Assembly: GCF_004210295.1 (NCBI RefSeq)
Contig: NZ_SDAK01000001.1
Location: 1,364,001-1,428,000 of the forward strand
Origin: Lactococcus sp. S-13
Lineage (GTDB): Bacteria; Bacillota; Bacilli; Lactobacillales; Streptococcaceae
Direction of reading: 5' to 3'
DNA: 64,000 bases
Shown here: piece after piece, positions 1 through 64,000 of the stretch
How the letters are laid out: the number at the start of each line of letters is the position of its first letter
How positions within the stretch are numbered: position 1 is the stretch's first letter
Notes under the pieces: generated by a model
What the model was told of the DNA's origin: nothing
Database searches by the model: none
The model's input: the letters and a program-made list of their open reading frames with translations, nothing else
Program-made: the position numbers and the translations under genes

Positions 1-243
1 TCATTCTGCTATTATATCATATTCTTCAAGACTATCTTCACTAATGACGACCAATCTGCAAAAATTCAACTTCCAGACCAAAATTTTCAATAAATATTCA
101 CTAATTTGCCGAATTTCAGTTCCCTTAATGATGTTTTACGCTTACAGTAACATTTGCGTAACCAAATTAACTTTGATATAATAAAAACAGTCGTTTTTTA
201 TACTATAATTATTACATAAATCTAGGAAAGTTATATAAAATAC
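1..243. other. Window edge, no gene seen
   Basis: AT-rich stretch with no convincing coding frame. A TATAAT hexamer at 204-209 may be the -10 of the gene that starts at 244, but no -35 sits at a usual distance, so the promoter is only a guess. Confidence 0.4.
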
Positions 244-525
244 ATGGAATTAAGAAATCTCAAAGACTTTTACGAAAAACAAGAATATTACAACTACGCC
301 GAAACACAAGGACGTGAACAAAAAAACTTCAACAGACGCATTGCGGAACTCAGCTTTTTTGCAAATATTGCTGCCTTCTCCATTTTTTTGGCTTTCATCA
401 CTTATGCACTCGTAGCAATTATGACAAGTTGGATTGCCGTGCCCGTAGCCTTTTTCTTAGCTCTTGTTCTTTACATTTTTACCAAAAAAGGCATTGCCAA
501 GATGATTAAATTTCTTTTAAAATAA
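244..525 (+). CDS. Small two-helix membrane protein
   Basis: A 93-residue protein of unknown function. The first ~35 residues are polar and charged. Two hydrophobic helices follow (about residues 37-59 and 62-80), then a short Lys-rich tail, so it is probably a small inner-membrane protein with cytoplasmic ends. It loosely resembles small streptococcal membrane proteins of the DUF3270 type, but I cannot confirm this. An AGGAAAG purine run lies 13 bases before the ATG. The gene is monocistronic and ends at a strong hairpin terminator shared with the convergent rlmA. Confidence 0.6.
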   Translation: MELRNLKDFYEKQEYYNYAETQGREQKNFNRRIAELSFFANIAAFSIFLAFITYALVAIMTSWIAVPVAFFLALVLYIFTKKGIAKMIKFLLK

Positions 526-560
526 AGCAAACCTGTTCACTTAATGAACAGGTTTGCTTT
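524..560. terminator. Bidirectional terminator
   Basis: A 16-bp perfect stem (AAAGCAAACCTGTTCA and its complement) with a five-base loop, followed by T-rich sequence on both sides. It lies between two convergent genes. Confidence 0.9.
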
Positions 561-569
561 ATCTGTTTT

Positions 570-1391
570 TTATTTTTCACCTACCAAAAGTTGTACATGA
601 ATCGTTGCCTTTTCAGGAGGATTTTCTCGAGCAAAACGTTTATATTCCTCAGAAACAGACCACTCAAGCGGACTCATCATTAGAAAATCCAAACGCAGAT
701 TCTCTGGCAAATCAAAAGTATAACAAATTTCTTGTTGAGAAACTTTAGAAAACTCTTTTTTAAACCGATCAATTACCGCCGTATTTTCATAATCCACTGG
801 TAATCCGTAAACCTCACGCAACTCTTGCAAATAAAGCTGATCAGGTACAATTTTAATCACTCGACCTTTTTCAGACAAAACACGCTGAAATTCCGCATAA
901 TTTGAAGGTGTAAAAATATTCAAAACAACGGATAAACTTCCGTCAGCAAAAGGTAAATTCGTCAAATCTGCCAAACTCAGAGAACTATTGGTTTCCAAGT
1001 CCGTCGCCATTTCAATACCATCTCTTGCGATATCAAAAGCAAATTTTTCGCCCTCAACCTCTAGCATTTCCAAAAAAGAACCTTCACCTGTGCCCACATC
1101 AAGCAAGTTTCCAGTCGCCAACTGTCCTTGAATCTCCATTAACAACTTGTTGTACATCCCCGCTTGAATCAAGCGTCGACGTGGTTCAAACATTTTCCTT
1201 GTATAATGCTCCGTGTCTGCCTTCGTCTGTAAAAAATTAACATAACCCTTTTTATTTAAATTATAAGTGTGCCGATTTTCACAACGCAAAGCGTAAGCTT
1301 CCAGCTGAAATTTCCCATGGCAAATCGGACATCTCAACAACTCGACATTTTTTTCCAAAAGCAAATAAGCCTTTTCTATCTTCTTTAACAT
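570..1391 (-). CDS. rlmA: 23S rRNA (guanine-N1)-methyltransferase RlmA
   Basis: SAM-dependent methyltransferase that modifies a guanine in 23S rRNA helix 35. Gram-positive members of this family usually act on G748 (RlmA-II/TlrB type). The N-terminus carries a four-ligand zinc site (RCPICHGKF ... LRCENRH), followed by a Rossmann fold with the SAM-binding motif LLDVGTGEGSF around residues 95-105. The start chosen is the ATG of MLKKIEKAYLL. An upstream in-frame TTG would add 12 residues but has no better ribosome binding site. Neither start has a clear Shine-Dalgarno sequence. G748 rather than G745 specificity is inferred from lineage. Confidence 0.88.
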   Translation of the reverse strand: MLKKIEKAYLLLEKNVELLRCPICHGKFQLEAYALRCENRHTYNLNKKGYVNFLQTKADTEHYTRKMFEPRRRLIQAGMYNKLLMEIQGQLATGNLLDVGTGEGSFLEMLEVEGEKFAFDIARDGIEMATDLETNSSLSLADLTNLPFADGSLSVVLNIFTPSNYAEFQRVLSEKGRVIKIVPDQLYLQELREVYGLPVDYENTAVIDRFKKEFSKVSQQEICYTFDLPENLRLDFLMMSPLEWSVSEEYKRFARENPPEKATIHVQLLVGEK

Positions 1392-1471
1392 AAATACAAT
1401 GTTATAATAATTTTCCAACTTATGCAAATGCTTATTTACCAGTCAAATAAAAATAAGCTTTCAAACCTCTA

Positions 1472-2404
1472 CTATTTACCTACCACGTATTTTAATCCCT
1501 CTGCTTGCGCCTTGGTTAATACTTGATAATTAAAAACTGTACTAAATCCTGCGCCCGACTGAGAGAGCAAGATTGAACCATCTGGTCGAATTGCTTCAAC
1601 AAATGCGACATGCCCAGCTACACTACTCGTATTCCATACTCCCCCAACACTTGCCCCAGCTTTAAAACTGACCGCACTGTGAAGCCTAGGGCTAGTGTAG
1701 ACTTGATAGCCTGGTTGATTCGCCCAATCTTGACCATTTCCCATGTATGCTCCATAATTTATCCCAAAATCTTTAGCTCTATTGTAGACCCACCATGTAC
1801 AGTCTTTAAATGAATAAGTTGTTGTTACATAACGGTCAATATTTCTTGGCGCAGAAATGTTCCAACCTGCTGGAACATTTGGAATAGGGTCTACAAAAGC
1901 GTACCAAGCTATTCCCTCATACTTCCATCCTCTTGACACAAGACTATCTTTTTCATAACTACTCATTGTCACGAAATGTGAACCAATACCTGCGGCCGCA
2001 TTATAAACCCGATATACTGGCTTTGTAGATTGTTTTTGTGAATAAAAAGCGATCCCTTCATTTTTCCAAGAATACTTTGTAGTTAAAACCCTAACCTCAT
2101 TATTATCCGAAGTATAGATATGCTCTCCAGACTGCCTGTTATAGACACGATAGATTGGATTTGTATCGTTCGTGGGCTTATTCTGTGCTCTAAAATTAAC
2201 ACCTTCTCGAACCCAATCATTGGAAATATAGGGCAACTTTGTATATTCATTCTCACTAGCAGTATACAAATGCTCCATTGAAACTTTATTATATAAGCGA
2301 TAAATATTCACCACATCAGCATCAACTGCTTTAGTTATACCAGCACAAAATAAAATAATTAATAAGGTTGCTCCCCCTTTTTTCATTCTACCAACTTTTA
2401 TCAT
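1472..2404 (-). CDS. Secreted CHAP-domain peptidoglycan hydrolase with DUF5648-like repeats
   Basis: A 310-residue exported protein. An N-terminal signal peptide (about residues 1-30) precedes three imperfect ~45-residue repeats built on YRLYN/YRVYN ... EH(L/I)YT ... WxxEGxxF, the pattern of DUF5648 modules, which are thought to bind sugars or cell wall. A C-terminal CHAP amidase/endopeptidase domain (about 195-310) has the expected Cys (DCTWWV) and His (AGHVAFVE). It likely cleaves peptidoglycan, in wall turnover or as a bacteriolysin; which one is not visible. It stands alone, with AGGAGA before the ATG. A start at MKKGG (2386) is possible but less well placed. Confidence 0.82.
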   Translation of the reverse strand: MIKVGRMKKGGATLLIILFCAGITKAVDADVVNIYRLYNKVSMEHLYTASENEYTKLPYISNDWVREGVNFRAQNKPTNDTNPIYRVYNRQSGEHIYTSDNNEVRVLTTKYSWKNEGIAFYSQKQSTKPVYRVYNAAAGIGSHFVTMSSYEKDSLVSRGWKYEGIAWYAFVDPIPNVPAGWNISAPRNIDRYVTTTYSFKDCTWWVYNRAKDFGINYGAYMGNGQDWANQPGYQVYTSPRLHSAVSFKAGASVGGVWNTSSVAGHVAFVEAIRPDGSILLSQSGAGFSTVFNYQVLTKAQAEGLKYVVGK

Positions 2405-2604
2405 CTTTTCTCCTAATTCCCTGAAATTTCTTTTATTATATCATGTACTGACAGATACTCAAAATAGCGTTCTCATCTGACTTTCTTATTTATTACAGTT
2501 AGCACACTTTTCTTTACAAGGAGTGACAACTGTATCTCCAAAAACCTGCTAATTTTAGGCGCTCTATCCATTCATATTTAAAATAAAATTCTATCATCCT
2601 AGAT

Positions 2605-2633
2605 TTGCAACTCTTTACATTATTGTTTATAAT
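2605..2633 (+). promoter_or_regulatory. cutC promoter
   Basis: TTGCAA at 2605-2610 and TATAAT at 2628-2633 with a 17-base spacer, 29 bases before the cutC start codon. Confidence 0.75.
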
Positions 2634-2662
2634 GAACTTAGAACTTTCGAAAGGAAAAAACT

Positions 2663-3286
2663 ATGATTATTCGAGAACTTTGTATCGAAAATTTCACCAG
2701 AATCCCCGAAGCAATTAAAAAAGGTGTCGAGCGCATTGAGCTTTGTGACAACCTTGCGGTCGGTGGCACAACTCCGTCATATGGTGTCATTCAGCAAGCC
2801 GCTGAAATGGTCGCTGAGAGCAAAACAACCCTTGCAGTTATGATTCGCCCTCGCGGAGGCAATTTCGTTTATGATTCTTATGAACTTAAAATTATTGAGA
2901 CAGATACCCTCAAAGCCCTTGAAGCTGGTGCTCAGAACATCGTTTTTGGTGCTCTGACTCCTGAAGGGGAAATTGATGCAGATGCACTCGAGAGAGTCGT
3001 CGTTGCCGCTCAAGGACTCCCTATCACCTTCCATATGGCCTTTGATGAAATTGTTGATCAAAAAGCAGCAATTGATCTCCTCATTGATTTTGGGGTAGAT
3101 AAAATTTTGATGCATGGCGGTCCGCTTGATCAAGCCCTCAACACCACAAAAATCAAAGAACTCATTAGTTATGCCCAAGGAAAAATTTCAATCATTATTG
3201 GTGGTGGAGTAACTGCGGATAATTTTGTGGATCTCGCTCAAACTGTCGGAACATCTTATGTTCATGGCAGTAAAATAATCAATTAA
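2663..3286 (+). CDS. cutC: CutC family protein
   Basis: A 207-residue TIM-barrel protein of the CutC family. It contains the family stretches IRPRGGNFVYD, the conserved HMAFDE, and a C-terminal GGGVTADN glycine loop. CutC was named for copper homeostasis in E. coli, but its enzymatic role is unsettled, so the product should be read as a family name. It has its own promoter, a GAAAGGA ribosome binding site and a downstream hairpin shared with ecsB. Confidence 0.88.
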   Translation: MIIRELCIENFTRIPEAIKKGVERIELCDNLAVGGTTPSYGVIQQAAEMVAESKTTLAVMIRPRGGNFVYDSYELKIIETDTLKALEAGAQNIVFGALTPEGEIDADALERVVVAAQGLPITFHMAFDEIVDQKAAIDLLIDFGVDKILMHGGPLDQALNTTKIKELISYAQGKISIIIGGGVTADNFVDLAQTVGTSYVHGSKIIN

Positions 3287-3288
3287 AA

Positions 3289-3321
3289 AAGTTACTGAAT
3301 TTTTTCAGTAACTTATTTTTT
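3289..3321. terminator. Bidirectional terminator cutC/ecsB
   Basis: Stem AAGTTACTGA/TCAGTAACTT followed by a T-run. It lies between convergent cutC and ecsB. Confidence 0.88.
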
Positions 3322-4335
3322 TAGTCTCATTCTCACATAGAACTTTGTAAACAAGAAATTGACCACGACAATCAGCAAAACAAGAGCAATTGGTCGAATC
3401 AAAAATAAAGCAAATAAGACTTCAACCAGTGTAACAGCAAGCATTACTCGAGAAAGCACCAACCGTAAGCCTGCCGTTTTTGCTGTTTTTTTCAAAGGAT
3501 AGATTCTCGTGAAAAGCTGATAATCAAAAGCCGTCTGTAAAGATAAAAGTTGAAAAATGAGCAAATAATTAAAGGTTAAAATCATGATAATTGCTAAAAT
3601 TCCATTAGTAACAAAAAACATGGTAACAAGCGCTAAAACAAGTAAACGCACAGCCAGACCTAAATAATCGCCACTCCGTAAAAAACTCCGCATGAATAGA
3701 AACTCATAAGTTCTATTTGTTTTGGGGAGAAGAAAATCAAAATATTTTCGTCGATGACTATGCGATTTAAGTCCTTTTACATTGGTAAACAAAGCAAAAA
3801 GACGCAAAGTTGCTGTTTTTCGCCCTTCTTCAACTGCAATCAAAGCCGACCAATCTATTAAACCATCTTTTTGAATTTGTAAAATTCGATAAGCTAACCA
3901 TGTGGCTTTTACTACCACTAAAAGAATAAGCCACAAAATCAAGGCAAAAAGAGGGAAATTCAAAAATGGAGCAGCAATGAAAATCAAACAAGCCGATATA
4001 ATAGCTGGGAGAATCAGTGAACGCAAAAGGCAAGTCCATAAATAAGTGCGAACCTCAAGCTCTTTTGGTAAGAGAAAAACTCTATCAGCTGCTTCAATAA
4101 AGGTTGCTAAACGTCCCACAAGCTGGCTTAGAACAGTTACAACAAGCACTAAAATTATTTTTTCTAGAAGATTCGACTCATAAGTCTGCAAAAAATTCAC
4201 ATACTGTACAACTAATGCTCCTAGTAAAATCATCAAAAAGAGGACAAAGTGATCATTAAAGACATAGCGTAAATATTTGATATTCTGATTATGCCATGCT
4301 CGACGTCGCTTTTTAAATATTTCTTTCATAAGCAA
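3313..4335 (-). CDS. ecsB: ABC transporter permease EcsB
   Basis: A 340-residue polytopic membrane protein with about six to eight hydrophobic helices and a basic cytoplasmic N-terminus (KKRRRAWHNQN). It follows ecsA with a one-base gap, so the two are co-transcribed and probably coupled. The family partner EcsB forms the membrane part of an exporter whose loss in Bacillus subtilis impairs protein secretion, intramembrane proteolysis and competence. The substrate is unknown. The call rests on topology, the pairing with EcsA, and the hit gene on the other side, an arrangement shared by many Firmicutes. Confidence 0.85.
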   Translation of the reverse strand: MLMKEIFKKRRRAWHNQNIKYLRYVFNDHFVLFLMILLGALVVQYVNFLQTYESNLLEKIILVLVVTVLSQLVGRLATFIEAADRVFLLPKELEVRTYLWTCLLRSLILPAIISACLIFIAAPFLNFPLFALILWLILLVVVKATWLAYRILQIQKDGLIDWSALIAVEEGRKTATLRLFALFTNVKGLKSHSHRRKYFDFLLPKTNRTYEFLFMRSFLRSGDYLGLAVRLLVLALVTMFFVTNGILAIIMILTFNYLLIFQLLSLQTAFDYQLFTRIYPLKKTAKTAGLRLVLSRVMLAVTLVEVLFALFLIRPIALVLLIVVVNFLFTKFYVRMRLKK

Positions 4336-4336
4336 A

Positions 4337-5089
4337 CTACCCCTCTGTCATTTCTTGGTTGGGTAAATTTCCTTTAGTTAAAGACAGATAAATTTCGTCC
4401 AAACTTGCTTTCGGTAAGCCAAATTTTTGTCGCAACTCTTCTACCGTACCTGCTGCCACAATTCTTCCTTCATGCAAAACAACAAATTTATCACAGAATT
4501 TCTCCGCTGTGGATAAGATATGGGTACTCATCAAGATAGAGCTTCCCATGGCTTTCATCTCCAACATTAGGTCAATCAAATCTTGGATTGCTAATGGATC
4601 CAAGCCCATAAAAGGCTCATCAACAATATAGAGCGAAGGTTCACACAAAAAAGCACAGATGATCATCACTTTTTGCTTCATCCCTTTCGAAAAATTCACA
4701 GGAAACCAGTCCAATTTATCACTCAAACGAAAAATCGTAAGCAATTTTTCCGCTCGCTCAAAAGCAGTTTCTACCGGAATCCCATAAGCTAAAGCTGTAA
4801 CTTCAATGTGTTCACGTAAAGTTAATTCTTCGTATAAGCTTGGTGTTTCTGGAATAAAACCAATTTTTTTACGATAACCTTCCAAATCTTGTTGCAAAGT
4901 TAAACCATCCAATTCGATCTGACCAGAATAGGGCGTTAAAAGTCCGATAACTTCTTGAATCGTTGTTGATTTTCCAGCTCCGTTTAAACCAATCAACCCC
5001 ACTAATTCTCCGTCGTTGATTTCAAAATTGAGGTCTTTTAAGACAGGGTGTCCCAAATAGCCACCTGTCAGATTTATTACTTTCAGCAC
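4337..5089 (-). CDS. ecsA: ABC transporter ATP-binding protein EcsA
   Basis: A 250-residue ABC ATPase. Visible motifs are Walker A (GLNGAGKST), the Q-loop region (IGFIPETPSL), a variant signature (NFSKGMKQ), Walker B (LYIVDEPF) and the H-loop (STHIL). It powers the EcsB permease encoded directly downstream. The start is GTG, with GGAG ten bases upstream. It is divergent from hit; the two promoters lie within 25 bases of each other in the shared 136-bp spacer. Confidence 0.92.
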   Translation of the reverse strand: MLKVINLTGGYLGHPVLKDLNFEINDGELVGLIGLNGAGKSTTIQEVIGLLTPYSGQIELDGLTLQQDLEGYRKKIGFIPETPSLYEELTLREHIEVTALAYGIPVETAFERAEKLLTIFRLSDKLDWFPVNFSKGMKQKVMIICAFLCEPSLYIVDEPFMGLDPLAIQDLIDLMLEMKAMGSSILMSTHILSTAEKFCDKFVVLHEGRIVAAGTVEELRQKFGLPKASLDEIYLSLTKGNLPNQEMTEG

Positions 5090-5121
5090 TCGTCATCTTC
5101 TCCAATTCTCATTAAATTTGG

Positions 5122-5144
5122 TATAATCTAAGTATATTATAACA
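5122..5144. promoter_or_regulatory. Back-to-back promoters of hit (+) and ecsAB (-)
   Basis: Forward extended -10 TGG-TATAAT at 5119-5127 for hit. Reverse extended -10 TGT-TATAAT (read on the minus strand, 5136-5144) for ecsA. The overlap suggests the two transcription units compete or are co-regulated. Confidence 0.6.
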
Positions 5145-5225
5145 TTTTCCTAAGTAATACTGCTCAAAAATTGGAGTTTATCTTTAAAAAAGCAGTGGAG
5201 CTAGAAATTCGGAGGTTTTATTCAA

Positions 5226-5627
5226 ATGGAAACGTGTATTTTCTGCAAAATCATTGCAGGTGAAATTCCAAGTACCAAGGTTTATGAGGATGATGAAGTC
5301 GTTGCATTCCTTGATATTACTCAGACCACAAAGGGTCATACTTTGCTTGTTCCTAAAAAGCATTATCGTAATTTGCTAGCAATGACTGGTGAGGAAGTTG
5401 GTGCACTTTTTAGCAAAGTTCCCCAAGTCGCTAATCAACTTGTTGATAATTTGGGAGCCAAGGGGCTGAATATCTTGCAAAATAATGAAGAAGTTGCAGG
5501 TCAAACGGTCTTTCACACGCATCTTCATCTCATTCCGCGTTATGCTGAAAATGATGGTTTTATCGGGAAATTTACTCAACACAACTATGATTTAGAAGCA
5601 ATCGCTGCCCAAATCAATGGAAAATAA
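5226..5627 (+). CDS. hit: HIT family (Hint-type) nucleotide hydrolase
   Basis: A 133-residue histidine-triad protein with the N-terminal CIFCKII start typical of bacterial Hint proteins and the active-site triad HTHLHLIPRY near residues 98-107. These enzymes hydrolyse nucleoside phosphoramidates and adenylates; the physiological substrate is uncertain. A strong CGGAGG precedes the ATG. It is followed by a coiled-coil gene in the same direction. The divergent hit/ecsA arrangement is common in low-GC Gram-positives. Confidence 0.92.
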   Translation: METCIFCKIIAGEIPSTKVYEDDEVVAFLDITQTTKGHTLLVPKKHYRNLLAMTGEEVGALFSKVPQVANQLVDNLGAKGLNILQNNEEVAGQTVFHTHLHLIPRYAENDGFIGKFTQHNYDLEAIAAQINGK

Positions 5628-5637
5628 AGGAGCTTCA

Positions 5638-5859
5638 ATGCTTGAACTTTTTAATGATTTAAAGGAATTGATGACCGAATTATCTCAAGATTTTAAAGCT
5701 GTTGAAGCCAATGTTGAGCGTGTACAAACTGAAGCACTTAAAGCTGAACGGGTCAGCCAAGATATTCAACGAAAAGTCACTGAATTTAAGGCTTCAACCC
5801 AACCAAGAATTGAAAAAATCAATGAAATTTTGGATAAAATAACAAAAAAAGCTGATTAA
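5638..5859 (+). CDS. Small coiled-coil protein downstream of hit
   Basis: A 73-residue, highly charged, helical protein (start MLELFNDLKEL) with heptad-like spacing through most of its length and no membrane segment. Function unknown. The start is set by GGAG at 5628-5631, immediately after the hit stop, so it is probably translated from the hit mRNA. The stop codon lies inside the terminator stem. Similar small coiled-coil genes occur after hit in other lactic acid bacteria, by recollection of gene order only. Confidence 0.72.
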   Translation: MLELFNDLKELMTELSQDFKAVEANVERVQTEALKAERVSQDIQRKVTEFKASTQPRIEKINEILDKITKKAD

Positions 5860-5876
5860 AACCAGCTTTTTTTACT
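5844..5876. terminator. Bidirectional terminator
   Basis: AAAAAAAGCTG and CAGCTTTTTTT around an eight-base loop. It carries A/T tails on both sides and overlaps both convergent gene ends. Confidence 0.85.
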
Positions 5877-6216
5877 TTTTCGTTTTTTCTTGATATTTAT
5901 AAAACTGCCTGCCCCAAAAAATTCCTAAAAGTTGCGCTAATACGAATCCAACAATAATCACAAGCATCTTTTCAACATCATGATGCTGGATATAAGTAAA
6001 AACCCGTTGCGAGAGATACAGCACTGCAATAAAAATTACTAAAATGCTGTTCATACCAATAATTCGACTATATCTTCCTTTTCTACTTTCCCAAAAACTA
6101 AGAAAAAGAAGCAAAATAGCGACAATTTCTAGTCCAATCAGCGTAAGTCCCAAAATTTGAAAAATGTAGGCAATGATAAAGATAATTATCGTGAAAGCCA
6201 AGAGAAATAATAACAT
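5872..6216 (-). CDS. Four-helix membrane protein, probably leaderless
   Basis: A 114-residue hydrophobic protein with four likely transmembrane helices (about 3-22, 26-44, 53-72, 82-104) and a Lys-rich C-terminus. Function unknown. The ATG lies exactly six bases after TAGAAT, itself preceded by TGC (an extended -10), and there is no Shine-Dalgarno sequence, so the transcript probably starts at or beside the ATG. The gene is monocistronic, between rplA and the hit unit. Confidence 0.68.
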   Translation of the reverse strand: MLLFLLAFTIIIFIIAYIFQILGLTLIGLEIVAILLLFLSFWESRKGRYSRIIGMNSILVIFIAVLYLSQRVFTYIQHHDVEKMLVIIVGFVLAQLLGIFWGRQFYKYQEKTKK

Positions 6217-6261
6217 ATCTTTATTCTAGCACGTTTTTTCCCATTCTACAATTAGTATAAA

Positions 6262-6285
6262 AAAAGAAACCGTAGTTTCTTTTAT
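6262..6285 (-). terminator. rplA terminator
   Basis: AAAAGAAAC/GTTTCTTTT stem with a four-base loop and a T-run in the minus direction, just after the rplA stop. Confidence 0.85.
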
Positions 6286-6291
6286 TTTTTA

Positions 6292-6981
6292 TTAGAATGA
6301 AGCTGAGTCAACTTTAACACCAGGGCCCATTGTTGTAGTAACAGAAAGGTTTGTGATGTAAGTTCCTTTAGCTGCTGATGGTTTAGCAGCTGCAATAACT
6401 GTGTTCAAAGCTTTAAAGTTTTCAACAAGTTTGTCTGTATCAAATGAAACTTTACCGATTGGTACGTGGATGTTACCAGCTTTGTCAGCACGGTAGTTAA
6501 CTTTACCAGCTTTTGATTCTTGAACTGCTTTAGTTACATCCATAGTAACTGTACCAGTTTTAGGGTTTGGCATCAAGTTACGTGGTCCAAGGACACGTCC
6601 AAGACGTCCAACAACTGCCATCATGTCAGGTGTTGCGATAACAACGTCGAAGTCCAACCAGCCACCGTTGATTTTTGTTACGAGTTCTTCAGCACCAACG
6701 AAGTCTGCACCAGCTGCTGTTGCTTCTTCAGCTTTCGCACCTTTAGCGAAAACAAGAACACGAGCAGTTTTACCAGTACCGTTTGGCAATACCATTGCGC
6801 CACGGATTTGTTGGTCAGATTTTTTAACGTCGATGTTGAGGTTGTAAGCAACTTCTACAGTTGCATCAAATTTTGCAAATGAAGTTTCTTTTGCAAGAGC
6901 TACTGCTTCTTCAACTGAATAAGCTTTAGTAGCGTCGATTTTTTCGATTGCTGCGCGCAATGCTTTGCTTTTTTTAGCCAT
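6292..6981 (-). CDS. rplA: 50S ribosomal protein L1
   Basis: A 229-residue protein matching the normal length of L1. It has the family signature around [21 protein letters not shown] and N-terminal KKSKALRAA. It binds the L1 stalk of 23S rRNA and, in most bacteria, represses translation of its own rplK-rplA mRNA. The ribosome binding site is AAGGAGAA. It is second in the rplK-rplA operon, but an unusual 217-bp spacer with a structured element separates the two genes. Confidence 0.98.
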
Positions 6982-7111
6982 TTTTTCTATTCTCCTTGTG
7001 GTAATATCGGTTGCTAAAACCTACTTCAACATTAGAAAGTAAGTTTCGAGCCTTCCACGAACGTGGATTGCATGTGTGACTTTTTCTGAACTTCCTTTTT
7101 TGGAAATCTTG

Positions 7112-7199
7112 AAAATTTGTTTAAAATGCGAGGCAGCGGGTTTTGAAACGTACTTAGGTACGTGAGGGTTCCGCTAACGAAGCAGTTCGGACAAATTTT
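7112..7199. repeat. Structured palindromic element between rplK and rplA
   Basis: Outer arms AAAATTTGT (7112-7120) and ACAAATTTT (7191-7199) enclose a helix AGCGG/CCGCT (7135-7139 with 7171-7175) capped by CGTAC-TTAG-GTACG (7149-7162), and a second hairpin CGAA-GCAG-TTCG (7078+100 to 7189). The fold is multi-branched on either strand and carries no reading frame. It looks like a small non-autonomous repeat or a processing signal in the mRNA. Confidence 0.6.
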
Positions 7200-7624
7200 T
7201 AGTCAGTAACAGTGAATCCCATAGATTTTGCAGTACCTTCAATCATTGACATTGCTGTTTCAACTGATGAAGCGTTAAGGTCAGGCATTTTGAGTTCTGC
7301 AATTTCTTTGATTTGTGCTTTTGTAACTGAGGCAACTTTTGTTTTGTTAGGTTCACCTGAACCTTTTTGAACGCCTGCTGCTTTTTTCAAAAGAACTGCT
7401 GCTGGAGGAGTTTTTGTAATGAATGTAAATGATTTGTCTTCATAAACTGAGATAACAACTGGGATGATCATACCAGCTTGGTCAGCTGTACGAGCGTTGA
7501 ATTCTTTTGTGAATCCCATGATGTTAACACCTGCTTGACCCAAAGCTGGACCAACTGGTGGAGCTGGTGTTGCTTTACCGGCAGGAATTTGTAATTTAAC
7601 GAGTTTTTCTACTTGTTTAGCCAC
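7199..7624 (-). CDS. rplK: 50S ribosomal protein L11
   Basis: A 141-residue L11 with the typical [22 protein letters not shown]-terminal region and C-terminal rRNA-binding domain. The start is GTG (MAKQVEKLV), six bases after AAAGGAGA. An in-frame upstream extension has no family match and contains the mRNA leader. L11 is part of the GTPase-associated centre and is needed for RelA activation by stalled ribosomes. It is first gene of the rplK-rplA operon. Confidence 0.97.
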
Positions 7625-7717
7625 GATAAATCTCCTTTTTTGATTGAACTTACAAAGTGTCTTTTGAGTGTTGCTTTCAAAATGAATCACTTTGCTTCGT
7701 TTTTTTATTTTCGTGAT

Positions 7718-7749
7718 GTGGTATGATGCTGTATTTTTACAGCTTCCAC
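7718..7749 (-). promoter_or_regulatory. Probable ribosomal protein L1 leader (autoregulatory mRNA site)
   Basis: In the rplK 5' UTR the mRNA folds as GUGG, internal loop, GCUGUA-AAAA-UACAGC, internal loop AUCAUA, CCAC. A short GUGG/CCAC helix around an asymmetric loop with a capping hairpin is the form of L1-binding leader motifs that mimic the 23S site. L1 would bind here and repress rplK-rplA. Confidence 0.65.
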
Positions 7750-7778
7750 GCCTATATGTTTCAAAAACATACCTAACC

Positions 7779-7807
7779 ATTTTACTGTTTTATTTGGTTT
7801 TTGTCAA
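7779..7807 (-). promoter_or_regulatory. rplK-rplA promoter
   Basis: Minus-strand TTGACA (7802-7807) and TAAAAT (7779-7784) with a 17-base spacer. This gives a leader of about 150 bases. Confidence 0.8.
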
Positions 7808-7830
7808 CTTATTTTTTTGTTTTGAAAAAG

Positions 7831-7860
7831 AAAAAACGACCAAATTGCTTCTGGTCGTTT
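7831..7860 (-). terminator. Terminator after the YozE-family gene
   Basis: AAACGACCA/TGGTCGTTT stem with a minus-direction T-run. It overlaps the stop codon. Confidence 0.85.
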
Positions 7861-8074
7861 AAGATTCAAGGTATTGTTGCCAAATATCATCAAAAAGGGT
7901 CAAATTAAAATAAAATGGAGCATGAGTTTCAAGGTAATTGGACACTTCATCAAAATCAACGGCTTGTTTGGGGAATAGGGTGTCACGAAAAGCAAGGTTA
8001 GCCAATCGAGTCACATCATCAATTTCCACTGGTGATTTATGGCGCATCAAAAAGCGATAAAAGGGTTCGGTCAT
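7859..8074 (-). CDS. yozE: YozE/UPF0346 family protein
   Basis: A 71-residue soluble protein matching the YozE SAM-like fold family: [11 protein letters not shown] near the N-terminus, [16 protein letters not shown] in the middle, and a final FDDIWQQY. Function is unknown. It overlaps msrA by four bases (ATGA), so it is translationally coupled. Streptococci and lactococci often have this pair together. Confidence 0.87.
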
Positions 8075-8613
8075 ACTTCTCCTTTCGGATAATCAGTGCT
8101 GTTCCAGTGATTCAAGATAAATTCACGACGTTCTTGAATTTCAACTTTATAATCTTCTGGATGTTTGCGGTAGAAGCCTTGGTGGTAATGTTCTGCTGGC
8201 CAAAATTCCTTAGCAGCTTCGATATTCGTCACAATGGGACGATCAAAGCGTCCCGAAGCTTGCAGATTAGCTTTGGAGTGTTCAGCGATCTCTTTTTGCT
8301 CTGGAGTGGTATAAAAAATCACTGGGCGATAGTTGTCTCCACGGTCTTCAAATTGTCCAAAAGCGTCCGTTGGATCGGTTGTTTGCCAGTATAATTCAAC
8401 TAAGTCTTGGTATTTGACTTGTTCATTATCAAAAATAATTTCAATGGCCTCGGTATGACCTGTGAGATGCTCTTTGACTTGTTCATAGGTTGGGTGCGCA
8501 AAATCCCCACCCGTATAACCACTTGTCACGGTTAAAATACCAGCGCGTTCTTCAAAAGGTTGTACCATGCACCAAAAACATCCACCAGCAAATATTGCTT
8601 TTTCTACTGTCAT
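8071..8613 (-). CDS. msrA: Peptide methionine-(S)-S-oxide reductase MsrA
   Basis: A 180-residue enzyme repairing S-methionine sulfoxide in proteins. The catalytic GCFWC motif is at about residues 11-15, with conserved GYTGG and the [11 protein letters not shown] stretch. Only the A domain is present; no MsrB fusion is seen. The ribosome binding site is GAGGAGAAAAA. The mRNA has a leader of about 120 bases with a hairpin and a possible ten-codon upstream frame (MKKQCFSHFS) that starts at about 8691. Confidence 0.95.
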
Positions 8614-8751
8614 TTTTTCTCCTCTAAGCTCAAGATGTGAAGACCGCGGCGTAAACTATGAAAAATGAGAGAAGCACTGCTTCTTCATAAGCGATCCGAA
8701 TTCAATGATTAACTTTACTTTCTTGTGAAATATTATAGCACAGCCAGAATA

Positions 8752-8774
8752 AAAGTAGCCTTTTGAGCTACTTT
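8752..8774 (-). terminator. cls terminator
   Basis: AAAGTAGC/GCTACTTT stem followed in the minus direction by TTTTATT. It lies about 110 bases downstream of cls, beyond two copies of the dispersed repeat. Confidence 0.75.
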
Positions 8775-8820
8775 AAATCTTTAAATCCCCTTTTTCAATT
8801 TTTAAAATCCTGATTATTTT

Positions 8821-8867
8821 CGTCAGCATTTTCTCTGATGAATCTGATTTTCGTCAGTAATTTCTCT
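8821..8867 (+). repeat. Two dispersed-repeat copies downstream of cls
   Basis: CGTCAGCATTTTCTCT at 8821 and CGTCAGTAATTTCTCT at 8852, spaced 31 bases apart, between the cls stop and its terminator. Confidence 0.85.
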
Positions 8868-8884
8868 GAAAATATCAGTAACTT

Positions 8885-10423
8885 TTACATCAAAGGGGCA
8901 AATAAATGCAAAAGATCATCAATTAAGCTACCAATGAAATTGCGTTTGAGTTCGCTTAGTTCAACTTTACGACAAGTTTTCAAAGTGTCCTCTGTATCTG
9001 CTTTTAAAGCTTTAATCATTGGCACTTGATAAAGAAGGGTTGCACATTCAAAATGCAAATATAGACTGCGGTAATCCATATTTATCGTACCTACTACGGC
9101 GATTTTATCATCTGCAATGAAACTCTTGGCGTGAATAAAGCCTGGACTGTATTCATAAATTTCTACGCCCTCTTTAATCAAATCGCGGTAAAAGGAACGA
9201 GTTGCTCGATAGATTAAAGGTTTATCAGGTATTCCCGGTGTTACGATTTTTACCGCAACACCCCTTTTACTAGCGAGTTGCAAGGCATGAATCATCTTAT
9301 CTGTGATAATCAAATAAGGAGTAAAAATCGTGACATAATCAATGGCTTGATTGAGAATATCAATGTAAGTATCTTCAGCAACCAAATCATGAGTCAGCGG
9401 ATTTTCTCCGTAGGGCATCACAAATCCTGCCTCTTCCTCAATCTCACCCGCAAACGCATAGGCGGAAAAATCAAGTAAAAGTTCATCAGGACGACAAAAA
9501 GCATTCCAAATTTCTAAGAACATGAGCGTGAAACTTGTGATTGCTGGGCCTTTGAGCAATATCCCTGTGTCTTTCCAAACCCCAAAACGCTCTTCCTCAT
9601 TGATGTATTCGTCAGCAATATTGATACCCCCATTGAAGGCAACCTTGCCATCAATCACCAGAATTTTTCGATGGTCGCGATTATTCATTTTGACGGCCAA
9701 AGTTGGGATAAACGGATTGAAAGCAACAACTTTGATACCCGCTGCTCGCAGTTGTGGAATATTTTCTAACCGAAAAACAGTTAGGGAGCCAAAATCATCA
9801 TAAATCAAACGCACATCAACTCCAGCTTGTGCTTTTTCTTTCAGTAATCCCAACATTTCCTGCCACATTCGACTTTTTTCATTGATGATGAAATATTCTA
9901 GGAAGATATAGCGCTCGGCTTTTTTGATTTCGGCAAGCATGGCGGCATACATTTTTTCCCCAAAGTCAAAGTATTCCACGGTGGTGTTTTTGTAGATTGG
10001 ATAATCACTCGTTTGCAAAATATTTTTGACTGTTCCTGCCAAACGGGGATTTTCTGCACTTAATTCTGTCAAATCTTCTTGATTTTGTTTGAGATGGGGC
10101 GCGATTTCTTGGTGCGCTCGCCTGACTTTCGCCTCCATTTTGCGTACAGGATTTTGCGTCCCAATCGTCAAATACAAAAGCCCGCCAAAGCCCGGAATCA
10201 ATAAAATAATAACAATCCAAACGATTTTGATTGAGGACACTTGATCTCGTCGAATCAGATAGAGCACCACCAAAAGGCTAACGACAAAACTAATCAGCCC
10301 AAAAGCTCTCGTGTAGTAAGCAAAACTGCGTACAAGTCCCAAAACGATTATCAGCTCAATCGCAATAAAAAGTCCTGTGATGGTAATGCGATTAACTGTT
10401 TTCTTGATTATTGAATGCATCAT
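8885..10423 (-). CDS. cls: Cardiolipin synthase
   Basis: A 512-residue phospholipase-D-superfamily enzyme. Two N-terminal transmembrane helices (about 14-36 and 40-60, plus one near 68-86) precede two catalytic HKD motifs (HRKILVIDG near residue 255, and HAKSFIADD near 435). It condenses two phosphatidylglycerols to cardiolipin at the membrane. Length and layout match Firmicute ClsA-type enzymes. An extended -10 (TGC-TACAAT) lies just upstream. Two tandem ATGs follow AGAGGGAA, so the start could be one codon later. Confidence 0.95.
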   Translation of the reverse strand: MMHSIIKKTVNRITITGLFIAIELIIVLGLVRSFAYYTRAFGLISFVVSLLVVLYLIRRDQVSSIKIVWIVIILLIPGFGGLLYLTIGTQNPVRKMEAKVRRAHQEIAPHLKQNQEDLTELSAENPRLAGTVKNILQTSDYPIYKNTTVEYFDFGEKMYAAMLAEIKKAERYIFLEYFIINEKSRMWQEMLGLLKEKAQAGVDVRLIYDDFGSLTVFRLENIPQLRAAGIKVVAFNPFIPTLAVKMNNRDHRKILVIDGKVAFNGGINIADEYINEEERFGVWKDTGILLKGPAITSFTLMFLEIWNAFCRPDELLLDFSAYAFAGEIEEEAGFVMPYGENPLTHDLVAEDTYIDILNQAIDYVTIFTPYLIITDKMIHALQLASKRGVAVKIVTPGIPDKPLIYRATRSFYRDLIKEGVEIYEYSPGFIHAKSFIADDKIAVVGTINMDYRSLYLHFECATLLYQVPMIKALKADTEDTLKTCRKVELSELKRNFIGSLIDDLLHLFAPLM

Positions 10424-10455
10424 TTCCCTCTTTCATTTTATTCTCATTGTAGCAT

Positions 10456-10484
10456 AAAAAAGCAGCCCTGTGGGCCACTTTTTT
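10456..10484 (-). terminator. cvfB terminator
   Basis: AAAAAAG..GCCC tgt GGGC..CTTTTTT hairpin at the end of cvfB, upstream of the cls promoter. Confidence 0.8.
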
Positions 10485-10487
10485 GAC

Positions 10488-11348
10488 TTAATTTTCAGGA
10501 AGTAATTCGCATCCTTCGGGACTTTGTTTAATTTTTTTAGCTTTCATTAAGCCGCCAAGTGCTTTTTTAAATTGACCTTTTGAGATACCAAAAGTGGCTT
10601 TGATCTCTTCTGGAGCTGATTTGTCATTGAGTGGCATTTTGCCACCCATTGATTGGAGATAAGCCAAAATCATTTGGCTATCCGCATCCAACATTTCAAA
10701 AGCCCGTGGTTTTGCGGAAAGATTGAGGCTACGGTCTTCTTTTCTAAAACCAATCACGCGCACTTGCAATTCTTGTCCTACTCGTGGCAAGCTAAAGCGC
10801 TCGCTCGGGTGAATGAAGCCCAGCATATTGTTGTCTGGAAGGTAGACAAAAGTCCCTGTTTCCTTATTTCGATAAACAATTGCTCGCAAATCTTGATTTT
10901 GCATATTGTCATAGGCAGGGCCCGCCAGATGCCAGAAATCCTCATGCCAAGCTAAATGACCCCAGATGCGTTCTTTTTTGTCAACGATAAGTTTGACATA
11001 AAGCTGATCTCCAATTTTTGGCCAAGCTTCTTTCTCAAGTGGCAAATCATCAAGAGAAACCACGACGTCTTTACCTGGCAAGCCTGTGTCCACAAAAGCT
11101 CCCAAGTCTTTACGTACAGCAGTGACCACACCCCAGCCAAATGTTTCATTCGTTGCCTTTTGTTCAACAGTAGTTAAGCGACTGTGATCATCCTTATCCA
11201 CATAGACAAAACCAGTCACCACGTCACCAATGGCGTGTTCCCCTTCTGCCTTGTCCAAACGCAACAAATCTTCTCCTTTTTGCAGAAAATAAAAGCGTTC
11301 GCTTTCTTCGACAATCATTGCCGAAATTGTTTGTCCAATAATACCCAT
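10488..11348 (-). CDS. cvfB: CvfB-like S1 RNA-binding protein
   Basis: A 286-residue protein of the CvfB/YitL family: tandem S1-like OB domains (for example FGWGVVTAVRKDLGAFVDTG and the RNMLGFIHPSE-type strand) and a C-terminal winged helix (ISKGQFKKALGGLMKAKKI). CvfB affects virulence-factor RNA levels in Staphylococcus and binds RNA; the role here is unknown. It has an AGAGGT ribosome binding site and an independent terminator. Confidence 0.87.
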   Translation of the reverse strand: MGIIGQTISAMIVEESERFYFLQKGEDLLRLDKAEGEHAIGDVVTGFVYVDKDDHSRLTTVEQKATNETFGWGVVTAVRKDLGAFVDTGLPGKDVVVSLDDLPLEKEAWPKIGDQLYVKLIVDKKERIWGHLAWHEDFWHLAGPAYDNMQNQDLRAIVYRNKETGTFVYLPDNNMLGFIHPSERFSLPRVGQELQVRVIGFRKEDRSLNLSAKPRAFEMLDADSQMILAYLQSMGGKMPLNDKSAPEEIKATFGISKGQFKKALGGLMKAKKIKQSPEGCELLPEN

Positions 11349-11392
11349 TTGTACCTCTTTATAAAATATAATGTGGAGATTGCTCTCCTTTT

Positions 11393-11851
11393 TTAGTTGA
11401 TTTTTGTTTCATAAATTCGAGATTTTTCACCCCACGGATGATAACCATCTGCTAGATAGTGAAAATCAAATTTTTCGTAAAAATCTACATAATCTGTTGC
11501 CAGATAAAGTTTTTCAAAGTCAAAAGTCTTACACTCTTGCTTTATAGTTGAAATAAGGGCTAAAGCAAATCCTTGATTTCGAAAAGGAACTTCAACATAC
11601 AGCGCACAAAGCCAAGGAGTAAGATCCATTCGACTGATAAAATCATTGCTAATCAGACCTGCACCAGCCACAATTTTTTCATCTTCTAGGATCAGATACC
11701 ACTGCGGAATCTTGTTTTCAACAGCTAAACTATGCGTCAGACAATCTTCATAGACGGGATTGCTCTGGTCATTTCCCCATTTTTCTTGAAAAAATTGAAT
11801 CGCCTGATTCAGATAATGAGGATGTTCTCTGAGTCTGATTACTTTTACCAA
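11393..11851 (-). CDS. GNAT family N-acetyltransferase
   Basis: A 152-residue acetyltransferase. The acetyl-CoA-binding motif A is visible as LYVEVPFRNQGFALALI near residues 86-102, with strand YLATDYVDFYEKFDF behind it. The substrate is unknown. The start taken is TTG (MVKVIRLREHP) because GAGG lies five bases upstream. A six-residue longer TTG start has no ribosome binding site. Confidence 0.8.
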   Translation of the reverse strand: MVKVIRLREHPHYLNQAIQFFQEKWGNDQSNPVYEDCLTHSLAVENKIPQWYLILEDEKIVAGAGLISNDFISRMDLTPWLCALYVEVPFRNQGFALALISTIKQECKTFDFEKLYLATDYVDFYEKFDFHYLADGYHPWGEKSRIYETKIN

Positions 11852-11878
11852 ATTTTCCTCACTTCTCAAACTTTGAGC

Positions 11879-11901
11879 TAAAAACGGCTCAATGGAGCCG
11901 T
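11879..11901 (-). terminator. Terminator after frr
   Basis: ACGGCTC/GAGCCGT stem with T-run in the minus direction. It closes the pyrH-frr unit, downstream of the tandem repeat array. Confidence 0.8.
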
Positions 11902-11924
11902 CAGTTTAGTGCTTAAAACAATTA

Positions 11925-12064
11925 CGTCAGCAATTTTTCTAGTACTGACGCCAAAATTTAAGTTGCGTCAGTAATTTCTCTAGCGCTGATGCCAAAATTT
12001 AAGTTGCGTCAGTAATTTCTCTCGCGCTGACGCCAAGATTTCAGTTACGTCAGTAATTTCTCTG
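11925..12064 (+). repeat. 41-bp tandem repeat array containing the dispersed word
   Basis: CGTCAG starts at 11925, 11966, 12007 and 12048, a period of exactly 41. Each unit is the 16-base word (CGTCAGTAATTTCTCT, or CGTCAGCAATTTTTCT in the first) followed by a similar spacer containing GCTGACGCCAAAATTTAAGT. The last unit is partial. It lies between frr and its terminator. Confidence 0.92.
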
Positions 12065-12084
12065 TTCTTTAGCGCGTTGAAAAA

Positions 12085-12639
12085 TTAAATATCCAACAAT
12101 TCTTTTTCTTTTGCAGCGGCCAATTTTTCTGCTTCTTTGACTGCGTCATCTGTCGCTTTTTGAATGTCTTTTTCCAAATTTTTCAAATCATCTTCCGTGA
12201 TTTCTTTGGCTTTTTCAGATTTTTTAGCTGTTTCCATGGCATCACGACGAATGTTACGAATCGCAATTTTAGCAGATTCAATCACTTTGCCCATTTCTTT
12301 GACCAGCTCGCGCCGGCGTTCTTCAGTCAACATTGGAATGACCAAACGAATGACCGAACCGTCATTTGCTGGTGTGATGCCTAAATCTGATTCGTACAAG
12401 GCTTTTTCAATGTCTTTCAAGATTGATTTGTCAAATGGTGTCACCATCAAAACGCGTGCTTCTGGAATGGTGATTGAAGCCAATTGATTCAGTGGTGTTG
12501 GCGCGCCATAGTAAACGACTTGAATACGGTCAAGCAGACTTGCATTGGCACGTCCAGCACGAATGTGGCCTAAATCACGTTGCAAGCTTGCGAGAGAGTT
12601 TTTCATACGTTCTTGAGCTGTTGTTACTACTTCGTTCAT
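12085..12639 (-). CDS. frr: Ribosome recycling factor
   Basis: A 184-residue RRF with the family's helical-bundle sequence ([19 protein letters not shown], and a C-terminal charged coiled coil). With EF-G it splits post-termination ribosomes. The ribosome binding site is AAGGAAT. It normally follows pyrH directly; here a DUF817 gene lies between. The DUF817 stop and this start are five bases apart, so the three genes form one operon. Confidence 0.97.
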
Positions 12640-12643
12640 TTTT

Positions 12644-13465
12644 TTATTCCTTAATAATATTTTTTATCTTTAATTTTTTAGCAAAGAGAGGCAAATTAGC
12701 AAGCCTTTGTAATTCTACAACAATAATAATGGTGATGATAATCAAAAGTGTCCATGAGGAGATTTTCCCCACATCTACCAAGCGCCAGGTCGTCAGCTGA
12801 TAGCTGTACCGCCACGCATTGAAAAAAGAGCCGATATTTTCTGCAAAATAAATGAAAAGTCCAATCAAGAAAAAGCCGATTACTGCCAACCATTCATGAA
12901 CAACTCCACCTACTTTAAAAGTAAATTTCGTTTTCCAAAATAAGATTAAAATCACAATATAGAGAAAATCTCGATAATCAAAGCCATGCGTATCGGTGAA
13001 GAAATTCAGATAAATCGCCCCCGACAACCCTAACAAATAGTACCATCTGGGCCAGTGTTTGACTTCAATATCCATTTCTTTAATGATGCGCACGATATAA
13101 GAGCCAATCGCCGAATACATGAAGGCCGAATACAGGGGAACGTTGAAAATCTCGAACAAGGCTGGCTCAGGATAAGTCCACGAGCCAAATTTCACCTTAT
13201 AAATTTCCAGCACCATTCCCATGATATGGAAAATCATAATCGCAATCAAATCAAACGCACGCTCAAATTTTGTCCAGAGCAAAATCACTTGGATTAAGAG
13301 CACATAAATCAAAAGCCAATCATAACGCTCTAGCCACGGCAAGGTCAGATATTTTGAAAGGCCAAGCCCTAGCAAAATCAAGGCGCCGAACAAAACGGCC
13401 TTAAGTTGTTTGACAAAGAAATCCCAGAGTTGCTGGAAAATAAAGCTCCATTTTGCCTTCGCCAT
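12644..13465 (-). CDS. DUF817 family membrane protein
   Basis: A 273-residue integral membrane protein with about eight helices matching DUF817 (YoaT-like): conserved [32 protein letters not shown] and the HGFDYRDF loop. Function unknown. It lies five bases from both pyrH and frr, inside an otherwise universal gene pair. This suggests an insertion that has been absorbed into the operon. Confidence 0.87.
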
Positions 13466-13470
13466 TGTTT

Positions 13471-14187
13471 TTACTCAACTGTTGTTCCGATTTCTTCACC
13501 ACAAATTACGCGTGTGATGTTTCCAGATTCATTCATATTGAAGACAACAAGTGGGATATGATTGTCCATTGACATCGTTGAAGCTGTACTATCCATGACT
13601 TGCAAGCCTTTAGTAATCACTTCCATGTGTGTCAGGTGTTCAAATTTAATCGCATCCTCAACGAGTTTAGGATCAGCATTATAAACACCATCCACCCCAT
13701 TTTTGGCCATTAAAATCACGTCAGCATTGATTTCGGCAGCGCGCAAAGCAGATGTTGTATCGGTTGAGAAATAAGGTGAACCTGTTCCACCAGCAAAAAT
13801 AACCACACGACCTTTTTCTAAATGACGTTCAGCACGGCGACGAATATAAGGTTCAGCGACAGCTTTCATCTCAATGGCTGTCATCACTCGTGTATCTACG
13901 CCAAGATTTTCCAAAGCACTTTGGATAAACAAACCATTTTGAATGGTTGCAAGCATTCCCATGTAGTCTGCTTGAGCGCGTTCCATGCCCGCTTTTTCAC
14001 CGGTCACACCACGCCAAACATTACCTCCACCACACACAATGGCCAATTCTGCGCCTAAATCATGCACTTCTTTAAGCTCTTGAGCAACAGCTTTCGCTGT
14101 TTCAGGATCGAATCCAAATCCTTTTTCACCAGAGAGAGCCTCTCCCGAAAGTTTCAAAAGGACGCGTTTGTATTTAATTTTAGTCAT
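13471..14187 (-). CDS. pyrH: UMP kinase
   Basis: A 238-residue bacterial hexameric UMP kinase (amino-acid-kinase fold). It shows KLSGEAL at the phosphate loop, [25 protein letters not shown] and the C-terminal GEEIGT. It phosphorylates UMP to UDP, is activated by GTP and inhibited by UTP in the family. It is first gene of pyrH-DUF817-frr. Confidence 0.97.
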
Positions 14188-14236
14188 ATTACACCTATTC
14201 TATGATATTTCTTCTATTTTACCACAAAATGCTTCC

Positions 14237-14264
14237 AAAAAAAAGGCTAATTAACAAGCCTTTT
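14237..14264 (-). terminator. Terminator after the DUF2442-like gene
   Basis: AAAAGGCT/AGCCTTTT-type stem with an A/T loop and eight Ts in the minus direction. Confidence 0.8.
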
Positions 14265-14295
14265 AAAAAATGTCCGGGGACTTCCTCCTTTTCAA

Positions 14296-14730
14296 TCACT
14301 GCATGAAAAGTGCGACAAATAAGAGAATCACAAGAAAAATCCCAATAATCCAAAGAATCAAACTCACACTCTTCACTCCGCGCCAAAAAGGATGTTTGAT
14401 CTTTTGAAGTTCTTCTTTTTGGAGCTGGTTCATTTCATTGACGTGTTTAGTGCTGTATTTCCAGAGGGCTTCTGCTGGGATGACTTCCCGATTAAGCAAG
14501 ACATCGCCATTCGGTTCAATGGTAATCTCATTTCCTATCCATGTCACCATTCCTCCTAAAAAGAGATTCGCACCATACGTTTTTTTCAGATTGGTCACGT
14601 CAACAGGGTTCATCAACAGCCCAATTTGGTCACGGACGGGATAATAGCGGATGTCTCCGTTATCGAACTCCAAGCGCAAACGCACACCCGGCAGCATTTC
14701 AGCTTTCGTTACTTTCGCAAATTTCTCCAT
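14296..14730 (-). CDS. DUF2442-like protein with C-terminal membrane anchor
   Basis: A 144-residue protein. Residues 1-75 resemble DUF2442 (LRLEFDNGDIRYYPVRDQIG, and ITIEPNGDVLL), a small beta-rich domain of unknown role. The C-terminus is a single transmembrane helix (about 120-142). The start MEKFAKVTK follows AAAGGAGGA. A 25-residue upstream extension is not supported by a ribosome binding site. The anchored form is uncommon for this domain as far as I know. Confidence 0.72.
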   Translation of the reverse strand: MEKFAKVTKAEMLPGVRLRLEFDNGDIRYYPVRDQIGLLMNPVDVTNLKKTYGANLFLGGMVTWIGNEITIEPNGDVLLNREVIPAEALWKYSTKHVNEMNQLQKEELQKIKHPFWRGVKSVSLILWIIGIFLVILLFVALFMQ

Positions 14731-14806
14731 AATTCCTCCTTTTCTACCCACATTATAGCGCTTTCTTTGTTGGAATACAAGACTTTTTTTGCTTGCAGAG
14801 AACAAA

Positions 14807-14848
14807 AAAATTCCGTCAGTAAATCGGAAATACTGACGGATTTTTTAA
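14807..14848 (-). terminator. ackA1 terminator built from the CGTCAGTA word
   Basis: AAAAAATTCCGTCAGTA and TACTGACGGATTTTTT around a nine-base loop, followed by T-runs. Confidence 0.88.
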
Positions 14849-14856
14849 TACTAATT

Positions 14857-16077
14857 TTACTGACCAACTGATGAGGAATTGACCGAAACTGTCTTTGCAG
14901 CTTCAACATCACGCGCAATGACCAATTCTTCGTTAGTTGGGATGACTAATACTTTTACTTTAGATTCCGCTGTTGAGATTTCACCAAAAGCGCCCCGAAC
15001 ATTCTTGTCCTCCGCAATTTCCATACCGAACCAAGACAAGCCATTGATGACATCACGACGAATATCTGTATCATTTTCGCCCACACCTGCTGTGAAAATC
15101 ACCGCATCAGCTCCATTGAGTACACCAAAATATTGCGCAATAAATTTCTTAAGTCGATCAACATACATTTCATATGCCAACTCCGCTTTTGGATTTCCCT
15201 CAGCTCTAGCGGCTTGTAAATCACGCATATCACTTGAAAGTTCAGAAACGCCCAAAACTCCTGATGCTTTATTCAAAATATCAATGACATCTTGAGCGCT
15301 GCGCAGGCTTGGGTCACTTTCTAGCATATAAGGAATCACTGACGCATCCATTTCACCAGAGCGTGTCCCCATCATTACACCAGCAAGTGGTGTGAAGCCC
15401 ATTGACGTATCAACAGATTTTCCAGCATCAACGGCTGTGATGGAAGCACCGTTTCCGATGTGTGCCGTGATAATTTTGAGCTCTTCCAAAGGACGACCCA
15501 AAACCTTAGCAGCTTCCTGAGCGACATACATATGTGAAGTGCCATGCGCCCCATATTTACGAATGGAATAATCTTGATAATATTTCGTTGGAATCGGATA
15601 ACGATAAGCTTTCTCAGGCAAAGTCGCATGAAAAGCAGTATCAAATACAGCAACCGCCAAAGCGTGAGGAAGCAAGCGTTGGAAAGCCTCAATCCCTAAA
15701 ACATTTGCTGGATTGTGTAGAGGGGCCAAGGTAGACAAGTTTTTGATTTGCTCCAAGACCTCTGACGTGATTACCGTCGAAGATTTGAAAAATTCTCCCC
15801 CAGCAACCACACGATGACCGATACCCGTAATTTCACGAAATTCACGAATCAATTTAAAGTGAATCAATTCATCCATCAAGAGTAAGACAGCTTGACGATG
15901 ATCAATAATATCTTGTTTTCTAACGTGTTCTTCGCCAGAAAATTTTGTCGTAGAAACCGAATCAGGTAAACCGATGCGTTCAAAAATTCCCTTAGCAATA
16001 ACCTTTTCTTCTGGCATTTCGTAAAGTTGCCACTTTAAAGATGATGAGCCTGCATTGACAGCGAGTGTTTTTTCCAT
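14857..16077 (-). CDS. ackA1: Acetate kinase (paralogue 1)
   Basis: A 406-residue acetate kinase interconverting acetyl phosphate and acetate with ATP gain, the last step of mixed-acid and pyruvate metabolism. It has the N-terminal [11 protein letters not shown], the signature [10 protein letters not shown], the catalytic MGTRSGEMD and the nucleotide loop FTAGVGEND. It is about 70% identical by eye to the second copy at 18514-19701, but carries an extra Ser/Val tail. In L. lactis the two copies sit side by side; here 2.4 kb of accessory genes lie between. Confidence 0.95.
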
Positions 16078-16112
16078 ACTTACTCCTTCAAGATATGAGG
16101 ATGGCTCGTCAG

Positions 16113-16183
16113 GAATTTCAAACGTAGAAAAAGGCAGATTGATAGCAGCGCTACTCTTCTGTCTTTCATTTTCTTTGAAATTT
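16113..16183 (-). repeat. Nested hairpin in the ackA1 leader
   Basis: Three concentric helices: AATTTCAAA/TTTGAAATT (16114-16122 with 16174-16182), AAAGGCAGA/TCTGTCTTT (16130-16138 with 16158-16166, one G-U), and TAGC-AGC-GCTA (16143-16153). It lies in the 5' UTR, 30 bases before ackA1, with no T-run behind it. Confidence 0.65.
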
Positions 16184-16301
16184 CTAGCGCACCAAACTCT
16201 AGTGATACAAAATGTATGCGTTTTATATTGTTAGTATATCATATTTTAATCTTTTTTTCATTTTAGACCTACTATTCGTTTGAGTCCCATCTTAGCAAAC
16301 A

Positions 16302-16330
16302 AAAAATCTGTCAGAAACTGTGACAGATTT
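16302..16330 (-). terminator. Terminator of the Rgg-linked operon
   Basis: AAATCTGTCA/TGACAGATTT stem, with seven-base loop and T-run in the minus direction, directly after the lipoprotein gene. Confidence 0.85.
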
Positions 16331-16338
16331 TACTATTT

Positions 16339-16776
16339 TTATCGCTTATAGCTTTTGAATGCTTGACGAATTTCTCCGACCGTTGCTCCTCGTGAATCAT
16401 TGGCTTTAACGGGCTTGCCGTCCTTATCCGTGCTTACGGTTGCATCATCTGGTGTTCCCTTTTTTACAATAATCCAACCGCCAGCTTTGCCATTATTACT
16501 CAACTTGATAAGCCTTGTAGTCTCATCAATGTGAAGGGCTTTTAAAGCTGGATAAGAGAGCGCTTTATCAAAATCTGCAAGCGTGGGATAAGCGCGCAAC
16601 GCATTGTTTATCGTCTGGTTTTTCACTTGGCTGTAAGTTGATTTCTTAACAACACTTTTTGAGGATAAAATCGGCCTTTTTGCCGAGGACGTTGTTTGTC
16701 CACCACAAGCTGAGAGACCACAAAAACTTAGTATCATTAACACAGAAAATAAAATAATTTTTCTTTTTTTCATCAT
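16339..16776 (-). CDS. Small lipoprotein of the Rgg-linked block
   Basis: A 145-residue predicted lipoprotein: signal peptide with lipobox LSAC (Cys about residue 24), a Ser/Lys-rich linker, then a compact domain ending in RGATVGEIRQAFKSYKR. I do not recognise the domain. Start and upstream stop overlap as TAATG, so it is translationally coupled to the secreted protein before it, which implies they work together at the cell surface. AGGA lies five bases before the ATG. Confidence 0.75.
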   Translation of the reverse strand: MMKKRKIILFSVLMILSFCGLSACGGQTTSSAKRPILSSKSVVKKSTYSQVKNQTINNALRAYPTLADFDKALSYPALKALHIDETTRLIKLSNNGKAGGWIIVKKGTPDDATVSTDKDGKPVKANDSRGATVGEIRQAFKSYKR

Positions 16777-17426
16777 TATTGTCCTGTTACAACATAAAAC
16801 GCTCCTGATGAACCTGCATTTTGGATTCCGTAAATCATATAGATGCTGTAAGGATTATACACACTGACGAATGATGCATCTGCTCCAAGATATTTAAGGA
16901 CTGTTCCACCAGCATCCATGACTTGCCCGGAGGCGTTAACATTCTCCCATAACATATTATGACTTCCGCTTGTGTTATAGAATTTATATCCAGAGTAATT
17001 CCATCCCGAGCCAGAAAAAGCATTAGAATAATAAGTATCCCCTGGACTAAGTGCCTTTGCTGTCACGGGATAACTTGCACTAAGCGCAACAATCCCAATC
17101 GATCTGAGACTGACCTTTTGTAAACTAGCTTCATAATTTGCAACAATTGTTGCTTTAGCTTGAGCTACCGTCACAGCTGTTGAGTCAAGAACGCCGCTTG
17201 CGCTATAAATATAACCTCCCGCTGATTGTGGAGTGACCTTATCCGAATCCTTTAAATTGGCAAATTCACGATTAACTTGATTTGTAATTTGGTCAGTTGA
17301 AGTATCTGTAAGAAGGTTTTGAGATGTAGCCGTTGAAGCAGAGACATGAGCCACTTCTCCCACTCCAACAACTTCCCCAAACGAAAGTACAGCAAGTATT
17401 GCTACTGAATTTTTGCTGATTGTCAT
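16776..17426 (-). CDS. Secreted protein downstream of the Rgg-type regulator
   Basis: A 216-residue exported protein of unknown function. It has an N-terminal signal-like helix with cleavage probably near VSASTA (about residue 30), a low-complexity polar segment, and a C-terminal aromatic/Gly/Ser-rich domain (about 125-216; YYSNAFSGSGWNYSGYKFY, IYMIYGIQNAG). Small, signal-bearing and next to a regulator of the Rgg family, it could be a secreted effector or an adhesin-like factor. No bacteriocin family was recognised. The ribosome binding site is AAAGGAGAT, and a fair promoter (TTGTTT-17-TAAAAT) lies between it and the regulator. Confidence 0.75.
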   Translation of the reverse strand: MTISKNSVAILAVLSFGEVVGVGEVAHVSASTATSQNLLTDTSTDQITNQVNREFANLKDSDKVTPQSAGGYIYSASGVLDSTAVTVAQAKATIVANYEASLQKVSLRSIGIVALSASYPVTAKALSPGDTYYSNAFSGSGWNYSGYKFYNTSGSHNMLWENVNASGQVMDAGGTVLKYLGADASFVSVYNPYSIYMIYGIQNAGSSGAFYVVTGQ

Positions 17427-17496
17427 AATTATTAATCTCCTTTGATATTTGTTAACCTCATTTTATTCTTCCATAACAAAGAAAACAAGAGCAAAG

Positions 17497-18378
17497 TTAT
17501 TCTTTTTCCTTATCTACAACTTCCAGAATTTTTTTAAGTTCCTTTTGCATTGAGTGCGCTTTCTCTATGCAGCCTAGTTCTTCTAATATTTCAATACTCT
17601 TTTCCATTTCATTTAAACCTTCTATAACCCCTTTACGATAGGCATATAGACCCTTTGCATATTTAATTAGCAATGTTTCATATAAGTAATCATTCGAGAT
17701 ATTCATTCTATCCAAATGGTTCAAATATTTTAAAGCCTGTTCCAAATTTCCTCTTTCAAGAGCAACAGAAGCAAGATTATGGAAGGTACGAATAGCAAAA
17801 CGTTTATTCGTATGTAGCACCTGATAGAACTCCCCTTTTCCCATCGCAATACTTCCTAAGCTATCTCTTACATCATCTTTTAGTATTGTCATAACATTAC
17901 CAAACACCCAAAACTCATAGCGACCCCAATTTTCAACTGCTAACAAATAATCTTGCACTTGCTTAATTTCATATGGATCAAATTTTACATTTCCTACAAC
18001 TAAATTCAAAAATACTTTCACCACCGTTGCTGTCAATGCAGCATAGATATTTTCTGGTTGCTGTTGCATTTTTCGTTCACATTCAACATACATTTTGCGT
18101 AACTTATGGACATCTTTGCTGTCATAAGCCGCAATCAGTTTTTGTCTAAATTGATACTCGTCAGACAAGCTGTAATCTTCATAGATACTTTCAAACTCAT
18201 CCAAACTTACTCTCATATTATGAAGTAGGAAAAAGAATTTTTCAATAGTAAGTTCACTTTTTTCCGCTTCAAAACGTGATATCTGTGCTTTTGATACTTC
18301 ATTGCCACCAACTTTACTCAGAGATAAATGTTTCGATTTCCTTATCGCATGAAATGTTTTTCCAAATCCTTTAAGCAT
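17497..18378 (-). CDS. Rgg/GadR/MutR-family transcriptional regulator
   Basis: A 293-residue regulator. An N-terminal XRE helix-turn-helix (about 1-60; LSLSKVGGNEVSKAQISRFE) is followed by a helical-repeat ligand domain typical of Rgg proteins, which often sense short exported peptides. It has its own promoter and strong AGGTGGAGGGAG ribosome binding site, and lies directly upstream of the secreted protein and lipoprotein, its likely targets. I searched both flanks for a short hydrophobic peptide gene and found none, so the signal, if any, is not visible here. Confidence 0.85.
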   Translation of the reverse strand: MLKGFGKTFHAIRKSKHLSLSKVGGNEVSKAQISRFEAEKSELTIEKFFFLLHNMRVSLDEFESIYEDYSLSDEYQFRQKLIAAYDSKDVHKLRKMYVECERKMQQQPENIYAALTATVVKVFLNLVVGNVKFDPYEIKQVQDYLLAVENWGRYEFWVFGNVMTILKDDVRDSLGSIAMGKGEFYQVLHTNKRFAIRTFHNLASVALERGNLEQALKYLNHLDRMNISNDYLYETLLIKYAKGLYAYRKGVIEGLNEMEKSIEILEELGCIEKAHSMQKELKKILEVVDKEKE

Positions 18379-18420
18379 TCTTCTCCCTCCACCTTATGTA
18401 ACCGCTATCTTATCAGGTTT

Positions 18421-18448
18421 ATTATAGCACTTTTATTTTTACTTTCAA
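18421..18448 (-). promoter_or_regulatory. Promoter of the Rgg-type gene
   Basis: Minus-strand TTGAAA (18443-18448) and TATAAT (18421-18426), with a 16-base spacer. Confidence 0.8.
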
Positions 18449-18472
18449 TACTTTGATAAAATTAGAGGAAAC

Positions 18473-18507
18473 AAAAAAAGACCTTGCAAAATTGCAACAT
18501 CTTTTTT
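18473..18507 (-). terminator. ackA2 terminator
   Basis: AAAAAAAGA .. TTGCAA .. TTGCAA .. TCTTTTTT hairpin after the ackA2 stop, upstream of the Rgg promoter. Confidence 0.82.
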
Positions 18508-18513
18508 CGTTTT

Positions 18514-19701
18514 TTAAGCTTTAAGTGCTTCAACATCACGCGCTATGACTAATTCTTCATCGGTTGGAATGATGTAAATTTTTACGCGAGAAGTTGGTTT
18601 AGAAATCTCACCTTCAGCACCGAAAACATTCTTTTCAGGGTCAACTTCAATGCCAAACCAAGTCAAACCAGCAAGGACTGCTTCACGAACAGGCTGCGAA
18701 TTTTCTCCGATTCCTGCTGTGAAAACGAGGGCATCTGCTCCGTTCAAAACGGCCAAATATTGCCCGATGAATTTTTGGATACGGTCAACGTACATTTCAA
18801 ACGCAAGTTTTGCATCTGGATCTGTAGCTTTTGCCGCAAGAATGTCACGCATATCTGATGAAATTCCTGAAACGCCAAAAAGTCCTGATTGTTTGTTCAT
18901 CATATCAACAACATCTTGTGCATCGTTGAGTTCTGGCGCATTTTCAATGAGGTAAGGGAAAACAGAAGGATCCATTTCACCTGTACGTGTCCCCATCATC
19001 ACCCCAGCAAGTGGTGTGAAGCCCATTGAAGTGTCCACAGATTTTCCACCGGCAACGGCCGTGAGAGATGCACCATTTCCGATGTGAGCTGTGATGATTT
19101 TTGTTTCTTCGATTGGTTTACCCAATAATTTTGCGGCTTCTCTGGCAACAAACATATGTGAAGTGCCGTGAGCGCCATATTTACGAACGGCATAGTCCGT
19201 ATAATATTTTTTAGGAAGTGGATAACGGAACGCTTTTTCAGGCATCGTCGTGTGGAAGGCGGTGTCAAAAACGACTACTGATGTAGCATCTGGTAAAAGG
19301 TTCAAGAAAGCTTCAATTCCTGCGGCATTGGCTGGATTGTGCAAAGGAGCAAGCGCCGACAAATCTTTGACTTGTTGGAGAACTTCTGGTGTAACGACAG
19401 TTGATTTTTTGAAAATTTCACCCCCGGCAACCACACGGTGACCGACACCTGTGATTTCAGTGAATTCTTCAACAATTTTCAAACGTTTGAGGTCGTCAAG
19501 CAAAACGTGTACGGCTTCTGTATGGTTTGGAATATCGAACACACGTTCTTCTTTTTCGTCGCCATATTTGACAGTGATGATTGAATCATTTAAACCAATT
19601 CGCTCAATCAATCCTTTCGCTAATACTTTTTCTTCTGGCATTTCATACATTTGCCATTTCATCGATGATGAACCGGCGTTGACTGCTAATGTTTTAGTCA
19701 T
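18514..19701 (-). CDS. ackA2: Acetate kinase (paralogue 2)
   Basis: A 395-residue acetate kinase with the same catalytic motifs as the other copy ([39 protein letters not shown]). It follows the methyltransferase gene, as ackA does in Bacillus (ytxK-ackA) and in streptococcal comY operons. It has its own extended -10 (TGT-TATAAT) and AAGGAAGG ribosome binding site. In L. lactis the two isozymes differ in kinetics; whether that holds here cannot be seen. Confidence 0.95.
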
Positions 19702-19774
19702 ATTTAATAAACCTTCCTTGAATTTAAAATACGATTAAATTATAACACAAATTTATTTGCTTTTGGGATTTAAC

Positions 19775-19813
19775 AAAAACTTACTGACCTTTTTACTGTC
19801 AGTAAGTTTTTTT
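19775..19813 (-). terminator. Methyltransferase terminator
   Basis: AAAAACTTACTGAC/GTCAGTAAGTTTTT stem, with T-run in the minus direction, upstream of ackA2. Confidence 0.88.
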
Positions 19814-20787
19814 CATAATTTGACTGTTTTTGTAAATTCTTTCATGAATGCAGCCAAACTTTCACGATCGGTCAATGATGACAAAGGATGCGCAAAAGTT
19901 GCGTGAGCGGCTGGACCTTTTTTGAGGACATAGATCGCTTTAGCATCTGCATTAAACAAAGATTTTGGCAATGTAATCACCGCCATAACGCTACCGTGCT
20001 TACTGATCCACTCTTTCAAAAGCGGGCCTTGGCCACTCGTCAGCAAATCCTCTGGCGCAAGGAAAATCGCAAAACTGCCTTCTTTGAGGTAGTTAAAAGC
20101 TTGCTCAATCAGTAAATGATGCGCAAAAGTATGCCCGCTTGGACTTGCCACTTCAAAAGTAGCTGCCGTCGCATCATCAGGGTAAAAGCCAATTGGCAAA
20201 TCACTGATGACCACATCAGCTGGTTCAATCAGCCGTTTTTGTACCGCATCAAGCTGCATAAATTCGGCTTGACTGCCCATAATTTCTGCCATCGAAGCAG
20301 ACAAATCCAAAAGCAAATCATCAATTTCAAAACCGACATATTCCACTTTTTTATCGAGATTGACCAGTAAAGTTTCTGCCAAATTTCCCGTACCAGAACC
20401 CAGTTCCAACACACGTAAATCCGATGCAGGGTGCAAATGCTCAATGATAAAATTGAAAATTACACCAATAGCATCAGGTGTCATCGCATGGTTGGCTTGC
20501 AAGGGTGCAATTTGTGAACCTTTCAGTAGGACAAATTGAAAAAGTTTTTGCCATTCTTTTGCTGTCAAATCAAGCTGACGAAGCTTTTGGTTGTTCGCCG
20601 ACAAATCCGTCAGCATTTTCTCTGATTCCGTCAGTGATTTCTCTGATTTTTCAGCCGCTGATTCATCCAGAAAAGCCGCATTCTGCTCCACAAAAGCATC
20701 ATAAAAATCCGTATCCAATTTCTCAGAAAGCGTCATTATATTTGCCACCACAAGTTCAAACGCTTGGGCCACTTTTTCCATATTCAT
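19813..20787 (-). CDS. YtxK/ComYH-like class I SAM-dependent methyltransferase
   Basis: A 324-residue protein with an N6-adenine-methyltransferase-like core: SAM motif VLELGSGTGNLAE near residue 126, and SDLPIGFYP in place of the NPPY motif near 208. The family lies upstream of ackA in many Firmicutes and at the end of comG/comY operons in streptococci; its substrate is unknown. No comG genes are beside it here. Residues ~45-60 (EKSEKSLTESEKMLTD) are encoded by two copies of the dispersed 16-base repeat, an apparent in-frame insertion into the N-terminal linker. Confidence 0.85.
   Translation of the reverse strand: MNMEKVAQAFELVVANIMTLSEKLDTDFYDAFVEQNAAFLDESAAEKSEKSLTESEKMLTDLSANNQKLRQLDLTAKEWQKLFQFVLLKGSQIAPLQANHAMTPDAIGVIFNFIIEHLHPASDLRVLELGSGTGNLAETLLVNLDKKVEYVGFEIDDLLLDLSASMAEIMGSQAEFMQLDAVQKRLIEPADVVISDLPIGFYPDDATAATFEVASPSGHTFAHHLLIEQAFNYLKEGSFAIFLAPEDLLTSGQGPLLKEWISKHGSVMAVITLPKSLFNADAKAIYVLKKGPAAHATFAHPLSSLTDRESLAAFMKEFTKTVKL
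20608..20644 (+). repeat. Two dispersed-repeat copies inside a coding sequence
   Basis: CGTCAGCATTTTCTCT at 20608 and CGTCAGTGATTTCTCT at 20629, 21 bases apart. They lie antisense within the methyltransferase gene, and the 21-base spacing preserves frame. Confidence 0.85.
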
Positions 20788-20817
20788 GAGTTCTCTCCAT
20801 TTCTACAAAATCAAAAT

Positions 20818-20844
20818 AAAACTGTCAACAAATGACAGTTTTTT
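20818..20844 (-). terminator. Terminator after the DUF3165-like gene
   Basis: AAACTGTCA/TGACAGTTT stem with a five-base loop. T-run on both sides. Confidence 0.82.
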
Positions 20845-20875
20845 CTAGCTGTTTTAGGAAATTTTCATCAACAGC

Positions 20876-21127
20876 TCATTTTCGTTTTCTCCGACTTTTC
20901 AGCCGCCCCAGCTCACGCCAGGCTCTGACTGTCACCACCAATAAAGCAATGATGCCCAAAATTTCCACAAGGAAAGTTTGATGCCTTGAGGCTTGAGCCA
21001 GCGCAAAGGCAATAATCAATACGCCAATCCCCGCAAAGAAGAAAATATCCATACTCCGTCGCACGTCTTTGGGCATCAAAAAGAAATACGCAAAGCCAAT
21101 TAAAATCAACAGAATGATATAAAACAT
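20876..21127 (-). CDS. DUF3165-like small membrane protein
   Basis: An 83-residue protein with two to three transmembrane helices (about 2-14, 25-44, 54-70) and a very basic tail (RELGRLKSRRKRK). It resembles the streptococcal/lactococcal DUF3165 family; function is unknown. The start is MFYIILLI after AAAGGAGAA. A longer in-frame extension runs into an inverted pair of dispersed repeats and is not believed. It lies downstream of typA. Confidence 0.75.
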   Translation of the reverse strand: MFYIILLILIGFAYFFLMPKDVRRSMDIFFFAGIGVLIIAFALAQASRHQTFLVEILGIIALLVVTVRAWRELGRLKSRRKRK

Positions 21128-21161
21128 TGTTCTCCTTTCTTTAGATGATGTACTCAAAAGC

Positions 21162-21212
21162 AGAGAAATTACTGACGAAAGTTCAAATGCGATTTCCGTC
21201 AGCAATTTCTCT
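21162..21212. repeat. Inverted pair of dispersed repeats between typA and the DUF3165-like gene
   Basis: AGAGAAATTACTGACG at 21162-21177 faces CGTCAGCAATTTCTCT at 21197-21212. The arms can form a 16-bp stem with one G-U in RNA. The T-run is poor, so termination is uncertain. Confidence 0.85.
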
Positions 21213-21261
21213 AGGCGTCAAAAAATTTAGAGTGAAAATCAAGCTCAACTTCTTTTAAAAA

Positions 21262-23115
21262 TTAGTCGTCACTTGTTTTTTTCTTTTTAGAAGCTTTTTC
21301 ACGCATGGCTTTATCCAAAATTTGTTTACGCAAACGGATTGATTCAGGCGTTACTTCCATGTATTCGTCGTCACCGAGGAATTCAAGTGATTCTTCAAGT
21401 GTCAAGATTTTAGAAGCGTTCAAAACAGACGTAGAGTCTTTGTTTGATGAACGGACGTTCGTTTGTTGTTTTGCTTTTGTCACATTTACAGTCAAGTCAT
21501 TATCACGTGAATTTTCACCGATAATCATTCCGCCATAAACTTCTGTACCTGCTTGAACAAACAAAGTTCCACGTTCTTGTACATAACCCATTGCGTAAGC
21601 TGTAACTTGACCTTGATCCATAGAAATCAAAGCACCACGGCTACGTCCACCGATTGTTCCTTTAACCATTGGCATAAATTGGTCAAAGGTATGGTTCATG
21701 ATTCCGTAACCACGAGTCATTGACATGAACTCAGTTGTGAAACCAATCAAACCACGTGCAGGCGCAAGGAATGTCAAACGTGCTTGACCGTTACCAACGT
21801 TTTGCATATCGAGCATTTCACCTTTACGTTCAGAGAGCGCTTGGATGATTGAACCTTGGTATTCTTCAGGTGTATCGATTTGCACACGTTCAAATGGTTC
21901 GCAGTCCACACCATCAATATTTTTGATGATAACTTCAGGACGTGAAACTTGAAGCTCATAGCCTTCACGACGCATTGTTTCAATCAAGATTGACAAGTGC
22001 AATTCACCACGACCAGAAACGATCCATTTATCAGGAGAATCCGTGTTTTCAACACGAAGTGAAACGTCAGTTTGCAATTCTGAAACCAAACGTTCTTCAA
22101 CTTTACGAGCAGTGACCCATTTTCCTTCACGACCAGCAAAAGGAGAATTGTTAACCAAGAAAGTCATTTGCAAAGTAGGCTCGTCAATGTGCAATACTGG
22201 CAATGGTTCAACATTATCAGAAGGTGTTACAGTTTCCCCAACGAAGATATCTTCCATACCAGAAACGGCAATCAAATCACCAGCTTTAGCTTCTTGGATT
22301 TCTTGGCGGTCAAGACCGAAGAAACCAAACAATTTAGTAACGCGGAAGTTTTTAGTTGTGCCGTCAAGTTTAGACAAAGTAACATTGTCGCCAACTTTGA
22401 TTGTTCCACGGAAAACACGTCCAATACCGATACGTCCAACGTAGTCATTGTAGTCCAAAAGTGAAACTTGGAATTGCAAAGGCTCATCAGAGTTATCAAC
22501 TGGCGCAGGAATGTGGTCAATGATTGTATCAAAGATGTTGGCCATTGTGTGTTCTTGATCTGCTGGATTATCAGACATAGATGAAGAACCGTTGATTGCT
22601 GAAGCATAAACCACAGGGAAGTCCAATTGATCATCATCCGCACCAAGTTCGATGAAAAGTTCAAGAACTTCATCGACAACACCTGCTGGACGAGCAGAAG
22701 GTTTATCAATTTTGTTAACAACAACGATTGGAGTCAAGTTTTGTTCCAAAGCTTTTTTCAAAACAAAACGTGTTTGAGGCATTGTTCCTTCATAAGCATC
22801 AACGACGAGGACAACACCGTCAACCATTTTCATGATTCGTTCAACTTCTCCACCGAAGTCCGCGTGACCTGGTGTGTCCAAAATGTTGATACGTGTTCCG
22901 TTATATTCAACGGCTGTGTTTTTAGCAAGGATAGTAATCCCGCGTTCTTGCTCAAGTGCATTTGAGTCCATAGCACGCTCAGCCAATTGAGTGCGTTCGC
23001 TCAAAGTGTGTGATTGTTTCAAGAGTTCATCAACCAGTGTAGTTTTACCGTGGTCGACGTGGGCAATAATAGCGACATTTCTAATATCTTCGCGTAATTT
23101 AGTCAATTTTATCAT
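21262..23115 (-). CDS. typA: Ribosome-associated GTPase TypA/BipA
   Basis: A translational GTPase of about 617 residues, with G1 AHVDHGKTT, the G2 region RGITI, G3 DTPGH, G4 NKID and EF-G-like C-terminal domains. It binds ribosomes and helps 50S assembly and stress or cold growth. Start choice is uncertain: ATG at 23115 ([10 protein letters not shown]) or TTG at 23106, which matches the usual MTKLRED start. The promoter (TTGCAC-17-TACAAT) leaves a leader of only ~20 bases, which excludes the longer ATG at 23142. Confidence 0.95.
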
Positions 23116-23140
23116 ACCTAACTTTCGTATATTCCAGACC

Positions 23141-23169
23141 ATTGTAGCACACTTTTATAAAAGGTGCAA
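23141..23169 (-). promoter_or_regulatory. typA promoter
   Basis: Minus-strand TTGCAC (23164-23169) and TACAAT (23141-23146), with a 17-base spacer. Confidence 0.78.
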
Positions 23170-23210
23170 ATCCCTTCCACTGCATACGTTTACAAGATTT
23201 TTTAAAAAGA

Positions 23211-23241
23211 AAAATTCTAAGAAGTTTTTCCTTAGAATTTT
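23211..23241 (-). terminator. Terminator of the secreted/membrane operon
   Basis: AAAATTCTAAG/CTTAGAATTTT stem with T-rich tail in the minus direction. It lies between that operon and the typA promoter. Confidence 0.85.
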
Positions 23242-23293
23242 ATGTTATTTTAAAAAATAATCTTTCAAAAGAAAAATATCGTTGACTGCCCTG

Positions 23294-23752
23294 TTATACC
23301 ATGTCTTTTTTGAATTTTAGCACATAAACAAACAACAAAATCGCAAAAACTATCCCGACAAGACTGGTCAAGAAGAATCCCAGACCAAAGATGCGCCAAA
23401 GTCCCTCAAACATTTCTAAGGACAAAGCAAATTTCAAAGGAACTCCTTCAGGAATCCGACTCAAAACTACATTCAAAAACATACCATAGCCATACACAAC
23501 CATGAAACTAAGTGAAAAATATTTCGTGCTTTGCCATTTCCGTAGAATCCCGATAATGATTATGATGAATAAAAGCACTAGAATCACACTGGTCACTTGC
23601 TCCTGCGTCCCAAGAAAATAAAAATAGTTCGCGCGGCTTTTAGAAAAATCGAATGTTCTAGCTACCTTATCCTGATTAACTGTGGCGGGTAGAAACATCA
23701 ACCCTACCCAGACCACAAAGGCTAAAATCAACTGCCATAATTTTACTTTCAT
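23294..23752 (-). CDS. Four-helix membrane protein B of the LytTR-linked operon
   Basis: A 152-residue membrane protein. Hydrophobic segments lie at about 8-24, 52-70, 78-96 and 118-144, with a loop rich in charged and aromatic residues (KVARTFDFSKSRANYFYFLG) between the first two. No family is recognised. It is last gene of the three-gene operon starting at 25000, with AGGAGG seven bases before the ATG. Size and topology resemble bacteriocin immunity or accessory proteins, but that is inference from context. Confidence 0.72.
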   Translation of the reverse strand: MKVKLWQLILAFVVWVGLMFLPATVNQDKVARTFDFSKSRANYFYFLGTQEQVTSVILVLLFIIIIIGILRKWQSTKYFSLSFMVVYGYGMFLNVVLSRIPEGVPLKFALSLEMFEGLWRIFGLGFFLTSLVGIVFAILLFVYVLKFKKDMV

Positions 23753-23804
23753 AGATTAACCTCCTACCCACTAAAAGATAAAACTGAATATTTTCTAGAT
23801 ATTC

Positions 23805-24209
23805 TCACCCTTTTCTCAAGCAAGCTACTGCAAAAGTCAACAGACCCAAAATCAAATTCAAATAGAAACCAAATCCCGTATAGCTCATTTGTTGTTGAAT
23901 AAAGTTTATAAATATCTGCCAAGGGATATTAAAAATATTGGTACTAAAAATTACCCATGATAGATAAACAAAACCAGATCCAACAAGGAAAAGACGCAAC
24001 TCTTTAGTCCATCTCTTTCTCTGCGAAACATACAAAATTACTGGTAAAATAGCAATCAAGAACTGTAAAGGAAAATCTGTGATTAGCTGAATGCCATAAC
24101 GTACCTGTTTGATATGATGCCCATTTATATTAGAACTATAGACATAAAAAGGAGTAAAGTAGGACAGCAAGAATAGCCCCAGAAGTGCAAAGTTTATTTT
24201 TCTAATCAT
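23805..24209 (-). CDS. Four-helix membrane protein A of the LytTR-linked operon
   Basis: A 134-residue membrane protein with hydrophobic segments at about 6-26, 42-62, 72-92 and 108-130, and a short extracellular-type loop YSSNINGHHIKQV. No family is recognised. It starts 20 bases after the secreted protein stops (AGAGGTG before ATG) and is followed after 52 bases by another four-helix protein of similar size. The two might form a pair, although I see no clear sequence similarity. Confidence 0.72.
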   Translation of the reverse strand: MIRKINFALLGLFLLSYFTPFYVYSSNINGHHIKQVRYGIQLITDFPLQFLIAILPVILYVSQRKRWTKELRLFLVGSGFVYLSWVIFSTNIFNIPWQIFINFIQQQMSYTGFGFYLNLILGLLTFAVACLRKG

Positions 24210-24229
24210 GATTTTTTCACCTCTACGCT

Positions 24230-25000
24230 CTAAAATGGCTGATTTGTTAACTTATAAGTCCAACTACTCGAACCATGCCAAACTTTTGCACTATAAGTCG
24301 TTGACTCCCTATTTCCTGCTTTTTGCATCTTTGTGAACCCTGTATTATAACTCCAAGAGTTTTGAGATCCCGTACTTCTTTGGAATTTTTGTGTATAAAA
24401 TCCCATTTGAGATACCACCTTACCATCTGTGACGTGTAAGCTACTATCATAGATAGAATATCCCCCAGATACGTCTGTAATGTTTACGAAATAGCTATCT
24501 ATGATTTTCCAATGAACTGCTAGTCTAAATTTGACACCGCCTGTTTTTTCCCAGCCAGCAGCTGAGCTATGGCTATCAAACGTAGTCGCTGCTGAGGCTT
24601 TCGTTCCAAAAACCCCTCCCAAAACAATAGCACCTAAATTAACACCATCAGAATCATCGTTTGTGACTTCTGCTTGTGCCAAGTCCACTGTGTATGTTGT
24701 TAAACCAGAAGTGGTGTCCTCTGTGTCAGAAGTCACTTGACTATCTACTGTTACTGGTACCACAAAATCATCTCCACCATTTTCACTATCTAAAGCAGCC
24801 GCATCATTCACTACATATTTTACTTGATTTTCCGTATCAGTAATAACCTTATCTGCATTATCTGGTACAATCAAGTTTACATCTCCATTTGATGCTACAT
24901 CAACATTTGGTGCTACTGTATCATCCGCCTTTACAGTCAGTCCAGCAGTAAAAAGTGCGCTGATTGCAAGTGTTCCGATAAATATTTTTTTCGTATTCAT
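24230..25000 (-). CDS. Secreted protein under LytTR-type control
   Basis: A 256-residue exported protein. The signal peptide runs to about residue 25 (GLTVKA-DDTV). An acidic, Val/Asp-rich segment (about 26-125) follows, which has the look of a propeptide or spacer. A second hydrophobic patch (VNLGAIVLGGVFGTKASAA, about 120-138) ends in an Ala-x-Ala-like site that could be a second cleavage point. The last ~115 residues are aromatic and beta-rich (WEKTGGVKFRLAVHWKIID, WSYNTGF). No family is recognised; it is not lactococcin 972. The AAGGAGA ribosome binding site is strong. Confidence 0.78.
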   Translation of the reverse strand: MNTKKIFIGTLAISALFTAGLTVKADDTVAPNVDVASNGDVNLIVPDNADKVITDTENQVKYVVNDAAALDSENGGDDFVVPVTVDSQVTSDTEDTTSGLTTYTVDLAQAEVTNDDSDGVNLGAIVLGGVFGTKASAATTFDSHSSAAGWEKTGGVKFRLAVHWKIIDSYFVNITDVSGGYSIYDSSLHVTDGKVVSQMGFYTQKFQRSTGSQNSWSYNTGFTKMQKAGNRESTTYSAKVWHGSSSWTYKLTNQPF

Positions 25001-25027
25001 AATAAAGTCTCCTTTTCTGAGTTAGTA

Positions 25028-25071
25028 TGTAAGTCACTAATTCAGAAATGAGTTCTAAATTATGACTTACA
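25028..25071 (-). promoter_or_regulatory. Long hairpin in the 5' UTR of the secreted-protein mRNA
   Basis: TGTAAGTCACTAATTCAGAA (25028-25047) pairs with 25053-25071 with few mismatches around a five-base loop. It ends 28 bases before the start codon and lacks a T-run, so it is more likely a stability or translation element than a terminator. Confidence 0.7.
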
Positions 25072-25198
25072 CAAGCAATGAGTTTCCATTTTTTAAATTT
25101 CCTTCTTGTCTTTTTTATACTTTACTTTGAGCTAGTACTTTTCTTAACTTTCCATTGGATTATCCTCGTTTCTTTTTAGTCTTAATTTTTATAAATTT

Positions 25199-25227
25199 AT
25201 TATAGCTCTTAACATTTTATATTTAAA
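25199..25227 (-). promoter_or_regulatory. Promoter of the secreted/membrane operon
   Basis: Minus-strand TATAAT (25199-25204) with weak -35 TTTAAA (25222-25227) and a 17-base spacer. A poor -35 box is usual for activator-dependent promoters. Confidence 0.72.
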
Positions 25228-25254
25228 GGATTTTTCGTTCAATTTCATTAATTT

Positions 25255-25284
25255 TGTGACGAAATCGATTTTTCTGTGATGAAA
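25255..25284 (-). promoter_or_regulatory. Direct repeats resembling a LytTR operator
   Basis: TTTCRTCACA occurs twice on the minus strand (25275-25284 and 25255-25264), start-to-start spacing 20 bases, about two helical turns. It ends 27 bases upstream of the -35 box. LytTR activators bind paired ~9-bp direct repeats with about this spacing. Confidence 0.6.
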
Positions 25285-25300
25285 CTGTATTTTTAGCGTA

Positions 25301-25333
25301 AAAATAATCATCTCTTCAAAAGATGATTATTTT
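25301..25333 (-). terminator. LytTR gene terminator
   Basis: AATAATCATCT/AGATGATTATT stem with T-run in the minus direction. It overlaps the stop and isolates the regulator from the operon it faces. Confidence 0.88.
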
Positions 25334-26055
25334 ATCCACTCTGAATTTTGTTTCAACACTTTCAGTTGTGACTTACAGACCGCAGGCGCTTTTATTTTCT
25401 TCAAGCTTTCTTCAAAACATAATGTTAAACCATCTTCTTCTATTCGGCGAATCTTCTTAGGATTTACCAAAAGCCCTCGTCCAAGCGAGAGTAATTCTGG
25501 TAACTCTATCCTTACTTCTTGCAACGTTCCCCGAACAAGGCACTCATTATCCTTGGTAACAGCTTTTAGATAGTTTCGATGAGTTTTATCCGCCAAAATA
25601 TAGAGGACTGAATCTAGTGCAATCGGATAACCACTGACTTCTACTGTTTTGAGATTGTTCGTGAAATTATAAGCTAAAACTCTATTAACCAATGACTGTA
25701 TTTCATTTTCGTCGTTACCTCTTAAGGTCATGTGAGTCCATAAAGGTAGAGTTGTAAGGGCGAGCAATTCCCTATCCAACTCTGAATTATCCGTATAAAT
25801 GACGAAAAAAGCCTTGGTTTTTACAGTTTGCATACGTTTCAAAATTTCCAACTCTTGTTTTGTTGCAACTTTTATAAAGCACACTTTTACCTCATCACAA
25901 AAAGTTTTGAGATACCTAAAAGAATCTTCATGATTATAAAATACCCTCGTTGAATAAACTTTTTCTCTGATTTCAAGCTCTTCTTGGGCCTTAAAGACAA
26001 AGCGCTCAAGGCGATTACTTGCATGGAACTCAGCATCAATCATAATACTCGCCAT
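25327..26055 (-). CDS. LytTR-family regulator with degenerate receiver domain
   Basis: A 242-residue AgrA/ComE-like regulator. The N-terminal half (about 1-125) lines up with a receiver domain (MIDAEFHASNRLERFVFKAQ) but has CFIKVAT where the phospho-accepting FLDID-type strand should be, so the Asp is missing. The C-terminal half (about 135-235) is a LytTR DNA-binding domain (YILADKTHRNYLKAV, GRGLLVNPKKIRRIEED). It is probably phosphorylation-independent. No histidine kinase is adjacent. The start is ATG at 26055 with GGGAGAAG nine bases upstream. It is monocistronic, directly upstream of the secreted/membrane operon. Confidence 0.85.
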   Translation of the reverse strand: MASIMIDAEFHASNRLERFVFKAQEELEIREKVYSTRVFYNHEDSFRYLKTFCDEVKVCFIKVATKQELEILKRMQTVKTKAFFVIYTDNSELDRELLALTTLPLWTHMTLRGNDENEIQSLVNRVLAYNFTNNLKTVEVSGYPIALDSVLYILADKTHRNYLKAVTKDNECLVRGTLQEVRIELPELLSLGRGLLVNPKKIRRIEEDGLTLCFEESLKKIKAPAVCKSQLKVLKQNSEWIK

Positions 26056-26193
26056 TATAAATTCTTCTCCCAATAATCTTCACATAGAAAAATATAGATT
26101 TTCATATTCATTTGTTAGATATTATAACACATATAATCTCTGACGCAGTCGTTTTCGATAAGCGCTTTCTTATTTTTTTGTTATAATGAAATC

Positions 26194-27345
26194 ATGACTA
26201 CAAAAAAGCTTTCTCCCTTTCTAATTTTCATCGTTTTTATCATCTTCATTAGTCTAGGATTGCCTGACTCTGTGATGGGTAGTGCTTGGCCTGCCATTCG
26301 CCAAACCTATGGGTTTTCCATTGATATGATCGGTATTTTTGGTGCTATTCAGCTTGGCTTTTCTTTTTGCTCAACGCTTGTCTATCCTTTTTTAGCCAAA
26401 CGGTGGACAATTGATCGTTTTATTCTTTTTAGCACCCTTCTTACTATATTTGGTCTCTTCGCTCTGGGATTTGGGCAAACCACACCTTATATGTTGATTT
26501 CTTGCCTTTTTCTTGGCTTTGGACAAGGGTCTATTGATATTACGGTTAATGATTTTTCTGCAAAACACTTTAGCAATAGCCTGATAAATTTTCTTCACGG
26601 TTTTTATGGTATTGGCGTTTCTTTGAGTTCATTTATCATGACTTTTGCCGTGCAACCTGGTCGTAGTTGGCAGCTTGGGGTTTGGATAATCACCATTGTC
26701 CAAATTTTGATTCTTCTCCTTGCCTATTTTACCCGAGATAAATTTCGCGAAAAAGCAGAGGTTCAGCAAGAAGAAAAATCAAATGAAAAATTAAAGTTTC
26801 ATCATTTCCTCCTCCCCCTCTTTTACTTTTTCTATGCTTTAGAGCTTTTGGTTGGACGATTTTATTCGAGTTTTGCGGTGGAACATTTACATCTTTCTTT
26901 GGCTGTAGGTGCTGCAATTACTTCCTTTTATTGGACAGGCTTGACTATTGGACGATTTCTGACAGGTTTTACTGCTCAATTTTGGACAGGCCGAACCATC
27001 GTGCTGGTTCATACAAGTTTCTTATTTCTTGGGGCACTGCTTGGTTTCTTCCCTTATGTTAGCCTTCAGTATTGCTCGGGAATTTTGCTCGGTCTGGGCT
27101 TAGCGCCGCTCTATCCTTTGGGAATGAAACAAGTCTATAATCGTTATTCAGGAGGCGTGGCTCAAAAAGTGATTAGCTTTAATATGGCCTTTGCAAATTT
27201 CGGAATGTTTTTCTTACCTATTCCCGTGGGATGGCTCTTTGAGCAACTGGGCTTTGGACTTTACCCTTTGGTGATGTTTTTATTTGCAATAGCGCTCATT
27301 TTACTTTGTTTAAAAATTTATCAAAAAACAGAAAAATCAGTATAA
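26194..27345 (+). CDS. MFS transporter, probably leaderless
   Basis: A 383-residue major facilitator with about 12 transmembrane helices and a central charged loop (REKAEVQQEEKSNEKLK). The N-terminal GLPDSVMGSAWPAIR and FGQGSIDITVN resemble FucP/BypA-type sugar or unknown-solute carriers. The substrate is not predictable. TGT-TATAAT ends six bases before the ATG and no Shine-Dalgarno exists, so the mRNA is probably leaderless. Its upstream neighbour is the divergent LytTR regulator; no functional link is evident. Confidence 0.85.
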   Translation: MTTKKLSPFLIFIVFIIFISLGLPDSVMGSAWPAIRQTYGFSIDMIGIFGAIQLGFSFCSTLVYPFLAKRWTIDRFILFSTLLTIFGLFALGFGQTTPYMLISCLFLGFGQGSIDITVNDFSAKHFSNSLINFLHGFYGIGVSLSSFIMTFAVQPGRSWQLGVWIITIVQILILLLAYFTRDKFREKAEVQQEEKSNEKLKFHHFLLPLFYFFYALELLVGRFYSSFAVEHLHLSLAVGAAITSFYWTGLTIGRFLTGFTAQFWTGRTIVLVHTSFLFLGALLGFFPYVSLQYCSGILLGLGLAPLYPLGMKQVYNRYSGGVAQKVISFNMAFANFGMFFLPIPVGWLFEQLGFGLYPLVMFLFAIALILLCLKIYQKTEKSV

Positions 27346-27376
27346 ATCGCCTAAGCTTTGGGCGGTTTATTTTTTG
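27346..27376 (+). terminator. MFS gene terminator
   Basis: AAATCGCC .. GGGCGGTTT hairpin followed by ATTTTTT. Confidence 0.8.
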
Positions 27377-27476
27377 AGGACAGAATAAAGCAGATATCGA
27401 CCACTCATCTGCCTAAATTTTAGGACGGTCTGGAACTGCCAAAGAAAAAACTTTTAGGCAAAGATGTACCCAGACT

Positions 27477-27504
27477 TGAAAACCGCTTTCAATTACGGTA
27501 AAAT
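27477..27504 (+). promoter_or_regulatory. yqgQ-glk promoter with cre-like palindrome
   Basis: TTGAAA (27477-27482) and TAAAAT (27499-27504) with a 16-base spacer. The -35 overlaps TTGAAA-ACCGC-TTTCAA (27477-27493), which resembles a cre site with one extra base. A CcpA effect is possible but unproven. Confidence 0.65.
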
Positions 27505-27510
27505 ATAAGA

Positions 27511-27726
27511 ATGAAAACTCTCTATGACGTGCAAGAAATGTTGAAAAAATATGGTTATGTTAATCTTTTTCCAGATCGAATGGATGCCATTGCTTTTATG
27601 CAGATTGAATTATCCAAAATGGTTGAAGCGGGTATTTTTGAAAAAAGTGATCATAATTATTTGACTGCTCGGCTGATTTTGACGCGCGAGGAGAGAATTG
27701 AAAGTGAAAAATTAAAAGGCGAATAA
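27511..27726 (+). CDS. yqgQ: YqgQ/DUF910 family protein
   Basis: A 71-residue helical protein of the YqgQ family (LYDVQEMLKKYGYVNLFPDRMDAIAFMQIELSKM). It has a predicted single-strand nucleic-acid-binding fold of unknown role, and is found directly before glucokinase in Bacillus, streptococci and here. TAAAAT ends exactly six bases before the ATG, and there is no ribosome binding site, so it is a leaderless candidate. Confidence 0.88.
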   Translation: MKTLYDVQEMLKKYGYVNLFPDRMDAIAFMQIELSKMVEAGIFEKSDHNYLTARLILTREERIESEKLKGE

Positions 27727-27761
27727 ATGTTCTTTTTTATTGCCAATTAAGGAGAAATCTA

Positions 27762-28727
27762 ATGACTGCTAGTAAAATTATCGGTATCGACCTCGGTGGT
27801 ACTTCTATCAAATTTGGAATTTTAACGCTTGAAGGTGAAGTCCAAGATAAATGGTCAATTCCAACAAACATTTTGGAAGATGGAAAACACATTGTTCCTG
27901 ACATTATCGAAGCAATCAATCATCGTTTGGCCCTTTATAAGCTTGATAAATCTGATTTTGTTGGTATTGGTATGGGGACACCTGGATCAGTAAACATTGC
28001 TGAAGGAACTGTGAAAGCAGCTTTCAACCTCAACTGGGCTGGGGTTCAAGAGGTCGGAAAACCAATCGCAGAAGGTGTGGGTCTACCTTTCATCTTGGAT
28101 AACGATGCCAATGTTGCGGCTCTTGGCGAACGCTGGGTCGGTGCGGGTGAAAATAATCCAGATGTTGTCTTTATCACTCTCGGAACTGGTGTGGGTGGCG
28201 GAATTATCGCTGCTGGCGAACTTGTCCACGGTGTCGCTGGTGCAGGTGGTGAAATTGGACACATTTGTGTTGATCCTGCTGGTTTTGATTGCACGTGCGG
28301 CAATCGTGGTTGCTTGGAAACAGTGACTTCAGCGACAGGAATTGTTCGTTTGGCTCGCCAATTTGCCGAAGAATATGAAGGCGACTCTGCTGTGAAGGCA
28401 ACCATTGACAATGGTGAAGAAATCACTTCTAAAGATATTTTCATGGCGGCGGAAGCTGGCGATAGCTTTAGCCTTGCGGTTGTGGATAAATTTGCTTACT
28501 ATCTTGGTTTTGCTTGTGCAAATCTTGGCTCTACCTTGAACCCTGATTCAATTGTCATTGGTGGTGGCGTTTCTGCTGCGGGTGAATTTTTACGTGAAAA
28601 AGTTGAAGCTTATTTCAAGAAATATGCCTTCTCAACAGTTCGGGCGACAACAAAAATTAAGCTTGCCGTGCTTGGTAATGACGCCGGAATCATTGGTGCT
28701 GCCAGCCTTGCTTTGAAACTTAAATAA
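27762..28727 (+). CDS. glk: ROK-family glucokinase
   Basis: A 321-residue glucose kinase. It has the N-terminal phosphate loop GIDLGGTSIKFGI, DNDANVAALGE with the catalytic Asp, the ROK signature near LGTGVGGGIIAAGELVHG, and the zinc-binding CTCGNRGCLE cysteines (about 175-184). It phosphorylates non-PTS glucose released from disaccharides. It has AAGGAGAAA before the ATG and is co-transcribed with yqgQ and the rhodanese gene. Confidence 0.95.
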   Translation: MTASKIIGIDLGGTSIKFGILTLEGEVQDKWSIPTNILEDGKHIVPDIIEAINHRLALYKLDKSDFVGIGMGTPGSVNIAEGTVKAAFNLNWAGVQEVGKPIAEGVGLPFILDNDANVAALGERWVGAGENNPDVVFITLGTGVGGGIIAAGELVHGVAGAGGEIGHICVDPAGFDCTCGNRGCLETVTSATGIVRLARQFAEEYEGDSAVKATIDNGEEITSKDIFMAAEAGDSFSLAVVDKFAYYLGFACANLGSTLNPDSIVIGGGVSAAGEFLREKVEAYFKKYAFSTVRATTKIKLAVLGNDAGIIGAASLALKLK

Positions 28728-28772
28728 TTGAGCAGGTTGTATGCTCAATTTCTATCTTAAAGGAGAATAAAT

Positions 28773-29159
28773 TTGCTCATTATTATCATTGATATTATAC
28801 TCGTCTTGGTTCTTATCGGAATGTTTGGTTATCCCCGCTGGAATCTGCGTCGCAATGCAAAATTGGTTGACGAAGCTGAGTTTGCTCGCTTAATGGCGAC
28901 TTCACAGCTCGTTGACATTCGCGAAACGAATCAATTTCGCGTGAACCACATTTTTGGTGCGCGTAACCTTCCTTCAGCTCAAATCGAACAAAGTCTCAAC
29001 GCTTTAAACAAACACAAACCTGTTTTGATTTACGAAACTGGCCGTCCAGTTGCTGCAGCAAAAGTTGCAAAAACACTCAAAAAAGCAGGCTTCCCAGAAG
29101 TTTATATCCTTAAAAATGGGTTAAATTCTTGGAAAGGCAAAACCAAAACTGGTGTTTAA
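28773..29159 (+). CDS. Membrane-anchored rhodanese-like protein
   Basis: A 128-residue protein: N-terminal transmembrane helix (about 2-18) and a rhodanese domain (about 35-125) in the YibN/YqgP-neighbour style. The usual active-site Cys is replaced: the loop reads LIYETGRPVAAA, so sulfurtransferase activity is doubtful and it may be a binding or scaffold domain. The start is TTG, with AAAGGAGAA upstream. It lies 45 bases after glk in the same operon. Confidence 0.82.
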   Translation: MLIIIIDIILVLVLIGMFGYPRWNLRRNAKLVDEAEFARLMATSQLVDIRETNQFRVNHIFGARNLPSAQIEQSLNALNKHKPVLIYETGRPVAAAKVAKTLKKAGFPEVYILKNGLNSWKGKTKTGV

Positions 29160-29162
29160 AAA

Positions 29163-29199
29163 TAAAAAGCAGTCAAAATTGCTTTGGCTACTTTTTTTG
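29163..29199 (+). terminator. Possible terminator after the rhodanese gene
   Basis: AAAAAGCA .. TTGC .. and a run of seven Ts at about 29191-29199. The stem is imperfect. Confidence 0.5.
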
Positions 29200-29214
29200 T
29201 GGAAAAATGATTTA

Positions 29215-29344
29215 CGTCAGCATTTTCTCTGCATATTTTGTGGAAAAAATAGGTTGCGTCAGCGTTTTCTCTGCGTGTTTTGTGGAAAAAAATTTACGTC
29301 AGCATTTTCTCTATTCAAAAATCCGTCAGAGAAATTACTGACGG
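29215..29344. repeat. ~41-bp tandem repeat array ending in an inverted copy
   Basis: The 16-base word starts at 29215, 29257 and 29297 (CGTCAGCATTTTCTCT, CGTCAGCGTTTTCTCT, CGTCAGCATTTTCTCT), each after TTTTGTGGAAAAA-type sequence; period 40-42. A reverse copy (AGAGAAATTACTGACG, 29328-29343) closes the array and forms the dps terminator with CCGTCAG at 29323. Confidence 0.9.
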
Positions 29345-29351
29345 ATTTTTT
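29319..29351. terminator. Terminator between the rhodanese array and dps
   Basis: AAAATCCGTCAG/CTGACGGATTTTTT stem with an eight-base loop. It acts on both strands by composition. Confidence 0.85.
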
Positions 29352-29353
29352 AC

Positions 29354-29800
29354 TTAGGCCAATTCTGCATCCAGCATCCAAATTGTTTTTTCAATGTCGC
29401 CAAGTGCGGTTGTGAACAAGTCGACTGTCACATCATCACCATCTTCGTCAGCAACTTTGATGCCTTTTTTGAAAACTTCTGCTAAATATTTGTAAGCAGT
29501 CAAAATTTCTTGCAAACGTTCTGCATTAGATTTCCCCCATTTTGCAGTCGTCATTTTGATTTTTGAAGTTGCTTCGTATTCAGCAAGGGTTGAAAGTGGC
29601 GAACCACCAATGGTAATCAGGCGTTCAGCAAATTCATCAAGAGCCTCATCCAATTGATCTTTTAATTCATCCATTTTAGGATGAAGTGTCAAAAATCCTG
29701 CACCACGCATATACCAATGCACTTGGTGAACAAGGACAGATGCTTTAAACAGATCAGCAACCGTTTGGTTCAAGACTTCTTGTGTGTTTTCATTTGACAT
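29354..29800 (-). CDS. dps: Dps-family DNA-protecting ferritin
   Basis: A 148-residue dodecameric mini-ferritin. Ferroxidase ligands are visible in HQVHWYMRGAGFLTLHPKMD and ELKDQLDEALDEFAERL. It stores iron with H2O2 as oxidant and protects DNA under oxidative stress or starvation. The ribosome binding site is ATGGAGGT. An 8+8 palindrome (29824-29846) sits in the leader between the promoter and the ribosome binding site and may be an operator. Confidence 0.93.
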   Translation of the reverse strand: MSNENTQEVLNQTVADLFKASVLVHQVHWYMRGAGFLTLHPKMDELKDQLDEALDEFAERLITIGGSPLSTLAEYEATSKIKMTTAKWGKSNAERLQEILTAYKYLAEVFKKGIKVADEDGDDVTVDLFTTALGDIEKTIWMLDAELA

Positions 29801-29823
29801 AAATAACCTCCATTTTTTTAAAA

Positions 29824-29846
29824 TTAAATGTCATATTTACATTTAA
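29824..29846. promoter_or_regulatory. Palindromic operator candidate at dps
   Basis: TTAAATGT, seven bases (CATATTT), then ACATTTAA: a perfect 8-bp inverted repeat. It does not match the PerR consensus well. Confidence 0.5.
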
Positions 29847-29867
29847 TACTAATTTTTCTATAACTAT

Positions 29868-29896
29868 ATTATAAACCAATGAGAGTCTTTTTCCAA
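29868..29896 (-). promoter_or_regulatory. dps promoter
   Basis: Minus-strand TTGGAA (29891-29896) and TATAAT (29868-29873), with a 17-base spacer. Confidence 0.78.
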
Positions 29897-29951
29897 ACAA
29901 TTCAATTTTTTTGTTTTTATTTGTTTAGAGCTGTTACTTTTGGAAATTTTT

Positions 29952-29959
29952 TACGTATA
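29952..29959 (+). promoter_or_regulatory. ComX-box-like -10 element of comC
   Basis: TACGTATA preceded by a T-run. It differs by one base from the streptococcal/lactococcal com-box TACGAATA. It ends seven bases before the comC ATG. Confidence 0.6.
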
Positions 29960-29966
29960 GTATGGC

Positions 29967-30626
29967 ATGGACAGTATTTTTCTATTTCTTATTGGAACTG
30001 TTTTTGGTTCATTTTTTGGTTTGATTATTGAGCGATTTCCTACTGGCGAATCGATTATTTTCGGTCGTTCACATTGCGACAGTTGCCAAAAAATGCTCGC
30101 CGTTCGTGATTTAATTCCGCTCTTCTCCCAACTTATCTCACGATCACGTTGCCGATTTTGTCATAGTAAAATTCCACTGACAAATTTCTTCTTGGAATTT
30201 TCTTGTGGCTGGATTTTTCTATTTGCTTGGTGGAACTGGTTGGATTTACCTGCTTTTTTACTGCTGCTTTTATCACTTATCTTATCGATTTTTGATTTGC
30301 GTCAGCATAGCTTTCCACTCGGTGTTTGGCTTATTTTTGCCATAATATTTATCTCCCTTTTTCCGTCAGCATTTCCTCCTTACTGTTGGCTCATTTTGGC
30401 CATTTTTGCCGAATACTTTGACCTCAAAATAGGAAGTGGTGACTTTTTATGGCTCTTTACAGCATCATTTGCCCTCAGCTTCCTCCAAGAAATATGGCTT
30501 ATCCAACTAGCAAGTTTACTAGGAATTTTCTATTATTTTCTAAGGAAAAAACGGACTGAAATCCCATTCATTCCGTTTCTGACCATTGCATATCTAATGT
30601 TGCTGCTTGCGCCCCAAATCCTGTGA
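29967..30626 (+). CDS. comC: Prepilin peptidase ComC (late competence)
   Basis: A 219-residue type IV prepilin peptidase with multiple transmembrane helices. It has the N-terminal cytoplasmic domain with two CxxC pairs ([16 protein letters not shown]) and the two catalytic aspartates ([11 protein letters not shown] near residue 111, and GSGDFLW near 153). It matures ComG pseudopilins for DNA uptake. There is no ribosome binding site, and the com-box lies seven bases from the ATG, so the mRNA may be leaderless and ComX-dependent. Its 3' end overlaps dinB by 59 bases. Confidence 0.9.
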
Positions 30627-31677
30627 GCGTCACTCCCAAAAGTCTGACCCCTAAACTTTCATCATAATCAATTTCTTCAAAAATCTGCTGAGCAATTTGA
30701 GCAATTTCTTCAGCATTTTGAACCTGTTCACCCAAAGATTTTCGTTTCGTTAGTGTAGTAAAATCTGAATAGCGTAATTTCAAAATGACAATGCTTCCTC
30801 TAAGTTGATGATTTTTCAGTGCCTGAGCGACCTTTTCTGAAATCCGCCCCAATTCAACCTTAATATCATCGGGCAGATACAACAACTTTCCGTAAGTTCG
30901 CTCTTTACCCACCGATTTACGCTCACGATGACTTTTCACTTTTGATGGATGAATTCCATTCGCTTTTTGATAAAGTTCCCAGCCATAGACTCCAAAATGC
31001 GCCGCCAAATCAACTGGATCAGCCTTTTGCAAATCTTTGCCTGTGAACAAACCCAAAGCGTGCAACTTAGGAATCGTTGCTTTTCCGACTCCGTGAAATT
31101 TCTCAACAGGTAACTGAGCTAAAAATTCTTGTGCCTCATCAGGCATAATCAAGGTTAAACCATGCGGCTTTTTGTAGTCTGAAGCAATCTTCGCCAGAAA
31201 TTTATTATAAGAAACACCTGCTGAACAAGTCAGCCCAAGCTCCACAAAAATATCATGCTGAATCAATTTAGCAATTTTTACCGCAGACTGTGAGCCAATT
31301 TTATTTTCTGTCACATCCAGATAAGCCTCATCAATGGAAGCTACCTCAATATCATCAGTATAACGTCCAAAAATCGCCCTTACTTGCTTACTGACTGCTG
31401 TATATTTTTCATAATTTCCCGAAATAAAAATCGCTTGTGGGCAGCGCTCGTAAGCTTCCTTTGCACTCATTGCTGAGTGAATTCCAAATGCACGCGCCTC
31501 ATAAGAACAAGTAGAAACAACTCCTCGTCCACCGGTTTGCAGAGGATTTCTAGCAATCACCACCGGTTTTCCTTTTAGTTCAGGGTTATCCCGCACTTCA
31601 ACTGACGCAAAAAAGGCATCCATATCGATATGAATGATTTTTCGCGATGTATCATTGATAAGCGGAAAGATTAACAT
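30568..31677 (-). CDS. dinB: DNA polymerase IV (Y-family)
   Basis: A translesion polymerase of about 369 residues, with the catalytic [13 protein letters not shown] and SIDEAYLD motifs and a C-terminal little-finger domain. The start is [18 protein letters not shown] ends six bases before this ATG and no ribosome binding site is present, so it is a leaderless candidate. A 14-residue extension would begin upstream of that -10. It is convergent with comC, with 59 bases shared and no terminator between. Confidence 0.93.
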
Positions 31678-31719
31678 AATTTTATTATAGCATACCCTTA
31701 ATCCATATCTATTTAACAA

Positions 31720-31967
31720 TAACTTGATGGAGTAAAAAGCCGATTGTTAACTGTAATCCTCTCTAATCTAGCATAGTTCTCTCACCTCCAAATTCTAAGT
31801 GAAAAACCACTCAGTGAATTCCCCACTCAAAGCAAAGAAGCCGTTTGTTTCGCAGTCCTTTCTTTAGCAGATGATAATAATCAAACCATAAAGCAAAAAC
31901 TGGACTAATCTTTTGATTCAGACATTAAAAATCAAAAAAAGCCCTTGCCTAAGCAAGAACTTTCCGT
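31720..31967. other. Intergenic stretch downstream of the ProX-like gene
   Basis: No gene seen. It holds the terminator at 31934-31963 and two imperfect 15-base direct repeats (AGTGAAAAACCACTC and a variant) near 31798-31827. Confidence 0.5.
31934..31963 (-). terminator. Terminator after the ProX-like gene
   Basis: CTTGC-CTAA-GCAAG hairpin with seven Ts in the minus direction. Confidence 0.8.
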
Positions 31968-32459
31968 TCATAAGTTAATGATTTCATAGTCATAACCCTG
32001 AGACTTCAAAATGCTAAAGCAAGCATCCATCTCAAAAAAGAGTGTTTTTGTATTGTCATTAGGGTGGAACGTTTGAATCTTGTGTTCGTTCAGCATTTGT
32101 TGGTCAAAATAAATATGCATATTATCATAACTCGTCCCAACCAGACCAAACAAAGACACAATTCCAGAGTTCAATCCAAGCATTTCTTCTAGGCGTTCTT
32201 CCGATACAAAGTGCAGACGTTTCACCGCCAAAAGTTCACTCAGGCGATCCATCTCAACCCGCTTTGCATCATCCATTATAATCATATAAAACTGAGTTGA
32301 TTTTTTATTCGCTAGAACTAAAGTTTTGGAACGACAGCCTTCATGGCCTTCAATGAACGCATCAGATTCTTCAGTCGAATGACTTGCTGGATGTTCCACA
32401 ATCTCATAAGGAATCGAAAGTTCAGTCATTAAATCTTTTACTTCTGTAAAATTTCTCAT
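31968..32459 (-). CDS. YbaK/ProX-type aminoacyl-tRNA deacylase
   Basis: A 163-residue free-standing editing-domain protein (prolyl-tRNA-synthetase-associated domain). It shows the early VEHPASHSTEESD motif, the KTLVLANKKSTQFYMIIM core with the conserved Lys, and the GLVGTSYDNMHIYFD loop. Family members hydrolyse mischarged tRNA such as Ala-tRNAPro. The start is ATG at 32459, after GGAGAG. It follows arcD2 in the same direction but has no evident link to arginine metabolism. Confidence 0.88.
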   Translation of the reverse strand: MRNFTEVKDLMTELSIPYEIVEHPASHSTEESDAFIEGHEGCRSKTLVLANKKSTQFYMIIMDDAKRVEMDRLSELLAVKRLHFVSEERLEEMLGLNSGIVSLFGLVGTSYDNMHIYFDQQMLNEHKIQTFHPNDNTKTLFFEMDACFSILKSQGYDYEIINL

Positions 32460-32550
32460 CACTTCTCTCCATCATTTAAAATTACTCCAAAAAAATCTCT
32501 TCCCTTAAAAATCTAACCTTATTTTATCAAATTTAGCCTGATTTGTTAAT

Positions 32551-34044
32551 TTAGAACCCTAGTAAACTACGAAGATCAAGGGCAGAACCTGCATTTCCAC
32601 CATGTATCAATACAGCAAGCGCCAAAAGAGCTAGAAGCGTTATAAGCAACATCGCTCCTCCTTCTTTCTTGCTGACTTTTTGGCCATTTTCCTTTTTGGC
32701 CCGTGCAAATAAAACAAAACCAACCGTATATAAAATCATCGCCAACCAAACATATTGCCAACCTGAAAGGTAGAGTGCTAAAGCTTGAAAAGCAAATGTA
32801 AAGAAACCAATCAAGATATTCCCTATTGACTTTTGTTCAACGCCCAGTTTCCACAGGTAAGCTCCAACCAAAGCATAGCAAATCATGATAACAGCAGTCG
32901 CCATGTAAATGAAGACATTATAAGCATTCGCCACAAAATAAGTAATAATGATAAAGATTTGAATCATAATTTGAGTAATCATCAATGAATTACTTGGTGA
33001 ATGATACTTATTAAGTTTTCCAAACCATTCTGGCAAGAGTTTTTGTTCTGCCAGTTGTTGAGTCGCCTCAACAGGAAGCATCGTCCAAGAAAGCCAAGCA
33101 CCCAATAATGAAACAATCAAACCGACAGCCATCAGAGTTCCACCCCAGCCGCCGACCATATCATTCAAAATATAGACCAGACCTGGCGCTTTAACATTTG
33201 CCAATGTCGCTTGATCCATATAACCATATGGAAGCAAAGATAAAAGAATATAGATAACAAGTAGTACAGAAAGTCCAATGATTGTTGCTTTAGCTGTATC
33301 TGATTTTTTCTTAGCTCGATTTCCCATCATTGCAGCACCTTCGATACCGACAAAGACCCAAACCATAACCATCAAAGATCCTTTAATTTGATCAAGCAAC
33401 CCACTTCCAGACATGGCGTGCCAAACAAAACCTTTGATTGAACCGTCCGCCGCAAAATTTGTCGTAAAAGTCTGCCAGAAATGCTCGCTGAAAACTCCTG
33501 CTTTAAATAAAACAAGTCCCGTAATAGCAAACACAACCAAAGGAATCAACTTGGCAACCATGACAATCGCATTAACAATTGCTGCCGTTTCAACACCACG
33601 GTCAACCAAAATCATCAAAATCCAAGAAATTACAGAGACAATAATTACAGAGAGAATCGTTAGCGAGCCATTTGATTCAGCAAATTTTCCGGGAAAGAAA
33701 TAGTCCGCAGAGGTCATCATCAGAACTGCAAAGCCGATTGTTCCTGTCCACGCTGAAATCCAATAACCCCAGCCCGACAAGAATCCGACAAAGTCTCCAA
33801 AACCTTCTCGTGCATAGTCAGATACTCCAGATAATGTCGGCTTCAATCGAATCAAACGATTAAAACTCAAAACCAACATCAACATTCCAAAACCAATAAA
33901 GAGCCAAGAAACAACAACACCGCCGGGAGTTGCTCCACTTGCTAAGTCATTAGCGAGATTAAATACTCCCCCACCGATTGCTCCTGAAATAATAATCGCA
34001 ACGAGTGCAAAAAGGCCTATTCCTTTTTCGTTCTTATTTTCCAT
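32551..34044 (-). CDS. arcD2: Arginine/ornithine antiporter (paralogue 2)
   Basis: A 497-residue APC-superfamily antiporter with about 12-13 helices. It has the ArcD hallmarks IISGAIGGGVFNLANDLA near the N-terminus and WVFVGIEGAAMMGNRAKKKSD in the middle. It exchanges extracellular arginine for ornithine, and L. lactis ArcD2 also handles alanine exchange. It is the last gene of the arc cluster. It shares the overall sequence with arcD1 but lacks the second C-terminal hydrophobic extension of that copy. TATGCAT boxes and a TATAAT-rich region lie upstream, so it may have its own promoter. Confidence 0.93.
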   Translation of the reverse strand: MENKNEKGIGLFALVAIIISGAIGGGVFNLANDLASGATPGGVVVSWLFIGFGMLMLVLSFNRLIRLKPTLSGVSDYAREGFGDFVGFLSGWGYWISAWTGTIGFAVLMMTSADYFFPGKFAESNGSLTILSVIIVSVISWILMILVDRGVETAAIVNAIVMVAKLIPLVVFAITGLVLFKAGVFSEHFWQTFTTNFAADGSIKGFVWHAMSGSGLLDQIKGSLMVMVWVFVGIEGAAMMGNRAKKKSDTAKATIIGLSVLLVIYILLSLLPYGYMDQATLANVKAPGLVYILNDMVGGWGGTLMAVGLIVSLLGAWLSWTMLPVEATQQLAEQKLLPEWFGKLNKYHSPSNSLMITQIMIQIFIIITYFVANAYNVFIYMATAVIMICYALVGAYLWKLGVEQKSIGNILIGFFTFAFQALALYLSGWQYVWLAMILYTVGFVLFARAKKENGQKVSKKEGGAMLLITLLALLALAVLIHGGNAGSALDLRSLLGF

Positions 34045-34191
34045 TTTCCTACTTTCTATTTTTTAATTATAAATATAATTAAAAAGTTGTATAATTTCAT
34101 CAATCAATATAAAATGACCTCTGAATATAGAGATCATTATATATTCTTTTTATTATAATTATACTTTCTACTTTTTCTATTATACATTTTT

Positions 34192-34198
34192 TATGCAT
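34192..34198. promoter_or_regulatory. TATGCAT box upstream of arcD2
   Basis: TTATGCATTTTT at 34191-34202, like motifs upstream of arcT and arcA; possible ArgR-type operator half. Confidence 0.4.
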
Positions 34199-34234
34199 TT
34201 TTTCCAAATAGAACCTGTGAAATTTTTGGTTTTT

Positions 34235-35365
34235 TTAAGCTTGATATACTCGCAAGAAATCCGACAAGGCCTGCAAACCTTGACGTAGCGTGCTTTCATC
34301 CGTACAATAACCAATCCGAGCATAACCCGGTAATGCAAAGCGATTTCCCGGAATAATCAAAACACCTTTTTCTTTCAAAAGTTGGATAGCAAAATCTTCT
34401 GTTTGCGCTGGATCCAATTGCTCAAATTTTACAAAGCTCACGGAAACATCATGAGGGAAGACCATAGAAACCAGCGGTTCATTTTCCACCCATTCCTTCA
34501 AAATCGCTAGATTCTTTTTGACAATTTTGCGAGCACGCGCAAGCACTTTATCTTTGTGTTTCAAGACCAAAGCCGCTACAGCATCATCAAAGACCCCTGT
34601 GCAAATTAAGGTATAATCCCGAATTTTTCTAAATTCATCGCAAAGTTCTCGATTTTGCGTTGCAACCCAACCCACTCGAATGCCTGGGACAGAGTAAGTT
34701 TTAGAAATGGAGTTGGTTGAAATTCCCTTTTCGTACATATCAGCAATTGGACGATAGTCTGTCGTTTCATCAAGTGGTAAGTAGACTTCATCACACAAGA
34801 TATATGCATCAACACTCCGAGCAATTTCCACAACTTCAGCCAGAAATTTCGGACTCATAATCGCTCCTGTGGGCTGAGCTGCATTATTCAAACAGATGAG
34901 CTTTGTACTAGGCTTAACCAAGCGGCGCAACTCTGAAAGTTCCGGTAACCAATTGTTTTCTTCACGAATTTCCCAATAATCTACCTGTGCTCCTAAAGTT
35001 TTTGGCCAATCATAGAGTTGTTGGTAAGAAGGATATTGAGCAATAACATGATCACCCTGACCAATCAAACCCAAAATGGCCATAAAATTGGCACCAGTCG
35101 CCCCATTAGTAGATAGGATATTGTCTTCAGGGACTCTAGTGTAAAGCTTTGCAACTTCTGATTTGAAAGCGGGCGAGCCTTCAATCCAGCCATAGCTGAA
35201 TTTTTCTTTCATCAGGTTTTCCATGAAAGCTTTGCCGCCGTCATCTTCAAATGCTAAAATCTCTTCTAAGGTTAGTGAATCAATCGTTGATTGAGCAATA
35301 TCTATCTTCGCTGATTTTTCCCAGACATTAAGCCAATCTTCACATCCAAATTGTGTAAGTTCCAT
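34235..35365 (-). CDS. arcT: Aminotransferase ArcT
   Basis: A PLP-dependent class I/II aminotransferase of 376 residues. The PLP lysine is in SISKTYSVPGIRVGW, with upstream LICLNNAAQPTGAIM and CDEVYLPLD. It is always in lactococcal arc clusters; its substrate is unsettled. The start MELTQFGCEDWLNVWE matches the family start, but its AGGAG is 17 bases away. A 24-residue longer frame begins inside a TATGCAT box, so I regard that part as regulatory sequence. Confidence 0.87.
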   Translation of the reverse strand: MELTQFGCEDWLNVWEKSAKIDIAQSTIDSLTLEEILAFEDDGGKAFMENLMKEKFSYGWIEGSPAFKSEVAKLYTRVPEDNILSTNGATGANFMAILGLIGQGDHVIAQYPSYQQLYDWPKTLGAQVDYWEIREENNWLPELSELRRLVKPSTKLICLNNAAQPTGAIMSPKFLAEVVEIARSVDAYILCDEVYLPLDETTDYRPIADMYEKGISTNSISKTYSVPGIRVGWVATQNRELCDEFRKIRDYTLICTGVFDDAVAALVLKHKDKVLARARKIVKKNLAILKEWVENEPLVSMVFPHDVSVSFVKFEQLDPAQTEDFAIQLLKEKGVLIIPGNRFALPGYARIGYCTDESTLRQGLQALSDFLRVYQA

Positions 35366-35430
35366 ACTGTTGTATGCAAATTCTCCTGTTTTCGAAAAAG
35401 TTTGAGAATTTGTCTTCCTCTCTTTATTTT

Positions 35431-35490
35431 TATGCATTTATCTATTCGTCTGCTTTTTGAGACAACTTAAATAATCATGCATTTTTATCA
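35431..35490. promoter_or_regulatory. Two TATGCAT-type boxes upstream of arcT
   Basis: TTTTTATGCATTTAT around 35431-35437, and CATGCATTTTTATCA at 35476-35490. Spacing is ~45 bases. Candidate ArgR/AhrC operators. Confidence 0.45.
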
Positions 35491-35599
35491 TAAGTTAATT
35501 GTACAATATTTATTGAGAAAATGTCAGATAGTTTGTATTTTATCAATTACTTTTTTCTCTAAGCAAAAAATGCCACATCAGAAATGCGGCATTTTTGAT

Positions 35600-36544
35600 T
35601 TAAGGGATAATCTTTGTTCCTGAATCATTGTTCAAGAAGTCTTCCAGATTTTCCAAAGATGTGATTGTTGCAGGACGACCAGTACGGTTTACAAATTCCA
35701 TTGCAGCTTGTACTTTCGGTAGCATTGAGCCTGCGGCAAATTGTTCTTCATCAATATAAGCTTGCATTTCTGCCATTGTCACTGTTTCAAGTTTCTTTTG
35801 GTCTGGTTTGTTGAAGTTGACAAAAACATTATCAACTGCAGTCAAAATCAACAGATTGTCAGCTTCCACAAGTTCGGCAACTTTAGCGGCTGAAAAATCT
35901 TTATCGATAACAGCTTCAACGCCTTCGTATCCTTCACTTGTTTCAACAACAGGAATACCACCACCGCCAGATACAGTAACTAAAACACTTGATGAAATCA
36001 ATGGTTTAATCGCTGCTGCTTCAACGATACGGGTTGGTTTTGGACTTGGAACAACACGACGGTAGCCACGCCCAGAATCTTCAACAAATACCCAATCTGG
36101 ATATTGAGCTTGCATTTCTGCAACACCCGCTTCATCGTAAAATGGACCAATTGGTTTTGTTGGTTTTTCAAAAGCTGGATCTTTAGAATCAACTACTGTC
36201 CGCGTTACAACTGAAATCACAGGAACACGTTCCATATCATTTTTGATTAAGGCACGCGTGAAGGCTTGTCCCATCCAAAAACCAATTTGACCTTGGGTCA
36301 TCGCAACTGCCGTGTCAAGTGGCATTGCTGGATTTTTGGCACTGTCTGCTGCCAATTGTTGCAACAATAAATTGCCAACTTGTGGACCATTACCATGAGT
36401 GACAACCATTTCCACGTCATTATTTCTAATTAAAGGAATCAATTTTTCAGCTGTTGTCACCAAGGCTTGTTCTTGTGCTTTTGCTGTTGGGTCATCTGTC
36501 AAGATGGCATTCCCACCAAGCGCTACAACGATACGTCTTACCAT
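35600..36544 (-). CDS. arcC2: Carbamate kinase (paralogue 2)
   Basis: A 314-residue amino-acid-kinase-fold enzyme making ATP from carbamoyl phosphate and ADP, the energy-yielding step of the ADI pathway. It has VVALGGNAIL, THGNGPQVGNLLLQ, VSGGGGIPV and the C-terminal SGTKIIP. It is about 70% like arcC1 by eye. The AAGGAGAAA ribosome binding site is strong. A three-way-junction RNA element lies between it and arcC1. Confidence 0.96.
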   Translation of the reverse strand: MVRRIVVALGGNAILTDDPTAKAQEQALVTTAEKLIPLIRNNDVEMVVTHGNGPQVGNLLLQQLAADSAKNPAMPLDTAVAMTQGQIGFWMGQAFTRALIKNDMERVPVISVVTRTVVDSKDPAFEKPTKPIGPFYDEAGVAEMQAQYPDWVFVEDSGRGYRRVVPSPKPTRIVEAAAIKPLISSSVLVTVSGGGGIPVVETSEGYEGVEAVIDKDFSAAKVAELVEADNLLILTAVDNVFVNFNKPDQKKLETVTMAEMQAYIDEEQFAAGSMLPKVQAAMEFVNRTGRPATITSLENLEDFLNNDSGTKIIP

Positions 36545-36569
36545 TTATTTCTTTTCTCCTTCAAATATA

Positions 36570-36648
36570 AGAAACTGAAAACGTTAGAAAATCAGTCTTT
36601 TCTAACGCTAGATAAGGTACTGAAAGTCATCTCCTTATCTTAGTTTCT
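36570..36648 (-). ncRNA. Three-way-junction RNA element between arcC1 and arcC2
   Basis: Closing helix AGAAACT/AGTTTCT (36570-36576 with 36642-36648) encloses hairpins CGTTAGAAAA/TTTTCTAACG (36582-36607) and GATAAGG/CCTTATC (36611-36639). It is a cis element in the arc mRNA; no T-run of terminator strength follows. Confidence 0.6.
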
Positions 36649-36765
36649 CATGTTTCAAATTTCGTTTTTGAGAGCTGGCAATTTAAGACAGAGGGGTATT
36701 CCTGCAGTTTTCAGGACCCTCTTCATCTTTTTGCTGTCGCCTCATCACTTATCCTTATGCTTATT

Positions 36766-37710
36766 TCAGGGAACAATTTTTGTTCCGCTACCAAATTTTA
36801 CAAAGTTTTCAACATTGTCAAGGCTTGTGATTGTCGCAATTTTTCCTGTGCGTTCAACAAAGCTTACCGCTGCTTCAACTTTTGGTCCCATTGAACCTTT
36901 GGCAAAGCGTTGCTCATCAATATAAGTACGCATTTGAGCGACACTGACTGTATCCAGATGAACTTGGTCTGGTTTTCCATAATTTAGGAAAACATCTCCA
37001 CCATTAGTCAAAATCAAAAGTTCATCTGCTTCAACCATTTCGGCAAGTTTTGCTGCAGAGAAGTCTTTATCAATAACTGCTTCAACTCCTTTGTAGCCAT
37101 TTCCGTCTTTTACGACAGGAATTCCACCGCCACCAGAGGCAATGAGTAAGCTTCCTGATGCCAAGATTGGTGCAAAAGCTTTAGCTTCAATGATCTCCAA
37201 AGGTTTTGGACTTGGCACAACACGACGGTAGCCACGACCTGCATCTTCCATGAGTTCCCACTCAGGAAACTGAGCTTGGATTTCTGGCAATTGTTCTTCT
37301 GTATAGAAAGGACCGATTGGTTTAGTTGCGTCTTTGAAGGCTGGATCGTTTTCGTCAACCAGTGTTTGAGTGACTGCTGAAATGACTGGATAAGCTGATA
37401 AACCATGATTTGCCATTGCTCTTGTGAATGCTTGAGCTGTCCAGAAACCGATTTCTCCTTGGGTCATCGCTCCTACACTGTCAAGGGGCATTGCTGGATT
37501 TTTTTCACTATCCGCAGCTAATTGTTGTAAAAGAAGATTACCAACTTGTGGCCCGTTGCCATGAGTTACGACCATTTCTGTGTCGTTACCCTCAATCAAT
37601 GGCATCAATTGTTCTGCAGTTACTTCGAGTGCTTTTTTCTGCGCTTGTGCTGATGGATCTGTTGTTAAAATAGCATTTCCACCAAGCGCTACGACAATAC
37701 GTCTTACCAT
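36766..37710 (-). CDS. arcC1: Carbamate kinase (paralogue 1)
   Basis: A 314-residue carbamate kinase with the same motifs as arcC2 (VVALGGNAIL, THGNGPQVGNLLLQ, ASGGGGIPV). It follows arcD1 in the operon. The region before the ATG lacks a good Shine-Dalgarno; the nearest AAAGGA is about 80 bases upstream. It can form small hairpins (ACTTC..GAAGT), so translation may be structure-controlled. Confidence 0.96.
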   Translation of the reverse strand: MVRRIVVALGGNAILTTDPSAQAQKKALEVTAEQLMPLIEGNDTEMVVTHGNGPQVGNLLLQQLAADSEKNPAMPLDSVGAMTQGEIGFWTAQAFTRAMANHGLSAYPVISAVTQTLVDENDPAFKDATKPIGPFYTEEQLPEIQAQFPEWELMEDAGRGYRRVVPSPKPLEIIEAKAFAPILASGSLLIASGGGGIPVVKDGNGYKGVEAVIDKDFSAAKLAEMVEADELLILTNGGDVFLNYGKPDQVHLDTVSVAQMRTYIDEQRFAKGSMGPKVEAAVSFVERTGKIATITSLDNVENFVKFGSGTKIVP

Positions 37711-37801
37711 AATTAAGCTATGAGTTTCACTTCTTTTTGAAGTTCCAAGAGTTAATTTCTCTTAGTATGTCCTCAAATGTGAACTCTATCCTTTCTTCTT
37801 G

Positions 37802-39382
37802 CTAGTTTTTTACTTCTTTTTTACTGATGTCACCACGAACAACAAAGTAAACAATGAAAGTAACAATAATCAGTGGAACTACCGCTACAAGAAGGGTATT
37901 TCCGTCAATTCCAAGAGCATCTTGAAGGCCTAACCAGTTGCCATATACGCCAAAGATAGCCAAGACTCCCAAAACAGTCAGAATAACTGCTGAAATCATT
38001 TCCCCACCGCTCATTTTGCTGCCGTATTCTTTTTTGCCTAAAGCATAAAGGATGAAGCCGACTGCATAGAGAATGAGTGAGAGCCATACGAATTGCCATC
38101 CTGAGTAGTAAAGGGCAACGATTTGGAAGGCTGCTGCGATGAACCCGATGATAATGTTGCTTGTTTTCTTTTCTTGGATTCCTAATTTAAAGAGGTAGAG
38201 TCCAACTAAAGCGTAACAAATCATGATTACTGCTGTACAAAGGTAAACAAAGACATTGTAAGCATCTGCAACAAAATAAGTAACAATCAAGAAGATTTGG
38301 ACGATCAATTGAGTCAAGAGCAATGAATTGCTTGGTGCACCATTTTTATTGAGTTTACCAAACCAGCTTGGAAGTAATTTTTGATCAGATAATTGTTGGG
38401 TTGCTTCAACTGGAAGCATTGTCCATGAGAGCCAAGCACCCAAGAGGGAGATAACGAGACCGATTGCCATGAGTGAGCCACCCCAGCCACCAACCATCGC
38501 GTTCAAGATGTGAACCAAACCAGGTTGTCCTGTGTTAGCCAATTCTTGTTGGCTCATAAAGCCGTAAGGTAGAAGTGAGAGCAAGATGTAAATCACCAAA
38601 AGAGCAATCAAACCTAAGATTGAGGCTTTCCCTGCATCAGATTTGCGTTTGGCACGGTCACCCATCATTGCGGCTCCTTCGATACCAACAAAGACCCAAA
38701 TCATGACCATAAGTGATCCTTGGACTTGGCTAAAGAGGTCTCCACCCGTCATATTTGACCAAGTGAGGCTCTTGATGACGCCATCTGCGTTTGTGTTAGC
38801 AACAAAATTTTGCCAGAAATGAGCACTGAATACGCCAGCTTTGAAAGTAACAATCCCTGCAATCACAAAGACGAACAAAGGAATTAATTTTGCGACAAGA
38901 ACGACAGCATTGATAACTGCTGCTCCTTCAACGCCACGCATAACAAGTAGGGTCAGTCCCCATGAAACGAGTGATACGACAATGACTGATAGGAAAGTCA
39001 GTGAGCCATTTTTAGCTTGAAAGACGCCAGGGAAGAAATAGTCTACTGAAGTCATCATCAAAACGGCAAAGGCAATGTTCCCCGCCCAAGCAGACAACCA
39101 ATAGCCCCAGCCTGAGATGAAACCGACCATATTTCCAAATCCAGCGCGTGCATAATCAGACACCCCAGAAAGTTCAGGTTTATTAACCACCAAATGATTG
39201 AGGGATAAAACCAACATTAAAATACCAAAACCAATAACGATCCAAGAAACGATAACGCCACCTGGTGTTGCTCCTGTAGCTAAATCGTTTGAAAGGTTGA
39301 ATACCCCACCACCAATTGCACCAGAAACAATGATTGCGACTAGGGCTGCTAGTCCAATTCCATTTTTATTTTCTGTTTCCAT
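37802..39382 (-). CDS. arcD1: Arginine/ornithine antiporter (paralogue 1)
   Basis: A 526-residue APC-type antiporter with 12 or more helices (IIVSGAIGGGVFNLSNDLA, WVFVGIEGAAMMGDRAKRKSD) and two extra C-terminal hydrophobic segments compared with arcD2. It is the main arginine-in/ornithine-out exchanger of the ADI pathway by synteny. It is separated from arcB by 228 bases that carry three copies of the dispersed repeat. Confidence 0.95.
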   Translation of the reverse strand: METENKNGIGLAALVAIIVSGAIGGGVFNLSNDLATGATPGGVIVSWIVIGFGILMLVLSLNHLVVNKPELSGVSDYARAGFGNMVGFISGWGYWLSAWAGNIAFAVLMMTSVDYFFPGVFQAKNGSLTFLSVIVVSLVSWGLTLLVMRGVEGAAVINAVVLVAKLIPLFVFVIAGIVTFKAGVFSAHFWQNFVANTNADGVIKSLTWSNMTGGDLFSQVQGSLMVMIWVFVGIEGAAMMGDRAKRKSDAGKASILGLIALLVIYILLSLLPYGFMSQQELANTGQPGLVHILNAMVGGWGGSLMAIGLVISLLGAWLSWTMLPVEATQQLSDQKLLPSWFGKLNKNGAPSNSLLLTQLIVQIFLIVTYFVADAYNVFVYLCTAVIMICYALVGLYLFKLGIQEKKTSNIIIGFIAAAFQIVALYYSGWQFVWLSLILYAVGFILYALGKKEYGSKMSGGEMISAVILTVLGVLAIFGVYGNWLGLQDALGIDGNTLLVAVVPLIIVTFIVYFVVRGDISKKEVKN

Positions 39383-39481
39383 ATTATTCCTCTCATTGAT
39401 TTCAATCGTTAAAACAGTCTAATTTTGCTTAGACTGCTTTGAACGACGTAAATCAAAGTTTGTCAGCACTTTTGACAATTC

Positions 39482-39558
39482 CGTCAGCATTTTCTCTGCT
39501 TCCATTCAATTTCGTCAGTAATTTTTCTGCGTCAATTGAATCCGTCAGTAATTTCTCT
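39482..39558 (+). repeat. Three dispersed-repeat copies between arcB and arcD1
   Basis: Words at 39482 (CGTCAGCATTTTCTCT), 39513 (CGTCAGTAATTTTTCT) and 39543 (CGTCAGTAATTTCTCT), spaced 31 and 30 bases. Spacers share CAATT. Confidence 0.9.
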
Positions 39559-39610
39559 GTGCTGTTGGCTTGTTCAAGCGGCTGACAAATTCTTTCTTCC
39601 TCTTTTTTTA

Positions 39611-40678
39611 TTATTTGAAATCTTCTGGGACTGCTGGGATAAAGAGATTACCCAAAGTGGCAGCCATAATCGCTTTGATTGAGTGCATACGGTTTTCTGC
39701 TTCTTCAAATTGAACCGCGTATTTAGAACGGAAAACTTCGTCAGTGACTTCCATTTCTGTCAGGCCGTATTTTTCTTTGATTTCTTTACCGTATTCAGTT
39801 TCTGTGTCGTGGAAGGCAGGCAAGCAGTGCATGAAGATGAGTTTGCCATCTTCGTCAGCATTACCAGTCATTTTCATCATGTCCATTGTAATACGGTAAG
39901 GTGTGAGCAATTCTACACGTTCTTCCCAGTTAGATTCACCCATTGATACCCAAACGTCTGAATAAATCACGTTTGCGCCTTTAACACCTTCTTCGATGTT
40001 TGAAGTTGCAAGTGGTTTAGCGCCTGATTTTTCAGCAAATTTGTTGGCGATATCCATTACTTCTTGAGTTGGGTGAAGTGAGTCTGGCGCTACGATATGC
40101 ACGTTAACACCAAGCATAGAACCAGTTACGATGAGTGAGTTCGCCATGTTGTTACGGCCATCACCAACGTAAACAAGTGTCAAGCCTTTAAGGTGGCCGA
40201 AGTTTTCTTTAACTGTCATGAAGTCGGCGATCATTTGTGTTGGGTGCCAATCATCAGTCAAACCATTCCATACAGGAACGCCAGAGTATTTCGCCAAATC
40301 TTCAACTTCTTCTTGTGAGAAACCACGACGTTCAATCGCATCAAACATTGAGCCAAGTACGCGAGCAGTATCTTCAGTAGATTCTTTAATTCCAAGTTGG
40401 ATGTCGTTTGCACCGAGGTATTCTGGGTGAGCACCAAGGTCAATTGCAGCAGTTGTGAACGCTGCACGAGTACGAGTTGAAGTTTTTGCAAAAAGCAAAG
40501 CGATGTTTTTTCCTTCAAGATAACGATGTGGAATATTTTGTTGTTTCAAAGCTTTCAAGTGAAGGCTAAAGTCAACAAGGTAGTTGATTTCAGCTGGTGT
40601 GAAATCTTTTTCAGCCAAGAAGCTACGACCTTGGAATACTGAATTTACGTTTGCTTTTGTGATGTATGGTGATGTCAT
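39611..40678 (-). CDS. arcB: Ornithine carbamoyltransferase (catabolic)
   Basis: A 355-residue enzyme splitting citrulline with phosphate to ornithine and carbamoyl phosphate. The carbamoyl-phosphate loop [10 protein letters not shown] and ornithine-side [10 protein letters not shown] are visible. The AAAGGAAGAAATTATT sequence in front of the ATG is complementary to the sRNA candidate downstream of argR, so translation may be sRNA-controlled. Confidence 0.97.
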
Positions 40679-40732
40679 AATAATTTCTTCCTTTGTTCTA
40701 TTTTTTCTAAATTAGCTTGTCGCTGAACTTTT

Positions 40733-40809
40733 CGTCAGCATTTTCTCTATATTATTGACGCTTTCGTCAGCAATTTTTCTCTGCCAATAAATGCGTCAGT
40801 AATTTCTCT
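40733..40809 (+). repeat. Three dispersed-repeat copies between arcA and arcB
   Basis: Words at 40733 (CGTCAGCATTTTCTCT), 40765 (CGTCAGCAATTTTTCT) and 40794 (CGTCAGTAATTTCTCT), spaced 32 and 29 bases. Confidence 0.9.
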
Positions 40810-40850
40810 CATTTTTATCATCATTTTCTTAGAAATATGATGATTTGCTA

Positions 40851-42083
40851 TTAGATATCTTCACGCCACAATGGTTGAGACATACAACGTGCCCCACCAC
40901 GTCCACGACCAAGTTCGCTTGAAAGAATTTCATGAACTTTGATACCGTGTTCTTTCAAAAGTTCGATAGTCACGTAGTTACGGTCGTAAGTCACGATTTC
41001 ACCTGGTGCAATCGCAAGTGTGTTTGAACCGTCATTCCATTGTTCACGTGGTGCTGCGATTGGATCGCCACTACCACATTCAATCAAGTCAAGTTCTGAA
41101 AGGTTGAGGACTTTCTTAAGTGCCAATTTAAGATCGTTCATTCGTTCGATTTCAACTTCACCATCTTTACCAGGACGAAGAATGAAGACATTGATGTTAC
41201 CTGCACCATCCATAATTCCTGGGAATACTGTGAATTGGTCGTGGTTAATCATTGTAAATACTGTATCCAAGTGCATCATCGCATGGTTGTGTGGAATTTC
41301 AACAGCCAATACTGTGTCGAATGTTGACAATGGATTAGCGAACAATTCTTTTGCCAAGTTTTGAATTGTTTTAGATGAAGTCCGTTCAGAAACACCGATT
41401 GCAACAGTTGTTTTGTTCAAAATCAACTCATCTCCACCCTCAACACGTGTTGTGTGATTGCGGTCACGCCAGATTGGTGTGTCTTTGAAACGTGGGTGGT
41501 TAGCCATGATGTACTCTGTAATCAAGCTTTCAGGTTGACGCGCTGGGAAAGTCATTTTGTTGATTGTCATTCCGACACCCATTGAAGCTTGTGGGTCACG
41601 TGTGAAGTATGCATTTGGCAATGGGTTGAGGTAGAAATGATTTTCAGCGTCAGAACCAGCCATGTCGCTAAGTGCTGTACGTGGAATATCCAATTCATTT
41701 TTACGAACACCTGCATAAATTTTGTCGACCATATCTTTTGTTTCCATTGAAGTCAAGTATTCAGTCAAACCATCGTAAGTACGGCCTGGACGGTAACCCG
41801 CTTCATGCAACAAGCGATCCAAAAATTCACCTTTAACAGCAGATGAAGCATCAAACACTTCAGTAGCAAGATTTTCAATATAAACTGTTTCTGCTCCATT
41901 GTCACGCAATGTTTGAGCGAAGAAATCATGCTCTTTTTGAGCAATTTTGAGATAAGGAATATCATCAAATAAAAGTTGATGCATTGTATCTGGGGTAATA
42001 TTTTCTACTTCAGCACCTGGACGATGAAGGAGAACTGATTTTAATTTCCCGATTTCTGAGTTGACATTTATTCCGTTGTTCAT
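40851..42083 (-). CDS. arcA: Arginine deiminase
   Basis: A 410-residue enzyme hydrolysing arginine to citrulline and ammonia. Catalytic residues sit in HLDTVFTMI and the final GARCMSQP (nucleophilic Cys). Start MNNGINVNSEIGKLKSV after GGGAAAGGA gives the standard length. An upstream in-frame stretch covers the promoter and is not coding. Promoter TTGACA-17-TATAAT, a near-perfect cre site at the transcription start, and a TTATGCATAA palindrome ~75 bases further up indicate control by CcpA and probably ArgR. Confidence 0.98.
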   Translation of the reverse strand: MNNGINVNSEIGKLKSVLLHRPGAEVENITPDTMHQLLFDDIPYLKIAQKEHDFFAQTLRDNGAETVYIENLATEVFDASSAVKGEFLDRLLHEAGYRPGRTYDGLTEYLTSMETKDMVDKIYAGVRKNELDIPRTALSDMAGSDAENHFYLNPLPNAYFTRDPQASMGVGMTINKMTFPARQPESLITEYIMANHPRFKDTPIWRDRNHTTRVEGGDELILNKTTVAIGVSERTSSKTIQNLAKELFANPLSTFDTVLAVEIPHNHAMMHLDTVFTMINHDQFTVFPGIMDGAGNINVFILRPGKDGEVEIERMNDLKLALKKVLNLSELDLIECGSGDPIAAPREQWNDGSNTLAIAPGEIVTYDRNYVTIELLKEHGIKVHEILSSELGRGRGGARCMSQPLWREDI

Positions 42084-42121
42084 TTGTTGTGTATCCTTTC
42101 CCGTTCCAATCTTAGTATTGT

Positions 42122-42135
42122 TGGAATCGTTTACA
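42122..42135. promoter_or_regulatory. cre site at the arcA transcription start
   Basis: TGGAATCGTTTACA matches TGWNANCGNTNWCA at 13 of 14 positions. It overlaps the expected +1, a repressing position for CcpA. Confidence 0.75.
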
Positions 42136-42140
42136 AGGAA

Positions 42141-42169
42141 ATTATACAACTCCGCTTCTTTTTTGTCAA
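42141..42169 (-). promoter_or_regulatory. arcA promoter
   Basis: Minus-strand TTGACA (42164-42169), 17 bases, TATAAT (42141-42146): a consensus promoter. Confidence 0.9.
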
Positions 42170-42241
42170 GCGCTAACATTAGCATTTTAGAGCGTTTTTC
42201 GTAGTTTTTTATGTTTTTTTATTTTCTGACAATTTTACATT

Positions 42242-42251
42242 TTATGCATAA
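42242..42251. promoter_or_regulatory. TTATGCATAA palindrome upstream of arcA
   Basis: Perfect 10-bp palindrome ~73 bases before the -35 box. It shares TATGCAT with sites before arcT and arcD2. Candidate ArgR operator. Confidence 0.5.
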
Positions 42252-42321
42252 TCCCGCCACTACGCGTTTTCTCACTATTTTCTTAGAAAACTTTTTCGTG
42301 AAATGTTTCGCAAATGAAATA

Positions 42322-42372
42322 TAAAAAAAATATCCTACCAACTAAAAAATCATTTTAGTCAGCAGGATATTT
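42322..42372 (-). terminator. argS terminator
   Basis: AAATATCCT .. AACTAAAA .. TTTTAGT .. AGGATATTT nested stem, with T-run in the minus direction. Confidence 0.8.
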
Positions 42373-42382
42373 AAAAAGTATT

Positions 42383-44077
42383 TTACATATTTTCAGGAGC
42401 AGCAACACCGAGCAAACGCAAAGCTTCTTTCAAAACAATTGCTGTTGCACTGATGAGCGCCAAACGTGAATCTAATTCAGCGTTATCTTCCAAGATACGG
42501 ACGTGAGCGTAGTATTTATTAAAGGCTTGAGCCAATGAAATTGCATATTTAGCAATGACTGAAGGTTCATAATTATCCGCCGCACGTTTGACAATATTTG
42601 GAAATTCTTTCAAGAATTTCACGATTTCCCAAGCTTCAGCGTCAGAAACAGTGATTGAAAGATTTTCAAGATCAACTGGGCGGTTTGCTTTACGCAAGAT
42701 AGACTGAATCCGAGCGTGAGCGTATTGAACATAAGGCCCCGTTTCACCCTCAAATGATACCATCTCGTCCAAATCAAAGTCATAACCATTGTTACGATCA
42801 GTCTTCAAATCGTAGAATTTCACGGCACCAACCCCAACTTGTTGTGCAACTTCTTCTTTGTTTGCCAAGTTTGGATTTTTTTCTTCGATTTGTTTTTCAG
42901 CACGTTCAACAGCTTCATCAAGTGCCATTTCAAGTTTAACGACGTGACCTTTACGCGTAGAGAATTTCTTCCCACCTTGTGTAACCATCCCAAACTGAAT
43001 GTGCGTCATATCGTCAGACCAATCGTAGCCTTCTTCTTTCAACACAGCTTTGAGCTGTTTGAAGTGGTTGGCTTGCTCACCACCAACAACATACAGTGAT
43101 TTCACAAAGTTGAAAGTATTTTTACGGTAAACAGCCGTTGCCAAATCGCGCGTGATGTAAAGCGTTGCACCATCTGTTTTCTTAATCAAAGCAGGATTAA
43201 GGTTGTATTTTTCAAGGTCAACAATCAAAGCCCCTTTTGATTCATGTAAGAGATTTTTGCTTTCCAAATCGTCAACAATAGCATCCATTTTATCACTGTA
43301 GAAGCTTTCGCCCATGTAGTGATCAAAGGACACACCCAATTTATCATAAATTCGGTTAAATTCAATCAGTGAAACGTCAGAGAACCATTTCCAAATACGG
43401 AGCGCTTCTTCGTCACCTTGTTCCATTTTGAGGAACCATTCACGTCCTTCTTCGTCAACGGCTGGGTCTTCTTTAGCTTCAGCGTTGATTTGTACGTAGA
43501 GTTTCAAAAGTTCGTCGATTGGATTAGCAGTGATTGTTGCTTCATCGCCATATTTTTTATAGGCTGTAATCAAAAGACCAAATTGTTTACCCCAGTCACC
43601 CAAGTGATTGATTTTGATCGGTTGATAGCCCAATTTTTCATAAATTTTGGCAATAGAATCCCCGATAACTGTCGAGCGCAAATGGCCGATTGAGAAAGGT
43701 TTAGCAATATTTGGTGCGGACATATCCACTGGGACATTGCCCCCTTGACCAATATTTTCAGCACCATACTGTGCGCCCTCTGTCAAAACATTTTTGATGA
43801 CGGCTGAAGCTGTGGCATTTTTGTCCAAGAAAAAGTTTACATAAGGCCCAACGGCAATAACTTTTTCAAATCCTGTTGTGTCAATTTTTTCAGCAATTTC
43901 AGCGGCAATCGCTTGTGGTGCTTTACGAAGCGTTTTTGCCAGTTGAAAAGCTGGGAATGCTAGGTCACCCAAATCTGATGATTTTGGTTTTTCGATCATA
44001 GCTGTGATTTGTTCTGCTCCAAGGTTACCGTCGAGTGCAGCAGACAGTGCTTGGCTTACTAATTGTTTTTCATCCAT
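42383..44077 (-). CDS. argS: Arginyl-tRNA synthetase, probably leaderless
   Basis: A 564-residue class I synthetase with the HIGH-type motif ([10 protein letters not shown]), the KMSKS-region variant ([10 protein letters not shown]) and a DALR anticodon-binding C-terminus. It charges tRNAArg. Minus-strand TTGACA-18-TATAAT ends six bases before the ATG and no ribosome binding site is present. It is divergent from argR, whose promoter region it shares. Its position before arcA is the lactococcal order. Confidence 0.97.
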
Positions 44078-44083
44078 TCACTA

Positions 44084-44138
44084 ATTATACAGAAAAAAAC
44101 CTAATTTTGTCAATATATTTTACATTGTATGGTATAAT
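44084..44138. promoter_or_regulatory. Divergent argS / argR promoters
   Basis: argS: minus-strand TTGACA (44108-44113) and TATAAT (44084-44089). argR: extended -10 TGG-TATAAT (44133-44138). Each -10 is six bases from its start codon. ATTATGC-type sequence overlaps the argR start, suggesting autoregulation. Confidence 0.75.
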
Positions 44139-44144
44139 TATGCT

Positions 44145-44603
44145 ATGAAGAGAGACGACCGTTTAGAAATTATTAAGGAAATTGTCACAAACAACAAGAT
44201 TTCCACACAAGAAGAATTGCAAGAGTTGCTTTTAGAACGTGGTGTGACAGTGACTCAGGCGACTTTGTCCCGTGATATCAGAAAATTAAATATCATTAAA
44301 AAAAGAGATAAGGGCGAAAGTTTTTACTCGTTTTTAACGTCTGGAAATGAAAAAATCAATTCTGATTTACATTTATATTTTTATAATTTCGTTCTTTCTG
44401 CCTCTTGCGTCGGTGCTTTGGTGGTGATTCGGACAAAACTTGGCGAGGCTGATTTGTTAGCAAATGCCCTAGATGATGAGCGAGACAATCGCACAGATAT
44501 TTTGGGAACAATTGCCGGAGCAGATACTTTACTTGTTATTTGTGCTTCTGAAAAAGACGCTACCGTCTTAACCGGAGAGATTAAATATATTTTAATGGGT
44601 TAA
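44145..44603 (+). CDS. argR: Arginine repressor (ArgR/AhrC family), probably leaderless
   Basis: A 152-residue ArgR-family regulator. The N-terminal winged helix ([16 protein letters not shown].. [15 protein letters not shown]) is followed by the oligomerisation/arginine-binding domain ([15 protein letters not shown]). L. lactis has two such proteins, ArgR and AhrC; synteny with argS/arc favours ArgR. The ATG is six bases past TATAAT with no ribosome binding site. Its 3' region carries an sRNA candidate. Confidence 0.93.
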
Positions 44604-44620
44604 TTCCCATTTTTCTTATT
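44594..44620 (+). terminator. First hairpin after argR
   Basis: AATGGG-TTAATT-CCCATT overlapping the stop codon, followed by T-rich sequence. Confidence 0.6.
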
Positions 44621-44672
44621 TTATTTTTATAAGATTAAGCTTTATTTAAGCGATTACATTTATAATGTGTTT

Positions 44673-44738
44673 ACTCCCTAAATAATTTCTTCATAAACCC
44701 CTTTATTCAAGTCACACTCCTGTGGCTTGAATTTTTTT
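44673..44738 (+). ncRNA. argX: ArgX-like small RNA in the argR 3' region
   Basis: A likely ~66-nt RNA starting after TATAAT at 44661-44666 and ending at the strong terminator TTCAAGTCACA-CTCC-TGTGGCTTGAA plus seven Ts (44706-44738). It is rich in unpaired CU motifs (ACTCCCT, ACCCC, loop CTCC) suited to pairing with ribosome binding sites. AATAATTTCTTC (44681-44692) is perfectly complementary to the bases just before the arcB AUG. L. lactis ArgX is a published sRNA from the argR 3' UTR that regulates arc genes; the match in position and logic is the basis for the name. Confidence 0.72.
44706..44738 (+). terminator. Terminator of argR / ArgX-like RNA
   Basis: 11-bp nearly perfect stem, loop CTCC and seven Ts. 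Confidence 0.9.
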
Positions 44739-44780
44739 GTTTTCTAATCCTTTTCTCAATCGTATTTATCATAAAAAATA

Positions 44781-44795
44781 AATTTTCAGAAAATT
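44781..44795. promoter_or_regulatory. CodY box of the leu operon
   Basis: AATTTTCAGAAAATT is a perfect match to the CodY consensus AATTTTCWGAAAATT. It lies 11 bases upstream of the -35 box. Confidence 0.9.
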
Positions 44796-44806
44796 CATCT
44801 TTCTGC

Positions 44807-44835
44807 TTGACAAATGAGAAAATAAAGAATATACT
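44807..44835 (+). promoter_or_regulatory. leu operon promoter
   Basis: TTGACA (44807-44812), 17 bases, TATACT (44830-44835). Confidence 0.9.
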
Positions 44836-44867
44836 ACAAATTATTCAAAAGAAAGTTGGAACTTCAG

Positions 44868-44921
44868 ATGGCATATTCACTGAACACATTGTTGTTGCAA
44901 AAGAGGGCTCGCGCTAGTTAG
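44868..44921 (+). CDS. leuL: Leucine leader peptide
   Basis: A 17-codon frame, MAYSLNTLLLQKRARAS, with three consecutive Leu codons (four Leu in all). It lies 33 bases after the -10 and immediately before alternative RNA hairpins. AAAGTTGG (about 44852-44859) is a modest ribosome binding site. Ribosome stalling at the Leu codons under leucine shortage would favour the antiterminator and allow leuA transcription, the scheme described for the lactococcal leu-ilv operon. Confidence 0.85.
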   Translation: MAYSLNTLLLQKRARAS

Positions 44922-44967
44922 ATTGATTAAATCTACTAAACGTGTGAGTCCTCTTTGGCGTGAGTCA

Positions 44968-45015
44968 TTTGAAGGGCAATCAAAATGTCCTTCAAATATT
45001 GAAGGACATTTTTTT
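44968..45015 (+). terminator. leu attenuator
   Basis: Terminator stem AATGTCCTTCA/TGAAGGACATT (44984-45010) with T-run to 45015. The alternative antiterminator TTTGAAGGGCA/TGTCCTTCAAA (44968-44978 with 44986-44996) uses the same bases. A further stem AAAGAGGGCTCGCGC/GTGTGAGTCCTCTTT (44900-44956) spans the leader stop. Confidence 0.88.
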
Positions 45016-45037
45016 ATTAAAGATTTGGAGCATAATT

Positions 45038-46600
45038 ATGACAAGAAAAATTGAATTTTTTGACACCACTCTGCGTGATGGCGAGCAAACACCGGGCGTG
45101 AGCTTTTCTATTGATGAAAAAGTTGCGATAGCTAAGCAACTTGAAAAATGGGGAATTACAGTCATCGAAGCTGGCTTTCCAGCAGCCAGTCCCGATTCAT
45201 TTGAAGCAGTCCAACAAATTGCTAGAAGCTTGAAAACAACGAGTGTAACTGGTCTTGCACGTTGTGTCATTTCAGATATTGACAAGGCCTATGAAGCTGT
45301 CAAAGATGCCGTACATCCACAAATTCACGTGTTTATTGCAACAAGCCCGATTCATTTGCAATATAAGCTAAAAATGACCGAAGAACAAGTTTTAGCAAGC
45401 ATTAAAGAATGTGTCAGTTATGCTCGTTCAAAAATTGATGTCATCGAATTTTCCCCTGAGGATGCCACGCGCAGCGATCGTGAGTTTCTACTCAAAGCTG
45501 TCCAAACTGCAGTAGATGCTGGTGCAACTTACATCAATATTCCTGATACCGTTGGCTATACAACTCCTGCTGAATTTACCGAAATTTTCACTTATTTAAT
45601 CAATAACATTCATTCTGAACGCGAGATTATTTTCAGTCCTCATTGCCACGATGATCTGGGGATGGCTGTGGCCAATTCGCTTGCTGCCATCAAAGCAGGT
45701 GCTGGTCGTGTAGAAGGAACGGTCAACGGGATTGGCGAACGTGCTGGAAATGCTGCTTTAGAAGAAATCGCCGTTGCTTTGCATATCAGAAATGATTTTT
45801 ATGAAGCTCAAAGTCCCCTAAATCTTGCTGAGACAGTCAATACAGCGGCACTTGTCTCTCAATATTCAGGTATTGCCATTCCTAAAAACAAAGCTGTTGT
45901 CGGTGCAAATGCTTTTGCTCACGAATCTGGTATTCACCAAGATGGTGTTCTCAAAAATGCCTTGACTTACGAAATTATCACGCCTGAACTTGTTGGCTTG
46001 ACGCATAATGCCCTCCCACTTGGCAAGCTATCTGGACGTCATGCTTTTACCGAAAAACTCAATGCTCTCGGAATCAGCTACAAAACTTCTGATATTGACA
46101 CTTTATTTGCAAAATTCAAACGACTGGCTGATAAAAAGAGAGAAATTACTGACGCCGACATTCGTGCTTTGGTCAGTGGAGTCATCATCAAAAATCCTAC
46201 AGGTTTTGAATTTGACCATGTTCGCTTTGACAATAATACTGACGAAAATTCGCACAAAGCGATTGTCAGCTTGAAAAATCAAGAAGATGAAATTCTCTCT
46301 CAAACTGCTACTGGTTCTGGTTCAATCGATGCTATTTTCAAAGCCATTGACCACTTCTTCCAACACGACATCAAGCTCGATTCTTACAATGTTGATGCTG
46401 TCACCAATGGCATTGATGCTCAAGCTCAAGTCCACGTCACCGTCACTAATCCCACTAGCCAAACGTGTTTCAATGCCACAGGAAGTGATTACGACGTCCT
46501 TGCCGCCTCTGCAAAAGCTTACTTCAATGCCAATATTTTGGTTCAAAAGGAAAACAAGCAAGGCAGTCAAAAAGTCATTTCAGCACACGCTGGAATTTGA
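45038..46600 (+). CDS. leuA: 2-isopropylmalate synthase
   Basis: A 520-residue enzyme condensing acetyl-CoA with 2-oxoisovalerate, the committed step of leucine synthesis. It has the catalytic [13 protein letters not shown], metal-binding [12 protein letters not shown], and a C-terminal regulatory domain where leucine feedback acts. The start is ATG 45038, after TTGGAG; any earlier start would lie in the attenuator. An exact copy of the dispersed 16-mer (reverse, 46139-46154) encodes part of the linker KREITDA. Confidence 0.97.
46139..46154 (-). repeat. Dispersed-repeat copy inside leuA
   Basis: AGAGAAATTACTGACG, an exact reverse complement of the commonest word variant, within an enzyme gene. 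Confidence 0.8.
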
Positions 46601-46602
46601 AT

Positions 46603-47388
46603 ATGGACTACTCTAAAATAAAAATACCTAGAAAAATTGTTACCGATCTTGATGGGACTCTATTGAGAACCAATAAAACAATTTCACAACGAACGGCAAA
46701 TACTTTGTTATGTTGCAAAAATCTAGGCTATCAAATCATCGTTGCAACTGCCCGTCCACCGCGTGATATCTATAAACTTCTACCTGAATGTCTGAAAGAT
46801 AATCCTATTATTTGCTACAATGGAGCACTCGTTTTACATGACAGAAAAGTACTTTATCAGCATGGTCTACCCCAAAAAACCGTCTTAGAAATTGAAAAAG
46901 TCGCTAAAATAAATGGATATAATAAGATTTGTCTTGAAATTGATAATCAGCTTTTTGCCAACTTTGATGCTTGGGAAGACTATGGTTGGGTTTGTAAGTT
47001 AGTGGATTTTCAAAATTTAAGCTTTGACGAGGCTTTGAAAGTAATCGTTTGTAGTGAAACACCTATTTCAGAATATTTTCTCAACAAATTACCTCAAGAA
47101 AGCTCTGGTGTTTTGACAGATAAAGCTCGATTGTGCCAAATTATGCAAACGAACGTTTCCAAAGCCAATAGTTTAAATAAAATCATCGGAAATAGAGAAT
47201 TTATTGCTTTTGGAGATGACAATAATGACTTAGAGATGCTGACTGCTACCTCGTTTGGTGTAGCTATGGAAAATGCCACAGAATCCCTTAAAAAAGTGGC
47301 AACTGCAATCACAGCAACAAACGACGAAGACGGTGTCGCCTTATTCTTAGAAGAGAACATCTTAAAAAATGGAGAAATACAACAATGA
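46603..47388 (+). CDS. Cof-type HAD-IIB hydrolase inside the leu operon
   Basis: A 261-residue HAD phosphatase: motif I TDLDGTLLRTN near the N-terminus, motif IV FGDDNNDLEML near residue 208, and a C2-type cap between. The substrate is unknown; family members dephosphorylate sugar phosphates, FMN or PLP. The start ATG is two bases after the leuA stop, and its end overlaps leuB by four bases, so it is expressed with leucine synthesis. Its codon use looks more AT-rich than the flanking leu genes, suggesting later insertion. Confidence 0.85.
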   Translation: MDYSKIKIPRKIVTDLDGTLLRTNKTISQRTANTLLCCKNLGYQIIVATARPPRDIYKLLPECLKDNPIICYNGALVLHDRKVLYQHGLPQKTVLEIEKVAKINGYNKICLEIDNQLFANFDAWEDYGWVCKLVDFQNLSFDEALKVIVCSETPISEYFLNKLPQESSGVLTDKARLCQIMQTNVSKANSLNKIIGNREFIAFGDDNNDLEMLTATSFGVAMENATESLKKVATAITATNDEDGVALFLEENILKNGEIQQ

Positions 47389-48413
47389 ACAAAATCGTAA
47401 CCCTTGCTGGTGACGGAATCGGCCCAGAAATCATGGCCGCTGGTCTTTCTGTCCTCAAAGCAGCCAGCAAAAATACAACTTTCACTTATGAAATCGATCC
47501 TCGAGATTTTGGCGGAATCGCCATTGACCACTTTGGCAATCCTTTGCCCGAAGAAACTTTGAACGCCGCCAAACAAGCGGATGCTATTTTACTAGCAGCA
47601 ATTGGTCATCCCAAATACAACAATGCTCCCGTACGTCCTGAACAAGGTCTTTTAGCCCTACGTAAAGCTCTTGGACTTTATGCAAATGTTCGCCCACTGA
47701 AAATCCACAAAAAACTTCAGAACCTCTCGCCAATCCGCAATGTTGAAAATGTTGATTTTGTGGTGATTCGTGAGTTGACTGGTGGGATTTATTTTGGTAA
47801 ACACGAGTTAAATGCTGACAATGCGATTGACATCAATGAATACAGCGCTGACGAAATTCGTCGAATTATCCGTTTTGCCTTTGAAACCGCTCGTGGACGT
47901 GACAAGCGTGTGACCTCCGTGGACAAACAAAACGTGCTGGCCACTTCTAAACTCTGGCACAAAATTGCTGATGAAATTGCCCAAGAATACCCTGACGTTC
48001 AACTCGAACATCAATTGGTGGACTCTTGCGCGATGCTTTTGATTACTCATCCGCAAAAATTTGACGTGATTGTCACTGAAAATCTCTTTGGTGACATTTT
48101 AACTGACGAAGCTTCTAGCCTTGCTGGAACTCTTGGCGTGATGCCCTCTAGCTCCCACGGCGATCAAGGAGTCAGCTTATATGAGCCAATCCATGGATCA
48201 GCACCCGATATTGAAGGCAAGGGTATTGCCAATCCTGTGAGCATGGTGCTCTCTATCGCCATGATGCTCCGCGAAAGCTTTCATGAAATTGCTCTGGCTG
48301 AGCGGATTGAAAACGCCGTAGAACAAGCTTTTTCCAAAGATATCTTCACTCAGGATCTTGGTGGAAAAGCAACGACAGCCGAAATGACTGCCGCAATTAT
48401 TGATCATCTATAA
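47385..48413 (+). CDS. leuB: 3-isopropylmalate dehydrogenase
   Basis: A 342-residue NAD-dependent enzyme oxidising and decarboxylating 3-isopropylmalate. It has [23 protein letters not shown], the catalytic Lys/Asp region [15 protein letters not shown] and [12 protein letters not shown]. It overlaps the HAD gene by ATGA, with GGAGAAA upstream. Confidence 0.97.
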
Positions 48414-48454
48414 CATTTTTGAAGTTACTGCTCCTATGGAAAAGAGGGAATATT

Positions 48455-49828
48455 ATGGCAGGGAAAACAATTTTTGACAAACTTTGGGATCGCCACGTTG
48501 TCGCTGGCAACGCAGGTGAACCTCAACTCCTTTATATCGATTTACACGTCATTCACGAGGTGACCAGTCCACAAGCTTTTCAAGGGCTGCGTGACACCGG
48601 ACGCAAAGTGCGCCGTCCTGATTTGACTTATGGTACGATTGATCACAATGTCCCTACAAAAGACATTTATGATATTCATGATTTGATTTCTAAAAATCAA
48701 ATTGATACTTTCACGCGTAATGTCAAAGAATTTGGCATTACTGCTCAACTCCACGGCGCTTCAGGACAAGGGATTTGTCACATGGTCGCTGCCGAATCTG
48801 GACGTACTCAACCAGGAAAAACAATTGTCTGTGGGGACTCCCATACCGCCACAAATGGTGCCTTTGGAGCCATCGCATTTGGGATTGGCACAAGTGAAGT
48901 CGAACACGTCTTAGCCACCCAAACACTTTGGCAAGTCAAACCTAAACGGATGAAAGTAGAATTTACTGGACATCGACAAAATGGTGTTTATTCCAAAGAT
49001 ATGATTTTGGCACTTATTGCCAAATATGGCGTTGACGCTGGCGTTGGCTACGCTGTTGAATATACTGGCGAAGCTGTTTCAGACTTAAGTATGGAAGAGC
49101 GCATGACGATTTGCAATATGTCCATTGAATTCGGAGCGAAAATCGGCTTGATGAATCCTGATGAAAAGACATTTGACTATGTCAAAGGACGCCCGCAAGC
49201 GCCTAAGGATCTTCCTGCCGCTATCGCCGATTGGAAAACGCTCGTTTCTGACAAAGATGCTGTTTATGATAAGGTTTTGCGTGTGGATGTGAGCGATTTG
49301 GCTCCGATGGTGACTTGGGGTACTAACCCCGGAATGGGAATGGAATTTGGTTTAGAATTTCCTGAAATACACAGTCTTAATGACGAACGTGCTTATCGCT
49401 ATATGGACTTGAAACCAGGGCAAACGGCTGAGGAAATTGACTTAGGTTATGTTTTCATTGGTTCTTGCACCAATGCGCGCCTGAGTGATTTAGTAGAAGC
49501 TGCAAAATTCGTCGCCGGAAAGCAAGTCGCAAGCAATATCACAGCAATTGTCGTTCCAGGAAGTCGGCCGGTCAAAACAGCAGCCGAGGCGCTTGGTTTG
49601 GATAAAGTTTTTACAGAAGCTGGTTTTGAATGGCGTGATCCAGGTTGCTCTGCTTGTTTGGGAATGAATCCTGACCAAATTCCCGAACAAGTCCACTGCG
49701 CTTCAACTTCTAATCGAAATTTTGAAGGCCGCCAAGGCCATAATGCACGTACGCATCTCTGTAGTCCCGCAATGGCTGCAGCAGCTGCGATTCATGGCAA
49801 ATTTGTAGATGTGAGAGGAATGGCTTAA
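48455..49828 (+). CDS. leuC: 3-isopropylmalate dehydratase large subunit
   Basis: A 457-residue aconitase-family subunit. The [4Fe-4S] cysteines are in FIGSCTNAR and [13 protein letters not shown]. With LeuD it isomerises 2- to 3-isopropylmalate. The start [14 protein letters not shown] follows GAGGGAA; a 12-residue upstream extension lacks family similarity. Its stop overlaps the leuD start (TAATG). Confidence 0.97.
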
Positions 49829-50415
49829 TGGAAAAATTTACAATTTACAAAGGAACAAGCGTTCCACTGATGAATGATAACATTGATACTGACCAAATCA
49901 TCCCTAAGCAGTTTTTAAAAGCGATTGATAAAAAAGGATTTGGTAAGAATTTATTTTTTGAGTGGCGCTATCTGGATGATCACTACTCTGAAAATCCTGA
50001 TTTTATCTTGAACAATCCAGCTTATCGCAAGGCTTCGATTTTGGTTTCTGGGGACAATTTTGGTTCTGGTTCTTCACGAGAACACGCTGCTTGGGCCTTG
50101 GCTGACTTTGGATTTCGAGCTGTCATTGCGGGATCTTTTTCCGATATTTTTTATAACAATGCGCTCAAAAATGGTTTGTTGCCGATTCGACAACCTCGCG
50201 AAGTTCTGGAAAAATTGGCCAATCTGACCAGCACGACAGCATTGACAATTGACTTGGGACATCAGCTTATCGTTGTTGGGGATGAGGTCTTTCCTTTTGA
50301 AATTGATGGTACTTGGAAACACAAATTGATGCACGGTTTGGACGATATCAGCGTTACCCTCGCTTACGAAACGGACATTACTGCTTATGAGCAAAAGATG
50401 CCTGCCTACCGTTGA
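49828..50415 (+). CDS. leuD: 3-isopropylmalate dehydratase small subunit
   Basis: A 195-residue swivel-domain subunit with [15 protein letters not shown] and the substrate-binding [17 protein letters not shown]. It is coupled to leuC by a one-base overlap. The operon ends here at a long hairpin; no ilv genes follow, unlike the L. lactis leu-ilv locus. Confidence 0.97.
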
Positions 50416-50443
50416 ACTTTTTTACTGACGTAACTTTAAAATA

Positions 50444-50493
50444 GAAAAAACGCTGACGAAATGTGATAAATAGCATTTCGTCAGCGTTTTTTC
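50444..50493. terminator. Bidirectional terminator leuD/murC made of an inverted repeat pair
   Basis: Perfect 20-bp stem GAAAAAACGCTGACGAAATG with complement, ten-base loop. It contains two face-to-face copies of the dispersed word. Confidence 0.93.
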
Positions 50494-50502
50494 TATTATT
50501 TT

Positions 50503-51834
50503 TTATTGTAGGTTCGTTGAAGTTTGGCTAAGCAATTGCTCAAAAGCAAGTTCATATTTTTGAATATTTCCAGCACCCATAAAGACGTAAACGCCACGGT
50601 CATGGTCAAGCAAAGGCGAAACATTATTCAAATCAATCACTTTTGCTGGTTTGCGCACTTTGTCTGCCAAATCTTGCGCTGTAATTTCATGGTGGTCAAC
50701 TTCACGAGCTGAACCGTAAATTTGCGCCAAATAAACTGTATCCGCATGATCCAAAACAGCAGCAAATTCATCTGCAAAGGCAATCGTTCTGGTAAAAGTA
50801 TGCGGTTGGAATACCGCAACAATTTCACGATCTGGATATTTTTGACGGGCAGCATCAAGTGTTGCTTCGATTTCCGTTGGATGATGTGCGAAATCGTCAA
50901 TAATAATTGTTTCTCCAACTTTTTTCTCTGTAAAACGACGTTTTACACCACGGAACGTCAACAAATGATCAGCCACTTCGTTCATATCAAGCCCGAGATT
51001 GTGACACACAGCAACGACAGACAAAGCATTGAGGACATTATGTTTTCCATAAGCTGGCACAACAAAGTGACCAATTTTTTCACCGCGGAAGTAGGCATCA
51101 AAAGATGAACCACGAGTGCTACGAATCAGATTTTCCGCACGATAATCATCATTAGCTTCAAAACCATAGTAGAAAATCGGAGCTTTAGCAGTCAATTGAC
51201 GCAAATTCACATCTTCACCATAAGCAAAAATTCCATTTTTAATATTATTTGCATATTCTTGGAAAGCTGCTGTGACATCTTCAATCCCTTCAAAGTAGTC
51301 AGGATGGTCAAAGTCGATGTTGGTCATAATCGTATATTCTGGGTGGTAAGGTAAGAAATGACGCTCATATTCATCAGATTCAAAGACAAAATATTGACTT
51401 TCTGCATTTCCACGACCTGTTCCGTCACCAATCAAGTAAGAAGTGTCCACGATATTGGCCATGACGTGCGCAAGCATCCCTGTAGTCGAAGTTTTACCAT
51501 GTGCTCCAGCAACACCAATACTTGTGAAATCTTCCATGAAATGCCCTAAAAACTCATGGTAGCGTTTGAAAGGAAAGCCATTTTTGTGAGCAAAGGCGAT
51601 TTCGACATTATTGTCATCACGAAAAGCATTTCCCGCAATCAATTCAAATTCTGGTTTGATATTTTTTTCGTCAAAAGGTAAGAGTGACACTCCAGCTTCT
51701 TCAAGTCCACGTTGGGTGAAAAAATAGTCTGTTGAGTCTGAACCTTGAACTTTTTTGCCCATTTGGTGGAGCATCAATGCAAGTGCGCTCATGCCCGAAC
51801 CTTTAATACCGGTAAAATGATATGTTTTTTCCAT
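50503..51834 (-). CDS. murC: UDP-N-acetylmuramate--L-alanine ligase
   Basis: A 443-residue Mur ligase adding the first amino acid of the peptidoglycan stem peptide. It has the UDP-binding [15 protein letters not shown] loop [12 protein letters not shown] and the [10 protein letters not shown] motif. Cytoplasmic. It lies downstream of the SNF2 gene and a basic protein gene, an order also found in streptococci. Confidence 0.97.
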
Positions 51835-51868
51835 GATAAAATATCCTAAAAATCACTGACAAAAAATA

Positions 51869-51916
51869 CGTCAGTAAAATCTCTGCCATAAAATGAATTA
51901 CGTCAGTTTAATTTCA
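51869..51916 (+). repeat. Diverged dispersed-repeat copies upstream of murC
   Basis: CGTCAGTAAAATCTCT at 51869 and CGTCAGTTTAATTTCA at 51901, 32 bases apart. Both are weaker matches. Confidence 0.6.
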
Positions 51917-51982
51917 CTTTTCTTGTCAATAACTGATAGAAATTCCCCTTCTTTTCTTACAGTTAAAATTTATTTTGCTAAA

Positions 51983-52016
51983 AATTTGCTGTCAGCAACT
52001 CGAAAAATTGCTGACG
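51983..52016 (-). terminator. Terminator after the basic protein gene
   Basis: GTCAGCAA/TTGCTGAC stem (51991-52014) with AAATTTTT in the minus direction. Confidence 0.7.
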
Positions 52017-52030
52017 AAATTCTTCATTGC

Positions 52031-52639
52031 TTAAACGATGCCGCGGTCAAAAATATTTTTCCGCTTATTTTCAAAATAAGTTCCTTTTTGTGCATCAACA
52101 GGCATCTCACTGTTACGTGGAACAGCTTTTTTCATCCCTGACTTAGACACTGCGTCTGAAACGTTCAAGCCTTGTTTTTTCATATCCTGAATTGGATTAT
52201 CATTAAATGTTGGACGTTTATTCAGAATTGCCGAACTTGAGCGGCGTACAGTCAAGTCTTCTTTGTCACGCTCTAACGGAGAAACATATTGTTTCGGTGG
52301 CTTTGGTAATGTTGCAGCTGCTCGTTTTGCCCGCTCTTTTGACTCATCAACACTCGTTTTTTTCGGCATTTTGTCATAAGAACTTACTCCACTATGATTT
52401 GAGTTGAGTGGTCGATGCTGTGTGCTGAAGCTTGTTCTTGCCTTGTACGGTTTGAAATTTTCCGAGCGCTTTGCTTCTGGTTTTGGCGCAGTATTTACAG
52501 TGCTGCCAATCGTTCCTTCATCTTGCAGACTTGGATTTCTAGTCAGCAATTGCTGGTTAGTAAAGATGACCCGAGTGTCTTTTTGAAGGACCTCATCATC
52601 GCCAACCACTGGAAATATGACTTTTCTTCTTTCTACCAT
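52031..52639 (-). CDS. Basic low-complexity protein between murC and the SNF2 helicase
   Basis: A 202-residue protein, very rich in Lys, Arg, Ser, Pro and Asn, with no hydrophobic core, signal or membrane segment. It is predicted to be mostly disordered (for example KERAKRAAATLPKPPKQYVS). A structured stretch may exist only at the N-terminus (VIFPVVGDDEVLQKDTRVIFT). Not recognised. The composition suggests nucleic-acid or protein-scaffold binding. It sits between a helicase and a cell-wall gene, as hypothetical genes do at this locus in streptococci. Confidence 0.7.
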   Translation of the reverse strand: MVERRKVIFPVVGDDEVLQKDTRVIFTNQQLLTRNPSLQDEGTIGSTVNTAPKPEAKRSENFKPYKARTSFSTQHRPLNSNHSGVSSYDKMPKKTSVDESKERAKRAAATLPKPPKQYVSPLERDKEDLTVRRSSSAILNKRPTFNDNPIQDMKKQGLNVSDAVSKSGMKKAVPRNSEMPVDAQKGTYFENKRKNIFDRGIV

Positions 52640-52832
52640 TTTTTGCCCTACTTTTTTTAAGTTTATTTACTTTATTATTTGTCTATTTATTAAAATTAAA
52701 ATGATTATTGAAACACCAAAGAAACCCGACTGAAAAGTAGTTTTACATTTCAATGATTAAATTCTACTTAATTTTAACCCACGTGCCAATGTTCCACTAT
52801 TCATTATAGCTTAATTTTTCAGTTTTTTAAAG

Positions 52833-55800
52833 TCAAACTCCGAGAATTTCACGAATTTCTGCTTCACTTAGCACTTTATTGACAGCATCACCCTCCAAGA
52901 CATTCGCAATTAAATCTTTTTTACGCTCTTGAATCTCCATAATTTTTTCTTCAATCGTCCCTTGAGTAATCATTCGAATCACTTCAACCGTATTTTTTTG
53001 TCCCATGCGGTGTGCCCGCGCGATTGCTTGTTCTTCGACTGCTGGATTCCACCACAAGTCCACTAAAATCACAACATCTGCGCTGGTCAAATTCAAGCCG
53101 ACACCACCAGCTTTGAGCGAAACCAAAAAGGCATCCCGACTACCCGCATTAAAAGCCTGCACCATTGAAAGTCGGTCTTTGATTGGAGTTGAGCCGGTCA
53201 GTTTGTAAGCTGTCATTCCGTGTTCTTCCATCAATTTTTCGATATGTGGAAAAACTTTCGTAAACTGTGAAAAAATCAGTGGACGATGTCCAGAAGCTTT
53301 GATTTGTTCTAGTAATTCACGTAAACGTTCCATTTTACCAGAAGTCCCTTGATAATTTTCCATAAAGAGGGCTGGCGTGTTACAGATTTGGCGCAGACGC
53401 GTGATTCCAGCCAAAATTTCGATACGCGAACGAGATAAAGCAGCACTATCCATTTCCTTGACTTGTTGTTGCATCAACTCAAGTTGGGCCAAATAAATCA
53501 CTTTTTGATCGTCTGCAAGATTATTATAGAGCGTGATTTCCATTTTTTCAGGTAACTCTTCAAGTACATCTTCTTTTTTACGTCGCATGATAAACGGACG
53601 AATCAGGCGTGAGATAACTGACGGTGACATTTTATTAAATTTTTCACGGCGTGGTAAAAATCCTGGCATGACCACTTGGAAAATTGCCCAGATTTCCTCG
53701 ATTCTATTTTCGAGTGGCGTTCCAGAAATCGCAAAAGTATGCTCAACATTCAAAGCTGATAAGGATTTATTCGTTTTACTACTATAATTTTTAACCACTT
53801 GAGCTTCATCAAGTAACAGATAGTTTAATTTTTTATCTTGATAATCTTCAAAATCCTTCAAAAAGCTCCCGTAGCTTGTGATGTAGATCTGGTGTTCTCC
53901 ATTGATTTGCTCTGAACGTTCGGTTCTTGTTCCATCCACAACCACAAAGTCAATCTCATCGGTAAATTTCTCAAATTCACTCGCCCAATTGTAAGTTAAA
54001 CTTGCTGGTGCCGTAATCAGTGCTTTCTCACCCTTTTTCAGATTGGATAACAAGAAAGTAATGGCCTGTACCGTTTTTCCAAGTCCCATATCATCAGCAA
54101 GAATTCCTCCCAATTGATAGTGCGTGAGCATACTCATCCAACGCACTCCTGTTTCTTGGTAAGAACGAAGGGAAGCTTTGATGTGGTCGGGTTTTTCATA
54201 AGGGAATGTTTCTGGCTGTGTCAAATGCTCGTATAATGATTTGAATTTCTCAGAAAAAGAAGCGCCAGAGATATTTTCAAATATTTTAGAAATCTGGAAA
54301 CTTCGGTTGACGCTAACTTGAATACTGCTCCCCTTAATCACGAACTGATCGTCAAGTTCTCTCAAAGCTTTCTTCAAATGATCAAATTTTTCGTTAAAGT
54401 GATAAAATTTACCACTTTCACTAATATAAAATTCTGCATTTTCCTGAAGTTTCGCAATAACATTGGCAAATTCGGTTTCAGCGATATGTGGTAAATCAAA
54501 GGAAATATCAAGTAAACCGCCGTTACTATCAATATGAATATCTGGAATATCATCCATAGACAAGTCACTCAGATTTTCCGAAAGTTCAACCTTTCCTAAT
54601 TTTTTGAAAGCAGGCAAAATTTTTAGGAAAAATGTTTCAGTCAATGCCTGTGAAATATTCACTGTCGAATTAAATGATTTTGGAAATGAAAAACGTTCCA
54701 TCAGTGCAAATATTTTCTGTTCTTTTCGTAAATCTCGAGAAAACTCTAAGGTTTCTAAATCATGAAAACTATCAATGAAAAAATGACCATAGTCGAACTT
54801 GATTTTCAGCTGAAGCGTTTCTTTATCGGCCATCTCAAAGTAAAAATCAGCATCAAAATCGCGTACAACAAAATGCTCTGGAGCTGAGATTTGTCCTAGA
54901 GTTGCCAGTTGTTGCAAAGCCTGTGCAAGTTTATCCTTATCGGCATATGAAAATTTAATTTGAGTTTCTTGAGAAAATTGTTTCTCCAAAACTAATAAGA
55001 GTCGACGTTGCTCCTGAGTCAGCTTATAAAAAATGTGATTCGCATAAAGAAGTGAGTAATCATAAAAATTATGATAATCTTCACTAGCTAATTTTAATTC
55101 AATAAAATCCTGCTGACTTTCCACTTTAAATTGAAAGAGTTCTGACTCATGATCTAGTGGAATGAAAGTGAAGTAGTTAACGGTTGTTCCAGAAATCTTG
55201 AGTTGATAGTCCTCTAAAACCGACACTAAATCCATCGCTTCTTCCAAAAATAAAAAGGGAATATTGAGGTAACGACCATTTTTGATATATAAAGATTTAG
55301 TAAAATTTTCATCTGATTTTCCGTCAATTTTTAAAAGAAAACTGAGAAAATCTTGACTGGCTTCATCAAAATTATCAAAGAAAAGATCAACATAGTGCAG
55401 GGAACCAAGCGAATATTGCCCCTGATTTTTAAGGGCACGCAAGAAATAAGGAATATCTTTAATTACATAAGAACGGCCCAATTTTTCACTTTTTAAGCGC
55501 AAATCAAAATACAAAAAATAATCCATTGAAAAATGGTCGTAAAGCTGACTATTATCCTCAATTTGAACTTCAATTGAATAACGATCTGCATTAAAATTAA
55601 GCTGAGTTTCGCCATTCAAAGCATCAAGAAAACTTGTATTTCCGGTATAAGCCGAACGTTCTGGAGAAATCGCCTCTTTTTCTTGTTTTACTGGTGCTTC
55701 TTGTTCCCGATTTTTTAAATGTTCTTCCATTGCCGCAATGTGCTTGCAGTAGCGATGGTTTTGCTGAAAAATAGCGCAGGAACAATAATCTTGAGCGCCA

Positions 55801-55937
55801 TCCAAATCATAAACGACTTGCTCATTATCAATTTCTGCACTTAATTTGAAGTCGGTTTCGATTGGATCATTTAGAAATCCTTCTGCATAAAGGGCAATTC
55901 CCTCACTTCGCACGCGCGCTGGCATCATTCTACTCAT
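52833..55937 (-). CDS. SWIM zinc-finger SNF2-family helicase
   Basis: A 1034-residue bacterial Snf2/Swi2 ATPase. An N-terminal SWIM finger (CSCAIFQQNHRYCKH, about 52-66) is followed by a long middle region, then two RecA lobes: DMGLGKTVQAI (Walker A), LLDEAQ (motif II), SGTPLENRIEEIW (III), and ARAHRMGQKN (VI). It likely remodels protein-DNA complexes or assists RNA polymerase recycling or repair; the exact function is unknown in bacteria. It has an extended -10 (TGG-TATAAT) upstream. The ribosome binding site GAGGAAA is rather distant. Confidence 0.92.
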   Translation of the reverse strand: MSRMMPARVRSEGIALYAEGFLNDPIETDFKLSAEIDNEQVVYDLDGAQDYCSCAIFQQNHRYCKHIAAMEEHLKNREQEAPVKQEKEAISPERSAYTGNTSFLDALNGETQLNFNADRYSIEVQIEDNSQLYDHFSMDYFLYFDLRLKSEKLGRSYVIKDIPYFLRALKNQGQYSLGSLHYVDLFFDNFDEASQDFLSFLLKIDGKSDENFTKSLYIKNGRYLNIPFLFLEEAMDLVSVLEDYQLKISGTTVNYFTFIPLDHESELFQFKVESQQDFIELKLASEDYHNFYDYSLLYANHIFYKLTQEQRRLLLVLEKQFSQETQIKFSYADKDKLAQALQQLATLGQISAPEHFVVRDFDADFYFEMADKETLQLKIKFDYGHFFIDSFHDLETLEFSRDLRKEQKIFALMERFSFPKSFNSTVNISQALTETFFLKILPAFKKLGKVELSENLSDLSMDDIPDIHIDSNGGLLDISFDLPHIAETEFANVIAKLQENAEFYISESGKFYHFNEKFDHLKKALRELDDQFVIKGSSIQVSVNRSFQISKIFENISGASFSEKFKSLYEHLTQPETFPYEKPDHIKASLRSYQETGVRWMSMLTHYQLGGILADDMGLGKTVQAITFLLSNLKKGEKALITAPASLTYNWASEFEKFTDEIDFVVVDGTRTERSEQINGEHQIYITSYGSFLKDFEDYQDKKLNYLLLDEAQVVKNYSSKTNKSLSALNVEHTFAISGTPLENRIEEIWAIFQVVMPGFLPRREKFNKMSPSVISRLIRPFIMRRKKEDVLEELPEKMEITLYNNLADDQKVIYLAQLELMQQQVKEMDSAALSRSRIEILAGITRLRQICNTPALFMENYQGTSGKMERLRELLEQIKASGHRPLIFSQFTKVFPHIEKLMEEHGMTAYKLTGSTPIKDRLSMVQAFNAGSRDAFLVSLKAGGVGLNLTSADVVILVDLWWNPAVEEQAIARAHRMGQKNTVEVIRMITQGTIEEKIMEIQERKKDLIANVLEGDAVNKVLSEAEIREILGV

Positions 55938-56054
55938 AATTTATTTGTTTTCCTCGATTGTCATTCCCAAAATTGCGTATATTATACCATTTTTTAGGCT
56001 TTTTTGCACAGATTCCTTTGGAGAATCCTTTCTTTATAAAATAAAAGCTTCTGA

Positions 56055-56083
56055 AATAAAAAAACCGATTTTATTCATCGGTT
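56055..56083 (-). terminator. Terminator after the beta-lactamase-fold gene
   Basis: AACCGAT/ATCGGTT stem overlapping the stop, followed by seven Ts in the minus direction. Confidence 0.82.
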
Positions 56084-57027
56084 AAACTTTCTAGTAAAAG
56101 TTTGATCAAATCATCTCTTTGTTCAATCCATTTCTCTCGTTCATCTTTCAAATGGACACGATTTGAAAGAAAAATGGCGGCTTTTTGTCCTTTGGGATTG
56201 AGTAAAATAAAGGTGCCTGTGTAACCAGTATGCAATAACCACTCTTCATTTTCCCTTGCTAAATCCCAAGCCAAGCTACGTTTTTTAGCACCCTTGGCGT
56301 AATTTTTTTGGAGTGCAAAATACTTTTCGTCAGCAAAATAAGCTTGACAAAACTTAATTAAATCTTCCATAGGGGCAAAGAGCCCCGCAGCACCACAATG
56401 AACGCCTAAGACTTGAGCTTTTGGGTCATGAACACTGCCCACAGGAGTCGTCTGGCTGGTTGGAACAGCGTGCTTGACAGGGCCAAATCTTGTCTTTGTC
56501 ATCTGCCATTTTTCAAAAATTTGTGTGGAAAAAATCTGATCTAAACTGGCGTTATAATATTTTTCTAAAAGAAAGCCAAGCAAAATAAAATTGATATCGG
56601 TATACTTAAAAGTTTTATCTGCCGTCACTTTGATGTGATTGATTGCTTCGGTCAGCTCTGACGCATTGAGTTGATTGCGATTGGGGATGTAAGGATCAAT
56701 GCCCGAAGTATGCGTCAGCAACTGACGTAAAGTGACAGAGGCGTCAGCAAATTCGGGATAGTAGTCTTGCAAAGGAGCGTCCACTTCCAACTTCCCCGCC
56801 AAAATCAAGTCAATGACCGCTGTACCCGTACCAACAACTTTCGTGACCGAAGCGAGATCCCAGTTTTTCCCTTTTGTGAGTGTGATTTTCTCTGGAAAAA
56901 TTGCCGCGTTGCCTTGAATGAATTCATGAACTTCATTTTTCTCAAGAAGCGCAAAATCAGCTCCAGGAAAAACGCCCGCTTGGATATATTCTTGGATTTT
57001 AGCTAAAATTTCTTGTTGCTTTTTCAT
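56071..57027 (-). CDS. Beta-lactamase-fold serine hydrolase
   Basis: A 318-residue class C beta-lactamase/EstB-like protein: SxxK is SVTK (about residue 56), with YxN-like YTDIN near 140 and a C-terminal HTGYTGTF replacing the KTG box. No signal peptide is apparent, so it is probably cytoplasmic or surface-retained, with esterase or D-amino-acid peptidase activity rather than antibiotic resistance. GAAGGGAG precedes the ATG. Confidence 0.85.
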   Translation of the reverse strand: MKKQQEILAKIQEYIQAGVFPGADFALLEKNEVHEFIQGNAAIFPEKITLTKGKNWDLASVTKVVGTGTAVIDLILAGKLEVDAPLQDYYPEFADASVTLRQLLTHTSGIDPYIPNRNQLNASELTEAINHIKVTADKTFKYTDINFILLGFLLEKYYNASLDQIFSTQIFEKWQMTKTRFGPVKHAVPTSQTTPVGSVHDPKAQVLGVHCGAAGLFAPMEDLIKFCQAYFADEKYFALQKNYAKGAKKRSLAWDLARENEEWLLHTGYTGTFILLNPKGQKAAIFLSNRVHLKDEREKWIEQRDDLIKLLLESLTDE

Positions 57028-57050
57028 TTTGCTCCCTTCACTTGAACCAC

Positions 57051-57081
57051 CAAAAATCCCGTTCTCAAAAGAACAGGGATT
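57051..57081 (-). terminator. cppA terminator
   Basis: AATCCCgTTCT/AGAAcaGGGATT hairpin with TTTTTGG in the minus direction. Confidence 0.75.
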
Positions 57082-57097
57082 CGCTCGTTTTAGCCTT

Positions 57098-57874
57098 TTA
57101 TTTTACAAACCAAAGTTCTGCATGATTTGGAACTTCCAAAGAAAAAGTTTTTGCAGAAGCATCAAGATAAGTTTGATGTTTTTCAGAAAACTGATTGGCA
57201 AAAGCGAGGAGGTCAAAGTTTTTATCAATTTTGAACACTAAAATTTCAAGATCGAGAACTTCATGTGTTGAGGCTGCTAAATCTTCACTTTCTTCCACTT
57301 TGAGCTGTAAGGTCACCACTGGAAAAGTAAAAATACCACCCGTTTTTTCAAGACCAAAAATGTTTTCATAAATTTTGATGACTTCATCATCCACCACGTT
57401 TAAGTCCATCGCAATGATTTCACAATCTGACAGGCCAACAAAATCTGTTTTTTCAAGGGCCAAATCACTTTTACTAATTTCTGTCAGTGCTGACAAATCC
57501 GTCAGTAAATCTGGCGTGATCAAAAAGATTCCATTTTCTGGCGAAATCGCTTCAAAAGCTAAACCATTTTTAGCTTGAAAAACTCTTGAAATTTTATCTA
57601 GTTGGCGCACCAACAATTGTTCAATTTCTACACCATTCGCTTTGATGATTGTCCGTCCGTGTTTCTTCAACCCTCTAACTGATCGAAAACCCGGTGATTC
57701 TTCGACTTGCAGCCGAACTTCCTTTGCTTTATGCCCGCCAAGCTCTACCATTGCGCCCTCTTCGCACAAAACTTTTAAGCCGAAAACATCACGGAAAAAG
57801 TCAAGGTTATCCTCGCGGTGTAGAATCCGATAAACAGGTTGAAAAGCGGTGATATGATTTATAATCTCGCCCAT
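57098..57874 (-). CDS. cppA: CppA-family VOC-fold protein
   Basis: A 258-residue protein with an N-terminal glyoxalase/VOC-like domain (FQPVYRILHREDNLDFFRDVFG) and a separate CppA C-terminal domain (SDCEIIAMDLNVVDDEVIKIYENIFGLEK). In streptococci CppA was described as a C3-degrading proteinase, but the fold suggests another enzymatic role. The start is MGEIINHITAF after TTGGAGG; a longer frame is unsupported. Confidence 0.85.
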   Translation of the reverse strand: MGEIINHITAFQPVYRILHREDNLDFFRDVFGLKVLCEEGAMVELGGHKAKEVRLQVEESPGFRSVRGLKKHGRTIIKANGVEIEQLLVRQLDKISRVFQAKNGLAFEAISPENGIFLITPDLLTDLSALTEISKSDLALEKTDFVGLSDCEIIAMDLNVVDDEVIKIYENIFGLEKTGGIFTFPVVTLQLKVEESEDLAASTHEVLDLEILVFKIDKNFDLLAFANQFSEKHQTYLDASAKTFSLEVPNHAELWFVK

Positions 57875-57984
57875 TTTAGCCTCCAATGATTTACTTTGAT
57901 AATATACTACTCTTATTTTCGCAAAATTCCCCGAAATTATCAATGATTTAATCGTCCGAATATGAAATGTGGTACAATATGTTA

Positions 57985-58770
57985 ATGAATCATTCAGAAA
58001 AACTTCAATTTTTAGCTAAATACCGCTGGTTAGTCGTCTTTTTTTTAGCTTTGATATGCGCAGGAATTTCCGTCAGCATTTTTCAGCTTCCTTTTTTACT
58101 GACGACAATTATTTTGAGCGCCGTTGGTCTTCTTTTTGCTTATCATAAAAGCATTTGGCTCGCCCTTTTCTTCTTGTCTAACCTTCCTACTTTCGTCAGT
58201 AGTTTATTCGCTGACGGTCAGCATTTTTCAAGCCTCGATATTGTCATTTTCTTTGTCATTTTCTTCTTTACTTTACTGCTTTCTTATCTTATCGCACGCA
58301 AGTATGATTTGATTCCAAAGCTTCATTGGAAGTATTTTTCTTTGCCTAAAATGGTCGTCGGTTTTCTTTTAATCTTCCTCGTTTCACTTTTGACTGGATT
58401 TTTTGCTCAAATCACCAAACAAAGCCCTACTACCGCAAATCAAGCAGCTTTGGATGAATTACAAAAAATGATTCCCTTAGCCGTGTTTTCTGCTCAGACA
58501 CTAGGCGCTGCTTTCTTGGAGGAACTCGTCTATCGCGTAGGTATTTTTGAACTGGTCTTCAAAAAGCAAAAGCTGCTCGCCTTTCTTTGCGCCCTACTCC
58601 TCTTTGCCTTTATGCACGGCCCAAGCGACCTGTACAGCTGGTTAACTTATGGACTGATGAGTCTTGTTCTGACGGGAATGTATGCTAAATATCGTAATTT
58701 TTATCTCAATTTTGGAATTCATTTTCTGTGGAACTTCTTTGGCCTTGCGCTGACTTTCTTGATTAAATAA
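57985..58770 (+). CDS. CPBP-family intramembrane metalloprotease, probably leaderless
   Basis: A 261-residue membrane protein with about eight helices and the CAAX-protease/bacteriocin-processing (Abi) motifs: EELVYR, FAFMHG and HFLWNF. Roles in the family include peptide maturation and bacteriocin immunity; the target is unknown. TGG-TACAAT ends six bases before the ATG at 57985. An earlier ATG at 57967 overlaps that -10 and is rejected. Its gene contains several partial CGTCAGCATTTT-like words. Confidence 0.85.
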   Translation: MNHSEKLQFLAKYRWLVVFFLALICAGISVSIFQLPFLLTTIILSAVGLLFAYHKSIWLALFFLSNLPTFVSSLFADGQHFSSLDIVIFFVIFFFTLLLSYLIARKYDLIPKLHWKYFSLPKMVVGFLLIFLVSLLTGFFAQITKQSPTTANQAALDELQKMIPLAVFSAQTLGAAFLEELVYRVGIFELVFKKQKLLAFLCALLLFAFMHGPSDLYSWLTYGLMSLVLTGMYAKYRNFYLNFGIHFLWNFFGLALTFLIK

Positions 58771-58780
58771 AAAAAAATAA

Positions 58781-58820
58781 AAAAATTACTGACGTAAATT
58801 TTCGTCAGTAATTTTTCTTA
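58781..58820. terminator. Bidirectional terminator made of an inverted repeat pair
   Basis: AAAAATTACTGACG (58781-58794) faces CGTCAGTAATTTTT (58803-58816), with A/T tails. It lies between convergent genes. Confidence 0.9.
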
Positions 58821-58827
58821 TTTAAAA

Positions 58828-59697
58828 TTAAAGATAAATCATTTTAAATACAGCAACGGCAGCAAGTGCAGCAAGAATTGGTGCTACAACTGGTACCCAA
58901 GCATACCACCATTTAGATGAACCTTTAGATTCACCAAGAATTGATTTTGGCAAAAGGCTGTGAAGAAGGCGAGGTCCAAAGTCACGAGCTGGATTAAGAC
59001 CAGGTCCTGTAGGTCCACCAAGCGCAACAACAAGTCCCATTACAAGGAAACCAAGGAACAAGTGAGCAAGCATTTTAGAAGCTGACGCACCTGAAACAGA
59101 AGCCCAGATTTGGTTCACTGTGTCTGATGAGGCAACGTTTGCCCCTTGTTGTTTAGCATAGTTTGTCATCCAAGTGATTGATTGGCTACCAAAGAAGATA
59201 TTTGTCGCCGCGATCGCACCAAAAAACAACACAAATGAGCCAAGAAACTCATTCAAGAATCCGTTAATCAAAGCACCTGTGCGTGTTTTCTCATCATTAT
59301 CATCGACATTGTCAATTGTTGAGAAAGTACCAAGAATTGCATTTGGATTAGTTGTTTTGAGGTAGTAAGGGCGGTAAACCATTACGATCATCAATTGTCC
59401 GAACATCGCACCCAAAATTTGTGCAATAATATATTGAGCAACGTGTGCCCAAGGAAAAAGTCCTGAAGCTGCGAGTCCAAGTGTGAAAGCTGGGTTGATT
59501 TGTGAAGTCACGTTACCCAAAGCGATAGCTGGCAACATTACGCCAAGGCCATAGCCCCAACCGATAATCAACCAAGATTGTGCATGAGCTTTAGTTCCTT
59601 TAAGCTCAACGTTTGCAACGGCACCATTACCCATGATGATGAGCAGGGCAGTTCCGATGAATTCAGTGATATATTTCACTGTCCATGTAACATCCAT
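58828..59697 (-). CDS. gla: Aquaglyceroporin (GlpF/Gla type)
   Basis: A 289-residue MIP channel with two half-helix boxes, SQINPAFTLG and PGLNPARDFGPR (canonical NPA kept in both), and a long extracellular loop (about 185-205). L. lactis has a large-loop glycerol/water facilitator encoded next to pepX, exactly the position here. The start MDVTWTVKYI is 11 bases after GGAGG. The next TTG upstream lies in the ribosome binding site. It is divergent from pepX. Confidence 0.93.
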   Translation of the reverse strand: MDVTWTVKYITEFIGTALLIIMGNGAVANVELKGTKAHAQSWLIIGWGYGLGVMLPAIALGNVTSQINPAFTLGLAASGLFPWAHVAQYIIAQILGAMFGQLMIVMVYRPYYLKTTNPNAILGTFSTIDNVDDNDEKTRTGALINGFLNEFLGSFVLFFGAIAATNIFFGSQSITWMTNYAKQQGANVASSDTVNQIWASVSGASASKMLAHLFLGFLVMGLVVALGGPTGPGLNPARDFGPRLLHSLLPKSILGESKGSSKWWYAWVPVVAPILAALAAVAVFKMIYL

Positions 59698-59869
59698 GTT
59701 TGTGGAGTCCTCCAAAGTTTTTTTATATAATAACCTCAGACATTATACCAAAAAATACGCGCTCCGACAACTATCTTAATAAAAAAACAAAGCTGTCTCA
59801 ATCGTGTTTATTTGCTGAAAATTTGCTATAATAACAACAATTATCATATTATTTTACGGAGGTTTCTTA

Positions 59870-62161
59870 ATGCGCTTTAATCACTTTTCAATTGTGGATA
59901 AAAACTTTGATGAAAAATTAGCTGAACTTGATCAATTGGGTTTCCGCTGGTCTGTTTTCTGGGACGAAAAGAAAATTTTAAAAGATTTTCTCATTCAAAG
60001 CCCAATTGACTTAACAGTCTTACAGGCGACAAAAACACTTGATGTTACAGCATTTTTACGTTCTTCTGATTCACTTGATTGGGAAATTTTTTGGACAATT
60101 GCCTTACAGCTCCTCGATTTCGTACCCAATTTTGATTTTGAGCTTGACAAAGCAGTTGCCTTTGCAAAAGAGGTCAATCTTCCGCAAATTACTGATGAAC
60201 TTTCTTCTGAGAGTCTGATTTCTGCCCTCTATCTCCTCCTTTGTAGTCGCCGCAAATCAGGAATGATTTTGGTTGAACACTGGGTCTCAGAAGGGCTTTT
60301 ACCGCTTGACAATCGCTATCATTTCTTCAATGACAAATCCCTCGCAAGTTTCGATACCACTCAGCTCATCCGTGAAACCGTCTGGGTGGAAAGTACGGTT
60401 GACACTGAGCAACGAGGGAAAAATGACCTCATCAAAATTCAAATCATTCGGCCACCTTTCGCTGGTCAATTACCCGTTGTCATGACCGCCAGTCCTTACC
60501 ATCTGGGAACAAACGATATCGCTAACGATGCGGCCCTTCACAACATGAATGTTGCGTTGGAAGAAAAAGAAATTTATGATATTCAGCTCGAAACTCAACT
60601 CCCTAAACAAGAAGTTTATGAAAATGAAGACAAACCAACCGTTGATAAAGCGCCTTACCATTTCACCCACGGCTGGACATATTCTCTAAATGATTACTTT
60701 TTAGCACGTGGCTTTGCCTCAATCTATGTAGCTGGTGTAGGAACAAGAGCTTCTGATGGCTTCCAAACTTCAGGAGATTATCAGCAAATTTATAGCATGA
60801 CCGCAGTCATTGACTGGCTCAACGGCAGAGCTCGTGCTTACACTTCCCGCAAAAAAACGCACGAAATCAAAGCAACTTGGGCAAATGGTAAAGTCGCCAT
60901 GACAGGTAAATCTTATCTGGGGACAATGGCTTATGGAGCTGCAAGCACAGGGGTTGATGGACTTGAGGTCATTTTGGCTGAAGCGGGCATCAGCTCTTGG
61001 TACAACTATTATCGGGAAAATGGTTTAGTTCGCTCACCCGGTGGTTACCCTGGTGAAGACTTGGATGTTTTAGCTGCTTTGACTTATTCTCGAAATCTTG
61101 ACGGAGCTGACTATCTCAAAGGTAACGCTGCTTACGAAAAACGACTTGCTGAAATGACTGCCGCTTTAGATCGTCAGTCGGGGGATTACAATCAATTTTG
61201 GCATGACCGTAATTATTTAACCAATATCAATAAAGTAGCGGCTGACGTTTTGATTGTGCATGGATTGCAGGACTGGAACGTCACACCAGAGCAAGCTTAC
61301 AACTACTGGCAAGCATTACCTGCCGAACACGCTAAACACGCCTTCTTGCACCGTGGTGCGCATATTTACATGAATTCTTGGCAGTCTATTGATTTCTCCG
61401 AAACAATCAATGCTTATTTTGTCGCAAAATTACTCGGAAAAGAGTTAAATCTTGAGCTTCCAGCTGTCATTTTACAAGAAAATGCTAAGGAACAAAGCTG
61501 GTTGTCGCTTGATCACTTTGGCGCTTCTAAGAAAGTCAAACTTCCTTTAGGAAAAACGGCTGTGTCTTTTGCCCAATTTGAAAATCACTATGATGACGCA
61601 CGTTTTGATCGTTATAGTAAAGATTTTAACGTTTTTAAGAAAGATTTATTTGAAAAGCAGGCAAATGCGGCAGTGATTGACCTCGAATTACCGAATTCCC
61701 TTACAATCAACGGCCCTGTCCAACTGGAAGTACGTTTAAAATTAAACGATACCAAAGGACTACTTTCAGCACAAATCTTAGATTTCGGTGAGAAAAAGCG
61801 TCTTGAAGATCGCGCGCGCGTAAAAGATTTCAAAGTGCTGGATCGGGGACGTAATTTTATGCTTGATGATTTGGTGGAACTCCCTCTGGTCAAGAGTCCT
61901 TATCAGCTGATTACTAAAGGCTTCCTGAATTTGCAAAATGAACATTTACTGACAACAAATTCAATTGCTGCTGACGAATGGTTTACAGTGAAATTTGACT
62001 TGCAACCAACGATTTATCATTTAGAAAAGACCGATCACTTGCGGGTTATTCTTTACAGCACTGATTTCGAGCATACGGTACGCGATAACCGAGAAGTAAC
62101 TTATGATATTGACCTTTCTCAATCAAAATTGATTATTCCAACTGAAAGCGAGGAAGCTTAA
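59870..62161 (+). CDS. pepX: Xaa-Pro dipeptidyl-peptidase
   Basis: A 763-residue S15 serine peptidase releasing X-Pro dipeptides, important for using casein peptides. The catalytic Ser is in GKSYLGT near residue 348, Asp in VHGLQDWNV near 468, His in HRGAHIY near 498. The length equals lactococcal PepX. CGGAGG is seven bases before the ATG; TATAAT-like sequence at about 59829 serves as -10. The C26 hydrolase gene follows after one base. Confidence 0.97.
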
Positions 62162-62162
62162 T

Positions 62163-62873
62163 ATGGCGATTATTGGAATTTTAGGAACACCTTATAATAC
62201 CGTGGAAAAAACACCCTTTTGGTGGAATAAGGTCAGCTACACCCGTCAATCAATCATTGATGCTTTTCAAAATTTGGGGCATACGGTGGTAATTTTACCT
62301 GTAGATAAGCCTGAAAATGCCCAAAAATATCTGGCACTCGTTGATAAAATTGTGCTGACGGGCGGTGCAGATGTGAGTCCCCGCTTTTATGGCGAAGAAC
62401 CTCATTCTCTCTTGGAAACAACGGATCCAAAACGCGATGCTTTTGAATTTGCAGCGATTGAAGCTGCACTTGCCGCCGAGAAACCAATTTTTGGAATTTG
62501 CCGAGGCTTGCAGGTCTTGAACGTCTATTTTGGTGGCAGTCTCTATCAAGATTTGAGTCAAACTTCTAGCACAATCAAGCATCGCCAAAGTCCAACTCCT
62601 CAAGAAATTCCGACTCATCAAGTGACGGTTGCCAAAGACAGCAGTCTAAATTTTTTGCCTGAGCATTACCTCGTCAACTCTTTTCATCATCAGGTGGTCA
62701 AAGAGTTGGGTGAGGGCTTGACCGCAATCGCTCATGGAACAGACGGCTTGGTAGAAGCAATTGAAAATAAAGAAAAAGGGATTTTAGCAGTGCAATGGCA
62801 CCCTGAATGTACTTGGCCAACCGAAGCTTTTGATCAAAAAATCTTTCAACTTTTTGCCGATGGTAGTCTATAA
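62163..62873 (+). CDS. Class I glutamine amidotransferase-like gamma-glutamyl hydrolase (C26)
   Basis: A 236-residue PuuD-like hydrolase. The nucleophile Cys is in FGICRGLQVLN near residue 113, with the His-Glu pair in VQWHPE near 218 and FHHQVVKELG before it. Family substrates include gamma-glutamyl-GABA; the actual one is unknown. It lies one base after pepX, with GAGGAAG inside the pepX end, so it is co-translated, which hints at peptide or gamma-glutamyl dipeptide use. Confidence 0.88.
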   Translation: MAIIGILGTPYNTVEKTPFWWNKVSYTRQSIIDAFQNLGHTVVILPVDKPENAQKYLALVDKIVLTGGADVSPRFYGEEPHSLLETTDPKRDAFEFAAIEAALAAEKPIFGICRGLQVLNVYFGGSLYQDLSQTSSTIKHRQSPTPQEIPTHQVTVAKDSSLNFLPEHYLVNSFHHQVVKELGEGLTAIAHGTDGLVEAIENKEKGILAVQWHPECTWPTEAFDQKIFQLFADGSL

Positions 62874-62881
62874 AAAAACTT

Positions 62882-62918
62882 TCAAACTGTCATAAATCAT
62901 TTTTATGGCGGTTTTTTT
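62882..62918 (+). terminator. pepX operon terminator
   Basis: AAACTGTCATAAA and TTTATGGCGGTTT pair with G-U steps, followed by seven Ts. Confidence 0.8.
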
Positions 62919-62922
62919 AAGA

Positions 62923-62951
62923 TTGTGTTAATATTATGAATATGTTAATAT
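62923..62951 (+). promoter_or_regulatory. Promoter of the amino-acid binding protein gene
   Basis: TTGTGT (62923-62928), 17 bases, TAATAT (62946-62951). A hairpin TCTGCAAA/TTTGCAGA (62957-62980) begins the mRNA. Confidence 0.65.
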
Positions 62952-63001
62952 CGTAATCTGCAAATGAATTGGTTTGCAGAATTTAACAGGGAGAAAACAC
63001 A

Positions 63002-63850
63002 ATGAAAAAATTTAAAATTATAAGTCTCGCAACCTTGGGCCTTGCTTCAGTGGCTCTTCTGGCAGCCTGCTCTTCTCAAAAAAATTTGCAATCAAAAACA
63101 GCCTCACAAAAAGTGACCACCGTAACAGTGGCGACTTCTGGTTCTTCTGTTCCTTATGAATACAGCGTCGACGGTAAAATGACTGGCTTTGAATATGACA
63201 TTTTGAAAGCCGCTGACAAAGACATGAAGGACTACAAATTTAAGTTCAAAGTTTATGATGACAATGCGATTTTGACTGCTTTGGATGGCGGTCGGGCGCA
63301 AATTGCAGCCAATAACTTCGGGAAGACAAAAGCGCGCGAAGAAAAATATCTCTTTTCTTATCCTGTCCGTCAAGGGATTGACGCGATCTTCTCAACTTCT
63401 AAAGAAAACATTACTAAGATTTCACAATTGGCTGGAAAAACCACTGAAATTCCAACAGGAACCAATTATGGCGATATGTTTGACACTTGGAACAGCAAAC
63501 ACCCTGATAAAAAAATCAATGTGAAATACAGCCAACGCGCCTTGACCGACCGCCTCTCAGCAATTTCTAGCGGACAGATTGATTTCTTATTTGCCTCAAA
63601 AGCGGCGGCTGAAAATCTTGTCAAAGAACACGCCATTACTGGTCTTGTGGACACCATCCCGACAGATTTGAACAAACAGCCCGACTTTAAAACATATGAT
63701 TATTTTGTTTTGGACAATAGCCAAAGTCAATTACAAAAAGATTTGAATGTGGAATTGAAAAAACTCTATGAAAATGGCACTTTGAAAAAGTTGTCAGAGA
63801 AATATTTCAAAGACAGCCACATTCCAGCCGCTGATCAATTTAAATCATAA
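63002..63850 (+). CDS. Amino-acid ABC transporter substrate-binding lipoprotein
   Basis: A 282-residue family 3 solute-binding protein. The lipobox LAAC (Cys about residue 23) anchors it. The ligand core begins VTVATSGSSVPYEYSVDGKMTGFEYDIL, and the sequence overall resembles polar or cystine-type binders. No permease or ATPase gene follows; a terminator ends the unit, so it is an orphan or serves a transporter encoded elsewhere. The ribosome binding site is CAGGGAGAA. Confidence 0.9.
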   Translation: MKKFKIISLATLGLASVALLAACSSQKNLQSKTASQKVTTVTVATSGSSVPYEYSVDGKMTGFEYDILKAADKDMKDYKFKFKVYDDNAILTALDGGRAQIAANNFGKTKAREEKYLFSYPVRQGIDAIFSTSKENITKISQLAGKTTEIPTGTNYGDMFDTWNSKHPDKKINVKYSQRALTDRLSAISSGQIDFLFASKAAAENLVKEHAITGLVDTIPTDLNKQPDFKTYDYFVLDNSQSQLQKDLNVELKKLYENGTLKKLSEKYFKDSHIPAADQFKS

Positions 63851-63852
63851 TA

Positions 63853-63878
63853 AAAACTCGTCACTGACGAGTTTTTTT
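63853..63878 (+). terminator. Terminator of the binding protein gene
   Basis: AAAAACTCGTC-ACT-GACGAGTTTTTTT. Confidence 0.92.
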
Positions 63879-63890
63879 GTGCAAATTTAC

Positions 63891-63971
63891 AGAGATTTTA
63901 CTGACGTAAATCAATTTTGGTAGAGAAAATGCTGACGGATTTGAAAAAAATCATTTTCGTCAGCATTTTTA
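63891..63971. repeat. Dispersed-repeat copies forming a terminator hairpin
   Basis: Reverse words AGAGATTTTACTGACG (63891-63906) and AGAGAAAATGCTGACG (63922-63937); the second pairs with CGTCAGCATTTTT (63958-63970). Confidence 0.85.
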
Positions 63972-63974
63972 ATA

Positions 63975-64000
63975 TTATTTAATCGCAGCATCCAAGTGTG
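63975..64000 (-). CDS. 3' end of a gene running off the window
   Basis: Minus-strand codons reading H-L-D-A-A-I-K-stop end at 63975, directly behind a bidirectional hairpin. Too short to identify; the frame is the only one that closes before the terminator. Confidence 0.35.

Follow-up and report, generated by a model that had tools for sequence, protein, structure and literature searches.

The window, a stretch of 64,000 nucleotides from Lactococcus sp. S-13, contains a locus of four intact genes, all on the minus strand: REG (25327..26055), SEC (24230..25000), MP1 (23805..24209) and MP2 (23294..23752). Read along the minus strand, the order is REG, a terminator, direct repeats, a promoter, a leader, SEC, MP1 and MP2, followed by typA; on its other flank REG adjoins a transporter gene and glucokinase, the full run being REG, transporter, yqgQ-like gene and glucokinase. 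The original prediction, made from the letters of the window, was that REG faces the operon. Its adjacency to the operon holds, but REG lies upstream on the same strand and ends in a terminator hairpin of its own (25300..25331, minus strand), which overlaps the REG stop codon and consists of a 16-nt inverted repeat followed by a T run. Because REG ends in this terminator, REG and SEC are taken to be separate transcripts. As had been proposed, no kinase gene is found among the genes neighbouring REG, and the four HATPase_c_5-like kinase matches in the genome are all located away from the locus.

REG encodes a regulator of the ComE/AgrA fold, with a pseudo-receiver (residues 1-132) and a LytTR domain (residues 143-232; 42.6 bits versus a Pfam cut-off of 22.6), and is the only LytTR protein in this genome. 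At the sequence level Pfam returns LytTR alone, with no match to a receiver domain, and PDB sequences give weak matches only; the identity of the protein was settled by fold comparison. In an AlphaFold (AF2) model a receiver fold, predicted with good confidence (pLDDT about 90), precedes LytTR, and a Foldseek search with this model has as its top matches full-length S. pneumoniae ComE (E 8e-12), with the LytTR domain of AgrA and receiver domains next. Strand 3 of the model (residues 56-62) ends at Lys62, where the phospho-acceptor aspartate would be expected; the lysine is invariant in seven REG homologues, none of which has an aspartate within residues 56-66. The AgrA-like layout without a phospho-acceptor that had been read from the sequence is upheld by these results, structure prediction having revealed the receiver fold and the likeness to ComE. 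Because Lys62 takes the place of the aspartate and residues 56-66 contain no other, it is straightforward to infer that REG would be switched, and would activate its target, independently of phosphorylation. A search of 346 genomes of the order at E 1e-20 turned up no REG outside Lactococcus; a scan of genome contigs returned four named loci, including those of L. cremoris NBRC 100676 and L. nasutitermitis. A cre-like (catabolite-repression) site near REG was spotted by eye.

The operator between REG and SEC (25255..25284, minus strand) is composed of the direct repeats TTTCATCACA (25275-25284) and TTTCGTCACA (25255-25264), spaced 20 bp from start to start. The predicted promoter (25199..25227, minus strand) has the form TTTAAA-17 bp-TATAAT, and its -35 hexamer starts exactly 28 bp past the last repeat; the poor match of this hexamer would be compatible with an activated promoter. 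Six different cargo genes linked to REG have the operator consensus TTTCRTCACA upstream of them at 20-bp intervals: SEC in the window and in loci L021 and L026, the gene of the bacteriocin lactococcin 972 (Lcn972) in L081, the gene of a 106-aa secreted protein in L083, and an ABC ATPase gene in L082, where the repeats are less regular than in the other five. The 28-bp distance from repeat to -35 hexamer and the 17-bp spacer are found in all six loci compared. Locus L027 has an extra copy of the operator, with TTTCATCAT repeats, before an SEC-like gene with a signal peptide. The strict repeat pair occurs once in the 2.27-Mb genome and the reversed control pattern does not occur; a relaxed pattern yields one additional match in this genome, which contains GGTGGTGG and is coding-like. 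Across genomes, the relaxed pattern gives intergenic matches at REG loci in five genomes, and most of the remaining matches, which contain GGTGGTGG, look like conserved coding sequence. By this pattern search, the non-coding operator pair is found only here within this genome. In the loci scanned, the 200 bp that precede REG contain no repeats of the TTCRTCAC type, and neither does the region upstream of REG in the window.

The leader of SEC (25001..25198, minus strand; about 200 nt) contains two short open reading frames, METHCLCKS (25060-25089) and MES (25144-25155), and a hairpin (25029-25070; fold z -2.2) directly before the SEC ribosome site. A comparable short open reading frame and hairpin are present in L021, L026, L083 and L027; the counterparts of METHCLCKS in relatives are MKNLST, MENILSSKL, MEKLSTA and MKNLSSA, and these reading frames end at or inside a strong hairpin. 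No Rfam family matches the region. Because the stem has a single compensatory pair, drawn from a weak alignment, the leader arrangement is regarded as a lead rather than a result.

The SEC protein is, as predicted, a secreted protein of 256 residues encoded by an intact open reading frame, with a single N-terminal hydrophobic segment (residues 5-23) followed by VKADD, in keeping with a signal peptide, and thereafter an acidic N-terminal domain, a linker and a basic C-terminal domain. The AF2 model has two all-beta domains (residues 32-106 and 156-253) with a disordered linker between them. The N-terminal part has a pI of 4.1, as against 9.5 for the C-terminal domain (24233..24589, minus strand; residues 138-256, 119 aa, no cysteine), which is the proposed active part. 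This acidic/basic split is seen in most SEC relatives of Lactococcus and other Streptococcaceae but not in distant ones. Within the disordered linker lies a conserved [K/P]xxA motif (KASA in SEC, residues 134-137), a candidate cleavage site; among the aligned homologues, the more distant ones lack it. Neither SEC nor MP1 nor MP2 belongs to any Pfam or NCBIfam family, as had been suspected for all three, and searches of SEC against PDB sequences, PDB folds and viral folds gave no match either; in particular, SEC does not match the Lcn972 models TIGR01653 and PF09683 up to E 10, and the whole genome has no TIGR01653 match. The whole-protein model of SEC has no fold match below E 1e-3, the nearest PDB folds being FnIII-like and below significance, so that the model points to no target and no mechanism of killing.

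MP1 and MP2 are small membrane proteins, each with four predicted transmembrane segments, in agreement with the original description. MP1, the proposed cognate immunity protein, is encoded directly downstream of SEC, and an equivalent gene occupies the same place in the other loci of Lactococcus and Streptococcaceae that were read. MP2 is proposed to be a second or retained immunity protein: an MP2-type protein is the partner in cognate position for other types of SEC, and a homologue of MP2 is kept beside the Lcn972 cassette in G050/L081. MP2 looks less like the cognate partner of the SEC in the window than like a gene that anchors the site and stays in place as cargo is exchanged.

The relatives of REG always adjoin bacteriocin-type cargo. 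SEC stands beside REG in the window, L021, L026 and L034; in L081 the cargo is Lcn972 (TIGR01653, 101 bits versus a cut-off of 32) with a TIGR01654 membrane protein (both NCBIfam models), in L082 an ABC ATPase of the Lcn972 group (TIGR03608), and in L083 the 106-aa secreted protein together with a permease-like protein, while L084 has a degenerate remnant of REG beside TIGR01654 and a weak Lcn972 match that falls below the cut-off. In G050 the order is typA, MP2 homologue, ATPase, TIGR01654, Lcn972, operator, REG, yqgQ-like gene and glucokinase, to be compared with typA, MP2, MP1, SEC, operator, REG, transporter, yqgQ-like gene and glucokinase in the window. As aligned by gene order, the whole stretch from MP2 to the operator is swapped between the two. 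No other single finding argues as strongly for SEC-MP1 being a bacteriocin cassette as this exchange with Lcn972 at the same site. The locus is most probably a REG-activated operon in which SEC is a secreted antibacterial protein and the MPs are immunity proteins.

The pattern of divergence also links SEC to its neighbour. Among 12 SEC loci, which are not phylogenetically independent, identity of the C-terminal domain is correlated with identity of the adjacent MP (Mantel r 0.71, P 5e-5; partial correlation 0.71, P 2e-4), and identity of the N-terminal domain is not (r 0.12, P 0.13). Between the window and L021, the N-terminal domain, REG and MP2 are 67%, 67% and 68% identical, respectively, versus 28% for the C-terminal domain and 16% for the adjacent MP. 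MP-type genes that have no SEC at their site occur in G050 (beside Lcn972), G065 and contig 23 of G044; SEC genes are broken by stop codons or frameshifts in several relatives, and in L026, the L. cremoris relative, SEC has lost its signal peptide. Plasmids of L. garvieae and L. petauri carry SEC-MP pairs; one of these plasmids measures 4379 bp and has five genes annotated on it, SEC and MP being accompanied by a helix-turn-helix gene, rep and a fifth gene. Homologues of SEC occur in 10 of the 19 genomes of the genus; a scan of genome contigs for SEC gave no match, and phage records contain no relatives. The C-terminal domain alone turned up in 7 of the 397 genomes searched from other Bacillota and in 9 of the 398 from other Bacilli, and a gene for it, frameshifted, is present on a plasmid of C. 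difficile. Many of these distant homologues combine a signal peptide with a different N-terminal domain, and their neighbours encode small multi-TM (four-TM) proteins, DUF5316 proteins or lipoproteins. It is improbable that SEC is instead a secreted ligand for which the MPs serve as receptors or as partners in processing, within a signalling pathway or a response to surface stress: ligand-receptor pairs would co-diverge too, the FnIII-like beta folds of SEC have no catalytic signature, and more than one type of regulator adjoins SEC (LytTR, and Rgg in L022, L024 and L035), but replacement of SEC by a bacteriocin behind the same operator, carriage on small plasmids, retention of MP genes in places that have no SEC, a distribution that is patchy and the frequency of decay all argue against such a role. 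For the surface-stress response that had originally been offered as one option, no positive evidence was obtained; the other option, a secreted toxin with immunity proteins, is well supported by the Lcn972 exchange, the co-divergence of C-terminal domain and MP, plasmid carriage and the occurrence of MP genes without SEC.

Regulation by a membrane-bound inhibitor was also considered, a parallel having been drawn at the outset with the HdrRM and BrsRM systems. According to this quite unlikely explanation, MP1 or MP2 would be the membrane inhibitor of REG, and SEC an effector or signal, as in a LytTR Regulatory System (LRS). A LytTR regulator with no kinase, a promoter preceded by direct repeats at a spacing of about 20 bp, and small membrane proteins close by would fit, but LRS regulators are defined as lacking a receiver domain (PMC6193735), and in an LRS the regulator and inhibitor share an operon behind the repeats, whereas REG has no upstream repeats and is closed off by its own terminator. 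Moreover, REG of L081 keeps the operator in the absence of MP1, and MPs accompany SEC in the absence of REG, on plasmids and in the Rgg loci. HdrRM-like control was rejected, and the parallel does not stand, because three tested features are at odds with it: a receiver domain is present, the repeats are located at the target promoter and not at that of REG, and the MPs are outside the REG operon. It is very unlikely that the neighbourhood arose by chance, with REG controlling something else and the SEC operon an unrelated insertion, as the terminator of REG and the resulting separate transcripts might allow, given that the adjacency of REG and SEC recurs at three sites whose flanking genes differ (window/L026, L021 and L034), with a constant 28-bp operator-promoter geometry and a single non-coding operator in the genome.

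For the antibacterial operon that is preferred here, the following sequence of events may be envisaged. Bound to the direct repeats at 25255-25284, REG would switch on SEC-MP1-MP2 as an activator dedicated to this operon. SEC would be exported via Sec, with the acidic N-terminal part serving as chaperone or pro-domain; the C-terminal domain, a basic beta-sandwich, would be antibacterial against related bacteria, whether or not it is freed at the KASA motif. MP1 would guard the producer, and MP2 may be an additional immunity protein or one left over at the site.

Regulators of this fold are already known in kind, as are bacteriocins under LytTR control and bacteriocins that are secreted and paired with immunity proteins. 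The literature search found no description of the SEC family, of its pairing rules, or of an exchange site behind a pseudo-receiver regulator, and no paper on DUF5316. There is about an even chance that SEC founds a Bacillota-wide family of two-domain secreted antibacterial proteins whose immunity partners (four-TM proteins, DUF5316 and lipoproteins) can be exchanged, and that the Lactococcus locus is an exchange site for bacteriocin cassettes behind a fixed, kinase-free pseudo-receiver regulator and operator, where the long 5' leader may add a step that depends on a leader peptide. A testable function is thereby offered for a protein family absent from Pfam and NCBIfam, and for DUF5316, and the locus presents a clear example of bacteriocin cassettes being interchanged in a socket formed by a fixed regulator and operator. 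Since the receiver of REG is not phosphorylatable in the usual way, the trigger of such LytTR regulators becomes directly testable. Lactococcus is a food-grade genus, and its bacteriocins are of practical use.

Among known systems, Lcn972 cassettes (TIGR01653, TIGR01654, TIGR03608) share with SEC a Sec-type secreted, beta-rich bacteriocin candidate with a dedicated membrane protein, a LytTR regulator of the ComE fold, and the same chromosomal site and operator; the Lcn972-family cassette of pneumococcus, streptococcin B, is under ComE control (PMC11796350). The differences are that SEC, with 256 rather than about 100 residues, includes an additional acidic domain and does not match the Lcn972 models, and that its partner is a small four-TM protein, whereas that of Lcn972 is a membrane protein of roughly 650 residues with an ATPase. 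ComE and AgrA share with REG the full-length fold, the LytTR output and an arrangement in which the target promoter is preceded by direct repeats of 9-10 bp in tandem, spaced by two helical turns; REG differs in having an invariant lysine in place of the phospho-acceptor and no adjoining kinase or pheromone gene. HdrRM and BrsRM likewise combine kinase-less LytTR control tied to bacteriocin genes with direct repeats, but their regulators are without the receiver that REG has, their inhibitor gene is downstream in the regulator's operon whereas the MPs follow SEC as part of the cargo, and their repeats, at the regulator's own promoter, serve positive autoregulation; the ACCxxTTAx type listed for LRS operons is also different from the TTTCRTCAC of the REG-linked repeats. 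The class III bacteriocins dysgalacticin and streptococcin A-M57 (PMC8308785) resemble SEC by description only, in that a medium-size Sec-secreted protein is encoded on a small plasmid with an adjacent membrane-associated immunity protein, DysI. Polymorphic toxins differ in that their toxin domains are unrelated, whereas the C-terminal domain of SEC is one divergent family, and in their contact or phage-like delivery systems, of which the SEC locus has none, but the SEC locus shares with them a constant N-terminal part, a variable C-terminal part with variable immunity, and the occurrence of MP genes without SEC.

The gene for SEC, the secreted two-domain candidate bacteriocin, is preceded by a long leader (25001-25198) with a hairpin and short ORFs, a layout that recurs with different sequence in L021, L026, L083 and L027, and RNA control or leader-peptide control is possible. 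Relatives of SEC in L022, L024 and L035 adjoin Rgg-family regulators, suggesting that the same type of cargo is also placed under peptide quorum control. Upstream of REG, the LytTR regulator, a CcpA cre-like sequence was noticed by eye at 26155-26170, between the transporter gene and REG; the REG-ATPase interval of a related locus (L082, 5831-6246), likewise read by eye, looks like what is left of a longer gene for a membrane protein that has decayed.

More distant SEC homologues can have neighbours of other types. Small lipoproteins rather than multi-TM proteins adjoin them in L115, L120, L121, L080, L079 and L076, and homologues of the SEC C-domain (residues 138-256) in other Bacillota adjoin DUF5316 proteins (L116-L119 and L073), which may be immunity proteins.

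In L027, the operator is followed by a second secreted protein (9138-10019), with a SEC-type signal peptide and a different, Cys-containing C-terminal part, and then by two small membrane proteins. Genes of the MP1 and MP2 types (small four-TM proteins) occur without SEC in L138 (3689-4844), a site whose counterpart in G067 (L027) carries SEC and MPs. In genome G050, the site corresponding to that of the window is occupied by a cassette of the known lactococcin-972 type (L081, 1192-4747), flanked by an MP2 homologue on one side and the operator on the other.
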